Origin: an uncultured Pelagibacteraceae bacterium
GTDB lineage: Bacteria > Pseudomonadota > Alphaproteobacteria > Pelagibacterales > Pelagibacteraceae
DNA length: 64,000 nucleotides
Reading direction: 5' to 3'
NCBI GenBank assembly: GCA_902557215.1
Contig: CACDZM010000002.1
Coordinates: 1 to 64,000 of the forward strand
The notes under the pieces were generated by a model that saw only the letters and a program-made list of their open reading frames with translations, made no database searches and had not been told where the DNA came from. This document shows, in pieces, positions 1-64,000 of the stretch. The stretch's first letter is position 1; each line of letters begins with the position of its first letter. A program made the position numbers and the translations under genes.

Positions 1-3000
1 ATTTTGTCTATCATTTCTTTTGGGCAAACTTGAACAAATTTTTTTATTTCCTCATCAAAATTATCAATTATATATTTTGATACTTTAGAATTAGTCTCTT
101 CTAAGTGCTCTAGAATTAAGTTTTTAAGAAAATTTATCCAATATTTAGTTTCGACATTCTGCCATATCACTGACTCCGGATTAACCTTTTTCTCAAAATC
201 CCCCGATTTATCATAAACAAATGCCATACCACCTGTCATACCTGCTGCAAAATTATCGCCTACATTACCTAAAATTACTACGGATCCACCAGTCATATAT
301 TCACAACCATTAGAGTCACAACCCTCAATCACTGAAAAAGCTCCAGAATTTCTTACTGCAAATCTATCTCCAGCCTGTCCAGCGGCAAATAGTTTACCTG
401 ATGTAGCTCCATATAGCACTGTGTTCCCTATGATTGTGTTTTCATTAGAAATTAAGTTACTTTCATCAGGTAGTTTAATAGAAATTGTTGCTCCTGATAA
501 TCCCTTTCCAACGTAATCATTGGCATCACCTTTAAGATTAAGTTTCAATCCTTTAAAAGCAAAAGCTCCAAATGATTGACCTGCTGAGCCTTTAAAATTT
601 AAAGAGAGAAAATTCTCCTCGAGTTTTTCATACCCATATTTTTTATACAAGTTATGAGATATTCTTGTGCCAACTGCTCTGTTAGTATTTTTAATAATAA
701 ACTCTTTATCAATATTCTTTAAATTGTCTAAACTCTTCTCAATTTCTGGCCAAATTTCTTGGTCCAAAGTATCGGGCACCTTGTTGATTTCTACATTGTC
801 ACAATATCTTTTATTATTTCCTGGGTCAGCTTGAACAAACAGTGGATTTAAATCTAAATCATCTAGATTTGGTGATGCTTTACTTACTTGCATAAGTAAG
901 TCTGTTCTACCAATTACATCATTTAGAGATTTAAAGCCCAACTCAGCTAAAATTTCTCTTACTTCAGATGCAATAAATGAAAATAAATTTACAATTTTAT
1001 CAGGAGTACCAGTAAATTTTTCTCTTAGCTTTTCATCTTGAGTACAAACTCCAACTGGACAAGTGTTAGAGTGACATTGTCTTACCATTATACAACCCAT
1101 AGCAACTAATGCTGTAGTGGCTACTCCATACTCCTCAGCACCCATCATTGCTGCAATGACAACATCTCTTCCAGTTTTTATACCTCCATCAGTTCTTAGA
1201 GTAACCTTGTGTCTCAAATTGTTTAAAGTAAGGACTTGGTTAGCCTCAGTTAGACCCATTTCCCAAGGGATACCTACATACTTAACACTAGTCTGCGGAG
1301 TTGCACCAGTCCCACCATTATGGCCTGAAATTAATATTATATCTGCTTTTGCTTTTGCTACTCCAGCTGCAATAGTTCCAATACCTGATGACGCAACTAA
1401 TTTAACACCAACTCTTGCTTTGGGATTTATTTGTTTTAAATCATAAATTAATTGAGCTAAATCTTCGATCGAATATATATCGTGATGTGGTGGAGGAGAA
1501 ATCAATGTTACACCTGGCGTGGAATGTCTTAATTTTGCAATTTCCTCTGTAACTTTAAATCCAGGTAATTGACCACCTTCTCCTGGTTTAGCGCCTTGTG
1601 CCATTTTAATTTCTATCTCATTGCAATTATTCAAATAGTTTATAGTCACACCAAATCGTGCAGATGCAATCTGTTTAACTCTTGAATTTGCACTATCTCC
1701 ACTATCCATAACTTTAAATCTTTTCGCATCCTCTCCTCCTTCACCACTACAAGAAGCTCCTTTAATTCTGTTCATGCCTATAGCTAATGTTTCGTGTGCC
1801 TCTTTTGATAAAGCTCCATGTGACATACTCCCACTACCAAATCTTTTTAATATTTTTTCTATAGGTTCTACTTCAGACAATTCAATTGACGGACCTAATT
1901 TTTTTTTTCTAAAATTTATCAGATCTCTTAAATTAATAGGAGGTAGATCATAAATCCCCTCTACATATTTTTTATAAACCGAATAGGAATTAGAACCGAC
2001 AGCACTTTGAAGTAAGTGAATTAATCTGCCTTGATATTGATGAGTTTCCCCATTTTTTCTGTACCTATATATTCCTCCAATTGGCAGAACTGTATTCGTA
2101 CTTTCAAATGCCTCTTTATGAATTTGTCGTATTTTTTTCTCAATACCAGTCAAACCAATTCCAGAAATTTTAGATACAACTCCAGGAAAATAATCGTTAA
2201 CTATAGTTCTACTTAATCCAACTGTTTCAAAATTACATCCACCTCTGTAAGAACTTAAAACTGAAATACCCATTTTTGACATTATCTTTAATAAGCCAGC
2301 GTTAACTGATTTGATATATCTCTCTACACAGTCATCAAAACTGTACTGCCCAAACAACTTTTTTTCATGTCTTTGATATAAACTGTCAAAAGCTAAATAT
2401 GGATTAACGGTCGTAGCACCAACCCCTATTAAAGTTGCAAAAGAATGTGTGTCTAAAGCTTCGCCTGATTGCACATTTATAGAAACATAACCCCTTAATT
2501 TTTTTTCAATTAAGTAAGTATTTATTGCACCAACACATAAAAGCATAGGCATTGGCAATCTTTCTAACGAAAGATTTTTATCAGTTAAAATCAATTGTTT
2601 TATACCTTTTCTTACAGCTATTTCAGATTCTCTTTGTATTCTTTGAATAGCATTGGTTAAATTTTCATCTTTTGAAAAAGTACAATCAACATTTAATGAA
2701 TTACTACCAAAAAAATTCACAAATTTGCTAAATTGTGAGTTTGACAAAATTGGACTATTCAAGACATAAATATTATCTTTTGTTAATGTATCAAAATCCA
2801 AAATGTTCCCTAGATTTCCAAATCTAGTTTTTAAACTCATAACTTTATTTTCTCTAAGAGAGTCGATCGGGGGATTAGTTACTTGGCTAAAATTTTGTCT
2901 AAAAAAATGATATAATGGTCTGTACTTATCAGATAATACTGCCAATGGAGTGTCATCTCCCATAGAGCCAGTTGCTTCTTTAGCGTCCTCAGCCATCGGA

Positions 3001-4460
3001 TGTAATATTAATTCTAAGTCCTCTAAACTTATTCCAAAAGTATGTTGTCTCCTCCTTAAATCTTCTCCTTTAAAAGTAAACTTCTCTCTATTAATTTGTA
3101 ATTTTTCGTCTAAATCAATTATTTGTGAGTTAAAATGTTTATACTCTTTAGCTAAATAATCTTTAATTTGATCGTTTGAAAAAACTTTCCCTTTTTCTAT
3201 TCTTATACCTAAGATTTCTCCTGGCCCCAATCTTCCTTTTGATAAAATTTTCTTCTCATTTAATTCTATCATTCCTGTTTCAGATCCTGCAAAAAGAAGC
3301 TTATCTTTAGTTATGGCATATCTTAAAGGTCTTAATCCGTTACGATCGTTAGCAGCAATTACCCATTCATTATCTGTTGCAGCTATGGCTGCAGGACCAT
3401 CCCACGGCTCCATTGTGCTATTTAAAAAATTAAATAATTGTTGATGATTTTTTGGAAGAGTTTTATTTTTTTTTGACCACGCATCTGGGACTAACATTAG
3501 TTTTGCTAAAGGAGCGGGTTGTCCAGATTTATTTAATAATTCAAAAACATTATCTAATGCAGCAGAATCTGAAACTCCTTTTCTAATAACAGGCTTTAAA
3601 TTATCTAAATTTTCAAAAAGGGGGCTATTCATCTCCTCCTCATGAACTCTCATCCAATTTTTATTCCCTTTATAAGTATTTATCTCTCCATTATGTGCTA
3701 TTGCTCTAAATGGTTGAGCTAAACTCCAGCTGGGAGCCGTATTAGTTGAAAATCTTTGATGAAAAATTGCGTATCGTGATATAAATCTCTGGTCTCTCAA
3801 GTCTTGATAAAAATCAGATATTGCCTCAGCTAAAAACATACCTTTATAAATTATAGATTTCGAACTAATTGAGCATATGTAAAAATCATTAAGAGACATT
3901 TCGAATGCTTTATTTTCTATTCTTTTTCTGATTTCATAAATTCTCCTCTCTAATTCTTTATCAAGCAAATTCCGATCGTTAGATTTAAATAATACCTGAA
4001 TTATTTCGGGCATAGTTTGTAAAGCTTTTTCCCCTAAAACTTTTGGATTAACAGGCACTTGCCTCCATCCATAAATACTAAAATTATTTTTAGTTAGCTC
4101 GCTTTCAACTATTGTTTTACAACTCTCTTGAGATGAGTAATCATTTCTTGGTAAGAAAATCATACCTACACAAATTTCTGAATTATCATAATCATGACCA
4201 GTAACTTGAATTTTTTCTATAAAAAAATCTTTTGGAATTTCCAAATGAATTCCAGCACCATCACCAGTTTTTCCGTCAGCATCCACTGCTCCTCGGTGCC
4301 AGACAGCTTTGAGTGCCTCAATTCCATATTCAACTACTGCTCTAGATTTTTTTCCTTCCGTTGAACAAATAAATCCAACTCCACATGAGTCATGTTCCAT
4401 TTCTGAGGAATAAACATGGTTTTTAGTTAGTAATTCAAAATTTTTTTTATAATTTTCCAT
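1..4460 (-). CDS. gltB: Glutamate synthase (NADPH) large subunit, 3' end outside window
   Basis: Large subunit of glutamate synthase, which converts glutamine and 2-oxoglutarate to two glutamates together with GltD. The frame is open for about 1,486 codons, so only some tens of C-terminal residues should be missing from a family of roughly 1,480-1,520 residues. The ATG at 4460 overlaps the gltD stop by one base (TAATG). Cys26 in the DSCGVGF motif is the expected N-terminal nucleophile of the glutaminase domain, so a short propeptide would be removed. Cysteines at about 1123, 1129 and 1134 (GCIMVRQCHSNTC) are the 3Fe-4S ligands, after the FMN-binding synthase domain. The C-terminal GXGXG beta-helix follows. 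Several small frames read on the opposite strand here are shadows. Operon with gltD, which is transcribed first. Confidence 0.97.
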   Translation of the reverse strand, partial: MENYKKNFELLTKNHVYSSEMEHDSCGVGFICSTEGKKSRAVVEYGIEALKAVWHRGAVDADGKTGDGAGIHLEIPKDFFIEKIQVTGHDYDNSEICVGMIFLPRNDYSSQESCKTIVESELTKNNFSIYGWRQVPVNPKVLGEKALQTMPEIIQVLFKSNDRNLLDKELERRIYEIRKRIENKAFEMSLNDFYICSISSKSIIYKGMFLAEAISDFYQDLRDQRFISRYAIFHQRFSTNTAPSWSLAQPFRAIAHNGEINTYKGNKNWMRVHEEEMNSPLFENLDNLKPVIRKGVSDSAALDNVFELLNKSGQPAPLAKLMLVPDAWSKKNKTLPKNHQQLFNFLNSTMEPWDGPAAIAATDNEWVIAANDRNGLRPLRYAITKDKLLFAGSETGMIELNEKKILSKGRLGPGEILGIRIEKGKVFSNDQIKDYLAKEYKHFNSQIIDLDEKLQINREKFTFKGEDLRRRQHTFGISLEDLELILHPMAEDAKEATGSMGDDTPLAVLSDKYRPLYHFFRQNFSQVTNPPIDSLRENKVMSLKTRFGNLGNILDFDTLTKDNIYVLNSPILSNSQFSKFVNFFGSNSLNVDCTFSKDENLTNAIQRIQRESEIAVRKGIKQLILTDKNLSLERLPMPMLLCVGAINTYLIEKKLRGYVSINVQSGEALDTHSFATLIGVGATTVNPYLAFDSLYQRHEKKLFGQYSFDDCVERYIKSVNAGLLKIMSKMGISVLSSYRGGCNFETVGLSRTIVNDYFPGVVSKISGIGLTGIEKKIRQIHKEAFESTNTVLPIGGIYRYRKNGETHQYQGRLIHLLQSAVGSNSYSVYKKYVEGIYDLPPINLRDLINFRKKKLGPSIELSEVEPIEKILKRFGSGSMSHGALSKEAHETLAIGMNRIKGASCSGEGGEDAKRFKVMDSGDSANSRVKQIASARFGVTINYLNNCNEIEIKMAQGAKPGEGGQLPGFKVTEEIAKLRHSTPGVTLISPPPHHDIYSIEDLAQLIYDLKQINPKARVGVKLVASSGIGTIAAGVAKAKADIILISGHNGGTGATPQTSVKYVGIPWEMGLTEANQVLTLNNLRHKVTLRTDGGIKTGRDVVIAAMMGAEEYGVATTALVAMGCIMVRQCHSNTCPVGVCTQDEKLREKFTGTPDKIVNLFSFIASEVREILAELGFKSLNDVIGRTDLLMQVSKASPNLDDLDLNPLFVQADPGNNKRYCDNVEINKVPDTLDQEIWPEIEKSLDNLKNIDKEFIIKNTNRAVGTRISHNLYKKYGYEKLEENFLSLNFKGSAGQSFGAFAFKGLKLNLKGDANDYVGKGLSGATISIKLPDESNLISNENTIIGNTVLYGATSGKLFAAGQAGDRFAVRNSGAFSVIEGCDSNGCEYMTGGSVVILGNVGDNFAAGMTGGMAFVYDKSGDFEKKVNPESVIWQNVETKYWINFLKNLILEHLEETNSKVSKYIIDNFDEEIKKFVQVCPKEMIDK

Positions 4461-5899
4461 TAAGCAACTTTTATTTTTCCCAATTTATTATTTTCTAAAT
4501 AAGTCTTAATTGAAGATGCAGCATCTCTTCCATCTTTAATAGCCCAGACAACTAAAGAGGCTCCTCTTACAATATCCCCTGCAGCAAAAACACCTTTTAA
4601 ATTAGTTTCCATAGTATCAAAATCTGTTTTAATAGTTCCCCATTTAGTAACTTGCAATTCCTGAGCGTCAAAAAGAAGTGGTAAATTTTCTGGATCAAAA
4701 CCTAGAGCTTTTATAACCATATCAGCTTTTATTTCAAATGCCGAACCTTCTTCAATTTCTGGTTTCCTTCTTCCAGACTCATCTGGTTCACCTAATTTGA
4801 TTTGGTCAACAACTAAATTTTCAATTTTATTTTTGCCTTTAAATTCTTTTGGACTAGATAACCACACAAACTCAACCCCTTCTTCTTCAGCGTTTGCTAC
4901 TTCTCTTGCTGATCCTGGCATATTTTCTTTATCTCTTCTATAAATACATTTTACTGACTTTGCATTTTGTCTAACTGATGTTCGTACACAATCCATAGCA
5001 GTATCACCCCCTCCTATCACGACAACATCTTTTCCTTCAGCATTTAATATACCTTTGTCAAATAATTCTACTTTATCTCCTAAGCCTTTTTTGTTTGATG
5101 CTGTTAAAAACTCCATTGCTGGAAAAATGTTTTCTAAATCATTTCCAGGTAATTCGATTTCTCTCGGTTTATAAACACCGGTTGCAATTAAAATTGCATC
5201 ATGTTTTTTTCTTAATTGCTCTAAAGTCGCATCTTTTCCTACTTCAAAATTTTGAACAAATTTAATTCCACCATCCTTTAAGAGTTTTGTACGTCTTTCG
5301 ACTACATATTTTTCTAATTTAAAATTTGGAATACCATAAATTAACAATCCTCCTGCACGATCATATCGATCATAGACGGTAATTTTATAACCATTTTGTC
5401 TGAGTTGCTCAGCTGCTGCTAATCCTGCGGGACCTGCTCCAATTATGCCCACACTTTGATCTTTTTCATATTTCACATCAATTGGTTTAACCCAACCTTT
5501 TTCCCATGCGTTATCAGTTATATATTTTTCAACTGAACCTATCGTTACAGTTCCATGGCCTGATTGTTCTATTACACAGTTTCCTTCACACAATCTGTCT
5601 TGTGGACAAATTCTTCCACAAACTTCTGGCATGTTGTTAGTACTTTGGGATAACTCGTAAGCTTCTTTAAGTCTTCCTTCTGCTGTTAATTTTAACCAAT
5701 CTGGAATATTATTGCTTAGTGGACAATGCACTTGGCAAAAAGGGACTCCACATTGCGAACATCTACTTGATTGATCTTGTGCTTTCTGATTAATAAAATC
5801 TCCATAAATCTCATTAAAATCTGATTTTCTTGTATCCACATCCCTTTTAGGTGGGTTTTGTTGACCTATTTTTACAAATTTTAGCATTTTATCTGACAT
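4460..5899 (-). CDS. gltD: Glutamate synthase small subunit
   Basis: Electron-delivering subunit of glutamate synthase, 479 residues and the usual length. The N-terminal region has two cysteine clusters for 4Fe-4S centres, at about 47-59 (CSQCGVPFCQVHC) and about 94-107 (CGRICPQDRLCEGNC). A FAD-binding GAGPAGLAAAEQL fold lies near residue 150 and an NADPH-binding VVVIGGGDTAMDC near 290. The C-terminal GDIVRGASLVVWAIKDG is typical of the FAD domain. It takes electrons from NADPH to the GltB FMN and Fe-S centre. It is the first gene of the gltDB pair and is divergent from uppP across 183 bp, so its promoter should lie in that gap. Confidence 0.97.
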   Translation of the reverse strand: MSDKMLKFVKIGQQNPPKRDVDTRKSDFNEIYGDFINQKAQDQSSRCSQCGVPFCQVHCPLSNNIPDWLKLTAEGRLKEAYELSQSTNNMPEVCGRICPQDRLCEGNCVIEQSGHGTVTIGSVEKYITDNAWEKGWVKPIDVKYEKDQSVGIIGAGPAGLAAAEQLRQNGYKITVYDRYDRAGGLLIYGIPNFKLEKYVVERRTKLLKDGGIKFVQNFEVGKDATLEQLRKKHDAILIATGVYKPREIELPGNDLENIFPAMEFLTASNKKGLGDKVELFDKGILNAEGKDVVVIGGGDTAMDCVRTSVRQNAKSVKCIYRRDKENMPGSAREVANAEEEGVEFVWLSSPKEFKGKNKIENLVVDQIKLGEPDESGRRKPEIEEGSAFEIKADMVIKALGFDPENLPLLFDAQELQVTKWGTIKTDFDTMETNLKGVFAAGDIVRGASLVVWAIKDGRDAASSIKTYLENNKLGKIKVA

Positions 5900-5954
5900 A
5901 ACAATTATAAATTTAATGCAAAGTATACTTTGTTTTTCAATGTAAAAGAAATAT

Positions 5955-5977
5955 TTAGGTCAGTATGTATTACCTAA
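5955..5977. promoter_or_regulatory. Inverted repeat in the gltD/uppP divergent gap
   Basis: TTAGGT at 5955-5960 and ACCTAA at 5972-5977 form a perfect 6-bp inverted repeat with an 11-bp spacer, about 55-80 bp upstream of gltD. Half-sites 17 bp apart suit a dimeric regulator, but no known consensus is recognised. The rest of the 183-bp gap (5900-6082) is AT-rich and holds nothing else that I recognise. Confidence 0.25.
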
Positions 5978-6082
5978 TTTAATGAATATTGCCTTTGAAT
6001 TCTAGGTTTTTGGATAAATGCATATCTAATATGAATAAATCGAATTGTTTGAAATCAATACTTTTTAAGTTACCACACTTAA

Positions 6083-6850
6083 ATGTTTAACGAATTTTTA
6101 GAAATATTCATTCTTTCAGCAGTTCAAGGAATATCAGAATTCTTACCAATTAGCTCCTCAGCGCATTTAATTTTAATTTCTAGTTTTTTTGAATTAAAAA
6201 CAAATTCTTTATTAATAGACATTAGTTTGCATTTAGGTTCGCTGATCGCAATAGTGTTTTATTTCAGAAAAGATTTATTTGACTTAAATAAAAATCGAAA
6301 ATATCTAAATCTAATTCTATTTGGATCGATACCACTTTTAATATTTGGATATTTATTGCATTCATCCGAACTAATTTATCTTTTAAGGAATATAAAAGTA
6401 ATTGCATTTACAACTTTGTTTTTTGGAATAATTTTGTTTTTTTCAGATCAGACTAAAACAGAAAAAAATATATCTATAAATTTAGATTTTAAATCGATAA
6501 TATTTATTGGTCTATTTCAAATTTTGGCATTAATACCTGGTGTCAGCCGAGCGGGTATAACTTTGACTGCAGCAAGATTTTTAAAATTTAATAGGGTAGA
6601 TTCTGTTAAAATCTCTTTTATGTTATCTATTCCTGCTTTAGCTGGTGCTAGTTTTCTTGGACTCCAAGACCTTATAAGTCAACCGTTAGAAATAAATTAT
6701 TTAATTATTTTTGCTATAATCTTATCCTTTTTATTTTCGTTTATAACAGTAAAATTTTTTTTAAATTTTATTAATAAATTTTCATTAAATATTTTTATAA
6801 TTTATAGAATTTTATTATCACTTATCTTATTTGGAATTATTTATCTTTAA
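6083..6850 (+). CDS. uppP: Undecaprenyl-diphosphatase (UppP/BacA)
   Basis: Integral membrane enzyme that dephosphorylates undecaprenyl diphosphate to recycle the lipid carrier for peptidoglycan and surface glycans. The 255-residue protein is hydrophobic throughout, with about eight membrane segments. The two conserved active-site loops are visible: GISEFLPISSSAHL near residues 16-29 and PGVSRAGIT near residues 153-161. It is slightly shorter than the 265-275 residues common in the family. Its 3' end overlaps the convergent EamA gene by four bases, leaving no room for a separate terminator. Confidence 0.95.
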   Translation: MFNEFLEIFILSAVQGISEFLPISSSAHLILISSFFELKTNSLLIDISLHLGSLIAIVFYFRKDLFDLNKNRKYLNLILFGSIPLLIFGYLLHSSELIYLLRNIKVIAFTTLFFGIILFFSDQTKTEKNISINLDFKSIIFIGLFQILALIPGVSRAGITLTAARFLKFNRVDSVKISFMLSIPALAGASFLGLQDLISQPLEINYLIIFAIILSFLFSFITVKFFLNFINKFSLNIFIIYRILLSLILFGIIYL

Positions 6851-7737
6851 GAAGTCTTTTTTATTAGAGGAACTAATTGAGAAAACAAAACGCCTGATAA
6901 TATAAATAAACATCCTAATAAATTATTTATATCTAATATTTGATTTAGCAAAAACCATGCTGCTACTGTAGCAAAAACACCTTCCAGAGAAAATATTATA
7001 GCAGCGGGAGCAGGTGTAATATTTTTTTGAGCATATATCTGTAATACAAAAGCAAGTCCTCCTGATAATATTCCAGCATACAAAATTGAGTCTAACTCGT
7101 TTATGATATTTTCAAAAATAAACTCCTCATAAACTGAGCCGATTAAAAAAGAAAATATAGCTACAATTAAAGTTTGCACAGCGCCGATGGTTATGGGCAA
7201 ATTGTATTTTGCAATAATCATTCCTGTAAAAATAATATGCGTACTCCAGAATAATGCTCCAAGAATGACCAATGTATCTCCAAGCCTAACTGTAGCATCA
7301 TAAAAACTTGTTAATAGATATCCGCCAATTAAGCATAAAATTACTGAAGGCCATACACTCCAATGTAATGAGTTCCTCTTAAATATAAAAAGAATAATCG
7401 GTACCATAGGGACATAAAAAATTGTAAAGAAGGCAGCATTAGCTACATCTGTATAAAGTAGAGCTATTTGCTGTAACGCTGAGCCTAAAAAAAGTGATAA
7501 TCCAATTAAACAGGATAGAATAACAAAATATCTATAACCAATTTTAAACTCTATTTTAAATTTTTTGGTCTCAAATAATAATGCTACAGGAAGAATTGCT
7601 AAAAAACCTACAAAAAATCTAACTGCGTTGAATGTAAATGGACCTATATCATCCATGCCAGTGTCTTGAGCTATAAATGTAGTTCCCCAAATGAATGTGC
7701 ATAATAAAGCACTTAACAATGAAACACTCTTGGACAT
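6847..7737 (-). CDS. EamA/DMT-family membrane transporter
   Basis: A 296-residue protein with about ten hydrophobic segments in two repeated halves, the layout of drug/metabolite transporter (EamA, RhaT/YdcZ-like) exporters. Typical elements are the N-terminal CTFIWGTTFIAQDTG and NAVRFFVGFLAILPVALLF, and the second-half APAAIIFSLEGVFATVAAWF, the EamA repeat signature. The substrate cannot be told from sequence; family members export amino acids, purines or other metabolites. It lies 7 bp downstream of the pyruvate dehydrogenase E2 gene on the same strand and may be the last gene of that operon. It overlaps uppP tail to tail by four bases. Confidence 0.9.
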   Translation of the reverse strand: MSKSVSLLSALLCTFIWGTTFIAQDTGMDDIGPFTFNAVRFFVGFLAILPVALLFETKKFKIEFKIGYRYFVILSCLIGLSLFLGSALQQIALLYTDVANAAFFTIFYVPMVPIILFIFKRNSLHWSVWPSVILCLIGGYLLTSFYDATVRLGDTLVILGALFWSTHIIFTGMIIAKYNLPITIGAVQTLIVAIFSFLIGSVYEEFIFENIINELDSILYAGILSGGLAFVLQIYAQKNITPAPAAIIFSLEGVFATVAAWFLLNQILDINNLLGCLFILSGVLFSQLVPLIKKTS

Positions 7738-7744
7738 TATTTAG

Positions 7745-9010
7745 TTAAACAGCTAACTTATAGGCAAAATTTTTGCCCAAATTTTCTTTTAAATTATTAT
7801 TAAATCGGGCTGCCTCCGCACCGTCGATAATTCTATGATCATAAGATAAAGAAAGTGGTAACATAGTACGTGTAACAAATTTTCCATCCATAAATACCTG
7901 TTTTTTTTCTGCTCTGCCTACTCCCAAGATAGCAACTTCAGGATAATTTATAATTGGAGTGAAGAAAGAACCACCAATTCCTCCAAGGCTAGTTATGGTC
8001 ATTGAACCTCCGAATAACTCTTTTTTATCAATTTTAAGATCTCTGCATTGCTGACTTATTTTTTTTAATTCTGTGCTTATTAAAGAAATATTCTTATTAT
8101 CAGCATTCCTCAATTTTGGAACCATCAAACCATGTGGAGTATCTACTGCTATACCAACATGATAATATTTTTTAACAGTCATTTTACCGTTTTCGATTTC
8201 ATCGATTGAGGTATTAAAATTTGGAAATTTTTTCAATGATGTTGTTAATGCCTTTACGATGAAAGCTAATGGTGTAATTTTTTTTTTTTCACCAGTGTAT
8301 ATATCCGTTAGAGAAGTTCTGAATTCCTCTAATTCAGTTATATCGGCTTCATCATGATTGGTTACGTGAGGAATTTTTGTCCAAGAGTTCATCAAATATT
8401 TAGATGATAACTTTTTTACTCTAGGGATGTCTTTAATGTCTACTTCTCCAAAATCTGAATGTGAATATTCTAGTTCAATCTTTTTTTCAGTTGTATTTTG
8501 ATCTTTGAAATTTTTATTAGATTTGGTTGCAACAAATAACTTCACATCGCTTTCAGTAACTCTGCCTTGTCTTTCACTACCAGGAACTTTATTAATGTTA
8601 ACTCCTAGCTCTCTTGCAAATTTTCTTACTTTTGGTGATGCAGAAGCTTTTGCAGAAAAATCTTTGATTATTATATTTTTAGTTTCATTACTTTTTTTTA
8701 ACTCATCTTTTTTTATTTCTTTTGATAATTGATTTTTTGTTAATTCCTGTACATTTGTTTTTTTAGTTTTTTTCTCACTTTCAATTTCAATAATTTTGTC
8801 ACCTTCCGATACTTTGTCTCCAATTTTAACTTTTACAGAAGTTACAGTACCATCATCGGATGATGGTATTTCCACGCTAGATTTATCGCTTTCAATAGTT
8901 ATTAGTGGATCATTCTTTTTAATTTTTTGACCCTCTTTAATTAAAACTTCAATGACTTCTACATCTTTGAATTCACCAATATTTGGAACTTTTATATCTT
9001 TATTTGACAT
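7745..9010 (-). CDS. aceF: Pyruvate dehydrogenase E2, dihydrolipoamide acetyltransferase
   Basis: E2 core of the pyruvate dehydrogenase complex; it transfers acetyl from lipoamide to CoA. The 421 residues comprise one lipoyl domain (1-78, lipoyl lysine at Lys43 in the ESDKSS motif), a Lys-rich linker, a peripheral-subunit-binding domain (about 125-165, ASPKVRKFARELG) and the catalytic domain (about 190-421, with SYDHRIIDG near the C-terminus giving the active-site His). E. coli AceF has three lipoyl domains; here there is one, and another sits on the E1 protein. The ATG overlaps the aceE stop as TAATG, so the two are translationally coupled. No E3 (lpd) gene is present in this operon. Confidence 0.95.
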   Translation of the reverse strand: MSNKDIKVPNIGEFKDVEVIEVLIKEGQKIKKNDPLITIESDKSSVEIPSSDDGTVTSVKVKIGDKVSEGDKIIEIESEKKTKKTNVQELTKNQLSKEIKKDELKKSNETKNIIIKDFSAKASASPKVRKFARELGVNINKVPGSERQGRVTESDVKLFVATKSNKNFKDQNTTEKKIELEYSHSDFGEVDIKDIPRVKKLSSKYLMNSWTKIPHVTNHDEADITELEEFRTSLTDIYTGEKKKITPLAFIVKALTTSLKKFPNFNTSIDEIENGKMTVKKYYHVGIAVDTPHGLMVPKLRNADNKNISLISTELKKISQQCRDLKIDKKELFGGSMTITSLGGIGGSFFTPIINYPEVAILGVGRAEKKQVFMDGKFVTRTMLPLSLSYDHRIIDGAEAARFNNNLKENLGKNFAYKLAV

Positions 9011-12000
9011 TATAGTTTTGTCGGCATTGGTTTATTTTTATCAATTTTGTATTTCTTTATTGCTTCTTCAGCATATTTAGATGCAATTAATTGTTCTTTA
9101 GCTAAAACACTTAGTCCATAAGTAACAACATGCTCTTTATCAACTTCAAAAAAATTCCTTAAATTTTTTCTTGTATCACTTCTACCAAATCCATCTGTTC
9201 CTAATGAATAAAAGCTCTTATTTATATAAGGTCGAATTTGGTCGGAGTTCATTCTCATATAATCTGATGCAGCTAGAATAGGACCTTCAGTTTTATCTAA
9301 ACAAGTTTCAACATATGATTTTTTTGCTTCTTTTCCAGGATTCAACAAATTATACCTCTCAACCTCTAAACCATCCCTTCTTAATTCATTAAAACTAGTC
9401 ACGCTCCAAACCTCACTATCAATTTGATATTCATTTTGTAAAATTTCTGCACCAGCTATCATTTCTCTTAAGATTGTACCAGACCCTAAAAATTGAATTT
9501 TAGTTTTTTTATATTTGTTAAATTCTTTTATTTTATACATTCCTTTTAATATACCTTCTTCACATGATTTATCTGTTGGCATAGCAGGGTGAGGATAATT
9601 TTCATTCATTGTTGTAATGTAATAAAAAATATTTTCTTTATTCTCGTGCATTCTTTTCAACCCTTCTCTAAATATGGTTGCTAACTCATAATGAAATGTT
9701 GGATCATAGGACTTACAATTAGGAATTGTTGATGCCATTAAATGACTATGTCCATCTTGGTGTTGCAAACCTTCACCTGCTAAAGTAGTTCTTCCAGCAG
9801 TAGCACCAATTAAAAATCCTCTTGATTGACTATCTGCTCCCGCCCAAGCAAAGTCACCTATTCTCTGAAAACCAAACATTGAATAAAATAAATAAATTGG
9901 GATCATTTCAATATCATGATTTGTGTAAGAAGTGCCTGCAGCAATCCATGAAGACATTGCACCTGCCTCATTGATTCCTTCCTCCAAAACTTGTCCACTT
10001 TTTTCTTCTCTATATGAACTTAATTGTGCCGCGTCCTCAGGTTCATATTTTTGTCCTTCATGAGCATAAATACCAATTTTTTGAAAAAAACCCTCCATTC
10101 CAAATGTTCTCGCTTCATCAGGAATAATTGGCACTAGTCTTGGAGCAACATTTTTATCTCTTAAAAGATTTGTTAACATTCTAACTAATGCCATGGTAGT
10201 GGACATCTCTTTATCTCCTGTTGACTCTTTCATATTGTCAAAAATGTTTTTTGGAGGAGCTTTAATGGGTTTTGCATAAGTGGTTCTCTCTGGGATAAAT
10301 CCTCCTAATTGAAGTCTTTTTTCTTTTATATACTTTATTTCTGGTGAGTTTTGATCTGGTTTATAATACTCAATATTTTGTACCTGTTTGTCAGTTAGAG
10401 GAACATCAAACCTGTCTCGGTAATACATCAAATCGTCTATATCTAATTTTTTAGTTTGATGTGTTGTATTTACACTTTCACCACTTTTACCCATACCATA
10501 ACCCTTTATAGTCTTGGCAATCACAACTGTTGGGCTTCCAATATTTTTTGAGGCTTTATCGTAAGCTGCAAAAACTTTGTGAGGATCGTGTCCACCTCTA
10601 TTTAGTCTCCATATGTCTTTATCTGATAGGCTTGAGACTAATTCTTTAGTTTCAGGATATTTGCCAAAAAATTTTTCTCTAACATATGCTCCATCTCTTG
10701 CTTTCATAGCTTGATATTCACCATCAACAGTTTCATTCATAACTTTAACTAAATGGCCAGTTTTATCATTAGCCAATAATGGATCCCAATAAGAACCCCA
10801 GATTACTTTTATAACATTCCATCCTGCTCCTCGAAAAATACCCTCTAATTCTTGTATAATTTTTCCATTTCCCCTTACTGGTCCATCCAATCTTTGAAGG
10901 TTACAGTTAATTACAAATATTAAATTATCTAATTTTTCTCTAGCTGCTAAACCAATAGCTCCTAAAGATTCTGGTTCATCCATTTCCCCATCTCCCAAAA
11001 AAGCCCATACTTTTCTTCCTTCATCTTTAATGAGGCCTCTATTAATTAAATATTTCATATATCTTGCTTGATATATTGCTAGCATTGGTCCTAAACCCAT
11101 TGAAACTGTAGGAAATTGCCAAAAATTTGGCATCAACCAAGGGTGTGGATAAGATGATAGACCTCCTGGATTGACTTCTTGTCTAAAACTATCTAATTGC
11201 TTTTCGTTAAGTCTTCCCTCAAGAAACGCTCTTGCGTACATACCTGGCGCGCTATGCCCTTGAAAGTAAATCAAATCCCCACCAAATTTATTATTTTTTG
11301 CTCTCCAAAAATGATTCATACCTACATCATAAAGTGTAGCAGCTGATGCAAATGTTCCAATATGTCCTCCTAGCTCTGGAAACTTTTTGTTCGCACGAAC
11401 AACCATTGCTGCCGAATTCCATCTTATTAATGACCTAATTTTTCTCTCAATATTTTGATCCCCATTTGATTTTTTCTCTTCATTTACTGGAATTGTATTT
11501 ATATAAGGCGTATTTTGTGTGTAAGGAATATTTGCACCTTCCATATAAGCTTTATTTATCAACTCCTTAATTAGATAATGAGCTCTCTGATTACCATCTT
11601 TTTCAATTACTGCAGAAAGTGACTCTAGCCACTCATTAGTTTCTAATGGATCAATATCACCATCATTAACTACTTGAATTATCTCTGGTTTTTTTTTCTC
11701 ACCATTATTTGTATGGATAGTTTGCTCTTGTTTTTTTTCTAACGATTTCTCTGCCTCTTTAATCAAGTTTTCAGTATCTTTTGGAATAGTTTTTGATATA
11801 GAATTTTTTTCGCTTGAACCAGAGACACTCAGAATTAAATCACCTTTCGAAACTTTATCACCCACTTTAACTTTAATTGTCTCGATTATACCTGACAATG
11901 TCGAAGGTATTTCAACACTTGATTTATCACTTTCAATAGTAACTACTGGATCGTTTTTGGCAATTTCTTCACCTTCTTTGACAAGTAATTCAATAACCTC

Positions 12001-12048
12001 TACATTTTCAAAGTCGCCTATATCAGGAACTAATAGTTTTTCACTCAT
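9010..12048 (-). CDS. aceE: Pyruvate dehydrogenase E1 (homodimeric type) with fused N-terminal lipoyl domain
   Basis: Thiamine-diphosphate E1 that decarboxylates pyruvate and acetylates lipoamide. At 1,012 residues it is about 125 longer than E. coli AceE (887). The excess is an N-terminal lipoyl domain (1-76: VPDIGDFENVEVIELLVKEG, lipoyl Lys42 in ESDKSS) plus a charged linker to about residue 135. The rest is a classic single-chain E1: SAAMVVRANKKFPELGGHIG near 215, the diphosphate-binding GDGEMDEPES near 350, and ETCLDKTEGPILAASDYMR near the C-terminus. The start is fixed because the lipoyl domain begins immediately after ATG. First gene of the aceE-aceF unit. Confidence 0.95.
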   Translation of the reverse strand: MSEKLLVPDIGDFENVEVIELLVKEGEEIAKNDPVVTIESDKSSVEIPSTLSGIIETIKVKVGDKVSKGDLILSVSGSSEKNSISKTIPKDTENLIKEAEKSLEKKQEQTIHTNNGEKKKPEIIQVVNDGDIDPLETNEWLESLSAVIEKDGNQRAHYLIKELINKAYMEGANIPYTQNTPYINTIPVNEEKKSNGDQNIERKIRSLIRWNSAAMVVRANKKFPELGGHIGTFASAATLYDVGMNHFWRAKNNKFGGDLIYFQGHSAPGMYARAFLEGRLNEKQLDSFRQEVNPGGLSSYPHPWLMPNFWQFPTVSMGLGPMLAIYQARYMKYLINRGLIKDEGRKVWAFLGDGEMDEPESLGAIGLAAREKLDNLIFVINCNLQRLDGPVRGNGKIIQELEGIFRGAGWNVIKVIWGSYWDPLLANDKTGHLVKVMNETVDGEYQAMKARDGAYVREKFFGKYPETKELVSSLSDKDIWRLNRGGHDPHKVFAAYDKASKNIGSPTVVIAKTIKGYGMGKSGESVNTTHQTKKLDIDDLMYYRDRFDVPLTDKQVQNIEYYKPDQNSPEIKYIKEKRLQLGGFIPERTTYAKPIKAPPKNIFDNMKESTGDKEMSTTMALVRMLTNLLRDKNVAPRLVPIIPDEARTFGMEGFFQKIGIYAHEGQKYEPEDAAQLSSYREEKSGQVLEEGINEAGAMSSWIAAGTSYTNHDIEMIPIYLFYSMFGFQRIGDFAWAGADSQSRGFLIGATAGRTTLAGEGLQHQDGHSHLMASTIPNCKSYDPTFHYELATIFREGLKRMHENKENIFYYITTMNENYPHPAMPTDKSCEEGILKGMYKIKEFNKYKKTKIQFLGSGTILREMIAGAEILQNEYQIDSEVWSVTSFNELRRDGLEVERYNLLNPGKEAKKSYVETCLDKTEGPILAASDYMRMNSDQIRPYINKSFYSLGTDGFGRSDTRKNLRNFFEVDKEHVVTYGLSVLAKEQLIASKYAEEAIKKYKIDKNKPMPTKL

Positions 12049-12149
12049 TTGATATTAAGATCTTATACACTATAAAATTATACTTAATTGCTATTTTTAA
12101 CACATTCTGCCCAATTTTTTGACACTCTTCTTATGTATCCTTTAGAAAA

Positions 12150-12266
12150 ATGATTAAAAAGTTATTAAATATGCTCTTGCAACCAAAAGAAAGCAATTAC
12201 ATTGATGCTAAAATTTGGATACAAAAAATTTTGCTTGAAGAGAAATTTAAAAAAATTAATTCTTAA
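12150..12266 (+). CDS. Possible 38-residue small protein
   Basis: An ATG-initiated frame (begins MIKKLLNMLLQPKES, ends KFKKINS) fills the gap between aceE and the thiolase. It overlaps the thiolase stop region by four bases on the opposite strand, a junction type common among real genes here. The composition (Lys, Ile, Leu, one Trp) is protein-like. I recognise no family and see no clear ribosome-binding site. It may be a spurious frame in AT-rich DNA. The remainder of the 214-bp gap (12049-12149) should carry the aceE promoter on the minus strand. Confidence 0.3.
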   Translation: MIKKLLNMLLQPKESNYIDAKIWIQKILLEEKFKKINS

Positions 12267-13438
12267 ATTCTCTCAACACATAAGGCTATGCCCATTCCAC
12301 CACCTATGCATAGTGTAGCACAACCTTTGTTCTTTTTTTGTTTTATCATCTCATGAATAAGAGTAACTAATATTCTGGCGCCTGATGCTCCAATAGGATG
12401 ACCCAATGCTATAGCTCCTCCATTAACATTAACTTTATGCTCATCGATATTTAATTCACGTATCACTGCTATGCTTTGAGCGGCAAAAGCCTCATTAATT
12501 TCGAAAAGATCTATCTCATTTAAATTCCATTTTGCTTTTTTTAGTGCTTCACGCACAGCCTCAATTGGTCCAAGACCCATCAGAGTTGGATCAACTCCGA
12601 CTGAAGCCCATGATGTTATCTTTACTAAAGGTTGAATTGATTTTTTTTTAGCTTCTTCTAAGGTTGTTAGTAATAATGCAGCTGCACCATCATTAATTCC
12701 TGATGAATTTCCAGGTGTCACAGTTCCATTTTTTAAGAACACTGCTTTTAATTTCTCTAAATCCGATTTATTTAGCTCTTTTCTTGGATGCTCATCTTTT
12801 TCAAGATTAATACCAGGTTGATTTATTTTAATAAGTTCTTCCTTAAATTTATTTGTGTTAATTGCAATTTCTGTTTTTTTTTGAGAATTTAAAGCAAAAC
12901 TATCCTGATCTGATCTTGAAATATCAAATTTCTTTGCAACATTTTCAGCAGTTACACCCATATGATAATTGTTAAATGCGTCTATCAATCCATCATTTAT
13001 CATTGTATCTATCAAATGCTTCTCTGAAATTTTTTTATTATCACGATAAAAAATCGAATGTGGGGCTAATGACATGTTTTCTTGACCGCCCGAAATTACA
13101 TTTTTTGCCTCACCTAATTTAATTGATTGATATCCTGAGATTACAGCTCTAAGTCCAGATCCACAAACTTGATTAACTATATGGGCTGGTTTAGAGATAT
13201 TTATACCTGCATTTATTGCTGCTTGTCTTGCTGGATTTTGACCTCCGCCGGCTGTAAGCACTTGACCCATAATTACCTCATCAATATCATCTTTGCCCAA
13301 TTTACTTTTTCTTAAAATTTCTTTAATAACAATCGACCCCAGCTTATCAGCACTTAACTCTTTAAGAGATCCTTTGTAAGCTCCAATCGGTGTTCTAACA
13401 GCTTCTATAATTACAACATCATTCAATGAATTATTCAT
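12263..13438 (-). CDS. Acetyl-CoA C-acetyltransferase (thiolase)
   Basis: Thiolase of 391 residues, the normal length for PhaA/AtoB-type biosynthetic thiolases, condensing two acetyl-CoA to acetoacetyl-CoA or running in reverse. Catalytic residues are visible: nucleophilic Cys92 in NQVCGSGLRAV, His near 348 in GHPIGASGARI, and the second Cys near 380 in CIGGGMGIA. The N-terminus VVIIEAVRTPIGAYKG is typical. No phaB or fatty-acid oxidation partner is adjacent, so the in vivo direction is not clear from context. It is transcribed away from the neighbouring tRNA-Arg gene. Confidence 0.93.
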   Translation of the reverse strand: MNNSLNDVVIIEAVRTPIGAYKGSLKELSADKLGSIVIKEILRKSKLGKDDIDEVIMGQVLTAGGGQNPARQAAINAGINISKPAHIVNQVCGSGLRAVISGYQSIKLGEAKNVISGGQENMSLAPHSIFYRDNKKISEKHLIDTMINDGLIDAFNNYHMGVTAENVAKKFDISRSDQDSFALNSQKKTEIAINTNKFKEELIKINQPGINLEKDEHPRKELNKSDLEKLKAVFLKNGTVTPGNSSGINDGAAALLLTTLEEAKKKSIQPLVKITSWASVGVDPTLMGLGPIEAVREALKKAKWNLNEIDLFEINEAFAAQSIAVIRELNIDEHKVNVNGGAIALGHPIGASGARILVTLIHEMIKQKKNKGCATLCIGGGMGIALCVERI

Positions 13439-13510
13439 AATAATTTAAATTTGTCTTAGCATTAAAATATACTAAAAAATGATATAGAATAATAAATAAA
13501 ATTTAAAAAT

Positions 13511-13587
13511 GCGCCTGTAGCTCAATTGGATAGAGCGCTTGGCTACGGACCAGGAGGTTCTGGGTTCAACTCCTAGCAGGCGCACCA
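13511..13587 (+). tRNA. tRNA-Arg (anticodon ACG)
   Basis: A 77-nt cloverleaf with all four stems: acceptor GCGCCTG/CAGGCGC, D stem GCTC/GAGC, anticodon stem CTTGG/CCAGG around loop CTACGGA, and T stem CTGGG/CCTAG with TTCAACT loop. The anticodon ACG would be edited to ICG to read CGU, CGC and CGA. The 3' CCA is encoded. Confidence 0.97.
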
Positions 13588-13601
13588 TAAAGATAATAAA
13601 T

Positions 13602-13700
13602 ATGTTAAATTGGTTGTTGAAAACATCTCTTCAAAAATCTGTGGTATATTTTTTTATCATTATCTTAATAACTCTATTAATTTTAACTTTTGTATTATAA
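13602..13700 (+). CDS. Possible 32-residue single-pass membrane peptide
   Basis: A short ATG frame begins 14 nt after tRNA-Arg. It reads MLNWLLKTSLQKS followed by a run of about 18 hydrophobic residues ending in TFVL. That is a short N-terminal helix with two lysines and then one transmembrane segment. The stop lies 10 nt before the most likely thioesterase start. I recognise no family. AT-rich DNA readily encodes hydrophobic frames, so conservation is needed to accept it. Confidence 0.35.
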   Translation: MLNWLLKTSLQKSVVYFFIIILITLLILTFVL

Positions 13701-13710
13701 AAATAAGATT

Positions 13711-14112
13711 ATGTCTAAAGATTTCCAGCAAATTAGCATCCAACAAGGATTTATGAAACATAATGGTGGAATCTTGTTTAGAAATGTTTCCGAAACTGAA
13801 TATGAATTTAAATCAAAAATTAACAAAAATCATTTAAACGCAGCAGGTATTACTCATGGTGGGTATTTATCAGCTTTAGTAGATGCAGGAGCAGGGACTG
13901 CGGCGCATAGATCTGCAGAAAATGCACCTTGCGTCACAATATCTTTAGATTTGAAATTTATTGGGCCATCAAAAACCGGAGATGAAATAGTAGGTAATGT
14001 CAAAATTCTTAAGAGGACAAAAACATTAGTTTTTTTATTTTGTGAACTAAAATGTGACGATAAAATTATTACCTCTGCTACTGGAGTTTGGAAAATTCTT
14101 AAGAAATCTTAA
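13711..14112 (+). CDS. PaaI-family acyl-CoA thioesterase (hotdog fold)
   Basis: Hotdog-fold thioesterase of 133 residues. The core NAAGITHGGYLSALVDAGAGTAAH is the PaaI/YbgC-type HGG motif with the following long helix, and the Asp in LVDAG is in the position of the catalytic acid. The strand VTISLDLKFIGPSKTGDEIVGNVKILKR is also typical. An upstream in-frame TTG at 13690 would add seven residues but overlaps the preceding small ORF, so I choose the ATG at 13711. The exact acyl-CoA substrate is unknown. A single cytosolic gene with no pathway neighbours. Confidence 0.85.
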   Translation: MSKDFQQISIQQGFMKHNGGILFRNVSETEYEFKSKINKNHLNAAGITHGGYLSALVDAGAGTAAHRSAENAPCVTISLDLKFIGPSKTGDEIVGNVKILKRTKTLVFLFCELKCDDKIITSATGVWKILKKS

Positions 14113-14213
14113 ATAACTTTTTAATTATCGATAAGAATTAAGTATGCTAGAATAAAAGAAGTTATTAGTTATAATGAGAACTTTTTATACTCCGATTCGG
14201 TCATGTTTTAGTC

Positions 14214-14251
14214 TATCTTTGTTCTTTAACACCAGCTACATCTGGTAGATA
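14214..14251 (+). other. Stem-loop in the leader of the helicase gene
   Basis: ACCAG (14231-14235) pairs with CTGGT (14242-14246) around a six-base loop, and TATCT (14214-14218) pairs with AGATA (14247-14251), with a 12-base bulge on the 5' side. The element ends 26 bp before the helicase ATG in a 165-bp gap (14113-14277) that otherwise holds no gene that I accept. It could be an mRNA leader structure; no riboswitch class is recognised. Confidence 0.25.
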
Positions 14252-14277
14252 AAAATTTTGACATACTAAAAATAGGA

Positions 14278-16755
14278 ATGAACAAAAATAAAATCACAGC
14301 TGTGCTTGGCCCAACAAATACAGGTAAAACTCATTTAGCTATTGAAACTATGCTTTCCTTTGAGAATGGAATGATTGGGTTCCCTCTTAGATTATTAGCA
14401 AGAGAAGTATACGATAAAGTAATTCAAAAAACTTCCTTGGATAAGGTTGCTCTAATTACAGGTGAGGAGAAAATTATTCCTAATAATGCAAAATATTTTT
14501 TATGCACCGTTGAGTCAATGCCGATTGATAAACACTTAGATTTTGTTGGAGTTGATGAAATTCAAATGTGTGCAGATCATGAAAGAGGGCATATCTTTAC
14601 TGACAGATTATTAAATTTAAGAGGTAGCAAGCTCACCATGTTTATGGGATCTAATACTATTAAAAATATCATTTCAAAATTGGATGATGATATTGAGTTT
14701 ATAAATAGAAAAAGACTATCTAAACTTACATATGCTGGATATAAAAAGATTTCAAGAATAAATAGAAAAACTGCAATTATAGCTTTCTCTGCTGAAGAAG
14801 TTTATGCCATTGCGGAACTCATAAGAAGACAAAAAGGTGGGGCAGCAATTGTGATGGGCTCTTTAAGCCCAAAGACTAGAAATGCTCAGGTTGAGCTCTA
14901 TCAATCAAATGATGTAGATTTTTTAGTTGCAACAGATGCTATTGGTATGGGAATAAATATGGATCTCGATCATATTTACTTTTCTAATTTAAAGAAATTT
15001 GATGGAAGAAAATTAAGAAGATTAAATTTATCAGAAATTGGGCAAATTGCTGGAAGAGCAGGTAGATATTTAAATGATGGTAATTTTGGTATAACTGGCG
15101 ATTGTAAAGAAATTGGTGCTGAAGAAGTTGAATTACTTGAAAATCATAAATTTGAGGAAATTCAGTTTCTATTTTGGCGTAATTCAAGTCTAAATTTTAA
15201 TAATCCTTCAGTGCTATTAAAATCTCTAGAAGAAAAAACTGATAAAGCATGGTTAAGAAAAATACGTGAATGTGAAGATGAAAAAGCTCTTAAATTTTTC
15301 TTAAGAGATAAAAATTTGGAGAATTTTGAATTTACTGAAAAAAAATTGAGACTTTTATGGGAGTGTTGTCAAATACCAGATTTTGTCAAAAAAACTTATG
15401 GTAATCACTATGAGGTAATTTCAAATGTATTTAAATATTTAAATAGTGAAAAAGGAAAAATAACTAATGAATATATGCGACTTCAGCTTATAAAACTTGA
15501 TAAATTAGATGGAAATGTAGATTCTATATCAAATAGAATTGCAAATGTAAGAACTTGGTCTTATGTTTCAAATAAAAATAATTGGGTTGAAAATCAAAAT
15601 TATTGGATAGAAAAAACAAAATTATTAGAGGATAAACTTTCAGACAGATTACATGAAGAACTAACAAAAACTTTTATCGATAAACGTGCAAGCGTTCTAG
15701 CAAGAGGTCTGAAACAAGATATGGAATTTGAGACAAAAATATTAGAAAATAATGATGTTATGATTGATAATCAGTTCATTGGAAAAATTAATGGTCTTAA
15801 ATTAGAACTTGATTTAAAAAAGGGTGCACTAGAGACTGACATTAAATCTCTCAAAAAAGCTGCCCGTCAGACAGTAGGTCCTGAACTAGAGAAAAGAATC
15901 CAATCCATAATTGAGACTGGGTTAATTGAACTGAATAATGATTTTAGGATATATTGGCACAAATTTAAAATTGGAAGATTAATGCCAGGAAAAGACTATT
16001 TAAATCCAAAAATTGAATTAATAGTAGATGATATTTTAGAACAAGACCAAAGGCAGAAACTAACAAACTATTTACTGAAGTGGCTTGGGAATAAAATAGA
16101 TACAACACTAAAAAGTCTCATTGATTTAAAATTTTTAAAAGAAAAAAATTCGTCTATAAAGGCACTTGCTTATCAACTCTATGAAAATAATGGTGTCCTA
16201 AAAAGAGATCAAGTTGCTGACTACATAAAAAACTTAGAACAAAATGAAAGAAAAATTTTAAGAGACCTGGGGGTTAGGTTTGGAAGATATCATATTTTTT
16301 TACATAAATTAATTAAACCTGAACCAGTTTCGCTAAGAACCTTATTGTGGAAAAATTATCATCAAAAATACTTTAATCTTGAACCACCAACATTCGGATT
16401 AAATTTTATAATTAATGATAAAATGAAAAACAAAAACTTTATGCTACTTTGTGGGTTTGAAAAGTTTGATAATATTTATGTTAGAATCGACATTCTAGAA
16501 AGGTTGTTTATGCAAATAATCAATTCCAACTCTGAAAAAGGCAAAGAAATTAAAATGATACCAGAAATGTTAAATTTATTAGGGTGTAATAAAGAAAATT
16601 TTAAAAAGCTTCTCATAAATATGAATTATAAGATAATTCATAGAGGGAATGATATTTTTTTTAGATACAAGCCTAAAAAGAATTTTAAAAAACAAAATAA
16701 AAAAGTTTTAAAAGAAACTCCGTTTGGAGTTTTAAAAGATTTAAATTTTAATTAG
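14278..16755 (+). CDS. SUV3-like DEAD/DEAH-box RNA helicase
   Basis: An 825-residue superfamily 2 helicase of the type shared by alphaproteobacteria and mitochondrial SUV3. Walker A is GPTNTGKTH near residues 11-19, directly at the N-terminus. The DEAD-box equivalent is VDEIQM near 92, and motif VI is QIAGRAGR near 257. The Lys-rich C-terminal half has no recognised catalytic domain. In mitochondria SUV3 works with polynucleotide phosphorylase in RNA decay. A bacterial role in RNA turnover is inferred, and pnp is about 30 kb away here. It is followed after 7 bp by terB, fdxA and carD on the same strand. Confidence 0.9.
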   Translation: MNKNKITAVLGPTNTGKTHLAIETMLSFENGMIGFPLRLLAREVYDKVIQKTSLDKVALITGEEKIIPNNAKYFLCTVESMPIDKHLDFVGVDEIQMCADHERGHIFTDRLLNLRGSKLTMFMGSNTIKNIISKLDDDIEFINRKRLSKLTYAGYKKISRINRKTAIIAFSAEEVYAIAELIRRQKGGAAIVMGSLSPKTRNAQVELYQSNDVDFLVATDAIGMGINMDLDHIYFSNLKKFDGRKLRRLNLSEIGQIAGRAGRYLNDGNFGITGDCKEIGAEEVELLENHKFEEIQFLFWRNSSLNFNNPSVLLKSLEEKTDKAWLRKIRECEDEKALKFFLRDKNLENFEFTEKKLRLLWECCQIPDFVKKTYGNHYEVISNVFKYLNSEKGKITNEYMRLQLIKLDKLDGNVDSISNRIANVRTWSYVSNKNNWVENQNYWIEKTKLLEDKLSDRLHEELTKTFIDKRASVLARGLKQDMEFETKILENNDVMIDNQFIGKINGLKLELDLKKGALETDIKSLKKAARQTVGPELEKRIQSIIETGLIELNNDFRIYWHKFKIGRLMPGKDYLNPKIELIVDDILEQDQRQKLTNYLLKWLGNKIDTTLKSLIDLKFLKEKNSSIKALAYQLYENNGVLKRDQVADYIKNLEQNERKILRDLGVRFGRYHIFLHKLIKPEPVSLRTLLWKNYHQKYFNLEPPTFGLNFIINDKMKNKNFMLLCGFEKFDNIYVRIDILERLFMQIINSNSEKGKEIKMIPEMLNLLGCNKENFKKLLINMNYKIIHRGNDIFFRYKPKKNFKKQNKKVLKETPFGVLKDLNFN

Positions 16756-16762
16756 ATAAATT

Positions 16763-17170
16763 ATGTTTTTCAAAAATAATCAAAATCAAAACAATGATTT
16801 AACTAAAATAGCAGCGCTGCTAATTCATGCAGCAAAAATTGATGAAAATTTTACAATCGAAGAAGAAAAAATTATAGAAGAAACCATTTTAAATTTAGGA
16901 GCAAATCAAGAAAACGTAAAACAAATTATTATTGAAAGTAAAAAAATTGAAGAAAAAGCTAATCAAATTCTTGAATTTACAAAAGAAGTAAAAAATATGG
17001 AAGAAGCCAAAAAAATTAAAATTATAGAAACATTGTGGAAAATTATTTATTCAAATAAAGAGGCCGATATGTATGAAACAAATTTAATGAGACGACTTGG
17101 AGGCCTATTATATATTGACAATCAAACGATGGGAGATATCAAAGACAAAATCAAAAAAAAATTTGAATGA
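16763..17170 (+). CDS. TerB-family (tellurite-resistance-like) helical protein
   Basis: A 135-residue soluble helical protein with the TerB-like pattern: [20 protein letters not shown], then [14 protein letters not shown], and [30 protein letters not shown] near the C-terminus. Acidic DE and EAD positions after each helix match the metal-binding acidic residues of the family. The function of stand-alone TerB proteins is not established. Its stop overlaps the fdxA start (ATGA). In many alphaproteobacteria this slot, between the helicase and the ferredoxin, holds a small S4-domain RNA-binding protein; here I see TerB instead. Confidence 0.8.
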
Positions 17171-17493
17171 CATATATAGTAAATCAAAATTGCATAAAAT
17201 GTAAATTAATGGATTGTGTTGAGGTTTGTCCTGTTGATTGTTTTTATGAAGGAAAAAATATGCTTGTAATTAAACCGGATGAGTGTATAGATTGTGGCGT
17301 TTGTGAACCTGAGTGTCCTGTCGACGCAATCAAAGCTGACACAGAGCCTGAAAGTAAACAATGGATTGATCTTAATACAAAGTATTCTGAAATATGGCCT
17401 AACATAAACAAAAAAAAGGATCCACCTTCGGATCATGAAAAATATAAAAATGAGCAAAATAAGTTTGAAAAATATTTTAAAGAAAACCTTTAA
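17167..17493 (+). CDS. fdxA: Seven-iron ferredoxin FdxA
   Basis: A 108-residue 3Fe-4S/4Fe-4S ferredoxin of the alphaproteobacterial FdxA type. Cysteines at 9, 12, 17 and 21 and then 40, 43, 46 and 50 ([14 protein letters not shown]) give the two clusters. The C-terminal tail with [15 protein letters not shown] is characteristic of the family. It is a cytosolic electron carrier. The last 59 bp overlap the 5' end of the carD frame, so the two are probably coupled in translation. Confidence 0.95.
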
Positions 17494-18310
17494 GACAAAA
17501 TCTAAGAAAAAAACAAAAAAAGTTAAGTCCAATAATAAAGGGAAAAAAATCAAAGTTAAAATTAAAACTAAACCAATAAAAATTAAAAATGTTTTAAAAA
17601 AAAAGAAAATACCAAAAATAAATACAAAAAAAAATGAGAAGATAGAAATTAAGTCAGAGTCACTTAGAATTTCAAAAAACAACGAACTCAAACCAGAAAT
17701 CAAGAAAGTAAAAAAACAAGAAACCGAAAAAAGAGAGTACAAAATTAAAGATTACATTGTTTATCCAAAACATGGGGTAGGTCAAATTTCTGAATTTAAA
17801 AAAATAAATATTGGTGGAATAGATGTAGAAACATACATAATTAAATTTGAGAAAGACAAAGCAAGTGGAATGGTTCCAATAAATAAACAATCCCACTTGA
17901 GACCATTAGCAACTATCAATCAAGTTAATAAATGTATTTCTATTCTAAAGAGTAAACCAAAAATTAAAAGGTCAATGTGGAGTAGACGAGCCCAAGAATA
18001 TGAGGCAAAAATTTCTTCTGGTAAAATTTATGAATTAGCTGAGGTTGTTAGAGATTTAAATAAAGGAGATGATTTGATGGTTGATCAATCTTACTCAGAA
18101 AGACAACTCTTTGAAAAAGCGTATGAAAGAATTTTATCAGAATTTCAAATAATTCTCAATCTATCTCTAGAAGATACTCAAAAAAAATTAGACAAAGCAC
18201 TAAAAAGAAACTTAAGTCCACAAACCAAAACTAAAGATGAAAAAAATGATTCATCCAAAATATCTAACGAAGAACCTATCTCTGAAGAGGTTGAGCAACT
18301 AGAGGAATAA
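17435..18310 (+). CDS. carD: CarD/CdnL-family transcription regulator with Lys-rich N-terminal extension
   Basis: RNA-polymerase-binding regulator. Family members bind the beta subunit through a Tudor-like N-domain and stabilise open complexes, mainly at stable-RNA promoters. The recognisable domain starts near residue 102 ([17 protein letters not shown]) and continues with the helical DNA-contacting region ([29 protein letters not shown]). At 291 residues it is about 120 longer than usual. The first 100 residues are an extension with 39 lysines and no predicted fold; an acidic tail closes the protein. A second ATG at 17450 would shorten it by five residues. The extension overlaps fdxA, yet the frame is open and continuous, so I keep it. 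A strong terminator follows immediately. Confidence 0.85.
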
Positions 18311-18353
18311 AAAAAACGCCTCTCACACGTAAATCGTTATGAGAAGCGTTTTT
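18311..18353. terminator. Shared bidirectional intrinsic terminator
   Basis: AAAACGC plus CTCTCA on the left pairs with TGAGA and GCGTTTT on the right around a short loop. The A-tract on one side and T-tract on the other make it usable from both directions. It directly follows the carD stop on the plus strand and lies 20 bp beyond the stop of the tiny basic peptide gene on the minus strand. Confidence 0.85.
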
Positions 18354-18373
18354 AATGAAAGAATACTAAGTTA

Positions 18374-18451
18374 TTATCTTCTTCTTCTTTTCTTAGCTTT
18401 TTTCTTAGCTTTTTTCTTAGCTTTCTTTGCTTTTTTTCTTCTCTTAGGCAT
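18374..18451 (-). CDS. 25-residue hyperbasic Lys/Arg/Ala peptide
   Basis: The frame begins MPKRRKKAKK and consists of AKK/AKKK repeats ending in four arginines, then tandem TAA stops. Of 25 residues, 13 are Lys, 6 Arg and 4 Ala, so it resembles a histone-H1 or protamine tail. The signals for a real gene are unusually complete. There is a GGGAG Shine-Dalgarno six bases before ATG (18458-18462), a TTGACA-type promoter upstream, a perfect 8+8 inverted repeat in the leader, and a terminator after the stop. No family is recognised. A role in compacting nucleic acid or associating with ribosomes is only inference. It is convergent with carD, whose N-terminus is similarly Lys-rich. Confidence 0.75.
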   Translation of the reverse strand: MPKRRKKAKKAKKKAKKKAKKRRRR

Positions 18452-18473
18452 CTTTAGCTCCCTTTTTAGTTAA

Positions 18474-18492
18474 ACGAATCAAAATGATTCGT
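18474..18492 (-). promoter_or_regulatory. Perfect inverted repeat in the leader of the basic peptide gene
   Basis: ACGAATCA, three A residues, then TGATTCGT: 8-bp arms with no mismatch. It lies just downstream of the predicted transcription start, so it could be an operator, or a 5' stem-loop that protects the mRNA. Confidence 0.6.
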
Positions 18493-18502
18493 CATTACGT
18501 TA

Positions 18503-18531
18503 TTTTTATTTTTTTATGAACGTTATGTCAA
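18503..18531 (-). promoter_or_regulatory. Sigma-70-like promoter for the basic peptide gene
   Basis: On the minus strand TTGACA (18526-18531) is followed after 17 bp by TAAAAA (18503-18508). The perfect -35 hexamer and proper spacing predict a start near 18495 and a leader of about 44 nt. The DNA from here to 18649 is extremely AT-rich and shows no other feature. Confidence 0.55.
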
Positions 18532-18649
18532 TTATTTAATTAAAGTTAAAAATTAAATTAAAAAATTAGAAATTAAAAAAATTTAAAAATTATTTTTATG
18601 TACAAAAAGTTAATGTTTATGCGCTTTATAACGATATATTTTAACAATC

Positions 18650-20335
18650 TTAATAAAGTTTTTCTAAATCTTGTTTATATATTTCTAAAATTTTTTTTCT
18701 TTTTAATTTTAAAGTTGGTGTCAACATTCCATTTTCAATTGTAAATTCCTCTTTAATCAACTTAAATTTTTTAACTTTTTCAATTAATGATAAGTTTTTA
18801 TTTAAATTTTCTAAATAAAATTCAATTTCTTTTTTATTTTCATCACTTTCACTAACAATTAGTGCAACTAAATAAGTTTTTTTATCACCATATACAAAAC
18901 TTTGTTTAATTTTATCATTAAGACATAATAAATTTTCAATTTTAGATGGTGAAATATTATCTCCACCTAGGTTGACAATAATTTCCTTTTTTCTATCAGT
19001 TATTTTTAAATTTCCCTCCTGTGTGATTTCACCTATATCACCTGTATGTAACCAACCATCTTTTAAAATCTTATTTGTTTCTTCTTTCATGTTCCAGTAA
19101 CCAAGCATTACGTTTTCACCTTTGACCAGAATCTCACCATCTTCTGCGATTTTGACCTCATTTGTTTTAAAAGGCGGCCCGACAGTTTCTATCTTAATTT
19201 TTCCAGGAATATTACAACTTACAACCGGCGATGTTTCTGTTAGACCATAGCCTTGAAGTGTTTGTAAACCTATTGAATTCAAAAATTCTCCAGTTTTTTG
19301 ATCTAAAGCCCCACCTCCTGAAACAAAAGCTTTTAAATTACCACCGAACTGATTTCTGACTTTTCGTCTTACCAATATTTCACATAAAGAATTAAAAATT
19401 TTTTCATTAAATTTGAGTTCTTTATTATTTAAAATTTTAATTCCAATAGAAATAGTTTTGTCTATCAGTTTTTTTTTTAGACCTTTTTGCTTCGAAAAGT
19501 TATGAGAAATTTTACTAAATAAATTTTGATAAAACCTCGGCACCGCTGTCATAATTGTTGGTTTTGCAATAGCCATATTAGGCAACAACTTTTCTAAACT
19601 TTCCGCGTAATAAACTTTTGCTCCAAGTAATATTTGAACATATTGCACTGTATGTTCATATGAGTGGGATAATGGTAACCAAGTCAAAAAAATAGGGCTA
19701 TCTTTGTTTACTAATGACTCTAAAATTTCTTGCGCACCCTCACAATTTGACAAGATACCTCCATGACTAAGCATTACTCCTTTTGGATTCCCGGTCGTTC
19801 CAGAAGTATAAATAATACACGCGAGATCTTGCCTTTCTATTTTTTGGTTAAAATCAAATTTATTTTTAAAATTTTTTTTAAGGATGTTTTCTATACTTTC
19901 AATCTTATCACTGAAATTTTCAATCGATAAAAGTTTTATTTCATTTGGAATAAAATTTTTAATTTTTTCAAATTGGACATTATTTGAAACAATACATATC
20001 TTTGGTTTACAGTCAGTTAAAATGTACTCATAATCGTTTTCTGAATAAGTTGTGAATAAAGGAACGGTAACTCCACCAGCATTCATAATTGCTAGATCTG
20101 AAATCAGCCATTCAGGACGATTTTCAGATAATAAGACACACCTATCACCTTTAGATAAGTGATTTTTTAAATATTCAGATAAAATCTGAATATTTTGTGT
20201 AACTTCTTTCCAAGATAAAAATCCTTTTTTATTATCTTTTAACCATCTTAAAAATGGTTTGTCAGATCGAGACTGTATTTGAAGACTTTTTTTAAAAAAA
20301 AGCTCAACCAAACTATTTAATTTATTTAATTCCAT
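18650..20335 (-). CDS. Long-chain acyl-CoA synthetase (AMP-forming, FadD/FAA-like)
   Basis: A 561-residue ANL-superfamily ligase that activates fatty acids to acyl-CoA through acyl-AMP. The P-loop YTSGTTGNPKG lies near residue 175, the A5 motif GYGLTETSP near 355, GWLHTGDIG near 420 and TDRKKEIIV near 440. The N-terminal LSEYLKNHLSKGDRCVLLSENRPEW is typical of long-chain synthetases. Its length is shorter than the 600-residue FAA subfamily but complete. It starts five bases from the 3' end of tRNA-Leu on the same strand and may be read through from the tRNA promoter. Confidence 0.9.
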   Translation of the reverse strand: MELNKLNSLVELFFKKSLQIQSRSDKPFLRWLKDNKKGFLSWKEVTQNIQILSEYLKNHLSKGDRCVLLSENRPEWLISDLAIMNAGGVTVPLFTTYSENDYEYILTDCKPKICIVSNNVQFEKIKNFIPNEIKLLSIENFSDKIESIENILKKNFKNKFDFNQKIERQDLACIIYTSGTTGNPKGVMLSHGGILSNCEGAQEILESLVNKDSPIFLTWLPLSHSYEHTVQYVQILLGAKVYYAESLEKLLPNMAIAKPTIMTAVPRFYQNLFSKISHNFSKQKGLKKKLIDKTISIGIKILNNKELKFNEKIFNSLCEILVRRKVRNQFGGNLKAFVSGGGALDQKTGEFLNSIGLQTLQGYGLTETSPVVSCNIPGKIKIETVGPPFKTNEVKIAEDGEILVKGENVMLGYWNMKEETNKILKDGWLHTGDIGEITQEGNLKITDRKKEIIVNLGGDNISPSKIENLLCLNDKIKQSFVYGDKKTYLVALIVSESDENKKEIEFYLENLNKNLSLIEKVKKFKLIKEEFTIENGMLTPTLKLKRKKILEIYKQDLEKLY

Positions 20336-20339
20336 AAAA

Positions 20340-20424
20340 TGGTGGGCGAAGAGAGAATCGAACTCTCACTTCTTGCGAAACACGATTTTGAGTCGTGCGC
20401 GTCTACCAATTCCGCCATTCGCCC
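20340..20424 (-). tRNA. tRNA-Leu (anticodon CAA)
   Basis: An 85-nt class II tRNA on the minus strand. The acceptor GGGCGAA pairs with TTCGCCC, followed by A and an encoded CCA. The anticodon stem CACGA/TCGTG encloses loop CTCAAAA, giving anticodon CAA for UUG. A long variable arm and the GTTCGATTC T loop are present, as expected for tRNA-Leu. Confidence 0.96.
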
Positions 20425-20483
20425 CTAATTATTTAATAATTTATTAAATAGTATAAGAACTGAAATTATATTAAAACCAAAAA

Positions 20484-21089
20484 ATGTTTAAAAGTCTTTA
20501 CAAAAAATGTTTAGATTTAGCAAGGCACAAAAGTTCTAAATATTACTTAGCAGTTGTTTCTTTTATTGAAAGTTCGTTTTTTCCTATTCCTCCAGATGTA
20601 ATGGTTATTCCAATGGTGATATCAAAAAAAAATGATTTCATTAAAATCTTTCTTATAACAACAATTTTTTCAGTTATGGGTGGTATGCTTGGATATTTAA
20701 TCGGGGCGTTTTTTTTTGAATTTGGTGCACACATTATGAATTTTTATGGTTATGAAGACAAATTGACAAATATTAAAGATAATTTAATTAATAGTGAGGG
20801 TTTTTATGCCTGGTTAGGAATACTTTTTTTAGCTGGTTTTACACCTCTTCCTTATAAAGTTTTTACTATTGCTAGCGGTCTGATAGGGTTTAATTTTTTA
20901 ATTTTCATTTTTATAAGTTTAATTTCAAGAGGATTAAGATTTTTCATAGTGTCATATCTTTCTTATAAGTTTGGAGATTTATTTAATGAATTTATGAATA
21001 ACCATGGGTCAAAATGGTTTACAATAATTGGAATTTTGATTGTTATAATTGGATTAATAATTTATCTAATTTTTAAATCTCATGTTTAA
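20484..21089 (+). CDS. DedA/YqaA-like VTT-domain membrane protein
   Basis: A 201-residue inner-membrane protein with four to five hydrophobic segments. VVSFIESSFFPIPPDVMVIPMV near residues 24-45 and FLAGFTPLPYKVFTIASGLIGF near 116-137 are the paired re-entrant-loop motifs of the VTT (SNARE-associated/DedA) family, here closest to the YqaA subgroup. Some DedA proteins are polyprenyl-phosphate or phospholipid transporters; the exact substrate here is unknown. First of three same-strand genes with dsbB and coq7, overlapping dsbB by eight bases. Confidence 0.87.
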   Translation: MFKSLYKKCLDLARHKSSKYYLAVVSFIESSFFPIPPDVMVIPMVISKKNDFIKIFLITTIFSVMGGMLGYLIGAFFFEFGAHIMNFYGYEDKLTNIKDNLINSEGFYAWLGILFLAGFTPLPYKVFTIASGLIGFNFLIFIFISLISRGLRFFIVSYLSYKFGDLFNEFMNNHGSKWFTIIGILIVIIGLIIYLIFKSHV

Positions 21090-21567
21090 TCTAAAGATTG
21101 AAATTTACTTAAAAATAATTTTTCTGTTTAGTTTTGCTGCACTAGTCGGTGCATATTTTATTGAGTATGTTCTTGGCTATCAGCCTTGTAACCTATGTTT
21201 AATTGAGAGAATTCCCTACGGCATAAGTATTCTTTTAACATCTGTTATATTAATATTAAAAAAAAAAGAAAAATTCTTTATCATATTATTAATACTTACT
21301 TTTGTTTTTTCTTTCACAATTTCTTTATATCATTTAGGTATTGAACAGGGTATTTTTGAAGAATCAACTGTTTGTACTGCTAAAGACTTTTCCGAGAATA
21401 TAAAGAAGGAGGATTTACTAAACCAATTAAGTAAAAGAATAATCAGCTGTAAAGATGTGACATTTAGAATTTTTGGATTATCACTAACTACTATTAATAT
21501 TGTAATTGGTTTGTTTTTTATTATAACACTTACAAAAATTTATACTAAATATGAAAAAAAAAAATAG
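21082..21567 (+). CDS. dsbB: Disulfide bond formation protein DsbB
   Basis: Inner-membrane quinone reductase that reoxidises DsbA. The 161 residues hold four membrane segments. The first periplasmic loop has the CXXC pair Cys36-Cys39 (QPCNLCLIERIPY). The second loop has two further cysteines, near 98 (STVCTAKDF) and 122 (IISCKDV), in the expected arrangement. It overlaps both neighbours, and the next gene, coq7, makes the quinone it would reduce. No dsbA is in the window. Confidence 0.92.
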   Translation: MFNLKIEIYLKIIFLFSFAALVGAYFIEYVLGYQPCNLCLIERIPYGISILLTSVILILKKKEKFFIILLILTFVFSFTISLYHLGIEQGIFEESTVCTAKDFSENIKKEDLLNQLSKRIISCKDVTFRIFGLSLTTINIVIGLFFIITLTKIYTKYEKKK

Positions 21568-22081
21568 TAAAGTTGAAGAATTTATTAGAGTTGATCATGC
21601 TGGAGAGAGGGGTGCAGTAAAAATTTATGAAGGTCAACTGTTAGCCTTGAGTACAATTGTAAAAGATGAAAATCTTAAAAAAACAATTGAAGATATGAAG
21701 GTACATGAGGTTGAGCATTGTCAATTTTTTGAAAACGAAATTAAAAAAAGAGATATTGAGCCAACAAAATTTTTACCACTATGGGATCTGCTTGGATTAG
21801 GCTTAGGTTTTGGCTCAACAATTCTTGGAAAAAAAGCAGCTATGCTATGTACTGCTTCTGTTGAAGAAGTTATTGACGAACATTATCAAGATCAAATAAA
21901 TCAACTTGGTCCAGAGGAAAAAAATTTGAAAAAAAAAATTATTAAATTTAGGGAAGATGAACTGCATCATAAAGATATAGCATATGAAAAAGGTGCGACA
22001 AAAAAAGGATTTTATTCAATTATGGATAAAATAATAAAAACTGGATCAAAGATTGCAATCCGTATTTCAGAAAAGGTTTAA
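21551..22081 (+). CDS. coq7: Ubiquinone biosynthesis di-iron hydroxylase Coq7
   Basis: Di-iron hydroxylase that performs the last ring hydroxylation before the final methylation in ubiquinone synthesis. The 176-residue protein starts its fold at once (EFIRVDHAGERGAVKIYEGQL). Ligand motifs are visible: the Glu in HAGE, the EVEHCQFFE pair near residue 55, and the second half ASVEEVIDEHYQDQI with REDELHHKDIAYEKGA. The start overlaps dsbB by 17 bp. It replaces the UbiF-type flavin enzyme of gammaproteobacteria. Works with ubiE and ubiB found further along. Confidence 0.94.
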   Translation: MKKKNSKVEEFIRVDHAGERGAVKIYEGQLLALSTIVKDENLKKTIEDMKVHEVEHCQFFENEIKKRDIEPTKFLPLWDLLGLGLGFGSTILGKKAAMLCTASVEEVIDEHYQDQINQLGPEEKNLKKKIIKFREDELHHKDIAYEKGATKKGFYSIMDKIIKTGSKIAIRISEKV

Positions 22082-22084
22082 ATT

Positions 22085-22654
22085 TTAAGACTCCAACTCA
22101 ACATCCCAGTATAAATAATCCATCCAGCTTTTATGTAAATAATTTGGAGGAAAATTTTTTCCATTACGATGTAAATCCTCTGTCGTAGGTCGATAAGGAT
22201 AACTAGATAATTTCATTCCAGATTTTTTTAGTAACTTTCCCCCTTTTTTTACGTTACAAGCTGAACAAGCAGTAACAACGTTATCCCAATTTGTTTCTCC
22301 CCCTTTAGATCTAGGTAATAAATGATCAAAAGTAAGTTCTTCACCACTTCCACAATATTGACATGAAAACTTATCTCTAAGGAAAACATTAAATCTTGTA
22401 AAACTTGGTTGTGATTGTGGCACTATATAATCTTTCAATGCAATAACGCTTGGCAATTGCATATTAAATGATGGACTTCTGACTACTCTGTCATAAGTGC
22501 TTACTATAATTACTCTATCTAAAAATACAGATTTAACAGTGTCCTGCCAAGACCATAAAGATAAAGGATAGTAGCTTAAAGGCCTATAATCAGCATTTAA
22601 TACTAGTGCTGGACATTTTTCCAAAGAAACATCTCTTTCAATAAAATTATTCAT
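22085..22654 (-). CDS. HNH endonuclease family protein
   Basis: A 189-residue protein with an HNH nuclease fold at about residues 95-145. The zinc-binding CQYCGSGEELTFDHLLPRSKGG is followed by NWDNVVTACSACNVKKG, giving the two CXXC pairs and the His of the active site. The N-terminal half (CPALVLNADYRPLSYYPLSLWSW) is conserved in this stand-alone, widely distributed chromosomal HNH subfamily, whose cellular role is not established. It is not next to restriction or phage genes. Convergent with coq7 with a three-base gap. Confidence 0.88.
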   Translation of the reverse strand: MNNFIERDVSLEKCPALVLNADYRPLSYYPLSLWSWQDTVKSVFLDRVIIVSTYDRVVRSPSFNMQLPSVIALKDYIVPQSQPSFTRFNVFLRDKFSCQYCGSGEELTFDHLLPRSKGGETNWDNVVTACSACNVKKGGKLLKKSGMKLSSYPYRPTTEDLHRNGKNFPPNYLHKSWMDYLYWDVELES

Positions 22655-22691
22655 TAAGAAAACATAACTTAATAAAAAAATATTTCAATCT

Positions 22692-23351
22692 TTAGGCAAG
22701 ATTAAATTTTTTAAGTATATAATTTAATGCTATACTTGACGCCTGAATAGGAATATGATGGTCGCAGCCTTTGATTAAATGAGTTTCAATTTCAATGTTA
22801 TTTCTTATAAAAAAATCTTTTGCTTCAAGCAAAAAGTTGGCTGGAACTACTTGATCTAAATCTCCATGGATCAATAATGTATTTGTAGGGGCCTTTTTCC
22901 TATTTTTTAAATTTTCTTGATCTATAATTTTTCCTGAAAAACCAATAATGCTATTATATTCTTTGTCAGATGTTAAGCCTAGATTAATAGCCATCATACA
23001 ACCCTGGCTAAATCCTGATAAACAAATTTTATTATTTTCTAAATTAAATTCCTCTTTTATTTCGATTATAAACTTATTTAATATTTCCTCAGCTTTTATT
23101 GACTCATCTAAAATATAATTTAAATCATTTTTTGTTAAATCAAACCACTGGAAGCCTGATGGGTTAATTGAACATGTCTCATGACCGTCTGGACAAATAA
23201 ATATAGTATTAGGTAAATGTCTTTTCCAATTTAATGAAAGCATACTTATATCTTTTCCATCTCCTCCATAGCCATGTAGCAGGATTACAGCATTTTTGAT
23301 TTCCAAATTATTTTCTGGTCTAATAATTGTTGAATTTAGGCAAAATTTCAT
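22692..23351 (-). CDS. Alpha/beta-hydrolase, phospholipase/carboxylesterase family
   Basis: A 219-residue serine hydrolase of the YpfH/carboxylesterase type. The catalytic serine is in LSGFSQGCMMA near residue 120, the Asp in HGDLDQVVP near 166, and the His in KGCDHHIP near 200. The oxyanion loop is LLHGYGGDGKD near 25. There is no signal peptide, so it acts in the cytoplasm on short acyl esters. The natural substrate is unknown. It begins 54 bp from the divergent HIG1-domain gene. Confidence 0.88.
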   Translation of the reverse strand: MKFCLNSTIIRPENNLEIKNAVILLHGYGGDGKDISMLSLNWKRHLPNTIFICPDGHETCSINPSGFQWFDLTKNDLNYILDESIKAEEILNKFIIEIKEEFNLENNKICLSGFSQGCMMAINLGLTSDKEYNSIIGFSGKIIDQENLKNRKKAPTNTLLIHGDLDQVVPANFLLEAKDFFIRNNIEIETHLIKGCDHHIPIQASSIALNYILKKFNLA

Positions 23352-23404
23352 ATCATATAATTTATGTTTTTTTATTTTAAAAACAGATTACAATCTTTTA
23401 ATAT

Positions 23405-23608
23405 ATGATTTCTGGAGTATTAGTAAAAGTAATATCATTAGCTTTATTAATGGCAGTTGGAATAGTCCTTATCCTTGGAATTGGTACTTTATTCAAGGGA
23501 GGCAAAAGAAGCAAAAAATATTCTAACAAACTAATGCAGTTAAGAGTATTGTTGCAATTTATTGCTGTTATAGCATTGGTGACTTTTGCGTACTTTTTTA
23601 AAAATTAA
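23405..23608 (+). CDS. HIG1-domain twin transmembrane protein
   Basis: A 67-residue protein with two hydrophobic helices (about 5-28 and 45-65) separated by a basic loop with GGKRSKKYSNKLMQLRVLLQ. This is the pattern of the HIG1 (hypoxia-induced gene 1) domain common in alphaproteobacteria and mitochondria. Mitochondrial members (Rcf1/2) assist cytochrome oxidase assembly; a similar role here is inference. The stop overlaps the convergent TlpA-like gene by four bases. Confidence 0.85.
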   Translation: MISGVLVKVISLALLMAVGIVLILGIGTLFKGGKRSKKYSNKLMQLRVLLQFIAVIALVTFAYFFKN

Positions 23609-24114
23609 TTAAAATTACTTAACCATCTTATAAATTCTTCATTTTCAAAATTTATTGATCCAACAATTCTCGCAAACTCAAGTCCATCTTTATTTAATAA
23701 AATTGTGGTAGGTATACCCCTCAAACCAAATTTTTTTGCCAGAGTTATTGGTGTGTCAAAATATGTATCTAAATTTTTAATTTTAAGTTCATTAAAAAAA
23801 TTTATAGCTTTTTCTTCACTCTCTTGACCTACATTTATAGGAAAAATTTTTAAATTATCTAAACTAGCTTTTTTATCTAATAAATCTAGAGAAGGCATTT
23901 CTTCTTTACAAGGGGCACACCAAGTTGCCCAAAAATTTAATAAGATTAATTTTCCTTTAAAATCCTTTAAATTTATCTGTTCTTTTTTAGAGTCGAAGAA
24001 TGTTAAATCCTCATATTTCTTTAATTCTTTGTTGATAACAAGATTTTTTATATTAGTTATCTCATTTGCAACTGAATTAGAAATTAAAAAAATAAATATT
24101 ATTAAAATTCTCAT
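23605..24114 (-). CDS. TlpA-like periplasmic thiol-disulfide oxidoreductase
   Basis: A 169-residue thioredoxin-fold protein with an N-terminal signal peptide (MRILIIFIFLISNSVAN) and a WCAPC active site in LLNFWATWCAPCKEEMPSL near residue 67. The cis-proline region is RGIPTTILLNKDG near 138. The TlpA/ResA type is involved in reducing periplasmic cysteines, often for cytochrome c or oxidase maturation. It is divergent from argH across only 24 bp, an arrangement common in alphaproteobacteria. Confidence 0.9.
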   Translation of the reverse strand: MRILIIFIFLISNSVANEITNIKNLVINKELKKYEDLTFFDSKKEQINLKDFKGKLILLNFWATWCAPCKEEMPSLDLLDKKASLDNLKIFPINVGQESEEKAINFFNELKIKNLDTYFDTPITLAKKFGLRGIPTTILLNKDGLEFARIVGSINFENEEFIRWLSNFN

Positions 24115-24138
24115 GCTAAAAAGGTATAATTAATTACC

Positions 24139-25533
24139 ATGACAAAAAATAAAAACAACCAGGCAATATGGGGCGATAGAATAAAGTCAAATACCTCTTC
24201 AATTTTTCAAAAAGCTGGTAGTTCCATAAATATAGATAAAAGACTTTACAGAGAGGATATAGCTGCATCTATAGTACACGTGGAAATGTTATTTAGGCAA
24301 AAGATAATTTCTTTTAAAATTAAGAATAAAATTATTTATGGCCTTCATAAGATTGAAAAGGAAATTGCCAAAAAAAAATTTCAATTTAACGAAAGATACG
24401 AAGATATTCATTTAAATATTGAAAAAAGACTTTTTCAAATTATTGGGGATGATGCAGGTTATCTACATATAGCAAGATCAAGAAATGATCAGGTAATTAC
24501 AGATTTTAAAATTTGGATCAGATCTGCCTCAAAAAAAATTATGACCAAATTAGATGGCATAATTAAAAGTTCATTAAAATTAGCTGAAAAAAATATAGAT
24601 ACCATCATGCCTGGTTTCACGCATCTCAAAAATGCTCAGGCAATTTCATTTGCACATTACATAATGGCTTATATTGAAATGTTTGAGAGAGATAAAAAAA
24701 GATTTTCTAATAATTTAGAAAGTTTGAATGAAAATCCATTAGGTGTTGCTGCGCTTACAGGAACATCTTTTAACATTGATAGAAACTACACTTCAAAAAA
24801 ATTGGGCTTTAAAAGGCCAACAAAAAACTCAATTGATACAGTCTCTGACAGAGATTTTGTTTTAGATTTTTTATTTAGTGTATCTATCTGTTCTATGCAT
24901 ATTTCTAGAATTGCCGAGGAGCTAATTATATGGAACTCTGACGGCTTCAAGCTAATAAATTTATCTGATAAAGTAGTTACAGGCTCATCAATAATGCCTC
25001 AAAAGAAAAATCCAGATCTCTTGGAATTCATAAGGGGAAAATCAGGGCTTTCTTATGGAAATCTATTTGCTATGCTTACAATTTTGAAAGGTCTTCCATT
25101 GTCCTATTTTAAAGATCTTCAGGATGATAAAGAAATAATTTTTAAATCTTATGATACATTATCAGATTGTTTAAAAATATTTGATGAAATTCTCAAAAAT
25201 TTAAGCCCCAACAAGAAGAGAATGTTGGAACTGGCAAGCTATGGTTACATTACAGCTACGGATTTAGCTGATTATCTTGTTACAAACCATTCAATGCCTT
25301 TTAGAAAAGCATATCAGAAAACTGCAAAAATAGTTAATTTTGCAGAAAAGAAAAAGAAAAGTCTTAATGAACTAACTCTAGAAGAATTAAAAATGATTGA
25401 GCCAAAACTAACAAAAGATGTTTTAAATGTGTTTGATTTGAAAAACTCTGTTAAAACAAAAAAATCATATGGTGGAACATCTTTTGTAAATATAAAAAAA
25501 ATGATAATGAACTATAAAAAAAAAATGAAATGA
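24139..25533 (+). CDS. argH: Argininosuccinate lyase
   Basis: Last enzyme of arginine synthesis, splitting argininosuccinate into arginine and fumarate. The 464-residue length is typical. The N-terminal IWGDRIKSNTS is followed by the catalytic HIARSRNDQV region near residue 110, and the fumarase/aspartase superfamily signature GSSIMPQKKNPD near 283 carries the catalytic serine. Its stop overlaps the start of the LptM-like gene (ATGA), giving a coupled argH-lptM-lysA series. Confidence 0.97.
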   Translation: MTKNKNNQAIWGDRIKSNTSSIFQKAGSSINIDKRLYREDIAASIVHVEMLFRQKIISFKIKNKIIYGLHKIEKEIAKKKFQFNERYEDIHLNIEKRLFQIIGDDAGYLHIARSRNDQVITDFKIWIRSASKKIMTKLDGIIKSSLKLAEKNIDTIMPGFTHLKNAQAISFAHYIMAYIEMFERDKKRFSNNLESLNENPLGVAALTGTSFNIDRNYTSKKLGFKRPTKNSIDTVSDRDFVLDFLFSVSICSMHISRIAEELIIWNSDGFKLINLSDKVVTGSSIMPQKKNPDLLEFIRGKSGLSYGNLFAMLTILKGLPLSYFKDLQDDKEIIFKSYDTLSDCLKIFDEILKNLSPNKKRMLELASYGYITATDLADYLVTNHSMPFRKAYQKTAKIVNFAEKKKKSLNELTLEELKMIEPKLTKDVLNVFDLKNSVKTKKSYGGTSFVNIKKMIMNYKKKMK

Positions 25534-25664
25534 TTAAAAAAATATTTTTAGCTTTAATATTTATAACTTTTATAGTCTCTTGTGGAAAAAAAGGTGACCC
25601 AAAATATAAAGAGTCTGTGGATAGAAAAATAATTCATTATACCCATATAAAAATATCTGGATGA
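25530..25664 (+). CDS. lptM: LptM-like small lipoprotein between argH and lysA
   Basis: A 44-residue protein with a signal peptide (MIKKIFLALIFITFIVSC), a lipobox ending in Cys18 and the segment CGKKGDPKY directly after it. The CGxKG-P-Y segment is the hallmark of LptM (YifL), a short outer-membrane lipoprotein that in E. coli helps LptD mature by rearranging its disulfides. Location next to lysA is conserved for this family. Both ends overlap neighbours as ATGA. The tail after residue 30 is not recognisable. Symbol assigned from the motif and context, not from a search. Confidence 0.8.
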   Translation: MIKKIFLALIFITFIVSCGKKGDPKYKESVDRKIIHYTHIKISG

Positions 25665-26875
25665 AATATATCAAAAAAAAACTCACTATTGAAAATGTGA
25701 AAGTCGATTATATTGCAAAGAAATATGGAACACCCGCTTATTGTTATTCTTATTCAAAATTAAAAAGAAATATAGTAAATTTTAAAAATAATTTTAGATC
25801 CTTTTCTCCATTAATTTGTTTTGCCGTTAAATCTAACACTAATGTTAATTTAATAAGAGAAATTAAAAAACTTGGTTTAGGAGCTGATGTAGTATCTATG
25901 GGAGAATTAATGGTAGCTGTTAAAGCTGGTATTAATCCAAAAAAAATTGTCTTTTCAGGTGTAGGTAAAACTGCTGAAGAAATAAACTATGCTATTAATA
26001 AAAAAATATTTTTAATAAACGCTGAGTCAGAAAGTGAAATAAATCAAATCGAAAAAATTGCAAAATTAAAAAGAAAGAAAATAAAAGTAGGTATAAGGTT
26101 AAATCCTAATACAGATGCGAAAACCTTAAATCAAATCTCTACTGGAAAAAAAGAGAATAAATTTGGAATTAATAGTAAAACTTTTGTTAAACTTGTGAAT
26201 AAATACAAGAAATCAAAAAATATTGAATTAAAGTGTTTAAGTGTTCACATTGGAAGTCAAATTCTTGACCATAAGCCTTACGAAAAAATGCTTAAATCAA
26301 TTTTAAAAATACTCAAAAAAGTTGAATACAAATTTGAATTTATTGATCTTGGGGGTGGTATGGGGATTTCCTATAATGATAGACAAAAAAAACTAGATTA
26401 TGGAAAATACCATTTAGCGATTAAAAAATTTTTGAGTAATTATAAATCCAAAATTATATTTGAACCTGGCAGATCAATTATTGGAAATACTGGTACTTTA
26501 GTAAGTAAAATTATTTATATTAAAAAAAGTGGTAAAAAAAAATTTATTATTTTAGATGCTGCAATGAATGATTTAATGAGACCAGCTTTATATGGAGCTA
26601 TTCATAATATAATACCATCAATAAAAAAAGCAAAAATTTCTAAACAAAATCATGAATTCGTCGGACCAATTTGTGAAAGTACAGACAGTTTTTTAACTTT
26701 AAAAAAATTTCAAGAATTAAGAGAAAATGAGTTGATTGTAATATGCGATGTAGGCGCATATGGCACTTCTTTAGGCTCTAATTATAATTTAAGACCAAAA
26801 CCTATCGAATTACTGATAAATGGGTCCAAAGTTAAGATTATTAAAAAGAGACAAAAGCATAAAGATTTTATTTAG
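25661..26875 (+). CDS. lysA: Diaminopimelate decarboxylase
   Basis: PLP-dependent enzyme converting meso-diaminopimelate to lysine. The 404 residues start with the normal VDYIAKKYGTPAYCYS strand. The PLP lysine is in CFAVKSNTNVN near residue 52, and HIGSQI near 194 and the glycine-rich DLGGGMGISY near 226 bind phosphate. EPGRSIIGNTG near 265 and CESTDSF near 340 complete the fold-III decarboxylase set. Coupled by ATGA overlap to the preceding lipoprotein gene. Confidence 0.96.
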   Translation: MKYIKKKLTIENVKVDYIAKKYGTPAYCYSYSKLKRNIVNFKNNFRSFSPLICFAVKSNTNVNLIREIKKLGLGADVVSMGELMVAVKAGINPKKIVFSGVGKTAEEINYAINKKIFLINAESESEINQIEKIAKLKRKKIKVGIRLNPNTDAKTLNQISTGKKENKFGINSKTFVKLVNKYKKSKNIELKCLSVHIGSQILDHKPYEKMLKSILKILKKVEYKFEFIDLGGGMGISYNDRQKKLDYGKYHLAIKKFLSNYKSKIIFEPGRSIIGNTGTLVSKIIYIKKSGKKKFIILDAAMNDLMRPALYGAIHNIIPSIKKAKISKQNHEFVGPICESTDSFLTLKKFQELRENELIVICDVGAYGTSLGSNYNLRPKPIELLINGSKVKIIKKRQKHKDFI

Positions 26876-26886
26876 CTTTTGAAAAA

Positions 26887-27588
26887 ATGATTAGAAATTT
26901 CTTATTTTCAATTTTCTTTTTTAGTGGAATAATAATTTTATCATTAATTTTTTTACCATCCCTTTTTTTTCCTCAAAAAGTAGTTTTATTTGGTGGTAAA
27001 TTAATGGGTTACTGGACAGGTTTTTGTTTAAGATTTTTTTTAAATGTAAAAATTAAGATAAAAGGAAAAGAAAATATTATTAAAAATGAAAAATTTTTTA
27101 TAGCAGCTTCACACCAGTCAATGTTTGAGACTTTTTACTTACAAACTATATTTGATTCTCCAGTTTTTATTCTCAAAAAAGAGCTAACCTTGATTCCAGT
27201 TTTTGGATGGTATCTAAAAAAAATTGGATCTATTTCAATTAAAAGAAATAAAATTACCAAAGATAACTCAGATTTTTTTGAGAATATTTTTCAAAAATTG
27301 AAGAATACTAAAAGGCCCTTAATAATTTTTCCACAAGGGACAAGAGTTTTACCTGATGAGCGTCCACCCTTTAAAAAAGGTGTATCTAGAATTTACGAAG
27401 AATTAAAAATTATCTGCCAACCAGTTGCTATTAATTCAGGATATGTTTGGCCTAAAAGAGGACAAAAAAAACAAAAAAAAAATATTACAATTTCAATTTT
27501 AAAACCAATTCACCCCGGAATATCTAAAAATGATTTTCTAAAAAATCTAGAAAATAGTATTTATGCCGAACTCGATTCATTAGATTAG
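26887..27588 (+). CDS. plsC: 1-acyl-sn-glycerol-3-phosphate acyltransferase
   Basis: Membrane acyltransferase of phospholipid synthesis, adding the second acyl chain to lysophosphatidate. The 233-residue protein has an N-terminal hydrophobic anchor (about 5-35) and the acyltransferase motifs ASHQSMFET near residue 79 (HX4E in place of the more usual HX4D) and FPQGTR near 148 (in place of FPEGTR). Both variants keep the catalytic His. It overlaps dnaN tail to tail by four bases. Confidence 0.9.
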   Translation: MIRNFLFSIFFFSGIIILSLIFLPSLFFPQKVVLFGGKLMGYWTGFCLRFFLNVKIKIKGKENIIKNEKFFIAASHQSMFETFYLQTIFDSPVFILKKELTLIPVFGWYLKKIGSISIKRNKITKDNSDFFENIFQKLKNTKRPLIIFPQGTRVLPDERPPFKKGVSRIYEELKIICQPVAINSGYVWPKRGQKKQKKNITISILKPIHPGISKNDFLKNLENSIYAELDSLD

Positions 27589-28697
27589 CCTTTCATAGGC
27601 ATAACGACAAATATGCTATTAAAATCACTTGGATCTTTGATTAGAGCAGGAGACCCACTATCATTAAAGTATATTTCAATTTTTTCTCCATCTAATTGGG
27701 AAGCAATATCGATCAAGTATCTTGAATTAAAACTGATTTCTAAATCATAATCAAATTTTACTAACAATGTCTCTTTACCATCTCCGCTGCTTGTACTATT
27801 TACTGACAAATTCAAAGAATCCTTTTTTAAATCAAACTTTACACCATCTTTCTTATCCAGTGAAACTGAGGCTACTCTATCAACTGAATTCAAAAAAAGT
27901 TTCAGGTCTATTATTAATTTTTTTTCATTATTTTTTGGTATGACCTGCACATAATTTGGAAATTTTCCATCAATCAATTTAGATATCAAGATACTGTTAT
28001 CTAATTCAAATTTTATTTTTGATTTAACATTAGAAACTTTAACATCACCGTCATAATTATCCAATAAAGAACATAACTGAAAAATAGTTTTCTTTGGTAG
28101 TATTATTGGTTCAAAAACTATTTCCTTATCTAATCTAATTTTCGATATTGACATTCTATGGCTATCCGTTGCAACAGCCGTTAGATAATTTTTATCTTCA
28201 AATTCTGTTTTATGAATATAAATACCACTTAAATAATGTCTTGTCTCATCGTTTGAAATAGAAAATTTACATTTATTTAAAAGTTTAAGAAGTTGTTTGG
28301 ATTTAATCAGAAACTCATCTTGATTGAAGTCTTCTTCGGTAAAAGGAAATTCTGAAGCACTGATACAATTTAGATTAAAAATAGATTTTTCTGACTCTAA
28401 ATGCAATTTGTTCTTTTCGTTAAGTGTAAGATTAATTTTTTTTCCTGATGAAAATTTTCGTATAATGTCATACATTATTGAGGAGTTAGCTGTAGTTTTA
28501 CCCTCTTCAAATACTTCTATATTGCTTAATTTATGAATAAAAATTAAATCTAAATCTGTTGCAGTTATAGTCAGTTTTGTGTCTTTAGCATCTAATAATA
28601 TATTTGATAGAATTGGAAGAGTGCTTCTTTTTTCAATAACTCCCTGGCAATAATTTAAAGCTTGCTGAAGTTCTTGTTGATTAACATTAAATTTCAT
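27585..28697 (-). CDS. dnaN: DNA polymerase III sliding clamp (beta)
   Basis: Processivity clamp, 370 residues, made of three similar clamp domains. The N-terminus MKFNVNQQELQQALNYCQGVIEKRSTLPILSN and the C-terminus DPSDFNSIFVVMPMKG (standard ending VMPMR/K) are diagnostic. The hydrophobic partner-binding cleft is formed by the second and third domains. The start overlaps the 3' end of dnaA by 11 bases, so expression is coupled to dnaA. No recF or gyrB follows, unlike the classical origin cluster. Confidence 0.97.
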   Translation of the reverse strand: MKFNVNQQELQQALNYCQGVIEKRSTLPILSNILLDAKDTKLTITATDLDLIFIHKLSNIEVFEEGKTTANSSIMYDIIRKFSSGKKINLTLNEKNKLHLESEKSIFNLNCISASEFPFTEEDFNQDEFLIKSKQLLKLLNKCKFSISNDETRHYLSGIYIHKTEFEDKNYLTAVATDSHRMSISKIRLDKEIVFEPIILPKKTIFQLCSLLDNYDGDVKVSNVKSKIKFELDNSILISKLIDGKFPNYVQVIPKNNEKKLIIDLKLFLNSVDRVASVSLDKKDGVKFDLKKDSLNLSVNSTSSGDGKETLLVKFDYDLEISFNSRYLIDIASQLDGEKIEIYFNDSGSPALIKDPSDFNSIFVVMPMKG

Positions 28698-30099
28698 CTT
28701 CTGAATTATTATATAATATTTGATTTTTTAATTTGTTTATATTATCAACCATTACTCGATCTGTTTCCTTCAATTTTTCAATAGTCTTGACTGAGTGTAT
28801 AATTGTTGTGTGGTCTCTATTAGAAAACTCCCTTCCTATCTCTGGAAGCGATTTAGAAGTTAAAATTTTTGTTAAATAAATTCCGATTTGTCTAGGCCTA
28901 ACCAAATATCTTGATCTTCTAGATGACAACATTTCATTTTTGCTAATTTTAAAAAATTTACAAACTAAGGTTTGTATCAGATCTATCGTGACTTTATTTT
29001 CATTAAGACTCAATAGATCTTTTAAAACAACTTTAATTTCTGAAATATTTGGAGCTTTCTTATATATCCTTGAAAAAGATATAATCCTATTTATTGCGCC
29101 AACAATTTCTCTAATACTACCAGTAATTTCTTTTCCAATAAAATCCTCAATTTCTTTAGAGATCTTTATCTCATCAAGATATGAGTTATTAAACTCCTCG
29201 ATTTTTTTTGAAATGATTTTTTTTCTAAGCTCATAATCTGGTTTTTGAATATCGACAACAAGGCCTCCAGAAAATCTTGATTTAATTCTTTCTTGAATCC
29301 TTGATAATCTATTAGGAGGTCTATCTGCAGATACTATAATCTTAGACCCTTTTTCTTTCAAAGCATTAAAAGTATGAAAAAACTCCTCTTGCATTGCCTC
29401 TTTGCCATTCATAAACTGAATATCATCAATAAGCAGCACATTAGTATTCCTGAAATATTCTTTAAATTTTACCATATCATTAGATTTTATTGATTTAACA
29501 AATTGATACATAAATCTTTCTGCAGAAATGAACGTAACCATGTTGTTCTTTTTTAATTCAAAGCCTATAGAGTTTAATAGGTGTGTTTTGCCCATACCTA
29601 CACCACCGTAAATATAAAGTGGATTGTAATTTTGGACATTTTCGGAAACTTTAAGAGAAGCCTCAAAAGCAAGCTTGTTACTAGATCCTGTTATAAAGTT
29701 TTTAAATGTTTTATTTGGGTCAATGCGATTATATTGTAGGAACGAGTCGGTTAAAAATGAGATATTTTCTATCTTTTTTGATTGATTTTCCTCTTTTTTA
29801 ATATTTTTTAAATCTTGAGGAACAATTTTAAACTCTATTCTAATAATTTCTCTTTTATAGTTTTTTAAAGATTGCAAAATTTGGTCTAAATACCTTGAAG
29901 TTATCCAATCTCTTATGAATCTCGTTGGAACAGATAATAACACATAATTATGAAATTCCTCTACGAAAGTAATCTTTTTTAGCCAGCTTTCATAGATATC
30001 TGTGCCTAATTTATTTTTCATCTCAGCTTGGATCGTTTCCCAATTCAATTTTTCAGACTTTAAATTAGCCAATTTTTTATTTGTAAAAGTGTTGTTCAT
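28687..30099 (-). CDS. dnaA: Chromosomal replication initiator DnaA
   Basis: AAA+ initiator that binds DnaA boxes and melts the origin. It has 470 residues. Domain I is about 15-90, with a short linker domain II. Walker A GGVGMGKTHLL lies near residue 165, Walker B LLIDDIQ near 227, and the C-terminal helix-turn-helix with the DnaA signature GREFSNRDHTTIIHSVKTI near 420-445. It lies downstream of mutM-rpsT in the same orientation, an alphaproteobacterial order. Confidence 0.98.
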   Translation of the reverse strand: MNNTFTNKKLANLKSEKLNWETIQAEMKNKLGTDIYESWLKKITFVEEFHNYVLLSVPTRFIRDWITSRYLDQILQSLKNYKREIIRIEFKIVPQDLKNIKKEENQSKKIENISFLTDSFLQYNRIDPNKTFKNFITGSSNKLAFEASLKVSENVQNYNPLYIYGGVGMGKTHLLNSIGFELKKNNMVTFISAERFMYQFVKSIKSNDMVKFKEYFRNTNVLLIDDIQFMNGKEAMQEEFFHTFNALKEKGSKIIVSADRPPNRLSRIQERIKSRFSGGLVVDIQKPDYELRKKIISKKIEEFNNSYLDEIKISKEIEDFIGKEITGSIREIVGAINRIISFSRIYKKAPNISEIKVVLKDLLSLNENKVTIDLIQTLVCKFFKISKNEMLSSRRSRYLVRPRQIGIYLTKILTSKSLPEIGREFSNRDHTTIIHSVKTIEKLKETDRVMVDNINKLKNQILYNNSEDEI

Positions 30100-30123
30100 T
30101 TTTTGAGGAAAGATTAGTTACAA

Positions 30124-30132
30124 CTATTCACA
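30124..30132 (+). promoter_or_regulatory. Single DnaA-box-like 9-mer upstream of dnaA
   Basis: CTATTCACA differs from the DnaA-box form TTATNCACA only at the first base. It lies 25 bp upstream of the dnaA start, where autoregulation would be plausible. It stands alone: the 269-bp AT-rich gap (30100-30368) shows no box cluster, so I do not call an origin. Confidence 0.25.
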
Positions 30133-30341
30133 AGTTTAATGCAACAAATAATTTTAAAAAAAAATAAAAAAATAAAATCTATGATTGTTTTTTATTATTT
30201 TTTAAAAATTTTCTTTGACAAAAAAATTTTTTATGTCTTAAAATTTATAAAATTTATTTCTAAGATAATAATAGAGAAAAATTTACTAAATCAAAATATT
30301 GTTGATTTATAGAATTTAATCATATATAAAGCGTATGCCTT

Positions 30342-30356
30342 TAGTTGAATCAACTA
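30342..30356. promoter_or_regulatory. 15-bp palindrome between rpsT and dnaA
   Basis: TAGTTGA, a central A, then TCAACTA form perfect 7-bp arms 13 bp beyond the rpsT stop. No T-tract follows in the direction of rpsT transcription, so it is either a weak 3' stabilising hairpin for the S20 mRNA or a protein-binding site. Confidence 0.4.
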
Positions 30357-30368
30357 GAAATATGCAAA

Positions 30369-30629
30369 TTAAATTGAATTAATCTTTTTGGAAATTCGCG
30401 AAACGTTTCTTGATGCGTTTTGTTTCTTAATTATACCAGTTTTAGCAATTTTCATTAATTCAGAATTCAACTTAGGTAAGAATTTAATCGCCTCTGACTT
30501 TTTTTTATCTTTAATTAGAAGATTCATTTTTTTTAGTGCATTCTTATATCTGCTTTTTCTAGCTTTATTGACTGCAGTTTGTTTTGTTATCCTTCTAATT
30601 CTTTTAATTGCTGATTTTGTATTGGCCAT
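30369..30629 (-). CDS. rpsT: 30S ribosomal protein S20
   Basis: An 86-residue basic helical ribosomal protein that binds 16S rRNA. MANTKSAIKRIRRITKQTAVNKARKSR is the standard N-terminus, and GIIKKQNASRNVSRISKKI the standard C-terminal helix. It lies between mutM and dnaA on the same strand. The opposite-strand frame of similar length is a shadow. Confidence 0.97.
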   Translation of the reverse strand: MANTKSAIKRIRRITKQTAVNKARKSRYKNALKKMNLLIKDKKKSEAIKFLPKLNSELMKIAKTGIIKKQNASRNVSRISKKINSI

Positions 30630-30678
30630 ATGCGCAGGGGTATATCTGGTGAATTAATTTTGGTCAATTAAATAATGA

Positions 30679-31542
30679 TTATTTTTGACAGATATTACAA
30701 AAAAAAGAGGATCTATTAGAAATTATTTTTTTTTGAATTACTCCTTTGCAACTAAACCGCTTACAATTTAATCCCTTTCTATCATAAACATTAAAATTTT
30801 TTTGAAAATTACCTGATTTACCAACTATATTTTTAAAATCTCTTATGGTTGATCCACCCTTTTTGATTGCATTACGCAAAACCTTTCTGGAGTTCAATAT
30901 AATTTTTTTACAATCTTTTTTGTTTAACAAAGTTACATTCTTCTCAGGTTTAATATTACTCAAAAACAAAATTTCACTAGCATAAATATTCCCAATCCCT
31001 GATACAAAATGTTGATCTAATAAAAAATTTTTTATATTTTTTTTCTTTCTTTTAAAGTAAGAAAAAACATAATTTACGTTGAATTTTTTATGAAAAGGTT
31101 CAGGACCTAATTTTGAGAATTTTTTTTTTAAAATTTTTATATCATTTATTATTTCAAAAAAACCGAATCTTCTAGGATCATTGTAAATAATTTTAAAATT
31201 TTCAAAAAAGATTTCTACATGATTATGTTTTTTTGGTAGCAGTGGTGAACTATAAAAACTGGTATTAGTATATAAATTTTTTTTATATTTGTTAATTATA
31301 TGAATTGTTCCTGACATACCTAGATGTAAAAGACAATATTTTTGATTTGATAGACAAATAATAAGGTATTTTGAAAATCTTTTAACCTCAATTATTTTTT
31401 TTCCTTCAAGGTATTTAATAAAATTTGATGGAATTTTTAATCTTAAATTTCTATTTCTAACTAATACTTTTTTAACCTTTTTTTGCTTTATTTTTTTATC
31501 CAATGATTGACGTACAATTTCTACTTCTGGTAATTCTGGCAT
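30679..31542 (-). CDS. mutM: Formamidopyrimidine-DNA glycosylase (Fpg)
   Basis: Base-excision repair glycosylase and AP lyase for 8-oxoguanine. The 287-residue protein begins MPELPEVEIVRQSL, with the catalytic Pro2 and Glu3. FVSGIGNIYASEILF near residue 165 is the helix-two-turn-helix, and the C-terminal zinc finger has four cysteines (NCKRFSC near 258-264, FFCNIC near 281-284). It heads a mutM-rpsT-dnaA-dnaN series and is divergent from ubiE with a 32-bp gap. Confidence 0.96.
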   Translation of the reverse strand: MPELPEVEIVRQSLDKKIKQKKVKKVLVRNRNLRLKIPSNFIKYLEGKKIIEVKRFSKYLIICLSNQKYCLLHLGMSGTIHIINKYKKNLYTNTSFYSSPLLPKKHNHVEIFFENFKIIYNDPRRFGFFEIINDIKILKKKFSKLGPEPFHKKFNVNYVFSYFKRKKKNIKNFLLDQHFVSGIGNIYASEILFLSNIKPEKNVTLLNKKDCKKIILNSRKVLRNAIKKGGSTIRDFKNIVGKSGNFQKNFNVYDRKGLNCKRFSCKGVIQKKIISNRSSFFCNICQK

Positions 31543-31574
31543 TTAATACTATATTGAATATATAATTTTGAATT

Positions 31575-32279
31575 ATGCAACAATATCTACAAAATAAAAA
31601 AGGGCTAGTCCAAAACGTTTTTGATCAAGTTTATGATCGTTACGATTTAATGAATGATTTTATGTCGTTAGGTGTTCATAGATTGTGGAAAAAAAAACTG
31701 ATTAATATGATGAATCCATCATTAAATCAAAATCTGATTGACGTTGCGTGTGGCACAGGAGATATTGCCAAGCTCTTTCTTAAATATGTGAATGAATCCT
31801 CACAAGTGACATGTGTTGATCCAAACAGAGGAATGATCAGTAAAGGGAAAAAAAAATTATCAAAATCTAAAAATATAAATTGGATTATTTCCCAAGCAGA
31901 AAATATCCCGTTGTCTGACAATCTATTCGACTTTTATACTATCAGCTTTGGTTTAAGAAACACTGCTAAAATAAATGATGCACTATCTGAGGCTTATAGA
32001 GTTTTAAAACCTGGGGGACGTTTTTTATGTTTGGAATTTTCAAAAATTCAAAATACTTACTTTGAAAAAATTTACCAAAATTACTCTAAGCTTATACCTG
32101 TTCTTGGAAACTTGATTGTTGGTAAAAAACAGCCCTATGAATATTTATTAAAAAGTATTGAAAATTTTTTAAATCAGGAGGAGTTGATTGATATGATGAT
32201 CAAAAATAATTTTCAAAAATGTACTTATAGGAATTTATCTGGAGGCATAGTTTCTATTCATAGTGGTTGGAAAATCTAA
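31575..32279 (+). CDS. ubiE: Demethylmenaquinone/ubiquinone C-methyltransferase UbiE
   Basis: SAM-dependent C-methyltransferase of ubiquinone synthesis, 234 residues. Motif I is LIDVACGTGDIAKLF near residue 54, and the UbiE signatures VFDQVYDRYDLMNDFMSLGVHRLWK and FGLRNTAKINDALSEAYRVLKPGG are both present. Its stop overlaps the ubiB start in TAATG form. Conserved alphaproteobacterial order ubiE-ubiB-coaBC-dut. Confidence 0.97.
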   Translation: MQQYLQNKKGLVQNVFDQVYDRYDLMNDFMSLGVHRLWKKKLINMMNPSLNQNLIDVACGTGDIAKLFLKYVNESSQVTCVDPNRGMISKGKKKLSKSKNINWIISQAENIPLSDNLFDFYTISFGLRNTAKINDALSEAYRVLKPGGRFLCLEFSKIQNTYFEKIYQNYSKLIPVLGNLIVGKKQPYEYLLKSIENFLNQEELIDMMIKNNFQKCTYRNLSGGIVSIHSGWKI

Positions 32280-33847
32280 TGATAAAAAAATTAATTGTTC
32301 TTTTTAAACTTGGGAGGAAAATAGCTAATTCTGATATTTTAAATATCGTATCAAAATTTAAAGAACCACCTTTAGCCATTAAGATTTTGTTTAAAATATT
32401 GTCTTTTTCTTTTTCACCTAAAAAACAAATAGATTTAAATAAAGACGAGGGAGAGAGGTTATCTGACTCATTGGAGTCAATGGGTACAACATTTATAAAA
32501 CTTGGTCAGTTTTTGGCCACAAGACCAGACATTATTGGTGAAGAACTTTCAAAGAAACTTGAAAATCTTCAAGATAGACTTCCTCCTTTTTCTTTACTAC
32601 AAGCAAAAGAGATTATTAAAAATGACCTAGGAAATGAATGTTACGATTCTATTATCAATTTGAGTGAACCTGTTGCAGCTGCATCTATTGCTCAAGTACA
32701 TAAAGCACAAATAAATGATAATGGGGTTCTAAAAGATGTTGCTGTTAAGATTCTACGACCAAATATTAAAAAAATATTTAATGAAGAAATAGATGCAATG
32801 ATTCTTTTTGCTTTTCTTGTTGAGTCATTTATTAAAAAAACAAAAAGATTAAAATTAGTTGAGGTAGTTTTTTTGTTAAAGGAAATTACAAATTTAGAAA
32901 TGGATTTAAGATTTGAAGCAGCTGCAGCAAATGAATATGCCGAAAATACAAAAAATGATGTTGGATTTAGAGTTCCTAAAATATATTGGAATTATACGAG
33001 TGAAAACGTTATGACCTTAGATTGGGTTGATGGAATATCTATTAGAGAGACGCAAGAACTTATAAATAAAGAGTTTAATACAGAAAAAATAGCAGAGGAC
33101 ATTATTCAAAACTTTTTAAGACATGCTGTAAGAGATGGTTTTTTTCATGCTGACATGCACCAAGGTAACGTCTTCATAGACAACGATGGCCAGATTGTTC
33201 CTATTGATTTCGGAATAATGGGACGACTAGACAAAATGAGTAAAAGATTTTTAGCTGAAATATTATTTGGTTTTATTCAAAGAGACTATCGTAAAGTTGC
33301 AGAAGTACATTTAATTGCTGGTCTGGTTCCAAAGGATGTGCCAATAGACGATCTTGCACAAGCGCTAAGATCTATTGGAGAACCAATTTTTGGTCAAGCA
33401 GTAAAAGATATCTCCGGAGGTAAATTGTTAAAACAACTCTTTGATGTCACTGAAAAATTTAATATGCAAACTCAGCCACAACTTTTAATGCTTCAAAAAA
33501 CTATGGTCGTAGTAGAGGGTGTTGCGAGAAAATTAAACCCCAACACAAATATTTGGACTACTTCAAAACCTGTTCTTGAAAGTTGGCTGAGAGAAACAAA
33601 AGATCCAATGACAAAATTAAATGAAACGATACAAAATACATCAGAAGTAATTAAAAGATTACCAGAATTTCCCGAAATTATGGATAAAGCTAATCAGGCT
33701 CTTACTTATCTGGCAAGCGGACAAATTCCTCAAAACTCGAACTCATATAATGCTCTGAATACTCAAAAATCAGAAATGATTGCTTTTAGAAACCAATCTA
33801 TTATTAGTATATTAGTTCTTGTAATTTTGGGCCTTTTAATATTTTAA
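32279..33847 (+). CDS. ubiB: UbiB/ABC1-family atypical kinase for ubiquinone synthesis
   Basis: Membrane-associated atypical kinase-like ATPase needed for ubiquinone synthesis, about 522 residues. The KxGQ motif is seen in GTTFIKLGQFLATRPDII, the Ala-rich nucleotide loop in VAAASIAQVHKA and the catalytic loop in HADMHQGNVFI, followed by PIDFGIMG. A hydrophobic C-terminal anchor (ISILVLVILGLLIF) is present. An in-frame TTG at 32267 would extend it by four residues, but the ATG at 32279 makes the TAATG overlap seen throughout this window, so I prefer it. Confidence 0.95.
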   Translation: MIKKLIVLFKLGRKIANSDILNIVSKFKEPPLAIKILFKILSFSFSPKKQIDLNKDEGERLSDSLESMGTTFIKLGQFLATRPDIIGEELSKKLENLQDRLPPFSLLQAKEIIKNDLGNECYDSIINLSEPVAAASIAQVHKAQINDNGVLKDVAVKILRPNIKKIFNEEIDAMILFAFLVESFIKKTKRLKLVEVVFLLKEITNLEMDLRFEAAAANEYAENTKNDVGFRVPKIYWNYTSENVMTLDWVDGISIRETQELINKEFNTEKIAEDIIQNFLRHAVRDGFFHADMHQGNVFIDNDGQIVPIDFGIMGRLDKMSKRFLAEILFGFIQRDYRKVAEVHLIAGLVPKDVPIDDLAQALRSIGEPIFGQAVKDISGGKLLKQLFDVTEKFNMQTQPQLLMLQKTMVVVEGVARKLNPNTNIWTTSKPVLESWLRETKDPMTKLNETIQNTSEVIKRLPEFPEIMDKANQALTYLASGQIPQNSNSYNALNTQKSEMIAFRNQSIISILVLVILGLLIF

Positions 33848-33855
33848 TTTAAACG

Positions 33856-35061
33856 ATGAAAGATTTATTAAATAAAAAAATTCTTTTTATAATATGTGGT
33901 GGTATTTCAGCTTACAAAAGTCTTGAAACAATAAGGATATTTAAAAAGCATAACGCTCAAATTAAAACAATTCTTACTAAAAATGCTAAGGAGTTTGTAA
34001 CGCCATTGTCTGTAACATCCTTATCTAGAGGTAAAGTCTATGATGATTTGTTTAGTTTAGAAAATGAGGCAGAAATGGATCATATTTCTCTTTCTAGGTG
34101 GGCCGATGTAATAATCATCGCTCCAGCAACCGCTAACACTATCTCTAAACTTAGCCAAGGTAGCTCAGATGATTTAGCCTCTACAGTTACATTAGCGTCT
34201 AATAAACAAGTTTTTTTAGCTCCAGCAATGAATGTAAGAATGTGGGAACATAAATCTACACAAACTAATTTAAAAAAATTGAGAAGCTATGGCTATAAAA
34301 TTATAGGCCCTGAAATAGGCGATATGGCCTGTGGTGAATATGGTGAAGGAAAGATGTCTGAACCTTTAGTTATATTCAAAGAAATTCAGAATTTTTTATA
34401 TGGCAAAATTAAAAATAATAAATTCAAGGCATTAGTGACCTCAGGTCCAACGAATGAGTATATAGATCCTGTAAGATTTATTACAAATAAATCAAGCGGT
34501 CGACAAGGTTATGAAATTGCTAAATCTCTTCATAAAAGAGGCTTTGATACAACGCTAATATCTGGACCAACAAATTTAAAAATTGATGAAAATATTAAAT
34601 TAATCAAGGTTGAAACAGCAGAAGAAATGTTCAAAGCAACTCAAAAAAGTCTACCAACAGATATAGCTATATTTGCTGCAGCTGTTGCTGATTTTAAACT
34701 AAAAGATGAACAGAAGGAAAAAATTAAAAAAATTGAAAATTTAACATTAAATTTAGAAAAAAATATCGACATTTTGAATTATGTATCCAATCACAATTCT
34801 ATGAGGCCAAAAATAGTTGTGGGTTTTGCTGCTGAGACGTCAAATTTAGAAAAAAATGCAGCTGAAAAATTAAAAAATAAAAATTGTGATTGGATAATTG
34901 CAAATGATGTTTCAAAAGGTGAAAGTGGATTTAACGCTGAGCAAAATGAAGTTACGATTTTCTACAAAAACAAAAAAATGAAAACAGAAAAACTTTCACT
35001 AAGAAAAAAATCTGAGATATCTGAAGAAATTGTAGATAGAATAGTTGCACAGATAAATTAA
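33856..35061 (+). CDS. coaBC: Phosphopantothenoylcysteine decarboxylase/synthetase
   Basis: Bifunctional coenzyme A synthesis enzyme, 401 residues. The N-terminal CoaC flavoprotein half has APATANTISKLSQGSSDD near residue 91 and the PAMNVRMW substrate motif near 124. The CoaB ligase half starts near 190 with FKALVTSGPTNEYIDPVRFITNKSSG and contains AAAVADFKLK and the NDVSKG loop. The first half decarboxylates PPC and the second attaches cysteine. Stop overlaps the dut start (TAATG). Confidence 0.96.
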   Translation: MKDLLNKKILFIICGGISAYKSLETIRIFKKHNAQIKTILTKNAKEFVTPLSVTSLSRGKVYDDLFSLENEAEMDHISLSRWADVIIIAPATANTISKLSQGSSDDLASTVTLASNKQVFLAPAMNVRMWEHKSTQTNLKKLRSYGYKIIGPEIGDMACGEYGEGKMSEPLVIFKEIQNFLYGKIKNNKFKALVTSGPTNEYIDPVRFITNKSSGRQGYEIAKSLHKRGFDTTLISGPTNLKIDENIKLIKVETAEEMFKATQKSLPTDIAIFAAAVADFKLKDEQKEKIKKIENLTLNLEKNIDILNYVSNHNSMRPKIVVGFAAETSNLEKNAAEKLKNKNCDWIIANDVSKGESGFNAEQNEVTIFYKNKKMKTEKLSLRKKSEISEEIVDRIVAQIN

Positions 35062-35498
35062 TGGTTAAAGTTTTAATCAAAAAACTTGATCCAGCTGTCA
35101 AATTACCTGAATATAAAACCAATGGAGCATCAGGTGTTGACTTAACAGCATTTATTAAAGAAACCATTGATCTAAAACCTAAAAAATCTGTTTTAGTTCC
35201 CACAGGATTATCTGTGGCATTCTCTGAAGATTTTGAAATTCAAATAAGACCAAGATCAGGCTTAGCAGCCAAAAATAATATAAGTGTTTTAAATACACCT
35301 GGAACAATTGACAGCGATTACAGGGGAGAAATAAAAGTCATTATTTATAATCATGGTAATGAAAATTTCTTAATAAATAATGGCGATAGAATTGCTCAAA
35401 TGATATTAACACCTGTATTGAAGATGGAATTGGAAGAAGTAAATAATTTGCCTGAATCTATAAGAGGAAAAGGTGGGTTTGGCTCAACGGGTAAATGA
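35061..35498 (+). CDS. dut: dUTP diphosphatase
   Basis: Trimeric dUTPase, 145 residues, keeping uracil out of DNA and making dUMP. All five motifs are visible: GASGVDLTA, IRPRSGLA, NTPGTIDSDYRGEIKV (with the catalytic Asp), GDRIAQMI and the C-terminal P-loop-like RGKGGFGSTGK. Coupled upstream to coaBC (TAATG) and downstream to the MoeB/ThiF-like gene (ATGA). Confidence 0.97.
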   Translation: MVKVLIKKLDPAVKLPEYKTNGASGVDLTAFIKETIDLKPKKSVLVPTGLSVAFSEDFEIQIRPRSGLAAKNNISVLNTPGTIDSDYRGEIKVIIYNHGNENFLINNGDRIAQMILTPVLKMELEEVNNLPESIRGKGGFGSTGK

Positions 35499-36241
35499 GT
35501 ATCAAATTAAATAAATATCAAATAGAAAGATTTTCAAGACAGATTGTCTTAAAAGACATTGGAGTCCTAGGCCAAAAAAAAATAATTAAAGCTAAAGTGT
35601 TGATTGTTGGTATGGGTGGTTTAGGGTGCCCTGCAGCTGAATATTTAACAAGAGCAGGGGTAGGGTCATTAGGTATTATTGATCCTGATGATGTAGATTT
35701 ATCAAATATTCATCGACAAAGTCTTTTTAATTCTGGAGATTTGAAAAAATCAAAAGTTTCAGCAGCAAAAAAAAAACTAAAAAAAATTAACCCAAAAACA
35801 GTCATTAATTGTTATAAGATTAAGTTAAATAAGAAAAATTGCTTAAATATTATTAAAAAATATGATTTTATCATAGATGGCTCTGATAATTTTGAAACTA
35901 AATTTTTAATTAATGATTTTTGTAAAAACTTTAAAAAGTTTTTAGTTACAGGTGCAATTAGCAAGTTTGATGGACATATTTTTACATTTAATTTCAAAAA
36001 AATGGGAACACCATGTATAAGAAATTTTTTTCAAGAAGAGGAGGTTTTTGATAATACATTAAACTGCGAATACGAGGGAGTTTTAGGGACTGTTGCTGGT
36101 ATTGTTGGTATTCTTCAAGCAAACGAAATTTTAAAGAAAATTTTAAATATTGGAAAAGATCTAAACGGTTATATTTTAATTTTAGACTTATTGAATTTAA
36201 ATTTTAGAAAGGTCAAATTAAATAAGTTTAAAAATGCTTAA
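35495..36241 (+). CDS. MoeB/ThiF/HesA-family E1-like adenylyltransferase
   Basis: A 248-residue enzyme that would adenylate the C-terminus of a sulfur-carrier protein (MoaD or ThiS). IERFSRQIVLKDIGVLGQKKI leads into the ATP-binding loop VGMGGLGCPAAEYLTRAG near residue 40 and DLSNIHRQSLF near 68. NCEYEGVLGTVAGIVGILQANEILK near 190 is typical. The zinc-binding CXXC pairs of MoeB/ThiF are not intact: the first reads PCIRN and I see no second pair. I therefore do not choose between MoeB and ThiF. Confidence 0.85.
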   Translation: MSIKLNKYQIERFSRQIVLKDIGVLGQKKIIKAKVLIVGMGGLGCPAAEYLTRAGVGSLGIIDPDDVDLSNIHRQSLFNSGDLKKSKVSAAKKKLKKINPKTVINCYKIKLNKKNCLNIIKKYDFIIDGSDNFETKFLINDFCKNFKKFLVTGAISKFDGHIFTFNFKKMGTPCIRNFFQEEEVFDNTLNCEYEGVLGTVAGIVGILQANEILKKILNIGKDLNGYILILDLLNLNFRKVKLNKFKNA

Positions 36242-36677
36242 AAAGATATTTATAGTAATTACCTCATTTATTTTTTTTTCAACCGCATTATCAGAAGAAA
36301 TCTTTCTTTCATTAAAAAAAAGTAAGGTAAATGTAAGATATGGCCCAAGCTTTGAGTTTCCTGTTAAATTTGTTTACAAGAAAATAGATTTACCTATAAA
36401 ACAAATAGATAAAAAAGATAATTGGAGAAGAATTATTGATTTAAAAAATAATAGTGGATGGATTCATGCCTCGCAATTAAAACTTATTAATTCCACCATT
36501 CCTTTAAACGATAAAATCTTATTTGACAAACCAACAATTTTTTCAAAGCCTGTTGCAAAAATTAAAAAAGGAAGAGTTTTAATAGTTCAAAATTGTCAAA
36601 ATAATTGGTGCGAAGTTCAAACTGATAATTTTAAGGGATGGATAGAAAATAGTAACTTATGGGGAGAAGTAAAATAA
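36234..36677 (+). CDS. Secreted bacterial SH3-domain protein
   Basis: A 147-residue protein with a signal peptide (MLKKIFIVITSFIFFSTALS) and one or two bacterial SH3 repeats. The first is KVNVRYGPSFEFPVKFVYKK to SGWIHASQL, and the second is KPVAKIKKGRVLIVQNCQNNWCEVQTDNFKGWI. Such domains bind peptidoglycan or partner proteins in the periplasm. Its start overlaps the preceding gene by eight bases. No catalytic domain is present, so its role is unknown. Confidence 0.85.
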   Translation: MLKKIFIVITSFIFFSTALSEEIFLSLKKSKVNVRYGPSFEFPVKFVYKKIDLPIKQIDKKDNWRRIIDLKNNSGWIHASQLKLINSTIPLNDKILFDKPTIFSKPVAKIKKGRVLIVQNCQNNWCEVQTDNFKGWIENSNLWGEVK

Positions 36678-36699
36678 CCTCTAACAAAATAAAATTTAA

Positions 36700-36879
36700 T
36701 TACTTTTGTTGAACACAAATATCCTTAATTACTGGGGTATTCGCACAATCTCCACATTTAGTTTTTTGAACTATACATCCATCATCAAGAATTTCTACAT
36801 CAACAACTTTATCACACTTAGAACAAGTCGATGAAATAGTTAATCCACATTTTTTACAATTGAAATTTTCTGTTTGCAT
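36700..36879 (-). CDS. 59-residue cysteine-rich zinc-ribbon-like protein
   Basis: The frame starts MQTENFNCKKCG and ends CVQQK. Eight cysteines are spaced as CKKC (8, 11), CSKC (19, 22), Cys34, CGDC (42, 45) and Cys54, enough for one zinc ribbon or two small metal sites. No family is recognised. It is preceded on its own strand by two 25-bp Fur-like repeats. It lies at the end of an iron and peroxide gene block, so iron- or metal-dependent expression is inferred. It is a short, easily overlooked gene. Confidence 0.75.
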   Translation of the reverse strand: MQTENFNCKKCGLTISSTCSKCDKVVDVEILDDGCIVQKTKCGDCANTPVIKDICVQQK

Positions 36880-36922
36880 AATATTAAATTAACTCTGGTA
36901 AAAAATGAATACAATAAAAAAA

Positions 36923-36947
36923 TTTGAGAATAATTATCATTAGCAAA
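36923..36947 (-). promoter_or_regulatory. Fur-like operator, proximal copy
   Basis: Read on the minus strand, the core GCTAATGATAATTATTCTC matches 16 of 19 positions of the classical Fur box GATAATGATAATCATTATC. The site starts 44 bp upstream of the zinc-ribbon peptide start. It shares the outer bases TTTGAGAAT and CAAA (plus strand) with the distal copy. Confidence 0.55.
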
Positions 36948-36952
36948 TTTTT

Positions 36953-36977
36953 TTTGAGAATGATAACTAGTATCAAA
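36953..36977 (-). promoter_or_regulatory. Fur-like operator, distal copy
   Basis: Second 25-bp copy, exactly 30 bp from the first, with identical TTTGAGAAT and CAAA ends (plus strand) and a different centre. On the minus strand GATACTAGTTATCATTCTC matches about 13 of 19 Fur-box positions. A 30-bp period places both sites on roughly the same DNA face. Confidence 0.45.
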
Positions 36978-37001
36978 ATTAATCTAATTAAATAAAAAAT
37001 T

Positions 37002-37244
37002 TTATTTGGTTTTTGATTTACTCGCCCACCATTTATCTAAAATAAAATACCAAACAGAATTTGCAATTGGCTCTACTATTGCGTCTGTGAGTGCAATCAT
37101 AAACGAAACATTAGCTACTAACATTAGAACAGTTATAGCGATTGCAAAATGTCCAATTGTATAAATAATGGTTCTTAAAATTGAACCTTTATTGTTCGAG
37201 TAAATTTGTCCAGCAGCTTTAAATATACCGCTTGTTATTTCCAT
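37002..37244 (-). CDS. DUF2061 small membrane protein
   Basis: An 80-residue protein with two hydrophobic helices (about 24-46 and 48-68). GSILRTIIYTIGHFAIAITVLMLVANVSF followed by ALTDAIVEPIANSVWYFILDKWWA matches the DUF2061 pattern of an Arg-containing first helix and a C-terminal Trp/Tyr-rich helix. The function is unknown. The ATG overlaps the hydroxylase stop as TAATG, so the two are coupled. Confidence 0.8.
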   Translation of the reverse strand: MEITSGIFKAAGQIYSNNKGSILRTIIYTIGHFAIAITVLMLVANVSFMIALTDAIVEPIANSVWYFILDKWWASKSKTK

Positions 37245-37840
37245 TATTTTTTAAACGGGCTTTCAAGTACGCAAGCAACTAAATGGACTCTAGCCTGTTC
37301 TCCACCATTAAAAAAATTATGATATTTAGTGTTGTTTGTTATCCATACCTTTCCATCAGCTGGGAGGTGTTTTGCTACATTTTCAATAACCATAGAGCAA
37401 CCCTTATTAGTTATTATAGGAACATGTAGTCTGCATTCAGGATCTTTATGCCAGCTTAATGTTGATCTTGGTTGTTTTAACAAAAGTCTTACTCTACCCA
37501 ATTTAAACCTCTTACTTAATGTCTCGTAAACTTCCTTAAAATATGTATTTTCAAATTCTGGAACTAATTGAGTATATTTAGACTCATCTATGTCGACGTC
37601 TCTAGAAACCTCTTTTCCTGTTTCGTCTGCAATTGTCCAATATTTTCCTCTTATATTATTTCCTTCGATAGAACTTTTATCATTCGGAATTTGATTTAAT
37701 GATATGGCACCAAAATGTGTGACCCCGGGAGAATTGAATTTTTTAGTTTTTAAAATCTTATCTAAATCATCTCTTAGTTTTGAAATATCAAAGTTAAGAT
37801 TAGGAACCTCATAAAAGTCCTCAAAATTTGTTGTCACCAT
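37244..37840 (-). CDS. Aspartyl/asparaginyl beta-hydroxylase-like 2-oxoglutarate/Fe(II) dioxygenase
   Basis: A 198-residue cupin-fold oxygenase. The Fe(II) ligand motif is seen as LSWHKDPECRLHVPI near residues 125-139 (HXD, with RLHVPI), and the distal ligand and 2-oxoglutarate arginine as YHNFFNGGEQARVHLV near 172-187. There is no signal peptide or membrane anchor, so it is cytosolic. The substrate is unknown. It is followed by the DUF2061 gene (1-base overlap) and preceded 22 bp upstream by katG, suggesting an iron or oxidative-stress operon. Confidence 0.82.
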   Translation of the reverse strand: MVTTNFEDFYEVPNLNFDISKLRDDLDKILKTKKFNSPGVTHFGAISLNQIPNDKSSIEGNNIRGKYWTIADETGKEVSRDVDIDESKYTQLVPEFENTYFKEVYETLSKRFKLGRVRLLLKQPRSTLSWHKDPECRLHVPIITNKGCSMVIENVAKHLPADGKVWITNNTKYHNFFNGGEQARVHLVACVLESPFKK

Positions 37841-37862
37841 ATTTTTATCTCACATTTAAAGT

Positions 37863-40100
37863 TTAATTCAATTTTAAATCAAATCGATCAGAATTCATTA
37901 CTTTTACCCACGCGGCAATAAAATCTCTAACAAATTTATCACCCGAGTCTTCACATGCATAAACTTCTGCTAGAGCTCTCAATTGAGAATTTGAACCAAA
38001 AATTAAATCAACTCTTGTTGCTTTCCATTTTGTCTTTTGTGTTTTTCTATCTTTTCCAACAAATGTTTGCTCTAATTTATCCTCTTCTTTCCATGTAGTG
38101 TTCATATCTAAAAGATTTACAAAATAATCATTAGTAAGAGAACCAGGTCTATTTGTGAAAACACCGTGTTTCGAGCCATCATAGTTAGTATTTAATACCC
38201 TCATTCCACCAACAAGTGCGGTCATTTCTGGTGCAGTTAAGCCCATCAATTGTGCTTTATCTACCAATTTTTCTTCAGCAGAAACATTCGAAGCTCCTCC
38301 ATTTAAATAGTTTCTAAAACCGTCTGCATTCGGTTCAAGTAGACCAAATGAGTGAATATCTGTCTGATCTTGTCTTGCATCCCCTCTTCCTGCCGAAAAT
38401 GGAACTTGAACTTTATAACCAGCTTTTTTTGCAGCCATCTCGATACCAACGCCACCGGCTAGTACAATTAAGTCAGCCATTGAAACGCTTCTCTTTTTAT
38501 TATCGAATTTGCTTTTTATTTTACCTAAAGCTTTAGTTACTGTTGATAATTTTTTTGGATTATTCACTTTCCAATTTTTTTGTGGTTCCAACAATAATCT
38601 TGCGCCGTTAGCACCACCTCTTTTGTCTGATCCTCTAAAAGTAGAAGCTGATGCCCATGCAGTAGATACTAAATCTGAAATTGATATTTTGGACTTAGAA
38701 ATTATATTTTTTAAATCATTAATATCTTTTGATTTAAGTTTGTATTTTGGCTTATCAATTGGATCTTGCCAAATTAATTGTTCTTTTGGTACTTCACTTC
38801 CAAGATAGCAAACTCTAGGACCCATATCTCTGTGAGTTAATTTAAACCAAGCCCTAGCAAATGCATCATGAAACTCTTTCGGGTTTTGATGAAAATGTTT
38901 TGTTATAGGTCCGTAACTTGGATCAACTTTCATTGAGATATCAGTCGTTTGCATCATTGGTGGATGAAGCACACCTTTCTGATGAGCATCAGGAACCATT
39001 TTAATCTCCTGACCATTTTTCTTAGGCGTCCATTGATGAGCACCAGCTGGGCTTTTTGTAAGCTCCCACTCATGTCCATATAAACAATCTAAATAACCCA
39101 TATCCCATTTAATTGGATTTTGAGTCCAAGCACCTTCAATACCACTGCTTATTGTATCAACTCCTTTTCCCGATTTATATCCACTATTCCATCCAGTTGA
39201 TTGATCTTGAAGTTTTGATGCCTCAGGATCCGGACCTTTAAATGACTCAGAGGCTGCGCCGTGTGATTTTCCAAATGTATGTCCTCCAGCTACCAATGCC
39301 GCTGTTTCATAATCATTCATAGCCATTCTTCCAAATGTCTCTCTGATATCATGTGCTGCAAGTTTTGGATCTGGATTAGCGTCAGGGCCTTGCGGATTTA
39401 CATATATTAAACCCATATGTGAAGCTCCTAGCGGCTGTTCTAAATCTCTTTTTCCACTATATCTTTCCACACCTAACATTTCTTTTTCTGAGCCCCAATA
39501 AATATCATCCTCTGGTTCCCAGATATCAGTTCTACCAGCTCCAAAACCAAAAGTTTTAAAACCCATTGAGTCTAAGGCTACATTTCCAACAAGTATAAAT
39601 AAATCTGCCCATGAAATTTTTCTTCCATACTTTTTTTTAATAGGCCATAAAAGTAATCTAGCTTTATCTAAATTAACATTATCTGGCCAAGAATTAAGTG
39701 GTGCAAATCTTTGATTTCCTGTTCCAGCTCCTCCTCTGCCATCACCAGTTCTATAAGTGCCCGCAGCATGCCAAGCTAATCTAATAAACAAGGGACCATA
39801 ATGACCGTAATCAGCAGGCCACCATTCCTGAGAGTCTGTCATCAACTTTTTTAAATCTTTTTTTAATGCTTTGTAATTCAGTTTTTTAAATTCTTTAGCA
39901 TAGCTAAATTTTTTATCCATAGGGTTGGATAAGTTTGAGTGCTGACTAAGGATCTTAAGATTTAAACTATTTGGCCAAAAATCTCTTACTGTTTGACCTC
40001 TGCCTGCAGAAAACTTTGCGGGTGTTCCTGCTCCAGTAAATGGACATTTGCTCATTTGATTGGCTTTAAAAGATTTATCTTTGAAATTTTCAGTACTCAT
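37863..40100 (-). CDS. katG: Catalase-peroxidase
   Basis: Bifunctional haem catalase-peroxidase of 745 residues, a normal length. The distal [11 protein letters not shown] near residue 99-109 gives the Arg, Trp and His of the active site. LIYVNPQGP near 230 supplies the Tyr of the Met-Tyr-Trp adduct, and [15 protein letters not shown] near 266 holds the proximal His. The C-terminal degenerate peroxidase domain is complete ([12 protein letters not shown]). Soluble H2O2 defence. A near-perfect Irr box lies about 35 bp upstream, and irr itself is the next gene upstream on the same strand. Confidence 0.97.
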
Positions 40101-40132
40101 TAGTTTATCCTATATTTGTTGATTATCAGTAG

Positions 40133-40149
40133 TTTATAATGATTCTAAA
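40133..40149. promoter_or_regulatory. Irr box (iron control element) upstream of katG
   Basis: TTTATAATGATTCTAAA departs from the alphaproteobacterial Irr-box form TTTAGAAyNrTTCTAAA at one position only (fifth base). It lies between irr and katG, 33 bp before the katG ATG. The consensus is from memory of published regulon work. Confidence 0.65.
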
Positions 40150-40196
40150 AAGGTGTCAATTGGTTTAAAATGACGCTTGAATTATAACAACAAAAA

Positions 40197-40595
40197 TTAG
40201 TCTTCTAACTTTACAAGAACCTCAACGGATTTAATTTTTTTTCCATTGATTTTTTTTAAAATGTTAATTGGACCAACATCAGCATTTTCTAAGTCTATCA
40301 ATTTTTCCTCTTTTAAATCATAAAAATGATGATGGTCAGAAATATTTGTGTCAAAATAAGTTTGATTTGAGTTTATAGGTATTTGTTTTAGATAACCTTT
40401 TTTTTCAAAAGCGTGTACAGTGTTATAAATTGTTGCTAGAGAAATTTTATCACTTGCTTGTTTCTTTATTTTCTGATCCAGCTCGTTGATAGTAAAATGA
40501 AATGTTTTTTCTGAGTTAAATAGCACCTCACATATCTGAAGTCTTTGTTTGGTAGGACGTAATCCAGAATTTCTTAATTTTTCAATATATTTCAC
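40197..40595 (-). CDS. irr: Fur-superfamily iron response regulator Irr
   Basis: A 132-residue Fur-fold repressor. The winged helix is GLRPTKQRLQICEVLF and SLATIYNTVHAFEKKGYLKQI. The His-rich QTYFDTNISDHHHFYD near residues 78-93 is the haem/metal region characteristic of Irr rather than Fur, Zur or PerR. In rhizobia Irr acts under iron limitation and is degraded upon haem binding. The start is GTG (40595). Divergent location next to fabA-fabB-fabI is the conserved alphaproteobacterial context, which supports the assignment. A separate Fur is encoded at 56559. Confidence 0.88.
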   Translation of the reverse strand: MKYIEKLRNSGLRPTKQRLQICEVLFNSEKTFHFTINELDQKIKKQASDKISLATIYNTVHAFEKKGYLKQIPINSNQTYFDTNISDHHHFYDLKEEKLIDLENADVGPINILKKINGKKIKSVEVLVKLED

Positions 40596-40611
40596 AATTA
40601 ATCGTATTATT

Positions 40612-40630
40612 AACTAAAATTATTCTAAAC
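40612..40630. promoter_or_regulatory. Irr-box-like site in the irr/fabA divergent gap
   Basis: AACTAAAATTATTCTAAAC contains the ATTCTAAA half-site with a degenerate second arm. An overlapping near-repeat, TATTCTAAAC then TATTCCTAAA, runs to 40640. It lies 17 bp upstream of the irr start and 58 bp upstream of fabA, a position suited to autoregulation. It is weaker than the katG site. Confidence 0.4.
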
Positions 40631-40688
40631 TATTCCTAAATTTATATTATATAGTGGTAAAATCAAGTAAATAAGAGTACTCAATTTT

Positions 40689-41189
40689 ATGAAAAAAAAT
40701 TCCTACTCATACAATGAACTTATAAATTGTGGAGAAGGTAAATTGTTTGGACCAGGAAATGCTAAATTACCACTTCCACCAATGCTCATGTTTGATAGAA
40801 TAACAGAAATTAATGATAATAAGGGTGCTTTTAAAAAAGGATCACTAAAAGCAGAACTTGAAATAAAAAAGAACCTTTGGTTTTTCGATTGTCATTTTAA
40901 AGAAGATCCTGTAATGCCTGGATGCCTCGGTTTGGACGCTATGTGGCAATTAGTGGGTTTTTATTTAGGCTGGATTGGAAATCCTGGAAAAGGAAGGGCT
41001 TTGGGTGTTGGAACAGTAAAATTTACAGGAGAAGTTTTACAAGATGTAAAATTAGTGAAATATGAAATTGACATGAAAAAAATTATGTCACCTGGAGGTA
41101 CAACAGTTGGGCTTGCGAATGGAGTGGTTTTAGCGGATGAAAAAAAAATATATTCAGCAGATAACTTAAAAGTGGGATTATTTAAATAA
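40689..41189 (+). CDS. fabA: 3-hydroxydecanoyl-ACP dehydratase/isomerase FabA
   Basis: Makes the cis double bond for anaerobic-type unsaturated fatty acid synthesis. The 166 residues form a single hotdog domain. [24 protein letters not shown] carries the catalytic His near residue 66 and Asp near 80. [15 protein letters not shown] near 137 is also typical. The stop overlaps the fabB start (TAATG). Divergent from irr. Confidence 0.97.
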
Positions 41190-42400
41190 TGAGAAGAGTC
41201 GTAATTACAGGATTGGGAGTAGTTTCTTGTTTAGGGAACAATCAGGAAGAAGTTCATCAATCATTATTAAATTCAAAATCTGGAATTTCATTTGCTGAAG
41301 AATACAAAGAACATAATTTAAAAAGTCATGTACATGGCAAGCCTAATATAAAACTTGAAGATCATATAGATAGAAAAACAATCCGATTTATGGGTTCAGG
41401 TTCTGCATATAATTACATAGCAATGAAAGAGGCAATTAAAGATTCTGGCCTAGAGGAAAAAGAAGTGAGTAATTTTAAAACTGGAATAGTTATGGGTTCA
41501 GGAGGGCCTTCGATTGAAAATGTAATTTTAGCAGCAGACAAAACACGAGCAAAAACTCCAAAATTAATGGGACCTTTTATAGTTCCAAGAACTATGGCAA
41601 GCACGGCATCAGCGACTTTAGCAGTTCCATTTAAAATCAAAGGAACAAACTATACAATGAGTTCTGCATGCGCCACTAGTGGTCACTGTATTGGGAATTC
41701 AATGGAATTAATTCAAATGGGAAAACAAGATATAGTTTTCGCTGGGGGGAGTGAAGAAATACACTGGGCCATGACAGCTATGTTTGATGCTATGACTGCA
41801 TTGTCATCTAAGTACAATGAAACTCCTGAAACAGCCTCTAGAGCTTATGATAAAACAAGAGATGGATTTGTAATCGCAGGGGGGGCTGGAGTTCTAGTTC
41901 TTGAGGAATACGAACATGCTAAAGCTAGAGGAGCTAAAATATACGCTGAGTTAACTGGTTATGGAGCAACCTCAGATGGATACGACATGGTAGCTCCATC
42001 AGGTGAGGGAGCTGTAAGATGCATGAAAATGGCTATGGCAACAGCTAGAAATAAAATTGATTATATAAATACTCATGGGACTTCTACTCCTGTTGGGGAC
42101 ATCACAGAACTAAATGCAGTGAAAGATACTTTTGGAGAAAATATTCCAAAAATAAGTTCAACAAAATCTTTATCAGGTCATCCGTTGGGTGCTGCTTCAG
42201 TACATGAGGTTATTTATTGTTTAATTATGATGAAAAATAATTTTATTGCTGGATCAGCGAATATAAATGAAATGGATGAGGATGCAAAAAAATTCCCAAT
42301 TGTTGCAAAAACTGAAACTGGAACAACTTTAAATACAGTAATGTCTAATAGTTTTGGTTTTGGTGGAACTAACGCAGCTTTAATTTTTGAAAAAGTTTAA
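41189..42400 (+). CDS. fabB: 3-oxoacyl-ACP synthase I (FabB)
   Basis: Condensing enzyme that elongates the unsaturated intermediate from FabA, 403 residues. [17 protein letters not shown] is the standard N-terminus. The catalytic Cys is in [13 protein letters not shown] near residue 157, and the two histidines are in [12 protein letters not shown] near 295 and [14 protein letters not shown] near 330. Second gene of a tight fabA-fabB-fabI unit. Confidence 0.97.
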
Positions 42401-42402
42401 TT

Positions 42403-43188
42403 ATGAGTTTAATGAAAGATAAAAAAGGATTAATCATGGGTGTTGCTAATGAAAGATCTATTGCTTGGGGTATTTCTCAAAAATTAGCTGAAGCTGGGGC
42501 TGAGCTCGCATTTACATATTTAGGTGATGCTCTTAAAAAACGAGTAGTTCCTTTAGCTGAAAAATTAAATTCAAAAGTTACATTTAGTTGTGATGTTGAA
42601 AAAAAAGATGAAGTAATAAAATTATTTGAAGATATTAAATCCCACTGGGGTGAAATAGATTTTGTTGTTCACGCAGTTGCTTTTTCAGATAAATCAGAAT
42701 TATCTGGTGAATATTTAAATACTACAAGAGAAAATTTTTTGAGAAGTATGTTGATCTCTTGTTTTTCTTTTACAGAGGTAGCAAAAGAAGCTTCAAAAGT
42801 AATGAAACAAGGTGGAAGCTTACTTACCTTAACTTACGAATCTACTAAAGCTATCCCAAATTATAATGTGATGGGTGTTTGTAAATCAGCTTTAGAAGCT
42901 AGTGTAAAATACTTGGCTAGAGATTTAGGAGCCAAAGGAATGAGGGTAAATGCTATCAGTGCAGGACCTATTAAAACGTTAGCAGCTTCAGCTATCGGAG
43001 ATGCAAAGTTTTTATATAAATGGAATGAGGATCATTCTTTTTTAAAAAGAAACGTAGATATACATGATGTTGGAAATTCAGCATTATATCTACTTAGTGA
43101 CCTTTCAAATGGTGTTACAGGTGAAATTCATTATGTAGATGCTGGATATAACAAAGTTGGAATGCCTGATCCTAAAAATATAACTTAA
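42403..43188 (+). CDS. fabI: Enoyl-ACP reductase (NADH) FabI
   Basis: SDR-type reductase completing each fatty-acid elongation cycle, 261 residues. The FabI-type cofactor start GLIMGVANERSIAWGISQKLAEAG lies near residue 10, and the catalytic Tyr-X6-Lys is YNVMGVCK near 153-160, followed by AISAGPIKTLAASAI. It is the last gene of the fab unit. The short GGGG/CCCC hairpin at about 43194-43215 could be a weak terminator. Confidence 0.96.
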   Translation: MSLMKDKKGLIMGVANERSIAWGISQKLAEAGAELAFTYLGDALKKRVVPLAEKLNSKVTFSCDVEKKDEVIKLFEDIKSHWGEIDFVVHAVAFSDKSELSGEYLNTTRENFLRSMLISCFSFTEVAKEASKVMKQGGSLLTLTYESTKAIPNYNVMGVCKSALEASVKYLARDLGAKGMRVNAISAGPIKTLAASAIGDAKFLYKWNEDHSFLKRNVDIHDVGNSALYLLSDLSNGVTGEIHYVDAGYNKVGMPDPKNIT

Positions 43189-43207
43189 TAAGCAGGGGCA
43201 TTCAGTT

Positions 43208-43273
43208 CTACCCCTTAAACCAGTTTATAACAGAAAATAACGCTTTTTTGAAAGACTTCATTGAGGACTTCAT
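43208..43273 (-). CDS. Possible 21-residue cationic peptide
   Basis: Frame MKSSMKSFKKALFSVINWF plus KG, with five lysines and an amphipathic, Trp/Phe-containing second half. The N-terminal MKSSMKS is encoded by the tandem 12-bp repeat. It begins 9 nt after the stop of the 28-residue frame. A second ATG would give 17 residues. Peptides like this occur among small toxins and membrane-active peptides, but no family is recognised. Low confidence because of the length. Confidence 0.25.
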   Translation of the reverse strand: MKSSMKSFKKALFSVINWFKG

Positions 43274-43277
43274 TGAG
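43254..43277. repeat. Perfect tandem 12-bp duplication
   Basis: GACTTCATTGAG occurs twice head to tail (43254-43265, 43266-43277), and a related AACTTCATTGAA is at 43310-43321. Such local repeats are rare in this compact genome. The gap 43189-43446 also holds the two tiny frames and the AT hairpin described separately. Confidence 0.7.
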
Positions 43278-43282
43278 AGTTT

Positions 43283-43369
43283 TTACTTTTGTCCTAAACC
43301 TCGTTTTGAAACTTCATTGAAATCGGGGGCAATTATTCTCTTATCGTACCCTAGAACCTGAAATTGCAT
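43283..43369 (-). CDS. Possible 28-residue peptide
   Basis: Frame MQFQVLGYDKRIIAPDFNEV followed by SKRGLGQK. The composition is that of a soluble protein, with few Lys/Ile/Asn. The codons include CTA, GGG, GCC, CCC and CGA, which are rare in the neighbouring genes. The stretch is about 37 per cent GC, higher than other intergenic DNA here. It may be a true small gene or the remnant of a longer foreign gene. No family recognised. Confidence 0.3.
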   Translation of the reverse strand: MQFQVLGYDKRIIAPDFNEVSKRGLGQK

Positions 43370-43388
43370 AAAAAATTGATATTTAAAT

Positions 43389-43426
43389 TTTTTAAAACAA
43401 ATAAATACATTTATTTGTTTTAAAAA
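43389..43426. other. Long AT-rich perfect hairpin upstream of the polysaccharide lyase
   Basis: Arms 43389-43405 and 43410-43426 pair perfectly over 17 bp around a TACA loop; only one pair is G-C. Runs of T on either side let it resemble a bidirectional terminator. It ends 20 bp before the lyase ATG, so it could instead be an operator or a 5' mRNA structure. Confidence 0.65.
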
Positions 43427-43446
43427 TATTCTTATATTCTTTAGTT

Positions 43447-44409
43447 ATGAGGATAGTTTTACTATTAGTTTTTTTAATTTTCTCATTTCCAATTACTACT
43501 TATAGTTGGGAAAAAGTACCTGTTCCAGATTATGTAAATAAAAAAACAAAGTCACCATGGAATTTTTATGATGATTTTGAAGATCAAAAAGTTGGAAAAG
43601 TAAACTTAAAAAGATACCAGATTAATGACAAAGGCGCTGGCAGAAAACCATTTAAGATTAAACAAGAGTCTAATGGAAATAAATTTTTAGAGATATCGGT
43701 TGAGCATGGTTGGAATAAATGTTGCGGAAAATGGGTAAAGACGGAAAGATCGGAGTTTGAAGTAAAACCTAAAAGAACTCTAAATAAAGAAATATGGTAT
43801 GGATTTAGATTGAGATTTCCAAAAAACTTTATCTTCGTGAATGACAGACTTTTAGTTAGTCAGTTCAAAAATCAATTTAAAAATATGAAAAAAAGTCCAC
43901 TATTACATATTAATTTTTATGAGAACGGTAAAGTAATTGATGTGGGAGGTGATACTGGAGGTAAGGCAACAACTAAATATAATAAACCAGAGGCAATAAC
44001 TCATAGAGTTGCAAATAAATTCAGAGATAAAAATGGCAAATTTGAACTTTATAGATTTAAAGTTAGAGAGCAACCTTATTTATCAAGTTGGAATTTATCT
44101 TCTACCGATACAAGTTATCCAAAATCTTTTAAAGGTATCAAACTTGGTGAATGGAATGTATTTAAAATTGGTATCAAAAATTCAAAGTCAGAAGATGGTT
44201 TTATGAAAGTTTTTATTAATGAGGAAAAGGTATTAGATTACACTGGAATAACATTTGATTGGAAAGGTACTTATACCGGAAGTCATATTAGAGTAGGACC
44301 ATATAGAGATTCTGATCCAGATGGCGACGGTTACCTAAGACAATCAATTCACTATGACGATTTTATTGTAGTTTCAGATAAAAAAACTTTAGATAAATAT
44401 TTGAATTAA
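43447..44409 (+). CDS. Secreted polysaccharide lyase-like protein
   Basis: A 320-residue protein with a signal peptide (MRIVLLLVFLIFSFPITTYS). The body resembles the beta-jelly-roll polysaccharide lyase family related to heparin/alginate lyases. KTERSEFEVKPKRTLNKEIWYGF and RLRFPKNFIF lead, and KIGIKNSKSEDGFMKVFINEEKVLDY and the C-terminal HIRVGPYRDSDPDGDGYLRQSIHYDDFIV follow. The DPDGDG loop may bind calcium. The substrate is not predictable. It stands alone between fabI and pnp, without sugar-transport genes, and looks like an accessory insertion. Confidence 0.75.
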   Translation: MRIVLLLVFLIFSFPITTYSWEKVPVPDYVNKKTKSPWNFYDDFEDQKVGKVNLKRYQINDKGAGRKPFKIKQESNGNKFLEISVEHGWNKCCGKWVKTERSEFEVKPKRTLNKEIWYGFRLRFPKNFIFVNDRLLVSQFKNQFKNMKKSPLLHINFYENGKVIDVGGDTGGKATTKYNKPEAITHRVANKFRDKNGKFELYRFKVREQPYLSSWNLSSTDTSYPKSFKGIKLGEWNVFKIGIKNSKSEDGFMKVFINEEKVLDYTGITFDWKGTYTGSHIRVGPYRDSDPDGDGYLRQSIHYDDFIVVSDKKTLDKYLN

Positions 44410-44411
44410 AA

Positions 44412-44438
44412 AGGGGCGTTCTGTTGCCAGGTGCCCCT
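44412..44438. terminator. Intrinsic terminator after pnp (and facing the lyase)
   Basis: AGGGGC (44412-44417) pairs with GCCCCT (44433-44438). Read in the pnp direction, the stem is followed by TTTTT, a good intrinsic terminator directly after the pnp stop. In the other direction only a weaker ATTTTATT follows. Confidence 0.75.
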
Positions 44439-44443
44439 AGATT

Positions 44444-46516
44444 TTATTCAGCTGCTTGTTTCATAGAAAGTTTAACTTTACCTCTATCGAAACCAATCAC
44501 TTTAACTTTTACTTCGTCGCCTTCTTTAACAACATCAGTAACCTTAGCTACCCTTTTATCTGCAAGTTCTGAAATATGAACAAGTCCATCTTGTTTCCCT
44601 AAAAAGTTTACAAATGCACCAAACTCCATAATCTTCATAACTTTTCCTGAATAAATCTTATTTAATTCTGCTTTCGCTGTGATATCTTTAATCATCTGCA
44701 TTGCGGTGTTTCTTGATGCTTCATCTGGAGCAGCAACTGTTACTACACCCTCATCATTTACATCTACTTTTGCACCTGATTTTTCAACTATTTCTCTTAT
44801 TGTTGCACCACCTTTTCCAATTACAGCTGCAATATCTTTTTTATCAACATTAATTTTTTCCATTTTTGGAGTATGTTTTCCAACGTCAGATCTTGAAGCT
44901 GACAATGCTTTATTCATTTCTCCTAAAATATGAACTCTTCCATCTTTGGCTTGACTTAATGCCTGTTCCATTATTTCAAATGTTATACCTGTAATTTTGA
45001 TATCCATTTGTAGAGAAGTAATTCCATCTTTCGTTCCAGCAACTTTGAAGTCCATATCACCCAGATGATCTTCATCACCTAAAATGTCTGATAGCACACT
45101 AAAATCATCACCCTCTTTAATTAAACCCATTGCAATACCTGCAACTGGTTCTTTAATTGGTACTCCTGCATCCATTAATGCAAGTGAAGTTCCACAAACA
45201 GTGGCCATTGAGGATGAACCGTTAGACTCTGTAATTTCAGAAACTACTCTAAAAGTATAAGGAAATGTCTCTTTCGAAGGTAATGACGAGTGAATAGCTC
45301 TCCACGCTAATTTACCATGTCCTATTTCTCTTCTACCAGTTCCAATTCTTCCTGTTTCTCCTACTGAAAATGGGGGAAAATTATAATGGAGCATAAACCT
45401 TTCTCTTTGTAATCCATCTAGGCTCTCAATTCTTTGTTCATCATCAGATGTACCTAAAGTAGCTGTGACTATTGCCTGTGTTTCTCCTCTAGTAAATAAA
45501 GCAGATCCATGCGTTCTAGGTAAAATACCAACCTCACAAGAAATAGGTCTTACATCAGATAGTCCTCTACCATCTATTCTATTTTTATTTTTTAAAATAT
45601 CTGTTCTCACAATTGTCTTTTCAAGATTTTTTAGTTCGGAGTTCACATCAAGATCAGTATAGTTTTCATCTTCCTCATAAAGTTTTTTAGCTTTGTCGGT
45701 AATTTCTGAAATTTGATTTGATCTGTCTTGTTTGTCTCTAGTAGCAAATGCTTTTTTAAGATCTTCTGTAAAAGTTTCTTCAAGTTTCTTTTTAATTTCA
45801 GATAGGTCTTTCTTTTCAACAGTCCATTCAGGTTTTCTGCATTCTTTGGCCAATTCCTCTATCATTTGAATCACCGGAACAAAACCTTCATGACCAAATT
45901 TAACTGCATTTAACATTTCTTCCTCAGTTAATCCGCTCGCCTCAGATTCGACCATAAGCACAGCATCTTTTGTGCCAGCAACCACTAAATCTAATTTTGA
46001 TTTTTCAAGTTCAGCTTTTGAGGGATTTAAAACATATTTACCATTTATATATCCAACCCTAGATGCTCCAACAGGGCCCAAAAACGGCATACCTGATATA
46101 GCTAATGCTGCTGATGAAGCTGTAATAGATAAAATATCTGCCTCGTTTTCTTTATCATAAGAAATTACGGTTGGTAATAATTGAACTTCATTTTTAAATT
46201 CATCAGGAAACAGAGGTCTGATTGGTCTATCAATCAATCTTGAGATTAATGTCTCGCTTTCAGTTGGCCTTGCTTCTCTTTTAAAATATCCACCAGGGAT
46301 TTTTCCTGCTGCATAATATTTTTCTTGGTAATTTACAGATAATGGAAAATAATCTATGTCTGGATTGACTTTTTTTGCTCCAACAACTGTTGCTAAAACT
46401 ACTGTTTCTCCACATGTTGCAATAATAGCTCCATCTGCCTGCCTTGCCACTTTACCTGTCTCTAAACTTATCTTTTTGCCTGCTACTTCAACTTCCTTCT
46501 TGTATACTTTAAACAT
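44444..46516 (-). CDS. pnp: Polynucleotide phosphorylase
   Basis: Phosphorolytic 3'-5' exoribonuclease, 690 residues. Two RNase PH domains (about 1-230 and 310-550) are joined by a helical domain. A KH domain ([22 protein letters not shown]) is near 560-610 and an S1 domain ([26 protein letters not shown]) near 620-690. The active-site region of the second PH domain includes [20 protein letters not shown]. Follows rpsO on the same strand, the usual order. A GAAAC-type repeat lies in its leader. Confidence 0.97.
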
Positions 46517-46526
46517 TTCATTTCCA

Positions 46527-46545
46527 TTTCGTTTCGTTTCGTTTC
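46527..46545 (-). repeat. Pentanucleotide repeat in the pnp leader
   Basis: TTTCG is repeated 3.8 times on the plus strand, flanked by imperfect copies from 46514 to 46554. The pnp mRNA leader therefore reads as a nearly pure purine run of GAAAC units ending at the start codon. Repeat-number changes would alter the ribosome-binding region. Confidence 0.7.
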
Positions 46546-46569
46546 ATTCCGTTCCATCTCTCTTGATAC

Positions 46570-46818
46570 TTATTTTCTTAAATTCAATTTAGACAGGACA
46601 TTTTTGTAAGAGTTTATCTTATTTCTTTTAAGATATTCTAACAATTTTTTTCTTCTATTGACTGCTCTCAACAATCCAACTGATGAATGTTTGTCTTTTT
46701 TGAATTGCTTAATATGTTTAGAGAGTGTTTCAATTTTTTCTGTTAAAAGAGCAATTTGGATCTCTGACGATCCTGTATCTTTTTCGTGCATCGCTAGCTC
46801 TTGAGTTTTTTTATTCAT
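46570..46818 (-). CDS. rpsO: 30S ribosomal protein S15
   Basis: An 82-residue 16S rRNA-binding protein, seven residues shorter than the usual 89 because of a shorter N-terminus. HEKDTGSSEIQIALLTEKIETLSKHIKQFKKDKHSSVGLLRAVNRRKKLLEYLKR is the complete S15 core. Located between rbfA and pnp. No truB gene lies between rbfA and rpsO, as it would in E. coli. Confidence 0.97.
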   Translation of the reverse strand: MNKKTQELAMHEKDTGSSEIQIALLTEKIETLSKHIKQFKKDKHSSVGLLRAVNRRKKLLEYLKRNKINSYKNVLSKLNLRK

Positions 46819-46826
46819 ATTTTTTC

Positions 46827-47195
46827 CTATTTATTTGTTTGTTTGATTAAATTTTCTATTTTTTCTGCATATTCAAAAGACTCATCTTTTCTAAAAAGTA
46901 GTTTTGGTAAAAATTTCATTACAACTTTTTGTGATAATATCTTTCTAATTAGAAACGAATATTCTTTCAAAACATTTAATGTTTCATCAGCATTTTCCCC
47001 TCCAAGTGGAAGAACATATGCCTTGGCAATTTTTAAGTCTTGACTCATACGAACTTCAGTAACAGTAATTTTATTGGTTTCTAAATTCGGTACTTTAGCC
47101 TCATTTCTTATAAAAATCATGCTTAGGGCTTGCTTTACCATTTCTCCAACTCTTAATTGTCTTTGAGAGATTGGTTTTCCTAATCTATCAGCCAT
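46827..47195 (-). CDS. rbfA: Ribosome-binding factor A
   Basis: Small KH-fold factor for 30S maturation, 122 residues. RQLRVGEMVKQALSMIF is the standard N-terminus, and VRMSQDLKIAKAYVLPLGG with LPKLLFRKDESFEYAEKIENLI the core of the family. The ATG overlaps the infB stop (TAATG). Confidence 0.95.
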   Translation of the reverse strand: MADRLGKPISQRQLRVGEMVKQALSMIFIRNEAKVPNLETNKITVTEVRMSQDLKIAKAYVLPLGGENADETLNVLKEYSFLIRKILSQKVVMKFLPKLLFRKDESFEYAEKIENLIKQTNK

Positions 47196-49402
47196 TAAAT
47201 TGTCCTTTCTTTTGAAGTTACATTAAAAGCCTCTAGCGTGTCATTTTTTTGGAAGTCGACGTAATCTTTAATTGTAATACCACACTCTTGACCGTTACTT
47301 ACATGTTTCACTTGGTTTTTTTCCCTAAATAGTGTTCCTACTTTACCCGTAAATATTATATTTCCATCTCTTATTATTCTTAACTTAGAGTTACTACTTA
47401 TTTCTCCTTCTGTGACTTTTGAGCCTGCAACTTTACCTGCACCTGAAACCTTAAATATTTCTAAAATTTGAGCAGTTCCAGTTATATTTTCTTTAATATC
47501 AGGTCTTAGTAAACCTGACATTCTAGATTTTATAAAATCTAATACTTCATAAATAATGTTATAAGAGTATATTTTTATTTTCTCAAGCTCAGCTAATTTT
47601 TTTGCTTCTTTGCTTGGTTTAACGTTAAATGCTATCAAAACGGCATCAGACGCTTTTGCTAAAGTTACATCTGTTTCTGTAACCATTCCAATATCTGATA
47701 AGATGATTTTAGGTTTAACCTCTTCATGCTTAATTTGGCTAATAGCACTTTTGATTGCTTCAGATGATCCGTGAACATCGGATTTAATTATTAAATTTAA
47801 TTCCTCTGATAACTTATCTGAGAATGCTGAGTCTTGGGTTGCAAAAGTTAAGGGATTTTTATTCTCTTTATTTTCTTGAGCTCTATTTTGACTTAAACTT
47901 TTTGCTTCTTTTTCATTGTCAAGAACTATAAAATCGTCTCCAGCTTTTGCGGCACCATTGATACCAAGAATTTCAACTGGTGTAGAAGGTACAGCCTCAT
48001 CAATACTTTGTCCCTTATCATTAATAATCGCTCTCACCTTACCCCATCTTAATCCACTAACAAAAAAATCTCCTTTTTTTAAAGTACCTGCGGTTACAAT
48101 TATTGTTGCTACAGGGCCTCTACCTATATCAATTTTGGACTCTAGAACAATTCCAGTCGCTTTTGACAGAAAATCTGTTTTCAAATCTAGAATTTCAGCT
48201 TGAAGAATAATTGCCTCAACTAATTTATCTAAATTTAGTTTTGTTTTAGCAGATATTTCAACCATTAACACATCTCCTGAAAGATCCTCAGCAATTAATT
48301 CGTGTTCTAATAATTGATTTTTAACTTTTTGTGGATCAGCATCTGGAAGATCACACTTGTTAATCGCGACAACTATTGGAACATTAGCTGCTTTAGCATG
48401 TTTTATAGACTCGACTGTTTGGGGTTTTACTCCATCATCTGCTGCAACCACTAACACAACTACATCTGTAAGTTTTGATCCCCTTGATCTCATTTCTGTA
48501 AAAGCCGCGTGACCTGGCGTATCAATAAAAGTTAATTTATTTGATTGCGCATCTATTTGATAAGCTCCTATGTGTTGAGTAATTCCACCAAATTCCCCCG
48601 ATACTACATTTGTACTTCTTAAAACATCTAACACAGATGTTTTACCATGATCTACATGACCCATTACAGTCACAATTGGTGGTCTATTTTTTAAGTTTTC
48701 TGATCTAGAGGCTTTAATTTTACTTATTATCTCCTCAGCTTTTTCCTCTCTTATTGGATTATGACCAAATTCTTTTACCAGATACTCTGCGGTGTCTGCC
48801 GCTAAAGATTGATTAATTGTAACAGTAACTCCCATACCAAAAAGGAATTTAATAACATTACTAGACTGTTCAGCCATTCTATTTGCAAGTTCCCTAACTG
48901 TTATTGACTCTGGAATATTAATATCCCTTTTTATTTGTTTAAAATTTTCTTTACTTTCATCTTTGTTTGCATTTTTTAATTCCTTTTGTCTTGCTCTTTT
49001 GACCGATGCTAAACTTCTTTCCCTTGTTTCTATTTGATCACTCAAAGCTCTAGAGACTGTGAGTTTTAACTCTCTTTTTTTTGTTCCTAATTTAGACTTT
49101 TTATCATTATCAGTATCACCTTTTAATCTTTTAGTTGCTCTTTGTTCTGCAAGTTTTCGTCTTTCAAAATCACTTGCTATAGGTTGCGCTTTAGAAAAAA
49201 AGTTATTTTTTAACTGAGTTCCTTTTTTAAAATTGGAAGATTGTTTAGATCCACTAATTCGATTATTATTTACTTTACCAAAAGTTTTGCTTGATTGTTT
49301 ATCAATTACTACTGTTTTCTTTCCTTTTACTTTTAAAGTATCAAATTCATTGATTGATTTTTTGAATTTTCCAGAAATAGTTAGTTTTTTTTTGTTTTCC
49401 AT
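47195..49402 (-). CDS. infB: Translation initiation factor IF-2
   Basis: GTPase that brings initiator tRNA to the 30S subunit, 735 residues. A Lys-rich N-terminal region (about 1-155) precedes the IF2-N motif (ITVRELANRMAEQSSNVIKFLFGMG). The G domain starts with GHVDHGKTS near residue 244, then DTPGHAAF and NKCD, followed by domain II and the C-terminal C1/C2 domains. It is shorter than E. coli IF2 (890) mainly in the N-terminal region. A nusA-infB-rbfA-rpsO-pnp series; rimP and ylxR are not present here. Confidence 0.97.
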   Translation of the reverse strand: MENKKKLTISGKFKKSINEFDTLKVKGKKTVVIDKQSSKTFGKVNNNRISGSKQSSNFKKGTQLKNNFFSKAQPIASDFERRKLAEQRATKRLKGDTDNDKKSKLGTKKRELKLTVSRALSDQIETRERSLASVKRARQKELKNANKDESKENFKQIKRDINIPESITVRELANRMAEQSSNVIKFLFGMGVTVTINQSLAADTAEYLVKEFGHNPIREEKAEEIISKIKASRSENLKNRPPIVTVMGHVDHGKTSVLDVLRSTNVVSGEFGGITQHIGAYQIDAQSNKLTFIDTPGHAAFTEMRSRGSKLTDVVVLVVAADDGVKPQTVESIKHAKAANVPIVVAINKCDLPDADPQKVKNQLLEHELIAEDLSGDVLMVEISAKTKLNLDKLVEAIILQAEILDLKTDFLSKATGIVLESKIDIGRGPVATIIVTAGTLKKGDFFVSGLRWGKVRAIINDKGQSIDEAVPSTPVEILGINGAAKAGDDFIVLDNEKEAKSLSQNRAQENKENKNPLTFATQDSAFSDKLSEELNLIIKSDVHGSSEAIKSAISQIKHEEVKPKIILSDIGMVTETDVTLAKASDAVLIAFNVKPSKEAKKLAELEKIKIYSYNIIYEVLDFIKSRMSGLLRPDIKENITGTAQILEIFKVSGAGKVAGSKVTEGEISSNSKLRIIRDGNIIFTGKVGTLFREKNQVKHVSNGQECGITIKDYVDFQKNDTLEAFNVTSKERTI

Positions 49403-49412
49403 AACTCATTAC

Positions 49413-50972
49413 TCAATCTTTATCTTTATAAACTATATTTCTTGCTGACATGATAAGTTCATCAGCTTCGTTTTTCGATAATGCAAAGTCCTCAAGGTAG
49501 CCTTGAATTTTTATTTTTTCTCCTTTTATCACATCAAATCCACCAGTAAGCTCATCAGATGCTAGATCAGCAAAATCTTCCAAGTTGAGTATTTTTTGCT
49601 CACCTAAAGTGACTAGCATTCCAGGTGTCAAACCTTTTAGATTTATTAAATCATCGGCCAAGCCTAGATCTTTTATTCTTTGGGAAATGTCCTCTTGATC
49701 TTTTTGATAAAATTCTTTTGCTCTTTCGATAAGTGCTTTTGCTGTTTCTTCTTCTATTCCCTCAATTTTTATCAAATTCTCAGAGGTGGTATCTTTTATA
49801 TCATCTATAGTAGAGTATCCTTCGGCAACTAAAAGTTGACCTAACGTTTCATCAAGTTCTAAATTTTTAACAAAATTTTCTGTCTTCTCTTTGAATTCTT
49901 GTTGACGTCGATCAGAATCCTCTTGATCAGTCATAATATTAATTTCATAATTCATTAATTTTGTAGCTAATCGAACATTTTGACCTCTTCTTCCAATTGC
50001 CTTGCTAAGATTATCCTCTGTTAAAATTACATCTAATTTTTTTCTTTCCAAATCAACATTAACCCTTTGAACCTCTGCTGGGGATAAAGCATTTGCTACT
50101 AATATCGCTGGGTCCTCAGACCAATTTACAATGTCAATTTTTTCTCCTTGTAGTTCATTCACAACAGCTTGTACTCTTGAACCCCTCATTCCGACACATG
50201 CTCCTACAGGATCAAGTGACGTATCAACTGCTTTCACACAAATTTTGGCTCTACTGCCTGGATCTCTAGAAGATGATTTTATTTCAATTAAATTATCATA
50301 AATTTCTGGAACTTCTTGAACAAAAAGTTTCTCCATAAATTTCGGGTGTGCTCTAGACAAAAAAATCTGTTGTCCCCTAGGCTCTCTTCTAACATCATAA
50401 CAATACGCTTTAACTCTATCTCCAGCTTTAATATTTTCTCTAGGTATCATTTCATTCTTTTGAATTATCGCTTCAGTTCTTCCAAGATCTACAATTACAT
50501 TTCCAAATTCTAATCTTTTAACAATTCCACTTAAGATAGAGTCTTTTTTATCTATAAAGTCATTAAATTGTCTTTCTCTTTCTGCTTCTCTTACATTAAA
50601 ATTAATTACTTGTTTTGCAGTCTGCGCCGCGATCCTACCAAAATCAAAAGATGGTAATGGTTGAAGCACTTCATCACCAATAGTTTTGCCCCTGTTTGTT
50701 TCATTAAGGTTAATTGCTTCCTCTATATTAATTTCAGTATTAGAATTTTCAGGATTTTCTACTATGACCAGCTTTCTAAAAAGCTCAATATTTCCGGTGT
50801 CTCTGTCAATTAAGACTTTAATTTCATTATCTTGACCAAACTTAGATTTGGCTGCTTTTGCAATACCTGTTTCCATAGAATTAATTATTAATTCTTTATC
50901 TATAGACTTTTCTAATGCCACAGCTTCAGCAATTCTAAGTAACTCTAGTTTATCTGCTCTTTTATTTAACAT
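49413..50972 (-). CDS. nusA: Transcription termination/antitermination factor NusA
   Basis: RNA polymerase-associated factor promoting pausing and intrinsic termination, 519 residues from ATG at 50972 (MLNKRADKLELLRIAEAVA). A longer frame from 51011 would add 13 residues encoded by the terminator stem and is not credible. The NusA N-domain (about 1-120) is followed by S1 (SILSGIVKRLEFGNVIVDLGRTE), two KH domains (GACVGMRGSRVQAVVNEL; LSKAIGRRGQNVRLATKL) and C-terminal helix-hairpin-helix repeats. It follows metK across a leader that contains an intrinsic terminator. Confidence 0.96.
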   Translation of the reverse strand: MLNKRADKLELLRIAEAVALEKSIDKELIINSMETGIAKAAKSKFGQDNEIKVLIDRDTGNIELFRKLVIVENPENSNTEINIEEAINLNETNRGKTIGDEVLQPLPSFDFGRIAAQTAKQVINFNVREAERERQFNDFIDKKDSILSGIVKRLEFGNVIVDLGRTEAIIQKNEMIPRENIKAGDRVKAYCYDVRREPRGQQIFLSRAHPKFMEKLFVQEVPEIYDNLIEIKSSSRDPGSRAKICVKAVDTSLDPVGACVGMRGSRVQAVVNELQGEKIDIVNWSEDPAILVANALSPAEVQRVNVDLERKKLDVILTEDNLSKAIGRRGQNVRLATKLMNYEINIMTDQEDSDRRQQEFKEKTENFVKNLELDETLGQLLVAEGYSTIDDIKDTTSENLIKIEGIEEETAKALIERAKEFYQKDQEDISQRIKDLGLADDLINLKGLTPGMLVTLGEQKILNLEDFADLASDELTGGFDVIKGEKIKIQGYLEDFALSKNEADELIMSARNIVYKDKD

Positions 50973-50987
50973 TTTTTTGTTTGTTCC

Positions 50988-51014
50988 AAAAAAAAATGGG
51001 CTAATGCCCATTTT
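50988..51014 (-). terminator. Intrinsic terminator in the nusA leader (possible attenuator)
   Basis: On the minus strand AAAATGGGC, loop ATTA, GCCCATTTT form a perfect 9-bp stem, and the T run after GCCCA extends to nine. The T tract ends 15 bases before the nusA ATG. It ends metK-operon transcription, but the only promoter-like sequence for nusA lies upstream of it. Confidence 0.8.
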
Positions 51015-51036
51015 GAAATTTTAACAATGTTCAAAG

Positions 51037-51064
51037 AATATAATAAAGTTTTTTTTTAATTCAA
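51037..51064 (-). promoter_or_regulatory. Candidate nusA promoter
   Basis: TTGAAT (51059-51064), a 16-bp A-rich spacer and TATATT (51037-51042) on the minus strand, directly after the metK stop region. The predicted start near 51030 gives a 58-nt leader containing the terminator. Confidence 0.45.
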
Positions 51065-51070
51065 TAGAAA

Positions 51071-52240
51071 CTATTTAGAAAAAGACCCGATTTTATCAGT
51101 TTTTTCCCATGAAAATGATCCATCAGCTTCAGGTGTTCTTCCAAAATGACCATATGCAGCTGTTTTCTCATAAATAGGTTTATTTAAATTTAGCATTTCT
51201 CGTATGCCTCTTGGACTTAAATCAAAGTTTTCTTTTATTTTTTCAACAACAAACTTATTTTTATCTAAATCATTATCAAATAAATCTACATAAATAGATA
51301 AAGGTTTTGAAACACCAATTGCATAAGCGAGTTGTATTAAACACTTATCAGCTATTTTCGAAGCAACAACATTTTTAGCTATATACCTTGCTGCATAAGC
51401 AGCAGATCTATCAACTTTTGTTGGGTCTTTTCCTGAAAAAGCGCCTCCTCCATGAGGAGCCGCACCACCATAAGTATCTACAATTATTTTTCTTCCTGTT
51501 AATCCACAATCACCATCTGGGCCTCCTATAACGAAATTACCAGTTGGATTCACATAAAATTCATTTTCATCAAATTCATGAAGAAAATTTTTAGGAATGG
51601 ATTTTAACATATAGGGTCTAAGTAAATCTCTAACTTGCAATTGATTAACATCTGGTGCATGCTGAGATGATATTACAACTGACTTAACTTTGGTTGGCTT
51701 TCCATCAACATATTCAAAAGTAACCTGACTTTTTGAGTCAGGTTCAATGTTTTTTAATTTTCCTGACTTTCTATCTTCTGCCATAAGTCTTAAAATTTTA
51801 TGGGAATAGTGAATAGGGGCAGGCATCAGTATATCAGTTTCATTACATGCATATCCAAACATAATTCCTTGATCACCAGCACCTTCATCTTTATTTCCAG
51901 ATGAGTCTACACCCATAGCAATGTCAGCAGATTGTGCGTGTAAATGACACTCAATTTTTGTAGCGTCCTTCCAAGTAAAGCCGTCTTGATCATAACCAAT
52001 ATCCTTAATACAATTTCTTACTTTTTGTATTATTTCATCTTTACTAATTTCAGGCCCTCTAACCTCACCAGCAAGAACTACTTTGTTTGTAGTTGTTAAG
52101 GTTTCACATGCAACTCTAGAGAAGGGATCGCCCGAGAGATAACTGTCAACGACCATATCCGAAATTCTATCTGATACTTTATCAGGATGCCCTTCTGAAA
52201 CTGACTCACTAGTAAATAAATAGTTTTTAAGATTACTCAT
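51071..52240 (-). CDS. metK: S-adenosylmethionine synthetase
   Basis: Makes SAM from methionine and ATP, 389 residues. [20 protein letters not shown] at the N-terminus, [12 protein letters not shown] near residue 119 and [23 protein letters not shown] near 262 are the MetK signatures. The start overlaps the 3' end of lnt by eight bases. Last gene of the tsaB-to-metK series, followed by an intrinsic terminator. Confidence 0.98.
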
Positions 52241-53777
52241 TTTTTATTCTATTAAATAATAAGATTAAGAAAATATACAGCAAAATCAATAAAACAAAAA
52301 TTTTATTTCCATATTGTGAAAATAATGTTGGCTTTATTTTTTTTGTTTTATCTAAATCAATATAACCTGATTTTCCAAATTCTATATTTTGTTCTACAAC
52401 CCCTAGTGGGTTAATTATAGCTGCAATTCCATTATTTGATGATCTAAGAACATACTTTCCACTTTCTATAGCTCTAAAAATACTATGAGAAAAATGTTGT
52501 TTTGGTCCAATAGATTTTCCAAACCATCCATCCTCTGAGATATTAATTATTAGATCAAAATTAGAGTCTGTGAATAATTTACCTGAATAAATTATTTCAT
52601 AGCAAATTAAGGGTAATATTCTTAATGAAAAATTTTTTTGCTTTATTTCAATGATATCTCTTTTAAATCCACTCGAAAAAGATTGATAGTTGTTAGTTAA
52701 AGATCTTAGTCCAATATTTTTCAAAACATTTTCGATAGGCAAAAACTCACCAAATGGAACTAAATTGATTTTATTATAAGAATTAATTAAATTTAAATTA
52801 GCATCGTAAACTGAAAAGGTGTTGAAATATTTTTTAGAACCATTTTTAATCACCTGGCTATTTATTCCAATTATAAATATATGATTTTCATTAAAATTTT
52901 CCTCAAAAAGCCATTTATATTCAATTAAGCCTCCCTGTGTTATGTCTGGAACAATACCTTCGGGCCAGATAAATATAGTTTTAGCATTTTGATCCGGTTT
53001 ACTAATCTTTATTAAGTCTCTGATAATTACAACTGGGTCCACTTCTGAATAGAATCTTTCAAGACCTATCTGAGAACTAATAACCCTAATTTTATAATTA
53101 AAATTTTTATTTACTGTATTATCAAATTCTTTTTTGTACATTGATCCATAAATAAAAATAAGAATTACTGTAAAAAAAATCGAAATATTAAAAGCTAATG
53201 CTCTATTTGTATTTTTAATAAAAAAAATTGCTGGGCAGGTAAAAACTAAAATACAGAACAAATTAAATCCGTAGGTCCCAGTTATTGAAATTACGCTTAT
53301 AAATTCTAACTGATTTGAAAAACTATAAGCAATCAAATTCCAAGGAAATCCGGTTAAAACCGTTCCTCGGGCAAATTCTAAAACTCCAAAGACAAGAGAA
53401 AACCATAATAGTGATCCCAAAACATTTTTTGGTTTAAAACTTAAAAATATAAAAGAAATTATTCCATAAAATAGTGCTAAAAAAGATGGTATTAAAAAAA
53501 TAGTTAAAGGAATTAAAAACTTATAATTCTGATCAAATGTCAAAGAAATCGATATCCAATACAAATTTGTTAAGAAGTAACCAAAGCCAAATATCCAGCC
53601 ATAAACAAAAAAAAGTTTTTTATTTTTCAGATTATTTGATTTTTTAATCAAATAATAAAAAAACAAAGAAAAAGTGAGAAAATTTATTAAGAAGTAGTTA
53701 AAAGGTGGCAAACTTAAAGAGGTTAGAGCTCCTAAAAGAGCTAAAAATATCAACTCGATATATAATTTCTTACTCAA
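52233..53777 (-). CDS. lnt: Apolipoprotein N-acyltransferase
   Basis: Adds the third acyl chain to lipoproteins in the inner membrane, 514 residues. About six membrane segments fill residues 1-205, and a periplasmic nitrilase domain follows. The catalytic Glu is in IWPEGIVPD near 270, Lys in [15 protein letters not shown] near 335, and Cys in [10 protein letters not shown] near 388. The start is TTG at 53777, overlapping the ybeY stop as TTGA. Substrates would include the LptM-like lipoprotein encoded at 25530. Confidence 0.94.
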
Positions 53778-54235
53778 TTTAATTTTGAAATTACAGATTG
53801 ATATATAAATTTTTCTTCTTTTAACATTTTTTTGTAGTCTGCATCTCGAACATGATTAAAACTCAATAGATGCAAAAAACCATGAATGAAAGTCTTTATA
53901 AGCTTTTTTCTAAAGGACTCGTTATTTTGTGATTTTGGTTTATCAATGAAATTATAACTTATAATTATATCTCCAAGATATGTTTCTTTAGTAATTTTTA
54001 ATTTATTGCTAAATGGAAATGACAAAATATCAGTTGATTTATTCTTATCTCTAAAATTTCTGTTGAGTTTTTTAATACTTTTATTATTAGATAACAAAAG
54101 AGTTAAGCTAATCTTTTTATTTAAAAATTTGTATCTTTTTGGAAATGATTTACAAATTTTATTAAAAAATAACTTTTTATTTTTTAGTCTATTGGACCAA
54201 GCCCTCTCATTAGAGAAGACAAAAATATTAATCAT
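53774..54235 (-). CDS. ybeY: Endoribonuclease YbeY
   Basis: Metal-dependent RNase of 16S rRNA maturation and ribosome quality control, 153 residues. The metal site is HGFLHLLSFNHVRD near residue 120, which keeps all three His of the HGxLHLxGxxH motif but has Ser in place of the Gly. YLGDIIISYNFI near 80 is typical. It overlaps phoH by eight bases. The corC/ybeX gene that commonly follows is absent and lnt comes next. Confidence 0.94.
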   Translation of the reverse strand: MINIFVFSNERAWSNRLKNKKLFFNKICKSFPKRYKFLNKKISLTLLLSNNKSIKKLNRNFRDKNKSTDILSFPFSNKLKITKETYLGDIIISYNFIDKPKSQNNESFRKKLIKTFIHGFLHLLSFNHVRDADYKKMLKEEKFIYQSVISKLN

Positions 54236-55223
54236 TTTTTGAATATGCTTTAACTATTTTAGATACTAACGGATGTCGCACAACATCAGAATGATCAAAA
54301 TCAACAACTGATATTTCATCTAAATGCCCAAGTAACTTTTTTGATCTAACCAAACCAGATACACTCTTATTTGGTAGATCTATTTGCGAAGGATCTCCAT
54401 TAACAACTATTTTTGAATTTTCTCCAATACGAGTTAAAAACATCTTAATTTGGGTATCAGTTGCATTTTGAGCTTCATCTAAAATAGCAAATGAATTTTT
54501 TAATGTTCTACCTCTCATAAAAGCTAAAGGTGCGATTTCGATATCTCCAATTTCTATCATTCTTTGAATTTTCTCAAAATCAAATAAATCATAGAGCGAG
54601 TCATATAAAGGTCTGAGATAAGGATCTACTTTCTCTTTCATATCTCCAGGTAAAAAACCTAGCCTTTCACCAGCCTCTACAGCTGGCCTAGATAGAATAA
54701 TTCTTTCGATTTTCTTTTCTAGCAACATTGTTAAACCAACAGCAACAGCTAAAAAAGTTTTGCCCGTTCCTGCTGGGCCTGCAGAAATAATTATATCACT
54801 TTGTCTTAATGCTCTTACGTAGCTCTTTTGCTTTTCAGATCTAGGAATAATAGACTTTTTTGGTGTTTTGATAATATCGGTAATATTATTATTCTTAACT
54901 TTCTCATTAATCATAAATTTATCTACAGATGAGAGGATATCTTTATGTTCTATAGATCCATTATTGACGAATTGATTTGCTAAAAACTTTATCGCATTTT
55001 TTAATATTTCGTTATTTTCTGGTTTAGATTTAATTAATATTGAATTACCTCTAGAATATAAATTTGCTTGGGTAATTTTTTCAAGTTCTTTTAAATTTTT
55101 ATTAAACTCCCCAACAACACCCATTAATAAATCATTGTCATGAAAAATAACACTTAGTGAATTGTTATCTGAATAAACAAATTTTAAGGATGCATTAATA
55201 TTTTTTTTTAATATTCCAGTCAA
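54228..55223 (-). CDS. phoH: PhoH-like ATPase (YbeZ)
   Basis: A 331-residue P-loop NTPase. An N-terminal KH-like region (about 1-95) is followed by the PhoH core: SAGPAGTGKTFLAVAVGL near residue 152, SRPAVEAGERLGFLPGDMKEKVDPYLRPLYD near 180, FAILDEAQNAT near 248 and NGDPSQIDLP near 275. YbeZ works with YbeY in RNA metabolism. The start is TTG, two bases after the miaB stop. Confidence 0.92.
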   Translation of the reverse strand: MTGILKKNINASLKFVYSDNNSLSVIFHDNDLLMGVVGEFNKNLKELEKITQANLYSRGNSILIKSKPENNEILKNAIKFLANQFVNNGSIEHKDILSSVDKFMINEKVKNNNITDIIKTPKKSIIPRSEKQKSYVRALRQSDIIISAGPAGTGKTFLAVAVGLTMLLEKKIERIILSRPAVEAGERLGFLPGDMKEKVDPYLRPLYDSLYDLFDFEKIQRMIEIGDIEIAPLAFMRGRTLKNSFAILDEAQNATDTQIKMFLTRIGENSKIVVNGDPSQIDLPNKSVSGLVRSKKLLGHLDEISVVDFDHSDVVRHPLVSKIVKAYSKND

Positions 55224-55225
55224 TT

Positions 55226-56551
55226 TTATGCCACCTTTTGATCTAAATTATCAATCACTGTTCCAAATAACGTATTTCTATTACTTTTGTTAATTTTAAT
55301 TTTGAGAATTTTTCCAATATCTTTTTTGCTACCCTTAAATATTACGGGTGTCATATATTCTGATCTTCCAAAAACTTTAGTTCTATCTTCAGTTAGATTC
55401 TCTGTTAATACGTTTATTATTTTATTTTCTAAAGATTTATTTTTTTCTATTTGGTTTTTAAAAAGAGTCTCTTGAACTTTCTCTAAACGCTTTAATGAAA
55501 TTTTTTTATCAATTGTCTTCAAACTTTCGGCCACTGTACCTGGTCTGGGGCTAAATATAAATGAATAAGAATTAATAAATCTAACTTCTTTAATTAAATT
55601 TAATGTTTTTATAAAATCTTTTTCTTCCTCACCAGGATACGCAATGATAAAATCACTGGAGAACTCTACTAGTGGATTTATTTTTTTTAATCTTTCAAAA
55701 GTTTTTAAATAGTCTTCAATAGTATGTTTTCTATTCATTAAATTTAAGATTTTATCAGAGCCACTTTGAACAGGAAGATGAATTAATGGCATAAGTTTTT
55801 TTGAGTCTTTATAAACTTCAATTAAATCATCTGTCATATCTTTGGGATGAGAAGTGGTAAATCTTATTCTTTCGATATCTTTAATTTTTTCTATCTCATT
55901 AATGATGTTTGATAATCTTTGGTTTTTGTAATTGTACGCATTTACATTTTGACCTAACAATATAATCTCCTTGGATCCTTGGTCTACTAAATTTTTAGCC
56001 TCAGTTATTATTTGATCAAAAGGTCTTGAATATTCTGGCCCTCTTGTGTAAGGCACAACACAAAAATGACAAAACTTATCACAGCCCTCTTGAATCGTTA
56101 AGAATGAGGTTGCTTTGCCAACTTTATTTTTAATTCTGCTCAAATACTCAAACTTAGTTACTGCATCAAACTCTGTTTCTTCAACTTTTTCTTTTCCAGT
56201 AAAATTTAAAATTGTATCATTAATTTTATGATAAGCTTGAGGTCCTAAGATAAGGTCTATGTAAGGCTCTCTTTTCAACATTTCTTTATTTTCAGCTTGG
56301 GCTACACATCCAACTACTATAACTAAGGGTTTTTTTTTTAATCTAAAAATCTTTTTTACTCTACCAATTTCATGATAAACTTTTTCACTAGCTTTATCTC
56401 TGATATGGCAAGTATTTAAAAGATAACAATCTGCATCTTGACATTTATCTGTTTTTTCAAAACCAATTTCTTTTACTACATCATAGATACGTTTTGAATC
56501 ATATTCATTCATTTGACAACCAAATGTCTTTATAAAAATTCTTTTGCTCAT
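55226..56551 (-). CDS. miaB: tRNA-2-methylthio-N6-dimethylallyladenosine synthase
   Basis: Radical-SAM methylthiotransferase for A37 of tRNAs reading U-starting codons, 441 residues. The N-terminal UPF0004 domain has Cys residues in KTFGCQMNEYDS near 11, NTCHIRD near 48 and VGCVAQAE near 82. The radical-SAM CXXXCXXC is GCDKFCHFCVVPYTRG near 158. The C-terminal TRAM domain is present. Follows fur by 7 bp. Confidence 0.97.
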   Translation of the reverse strand: MSKRIFIKTFGCQMNEYDSKRIYDVVKEIGFEKTDKCQDADCYLLNTCHIRDKASEKVYHEIGRVKKIFRLKKKPLVIVVGCVAQAENKEMLKREPYIDLILGPQAYHKINDTILNFTGKEKVEETEFDAVTKFEYLSRIKNKVGKATSFLTIQEGCDKFCHFCVVPYTRGPEYSRPFDQIITEAKNLVDQGSKEIILLGQNVNAYNYKNQRLSNIINEIEKIKDIERIRFTTSHPKDMTDDLIEVYKDSKKLMPLIHLPVQSGSDKILNLMNRKHTIEDYLKTFERLKKINPLVEFSSDFIIAYPGEEEKDFIKTLNLIKEVRFINSYSFIFSPRPGTVAESLKTIDKKISLKRLEKVQETLFKNQIEKNKSLENKIINVLTENLTEDRTKVFGRSEYMTPVIFKGSKKDIGKILKIKINKSNRNTLFGTVIDNLDQKVA

Positions 56552-56558
56552 TTTATTG

Positions 56559-56978
56559 TTATTTTTTTTTTACTCCATAAAGTTCGAGTCTATGATCAAC
56601 AAGAGTATAGCCATATTTTTCTGCGATTTTTTTCTGGATCTGATTAATTTCTTCATCAACAAATTCTATTATCTCACCAGTTTTAATATCAATTAAATGA
56701 TTATGATCATCATTTAACTCATATCTTGCTTTTCCACCTTTAAAGTCATGCTTTGTCAATATTCCAGCTTCCTCAAAAAGTTTGACAGTTCTATAAACAG
56801 TTGCAATGCTTATTTTAGAATCGATTTTTGACACCCTATTGTATAATTCATCAACATCAGGATGATCCGACTCCCCATAGGCCTCTTTAGACTCAAGAAT
56901 AACTCGCGCTATAGTCTTTCTTTGATCTGTAAGCTTGAGTCCTTTTTTTTGAAACTTTTGCTCTATTTTGTCTGACAT
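56559..56978 (-). CDS. fur: Ferric uptake regulator Fur (Fur/Mur type)
   Basis: A 139-residue Fur-family repressor. The winged helix is LKLTDQRKTIARVILES and SIATVYRTVKLFEEAGILTKH. The dimer/metal domain has YELNDDHNHLIDIKTGEIIEF, which lacks the CXXC structural zinc site often seen after it. Position upstream of miaB and downstream of tsaB is a conserved alphaproteobacterial arrangement. In this class the effector may be manganese (Mur) or iron. It is the natural candidate to bind the tandem sites at 36923-36977. Confidence 0.93.
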   Translation of the reverse strand: MSDKIEQKFQKKGLKLTDQRKTIARVILESKEAYGESDHPDVDELYNRVSKIDSKISIATVYRTVKLFEEAGILTKHDFKGGKARYELNDDHNHLIDIKTGEIIEFVDEEINQIQKKIAEKYGYTLVDHRLELYGVKKK

Positions 56979-56986
56979 AACTAATT

Positions 56987-57373
56987 TTAACTTATATAAA
57001 TAGGATTAATCAAATTTTTTTTAACATTAAATTTATCGCATAGATCGGGAATATTTTCATATTTTATCTCTTTGATATCTTTAAAATACTGAAAACTGAA
57101 ACAATAATAATCTACATCATTGACTAAACAAATTGCTTTTATAACAGAAATTGAATTTCTTATTCCAGCAAAACTCCCTGGTCCTATATTAAGATAAAAT
57201 GTTGAAATATCTTTTATTTTTAGATTTTTCGAATTTAAAAAATCATTTATAAGTAGTATAAATTTCTCATAATTAGTTTTGGTATTTTCATGACTAATAC
57301 TATAAATGTCATTATTACTAATGATCATTAAAAAAATATTTTCTTTAGCAGCATCGACAATTAGTTTGTTCAT
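56987..57373 (-). CDS. tsaB: Minimal TsaB, tRNA t6A-synthesis partner protein
   Basis: TsaB partners TsaD in making t6A37 of tRNA. The N-terminal half is clear: MNKLIVDAAKENIFLMI, then FYLNIGPGSFAGIRNSISVIKAICLV near residue 60-85, the GPGSFTGLR motif with Ala for Thr. At 128 residues it is much shorter than the usual 200-230; most of the C-terminal lobe is gone, but the final NPIYIS resembles the family ending P-x-Y-x-R. The dimerisation motif is kept. rimI, commonly next to it, is absent. Its 5' end overlaps the divergent deacetylase. Confidence 0.85.
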   Translation of the reverse strand: MNKLIVDAAKENIFLMIISNNDIYSISHENTKTNYEKFILLINDFLNSKNLKIKDISTFYLNIGPGSFAGIRNSISVIKAICLVNDVDYYCFSFQYFKDIKEIKYENIPDLCDKFNVKKNLINPIYIS

Positions 57374-58388
57374 AATTTTTTATTTTCTTATTCCAAATTC
57401 TAAAGCACAAGATGAAGGTAGTAAATATTTTTCTAAAGATGAAGGCGTTTTATCAATCATGTATCATCGTTTCGAAGAAAATAAATATCCATCGACTAAT
57501 ATTAAGCTAGATATATTTAAAAAACATTTAGATATAATTAAAAATTCAAAATTCGAACTTTACCATCCTAAAGATTTTGAAACTAATTTTGACAAACCTA
57601 AAAAACAAAAAAAAATTTTAATTACAATTGACGATGCATTTAAATCTTTTTATGAAAACGCTTGGCCGATACTTAAAAAGAACAAAATTCCTTTTTTATT
57701 ATTTGTTTCGACTGAACCTGTTGGCAAAAAAGGATACATGACTTGGAGCCAAATTAAAGAGATTGAAAAAACAGAATTTGGTGTTATTGGACATCATTCA
57801 CATTCTCATGATTATTTAATTGACAAAAAATATGAAGAATTTGTTAAGGACATAAAAAAAGCAGATCAAATTTTTTTAAAAGAATTAGGTTATATCCCAT
57901 CTTTATTTTCTTACCCATTTGGAGAATATTCAAAAGAGATGAGTGAATATATTTCAAAAAACTTTAAACTTTCTTTTGGACAGCATTCAGGTGTGATAGA
58001 TGTTAATAAAGAAAAGTATGAACTTCCAAGATTTCCAATAAATGAAAAATATGGAGAATTAAAAAGATTTAATTCAATTATAAATTATTCTCCTTTAGAA
58101 TATAAAAGTTTAAAACCTTTTGAAAAAAAATTAAATCATCAGAAAAATCCACCCGAGTTCATTGTTGAATTTTTTAAAGGACAAAAAAATTTAGCAAATA
58201 TTAATTGTTATTCAAACGAGGGAAATAAATGGGAGAAGTCTGATATAAAATTTAAGGAAAATAAACTTTTAATTAAATTTAGAGAACCTTTTGTCCCAAG
58301 AAGAGGAAGAATTAATTGTTCTCTCAATGATAATGGGAAGTGGCGATGGTTTGGAACACAATTTACTATTGCTAAGGAATTTAAATAA
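57321..58388 (+). CDS. Secreted polysaccharide deacetylase (NodB homology)
   Basis: A 355-residue carbohydrate esterase 4-like protein with an N-terminal signal (MIIKKIFSLAASTISLFIIF then PNSKA). The deacetylase motifs are ILITIDDAFKSFYENAWPILKK (catalytic Asp pair) near residue 95 and GVIGHHSHSHDYL (metal His pair) near 153, with SYPFGEYSKEM near 192. A C-terminal beta-rich region of about 100 residues has no assignment. ATG at 57306 would add five residues; both starts overlap tsaB head to head. Confidence 0.85.
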   Translation: MIIKKIFSLAASTISLFIIFYFLIPNSKAQDEGSKYFSKDEGVLSIMYHRFEENKYPSTNIKLDIFKKHLDIIKNSKFELYHPKDFETNFDKPKKQKKILITIDDAFKSFYENAWPILKKNKIPFLLFVSTEPVGKKGYMTWSQIKEIEKTEFGVIGHHSHSHDYLIDKKYEEFVKDIKKADQIFLKELGYIPSLFSYPFGEYSKEMSEYISKNFKLSFGQHSGVIDVNKEKYELPRFPINEKYGELKRFNSIINYSPLEYKSLKPFEKKLNHQKNPPEFIVEFFKGQKNLANINCYSNEGNKWEKSDIKFKENKLLIKFREPFVPRRGRINCSLNDNGKWRWFGTQFTIAKEFK

Positions 58389-59499
58389 GACTTTCTAGTT
58401 TTTTACTAGAAGGAAGTAGTTTAGCGTCATCAAAATCTTTTAAGTTATTTTGAGAAATAATCTTTTTTAAAGTCTCAACGTACTTTTGCCCAGTCTCCGC
58501 ATATTTATCTAAATGTTCTGATAAAATTATACTATCTAATTCAACACCCTCATCTCTTAATTTTGCTCTGGCTTTTCTAAACTCTCTATATGTGGAATGA
58601 GTATTTAAATTACGCTGATAGGCTCTTACTGAGGCTTGCAAAACATTAAATTTCATTACTTTGTGACCTTGATCTTTTTCAGCTTCTTTTGGTTTTAAAC
58701 CTTCTCCTGACCAAGTCCACTGGCCAAATAAAGCATTTCCTTCTAACGCAAATCTTGATGTACCCCAACCGGTCTCTTTCGCAGCTTGAGCAATAGCTAA
58801 AGATGTTGGAATTTCATCCATCCTAATTTTTAAAGTTGAAAGGTCCTTGGAAGGTACTCCATATTGTTTAAATTTTTGATTTAACCATTTTTTTTCTAAC
58901 TTAGTATTATTATTTTTGTTAATTATTGTAAAAAGTTTTAGTCTATCAAGTTTTATATTATTATTTTCCTCCAAAATTAAAGGGAGAACTATTTGAATAA
59001 ATAAATTTTTTCTTTTTTTTGTATTTTCTATTTTTCTTATTTCATTTGGTAACCACGTTAAAGCAACAGGTCTGACTAGTTTATTGATTCTTACATCATC
59101 TAAATTATAATTTGTATCCTCAAATAATTGACTAATTGTTGACGCACTAAGTCTTACTGACTCTGTATCTAAATCGTTAAGTGTTAAAATATCAGACAAT
59201 AAATCTTTCTCATCAAAAGCCTCATTCTTATCAATTGTAATTTGATCCTCTTTTCCATTCAACTTATAAACCATTATTTTTCTAGAATCATTTTGAAATT
59301 CATTTGAAAAAATTTCCTGAGTTGCAAAATTAATGAAAATAGGAGCTACATAGAAAAAACCTATTATAGTAAAACAAGCTACCAATGTTCTACCAATTGA
59401 GCTACTTACTCTTTCACCAAACAATTCAATGGTTTCGGTTGTTTTTTTTTTTCTATTAACGTTTAGAAATTTTATCTTTTTAAATTTAAATCGCCTCAA
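58381..59499 (-). CDS. Bax-like glucosaminidase domain membrane protein
   Basis: A 372-residue protein with a basic N-terminus (many Lys/Arg to residue 22), one membrane segment near 37-56 and a periplasmic glucosaminidase domain. SLAIAQAAKETGWGTSRFALEGNALFGQWTW near residue 232-262 holds the putative catalytic Glu and is typical of the Bax/LytG group. ASVRAYQRNLNTHSTYREFRKAR completes it. It would trim peptidoglycan. The start is TTG, overlapping nfuA by 14 bases. The 3' end overlaps the convergent deacetylase gene by eight bases. Confidence 0.85.
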   Translation of the reverse strand: MRRFKFKKIKFLNVNRKKKTTETIELFGERVSSSIGRTLVACFTIIGFFYVAPIFINFATQEIFSNEFQNDSRKIMVYKLNGKEDQITIDKNEAFDEKDLLSDILTLNDLDTESVRLSASTISQLFEDTNYNLDDVRINKLVRPVALTWLPNEIRKIENTKKRKNLFIQIVLPLILEENNNIKLDRLKLFTIINKNNNTKLEKKWLNQKFKQYGVPSKDLSTLKIRMDEIPTSLAIAQAAKETGWGTSRFALEGNALFGQWTWSGEGLKPKEAEKDQGHKVMKFNVLQASVRAYQRNLNTHSTYREFRKARAKLRDEGVELDSIILSEHLDKYAETGQKYVETLKKIISQNNLKDFDDAKLLPSSKKLESLI

Positions 59500-60025
59500 C
59501 CTCTTTCACCTCTCTAATATAATGTTTTAAAAGATTTTGAACTCCTTGTTTTAATGTTAAAGTAGAGCTAGGGCAGCCTGAACAACTACCTTGTAGTTGA
59601 ACCTTAACTACTCCATCTTCAAAACTTTTAAATTTTATATCTCCTCCATCTCTGGATACTGCTGGACGTATTTTTTCATCTAAAATTTTAATTATATTTT
59701 TTTCGATCTCTGAAAGGCTAATTTTGTCATCATTCTGCTTGTTATCTAAAACAAAATTCTTACCCTTGGAATAGAAATCATTTATTAATGAAATTATTAT
59801 ATGCTTAATTTCCTCCCAACTTACATTTTCTAGTTTATTAACTGAAATAAAGTCACTTGCTAATAAGATACCCTCAACTCCATTTACTGAGAGTATATTT
59901 TTTACTAGTTCATTATCAATTTTATCTTTTTTAGTTACTTCAATAGTGCCAATATTTGAGACTTGTTTCCCAGGCAAAAATTTAAGGGAATTAGGATTTG
60001 GGGTTACTTCTGTTTGAATAAACAT
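59486..60025 (-). CDS. NfuA-type iron-sulfur carrier (NifU C-terminal domain)
   Basis: A 179-residue Fe-S scaffold/carrier. The N-terminal Nfu domain (about 1-85: IQTEVTPNPNSLKFLPGKQV) is followed by the NifU-like domain (about 105-175) with the cluster-binding CXXC in QGSCSGCPSSTLTLKQGVQNLL near residue 148. This two-domain type is the alphaproteobacterial and mitochondrial Nfu1. It would supply clusters to proteins such as LipA, MiaB and GltBD. Overlaps the Bax-like gene. Confidence 0.92.
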   Translation of the reverse strand: MFIQTEVTPNPNSLKFLPGKQVSNIGTIEVTKKDKIDNELVKNILSVNGVEGILLASDFISVNKLENVSWEEIKHIIISLINDFYSKGKNFVLDNKQNDDKISLSEIEKNIIKILDEKIRPAVSRDGGDIKFKSFEDGVVKVQLQGSCSGCPSSTLTLKQGVQNLLKHYIREVKEVEAI

Positions 60026-60076
60026 ATTTAATATATAATCAATAATTTAAAAATATAAACTGTAAATTTATATGAT

Positions 60077-61078
60077 TTAAAAACCAATTATATCGTAGAT
60101 TTCTTTAATTTTTTTAGAAGCTATATTGTCAGCTTCTTTATAACCATCCTCTAATATTTTATCTAAGTAACTTTTTTCTTTTAACAATCTTTTTATCTCA
60201 TCAGATATAGGGCTTAGTTTATCTATTAAAATCTGAGATAAATTTTCTTTGAATTCTGAAAAATTTTTACCTGAAAATTTTTGAATTGAGCTCTCTAAAG
60301 ATGAATTAGAAATACTTGAGTAAATACCAATTAAGTTTCTGGCCTCTGGTCTATCATCGAGTTCTTTTACAGTTGATGGTATTGGCAGTGAGTCAGTTTT
60401 CGCTTTTTTTATTTTATTTGATATTTTATCATTTCCATCTGTTAGGTTGATGCGACTTAAATCTGATAATTCTGATTTACTCATTTTTTTTAACCCATCT
60501 TTAAGACTCATTATCCTCGAAAATTCTTTTTGAATTAAAGGTTCAGGTATTTTAAAAAAATTCTCAACTTTAAAATCATTATTAAATTTTTGTGCAATAT
60601 CTCTACAAAGTTCTAAATGTTGTTTTTGATCATTCCCGACAGGAACATGTGTAGAATCGTACAGCAAAATATCTGCTGCCATTAAAATAGGATAAGAATA
60701 GAGCCCTACACTTGCATTCTCTTTATCTTTTCCTGCTTTTTCCTTAAACTGAGTCATTCTATTTAACCAACCCATCCTTGCTACACAGCTCAATATCCAT
60801 GCTGTTTCTGAGTGTGCAGCTACTTTAGACTGATTGAAAATTATACTTTTTTTTGGATCTATGCCACAAGCTATAAAAGTTGCCACTGTTTCACGTATAT
60901 TCTCTCTAAGTCTTATAGGGTCTTGGGCTATAGTTATAGCATGTAAATCCACTACACAAAAAATACATTCATTTTTGTTATCATTATTTAAACTAACAAA
61001 GTTCTTAATTGCTCCCAAATAGTTTCCTAGATGGAGGTTTCCAGTCGGCTGAACCCCTGAAAAAATTTTTTTTTTCAT
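60077..61078 (-). CDS. trpS: Tryptophanyl-tRNA synthetase
   Basis: Class I aminoacyl-tRNA synthetase, 333 residues. The HIGH-type motif is [17 protein letters not shown] near residue 7-23, and KMSKS is LKKMSKSE near 201. [16 protein letters not shown] near 152 is the TrpRS-specific segment. It starts two bases after the murJ stop, on the same strand. Confidence 0.97.
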
Positions 61079-61080
61079 AA

Positions 61081-62610
61081 TTAATATTTTAATTTAATAT
61101 CATTATATTTAAAAGCTTTGATAGTTAATGACAATATTAAATAAAATAAAAGGGTCAAAAAAACAGTTAATATTAAATAAAAAGATTTAAAAGTATGTTC
61201 GTAAGATAATTGATTTTCAAAAAATAAAATTGAATACTTAAAAAATATTCCCATCAAAAAAGAAGCAAAAATTATTTTAGTAAATCTTATAAAAAAACTT
61301 TTATTAAACTCAAATAAATTATCTTTTTTTAAACAGATAAATAATAATAATGAATTAAACCATGAAGAAATAGTTGTTGATATTGGAATAACGATAAAAC
61401 CAAAACTTTCAAAATAATATACACTGATACTAATATTAAGAGCCACAGAAATGACAGAAATATAAAATGGAGTTTTCGTATCATTGTTAGCAAAGAAAAA
61501 AGTAGAAAAAACTTTTATAAATGCGAAAGCTGGTAATCCTAATCCAAAATAATAGAGGGCTTTTGACGAATTGACTACCGCTTCCTCACTAAAAGAGCCA
61601 TACCCAAACAAAGCTGAAATAATTTCTTCTGAGCCCACAAACAAAGCCGCTGATGCAGGTAAACTTAAAAACATACAAATTTCTAAAGCTTTATTTTGAA
61701 TGTTTATAATTTTGTTTTTTTTTTTTAAAAATACATGTTTTGATAATTGGGGTAAAACCACTACACCTATAGCTATTCCTGCAATTGCTAAATTAATTTG
61801 ATATATTCTATCAGCATAATAAAGATAAGATACTGCGCTTGACTGAAATGAAGCTATAATTGTGCCAACAAGTATGTTTACCTGGGTTACTCCTGAAGAA
61901 AAAATACTAGGTAAAAGTTTTTTAAAAAAAAATTTAACTTTATTAGTTATTCTAATTTTAAAATCTAATTTAATTACATAAAATTTTTTTACAAAATGGT
62001 ATAAAAAGATAAATTGCAACAACCCAGCTACAGAAACGCCCCAGGAAAGAATATAAATTAGATCATCATTTAAATAATTTCCAAAAAATAATATTGAAAT
62101 TAATACTATATTCAAAATAATTGGTGCCGCTGAAGCAGCTGCAAATTTATTATGAGAGTTTAAAATTGCACCAAAAAAAGATGATAAACTCACAACCATT
62201 AAAAATGGAAAAGTTATTCTAGTTAAAGTAATAGCAAGCTCCATTTTATCTGTATCATTGGTGAAGCCTGGAGCAATCAAACTAACAAATAGAGGCATAA
62301 AAAGCTCAATTACTAGAACCAAGAAAAATAAACTAAATAATAATATTTTGAAAACTTGATTAGCAAATAATTGGGATTTCTCTTTACTTGCTACTAATTC
62401 AGAAGTGTAGCTAGGAACAAAAGCAGCATTAAATGTTCCCTCAGCAAATAACCTCCTAAATGTATTTGGTATTCTAAAAGCAACAAAAAAAGCATCTGCT
62501 AACAAACTTGTTCCAAGAAAAATAGCAATTAAAACATCTCTTAAATATCCAAGTAATCTACTAATTATAGTATAAAAACCAAAAGTCCCTGTTGACTTAA
62601 CTAAATTCAT
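61081..62610 (-). CDS. murJ: Lipid II flippase MurJ
   Basis: Inner-membrane flippase of peptidoglycan precursors, 509 residues, with about 14 membrane segments. [25 protein letters not shown] at the N-terminus and [27 protein letters not shown] near residue 40-67 are the MurJ/MviN signatures, including the essential Arg cluster. Pairs with uppP at the other end of the window in the lipid-carrier cycle. Divergent from maeB across 50 bp. Confidence 0.96.
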
Positions 62611-62660
62611 AAATCATATTAGTCTTAAATTTACCTCATTTGTACACCTAATTAACCTAA

Positions 62661-64000
62661 ATGAAAAAAACAAAAATTGATCACTATACAGACAAAGAAG
62701 CTTTGGATTTTCACAGTCATAATAAGCCAGGAAAAATTGAGATTACCTCCTCAAAAAATATGACCACAAAAAGAGATCTCGCTCTAGCTTATTCACCTGG
62801 AGTAGCAGCACCAGTAAAAGCTATAAGTGAAAATCCAGAAAGCGCATTTGACTATACAAGTAAGGGAAATCTTGTTGCAGTAATAAGCAATGGATCTGCA
62901 ATTTTAGGAATGGGGAATTTAGGAGCATTGGCATCAAAGCCTGTAATGGAAGGAAAAGCTGTTTTATTTAAAAGATTTGCAGACATTGACTCGATAGATC
63001 TTGAAATTGACTCAGAAGATCCCGACGAGATAATTAGAAGTATAAAAAATTTTGCTCCAAGTTTCGGAGGTATAAATCTAGAAGACATCGCGGCCCCAGA
63101 CTGTTTTATAATTGAGGAAAAACTGAAAGAAATTTTGGATATTCCTGTCTTCCACGATGACCAACATGGAACAGCAATTATCACAACTGCAGCATTACTA
63201 AACGCACTTGACATAACTAAAAAGAAAATTGACAAAGTTAAAATAGTTGTCAATGGTGCAGGAGCATCAGCTATGGCATGTGCAAATTTATTTAAAAAAA
63301 GTGGAGTGCCACAAAAAAATATTACAATGGTTGATAGAAAAGGAGTAATTTATACCGGACGAGAAAATTTAAACCAATGGAAATCAGCACATGCTATTAA
63401 AACTGAAAATAGAACTTTGACTGATGCAATTAAAAATGCTGATGTGTTTCTAGGATTGTCAGCTAAAGGCGCTTTAACTAAGGACATGGTAAAAAAAATG
63501 AATGATAATCCAATTATATTTGCATGTGCAAATCCTGACCCAGAAATAAAACCTGAGGAAGTAGAAGAGGTTAGAGATGACGCAATTATTGCTACTGGAC
63601 GTTCAGATTATCCAAACCAAGTAAACAACTTAATTGGTTTTCCGTACATATTTAGGGGTGCATTAGACGTAAGATCGAAAGTAATAAATGAGGAGATGAA
63701 AGTAGCTGCGGCACATGCGATAGCTAATTTAGCCAAGGAAGAGGTACCAGATGAGGTTGTTGCAGCTATGGGAGGTGAAAGACCACATTATGGAAAAGAC
63801 TATATTATTCCCTCAACATTTGACCCAAGATTAATAAGTGTCATTCCAGCAGCGGTAGCTAAAGCTGCTATAGATACAGATGTTGCTAGGATTAATATAA
63901 AAGATTTTGAAACTTATAAAGACCAGTTAAAGCAAAGACTAGATCCAACGGTTACAATCATGCAAGGGATAAATAATTATATAAAGAAAAAATCAAAAAA
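62661..64000 (+). CDS. maeB: NADP-dependent malic enzyme, 3' end outside window
   Basis: Oxidative decarboxylation of malate to pyruvate. The first about 446 codons are visible. It begins MKKTKIDHYTDKEALDFHSH, then DLALAYSPGVAAPVKAI near residue 41 and NIEDIAAPDCFIIEE-type malate-binding sequence near 140. HDDQHGTAIIT near 165 and the NAD(P)-binding VVNGAGASAMAC near 195 follow. Bacterial MaeB proteins of about 750 residues carry a C-terminal phosphotransacetylase-like domain; by 64000 the frame has entered the segment after the malic-enzyme domain, so that domain is expected beyond the window. Confidence 0.95.
   Translation, partial: MKKTKIDHYTDKEALDFHSHNKPGKIEITSSKNMTTKRDLALAYSPGVAAPVKAISENPESAFDYTSKGNLVAVISNGSAILGMGNLGALASKPVMEGKAVLFKRFADIDSIDLEIDSEDPDEIIRSIKNFAPSFGGINLEDIAAPDCFIIEEKLKEILDIPVFHDDQHGTAIITTAALLNALDITKKKIDKVKIVVNGAGASAMACANLFKKSGVPQKNITMVDRKGVIYTGRENLNQWKSAHAIKTENRTLTDAIKNADVFLGLSAKGALTKDMVKKMNDNPIIFACANPDPEIKPEEVEEVRDDAIIATGRSDYPNQVNNLIGFPYIFRGALDVRSKVINEEMKVAAAHAIANLAKEEVPDEVVAAMGGERPHYGKDYIIPSTFDPRLISVIPAAVAKAAIDTDVARINIKDFETYKDQLKQRLDPTVTIMQGINNYIKKKSK

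Follow-up and report, generated by a model that had tools for sequence, protein, structure and literature searches.

A gene for a 25-residue, strongly basic peptide, found beside carD in a 64,000-nucleotide stretch of DNA from an uncultured member of the Pelagibacteraceae (hereafter the window), is apparently a feature of the SAR11 order, and its translation start signal is the reverse complement of the hairpin loop of a small RNA, the orphan Rfam family RF01814 ('rhtB sRNA'). Because this loop and the start signal of the gene, located at two distant sites in the genome, mutate in step, RF01814 appears to act as a dedicated off-switch for the peptide gene. The best explanation, and one that we regard as likely on the comparative evidence, is that RF01814 represses translation of a mini histone H1- or protamine-like protein by an antisense mechanism.

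SAR11 bacteria are among the commonest in the ocean and are known for their few regulators. The apparent core set of this abundant group gains a gene that the family libraries searched do not contain, and an orphan RNA family acquires a testable target through the co-change of two distant loci. If the proposed reading is true, the few gene controls of SAR11 would include one that sets the dose of a DNA- or RNA-packing peptide post-transcriptionally, which would bear on nucleoid organisation in very small, gene-dense cells. Proteins of such size and composition can go unannotated and can also be missed by standard tryptic proteomics: digestion with trypsin, whose cut sites follow Lys and Arg, would leave the peptide without any usable fragment.

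A small polycation gene convergent to carD

A sequence-only reading of the window had proposed that this peptide is the product of a deliberately expressed gene, and the signals on which that proposal drew are all present in the DNA (Table 1): a TTGACA promoter box (found as TTGACAT in the leaders of relatives), an exact 8+8 inverted repeat, a GGGAG Shine-Dalgarno sequence six bases from the ATG, two stop codons (a TAA TAA tandem), and a terminator hairpin. The composition of the peptide was likewise confirmed from the sequence (13 K, 6 R and 4 A; 19 of 25 residues basic), as was the rarity of Shine-Dalgarno sequences among the genes of the window, where GGAG or GAGG does not occur within 18 nt upstream of any of the 53 ORFs of at least 100 aa (0/53, the first ATG being taken as the start). 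Within the window, the peptide ORF is the sole ATG-started frame of at least 18 aa in which K+R reach 50% or more, and no ORF with K+R of at least 60% was found in 60 first-order Markov sequences of window length.

Table 1. Coordinates of the polycation locus and its signals within the window.
Feature	Position	Strand	Basis
Gene for the polycationic 25-residue peptide MPKRRKKAKKAKKKAKKKAKKRRRR, stop codon included	18374..18451	-	sequence, selection, synteny, composition
TTGACA, -35 box	18526..18531	-	sequence; leaders of relatives
TAAAAA, presumed -10	18508-18503	-	17-nt spacer from TTGACA
8+8 perfect inverted repeat ACGAATCA-TTT-TGATTCGT	18474..18492	-	sequence; folded
The same repeat as RNA: hairpin ACGAAUCA-UUU-UGAUUCGU, near the presumed 5' end of the transcript	18474..18492	-	
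GGGAG, Shine-Dalgarno	18462-18458	-	six bases from ATG
GGGAGCTAAAGAT, Shine-Dalgarno to start codon	18450..18462	-	complement of the 13-nt RF01814 loop encoded elsewhere in relatives
Intrinsic terminator (hairpin and T-run)	about 18353-18309	-	sequence, fold; apparently common to the convergent carD end
carD, convergent neighbour and synteny anchor	17435..18310	+	Pfam CarD_C and CarD_TRCF_RID

The carD gene of the window carries a long Lys-rich N-terminal extension (17435-17740): counted from the first ATG, about 100 residues precede the Pfam RID domain, whose first residue is 102. Several other genera have shorter carD open frames. Elsewhere in the window lie a tRNA-Arg (acg) gene at 13511-13587 and a tRNA-Leu (caa) gene at 20340-20424, the latter overlapped by spurious short ORFs.

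Since a protein-level search of the window's own genome with the peptide gave no match, as a result of low complexity, the convergent neighbour carD was chosen to anchor the locus, and could be matched in 82 of 101 same-genus genomes. A basic ORF convergent to carD is present at 80 of these 82 loci, the remaining two being contig ends that fall 134 and 86 nt past carD. Among 100 same-genus coding sequences (66 distinct), the peptide is 21-35 aa long, save for one 16-aa copy (G068), and the frame is kept in 99. Among all the relatives read, two (G068 and G106) have frames broken in A-rich stretches, possibly through sequencing errors. Synonymous changes are in marked excess across 153 close pairs (334 vs. 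140.5 expected, with 156 vs. 349.5 for non-synonymous changes), where the expected counts come from placing the same base changes at random and the pairs, sharing ancestry, are not independent. This comparison, which the sequence-only reading had recommended, indicates that the peptide gene is under purifying selection, and close relatives, examined for loss of the frame, the Shine-Dalgarno sequence or the basic character, retain all three. None of the 100 same-genus peptides (42 distinct) contains an acidic residue, and the Arg fraction is 0.35 in residues 2-6, 0.00 (rounded) in the middle and 0.71 in the last five residues, giving a layout of Arg-rich ends around a Lys/Ala middle.

The regions flanking the coding sequence are also conserved: TTGACAT occurs in 102 of 102 leaders of sufficient length, 99 of 104 leaders have an exact CGAATC..GATTCG (of the other five, three are from same-genus genomes and differ by one stem base), and a loose terminator pattern is matched in 73 of 105 relatives. 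The 5' hairpin formed by CGAATC..GATTCG is near-invariant across the genus and occurs in some other genera as well; this constancy exceeds what mere stability of the stem would call for, and the hairpin may be a second control site.

In the other genera of the family, carD was matched in 26 of 30 genomes. With L137 and L138 left out (downstream sequence absent or carD match doubtful), a basic ORF with an ATG start occupies the corresponding site in 22 of the remaining 24 loci, and the other two have a GTG start (L130) or a broken frame (L117); the peptides of these genera measure 19-58 aa. A second family of the order yielded carD matches in 18 genomes, from which 11 loci, all of one genus, were examined: ten encode a near-identical 85-aa Lys/Ala/Pro protein convergent to carD, and in the eleventh (L160) the sequence ends 66 nt after carD. 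Outside the family but within the class, no convergent basic ORF was found at any of 28 carD loci (30 examined, from 97 genomes with a carD match, minus two that belong to the family), using ORFs of at least 15 aa with more than 33% K+R and more than 20% K within at most 1300 nt downstream (309 nt in one case). Its presence in two families, together with its absence from the 28 outside loci, suggests that the gene is a property of the SAR11 order, and we consider it near certain from these comparisons that a genuine, vertically inherited small-polycation gene lies at this locus. The earlier proposal of a deliberately expressed, conserved and very basic peptide is accordingly well supported by synteny, spread, selection and the Markov control.

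A pattern scan able to match either the peptide start or the sRNA locus returned at least 120 stretches, and the 80 matches listed are all assigned to Pelagibacteraceae, Pelagibacterales or Candidatus Pelagibacter. An 18-nt pattern has six matches in viral contigs, none of them followed by the frame of the peptide. The class also includes a distant genome, G320, whose carD is immediately preceded by an H1-like reading frame rich in Ala and Lys (L196, from about position 851).

Searches of Pfam and NCBIfam returned no family for the 25-, 31- or 58-aa forms, and the 85-aa form gave a single irrelevant Pfam match (E 8.5). The peptide forms match no histone H1-like profile in Pfam or NCBIfam, and Pfam gives no match to a DUF1127 domain in the peptide. 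Profiles of ribosomal mini-proteins (bTHX, bS22, bL37) and PDB sequences, the latter searched with the close variant MAKRRKKAKKAKKKAKKKAKKRRRR, were also without a match, both being searches in which low-complexity queries match poorly. Within Pfam, NCBIfam and the PDB sequences, the statement that the peptide fits no described family therefore holds.

A mini nucleoid or RNA-compacting protein is a plausible reading of this composition, and one that gains from the existence of longer, H1-like forms outside the window's genus, those of one genus of the second family included; we lean slightly towards nucleic-acid condensing as the peptide's job. The main rival, which we judge unlikely, makes the peptide a mini-protein of the ribosome, integral or associated and specific to the lineage (cf. 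bTHX, bS22, bL37), its dose being matched to ribosome supply by the sRNA. Ribosomes do contain short all-basic proteins of similar size, and the strong promoter, a Shine-Dalgarno sequence of a kind seen at none of the 53 longer ORFs, and the constancy of the Arg-rich ends would all suit such a role. The near-pure K/R/A/T/P composition and the absence of a Pfam or NCBIfam match argue against it, as does a length that ranges from 19 to 85 aa through gain and loss of K/A-rich repeats, behaviour closer to that of an unstructured tail than of a protein fitted to rRNA.

The RF01814 loop and the peptide start signal

RF01814 was described in Pelagibacter as a bulged hairpin with a conserved loop, followed in about half of its elements by a poly-U track; its function was left open, regulation or a termination signal near rhtB being proposed, and no target is named in the part of the paper available to us (Meyer et al. 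2009, PMC2704228). The leader of the peptide gene in the window matches this family on the opposite strand at 26.2 bits, below the cut-off of 55, and this sub-threshold match arises because the 13-nt RF01814 hairpin loop is the reverse complement of the gene's Shine-Dalgarno sequence and start codon. The window site is thus not a member of the family, but the complement of its loop only. Further Rfam matches to the leader (ctRNA_pT181, PyrR, DUF2815 RNA, OxyS and SAM_alpha) lie far below cut-off and were rejected.

The pattern GGGAGNTNAARATG has 18 matches in eight same-genus genomes, eight at the peptide start, seven opposite RF01814 and three elsewhere, vs. three matches for the reversed control pattern. 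RF01814 exceeds the 55-bit cut-off in 54 of 80 genomes (54 of 69 same-genus, 0 of 11 from other genera) and, in a second set, in 7 of 10 (7 of 8 same-genus, 0 of 2 from other genera); among the genomes examined it is found in the window's genus only, a distribution narrower than that of the peptide. In the other genera, where RF01814 was not found, many start sites have drifted (e.g. GGGAGATAAAG, GGGAGAAAAAA, GGAGAGCAAAG), and two near relatives from other genera (L113, L114) retain GGGAGCTAAAG at the start site. The predicted duplex of each sRNA with its own target has an energy of -34.7 to -46.3 kcal/mol (n=67; stem opening not subtracted), vs. a best value of -23.9 and a median of -11.8 kcal/mol for the 53 window ORF starts paired with the sRNA of one relative. 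Targets with Pro at codon 2 have one mismatch, just outside the loop.

In total, 71 RF01814 elements were read, and 67 genomes could be scored at both the element and the peptide start. At the core position where G is replaced by A, 60 of these genomes have G at both loci, seven have A at both, and none is discordant; 58 of the 67 (55 G/G, 3 A/A) were chosen before the variant was known, and nine (5 G/G, 4 A/A) after the variant lists had been seen. The 98 genomes common to both loci among the matches listed, a set that overlaps the 67, divide into 92 G/G and 6 A/A, again with none discordant. An A at the peptide start is found in at least nine genomes among the matches listed, in seven of which the element is readable and always carries A; in the A-type genomes G605 and G066, the element pattern was not found among the matches listed.

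On a tree built from carD and the adjacent ligase gene, each locus has changed three times, on the same three branches, a coincidence reached by 1 of 200000 length-weighted random placements. Well-supported branches force the three changes, and placement of the nine A genomes in one clade, a group named after the tree had been seen, is rejected by the AU test. With only three independent pairs, a sign test cannot reach significance and returns p 0.25. The 11-nt core is identical between the loci in 64 of the 67 genomes, and the three exceptions (GAGAG in the element of G053 and G084, GTT in the target of G099) retain G-U pairs in the antisense reading. Pairing of the RF01814 loop with the peptide mRNA is strongly supported by these comparisons, and we hold an RNA-RNA link between RF01814 and the peptide start to be very probable.

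Transcription along the RF01814 strand is indicated by TGnTA, as in an extended -10 element, which all 71 elements carry 6-8 nt ahead of their first stem base; further upstream, 64 of 71 have a TAATGC whose last base lies 30-33 nt ahead of the hairpin. The predicted RNA folds into a hairpin with a 13-nt loop. In the 47-nt hairpin class (61 elements), 13 of the 14 stem pairs are standard in every sequence, G-U included; the remaining pair fails in four of the 61, and two pairs change on both sides. Only 16 of the 71 elements have four or more T among the 8 nt that follow the hairpin, so the 3' end of the sRNA is unclear in most. The opposite strand leads into a DUF2805 gene and has no conserved ORF across the 71 elements. 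A second protein gene on that strand, beginning MAKKDY, was considered and rejected: its length varies, and 43 of 71 frames stop at three codons or fewer.

The direction of the DUF2805 gene gives rise to an improbable alternative: RF01814, read on the opposite strand, would be a segment of the DUF2805 5' leader, and the 14-20 nt common to this leader and the peptide mRNA would be a site in sense orientation to which a protein or RNA binds, with a third factor driving the co-change. The match is indeed sense-to-sense with the strand that runs towards DUF2805. However, the extended -10 element directs transcription along the RF01814 strand, from the start of the hairpin, in every element, the strand required by the alternative is without a conserved ORF, and the G-U compatibility of the three identity exceptions favours the antisense reading, if weakly when taken alone.

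The RF01814 locus is divergent from the DUF2805 gene (PF10985; e.g. L180, L184), which is the probable counterpart of SAR11_1363 in HTCC1062, and in one-contig genomes it lies far from the peptide gene. This distance bears on a further alternative, still less probable, that the peptide is toxic and RF01814 its antidote RNA. A small peptide mRNA paired with an antisense RNA over its start site does recall type I toxin-antitoxin systems, in which a hydrophobic toxin is controlled by an antitoxin RNA that is usually adjacent or overlapping. Here, in contrast, the two loci are far apart and the peptide is polycationic rather than hydrophobic; moreover, it stays beside carD across the family and the second family, and is present in other genera where RF01814 was not found. 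That the ORF is fortuitous within a purine-rich noncoding RNA, as its low-complexity AAG/AAA/AGA sequence might suggest, is extremely improbable given the synonymous excess, the frame kept in 99 of 100 same-genus copies, its persistence in other genera and the conserved Shine-Dalgarno sequence.

RF01814 over cut-off was not found in the window's own genome (88% complete), and neither was its neighbour DUF2805. A near relative on the carD/ligase tree (G056) has both in the usual arrangement, and the missing sRNA locus is probably an assembly gap; the sRNA is assumed to be present in the window's own genome. Same-genus genomes without a detected element are mostly incomplete ones, and in G009 (92% complete) neither RF01814 over cut-off nor, among the matches listed, the element pattern was found. 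Among the matches listed, of which a few are due to chance, the pattern is present in 39 of the 44 same-genus genomes that are at least 90% complete, so some genomes may lack the element.

A proposed antisense control of the peptide

From the gene, its selection and synteny, the complementarity and the in-step changes, all obtained by comparison, we infer how the sRNA may be transcribed and where it may end, its repressive effect, and the binding partner of the peptide. In the window's genus (taken as Pelagibacter), an extended -10 promoter would start an RNA of about 50-60 nt at the first base of the stem-loop. This trans-encoded sRNA, produced from a locus separate from that of the peptide gene, would use its 13-nt loop AUCUUUAGCUCCC to pair with GGGAGCUAAAGAU of the peptide mRNA, in a duplex that could extend into codons 2-3; masking of the Shine-Dalgarno sequence and AUG would then block ribosomes. 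The peptide, for its part, would bind and neutralise nucleic acid in the manner of a histone H1 tail or a protamine. Repression rather than activation is the effect that we expect with some confidence. More tentatively, the peptide may be a protamine-sized general condenser of the streamlined SAR11 cell, dosed by a dedicated, trans-encoded hairpin RNA that masks its start codon; this fuller picture is possible, if somewhat less than an even prospect.

Comparison with described systems

Searches of the open-licence PMC literature showed, among the matches listed, no target for RF01814 and no description of this protein; among those matches, rhtB is named only by Meyer et al. 2009 (PMC2704228), and the available part of an mdRNA-Seq study with SAR11 start sites (PMC5069720) does not mention it. 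The sRNA considered here is of the same family as the RNA described in the part of PMC2704228 available to us, with the same hairpin and conserved loop, and differs in its interpretation: the loop is here assigned as antisense to the start of the polycation gene. A minimal polycation/antisense pair of this kind has no prior description in the open-licence PMC literature searched.

RNA-OUT, the antisense RNA of IS10, is itself a hairpin. According to the available part of PMC5006887, it is complementary to a translation initiation region and blocks ribosome binding; an RNA antisense to the Shine-Dalgarno sequence and start codon is proposed here also, one that would work alike without being a member of the same family. 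In contrast to RNA-OUT, which overlaps its target on the opposite strand of the transposon, RF01814 is encoded at a separate chromosomal locus, and its putative target is a core polycation gene.

The CcsR ('cuckoo') sRNAs carry anti-Shine-Dalgarno loops. In alphaproteobacteria, the same class, these sRNAs are coupled with CcaF1, a small RNA-binding protein (PMC10253847, in the part available), offering a further case of a small protein linked with an sRNA. CcaF1, however, is a 71-aa protein with a DUF1127 domain that is co-transcribed with its own sRNAs, whereas the SAR11 peptide gives no DUF1127 match and has its sRNA encoded at another locus.

Bacterial histone H1-like proteins and protamines form the comparison class for Lys/Ala/Pro repeats, which are found in the long relatives of the peptide (85 aa and 58 aa); within the genus, the likeness is carried by the Arg-rich ends and the absence of any acidic residue. 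Unlike these proteins, the SAR11 peptide measures a mere 21-35 aa in the genus and is under apparent dedicated control by an sRNA.
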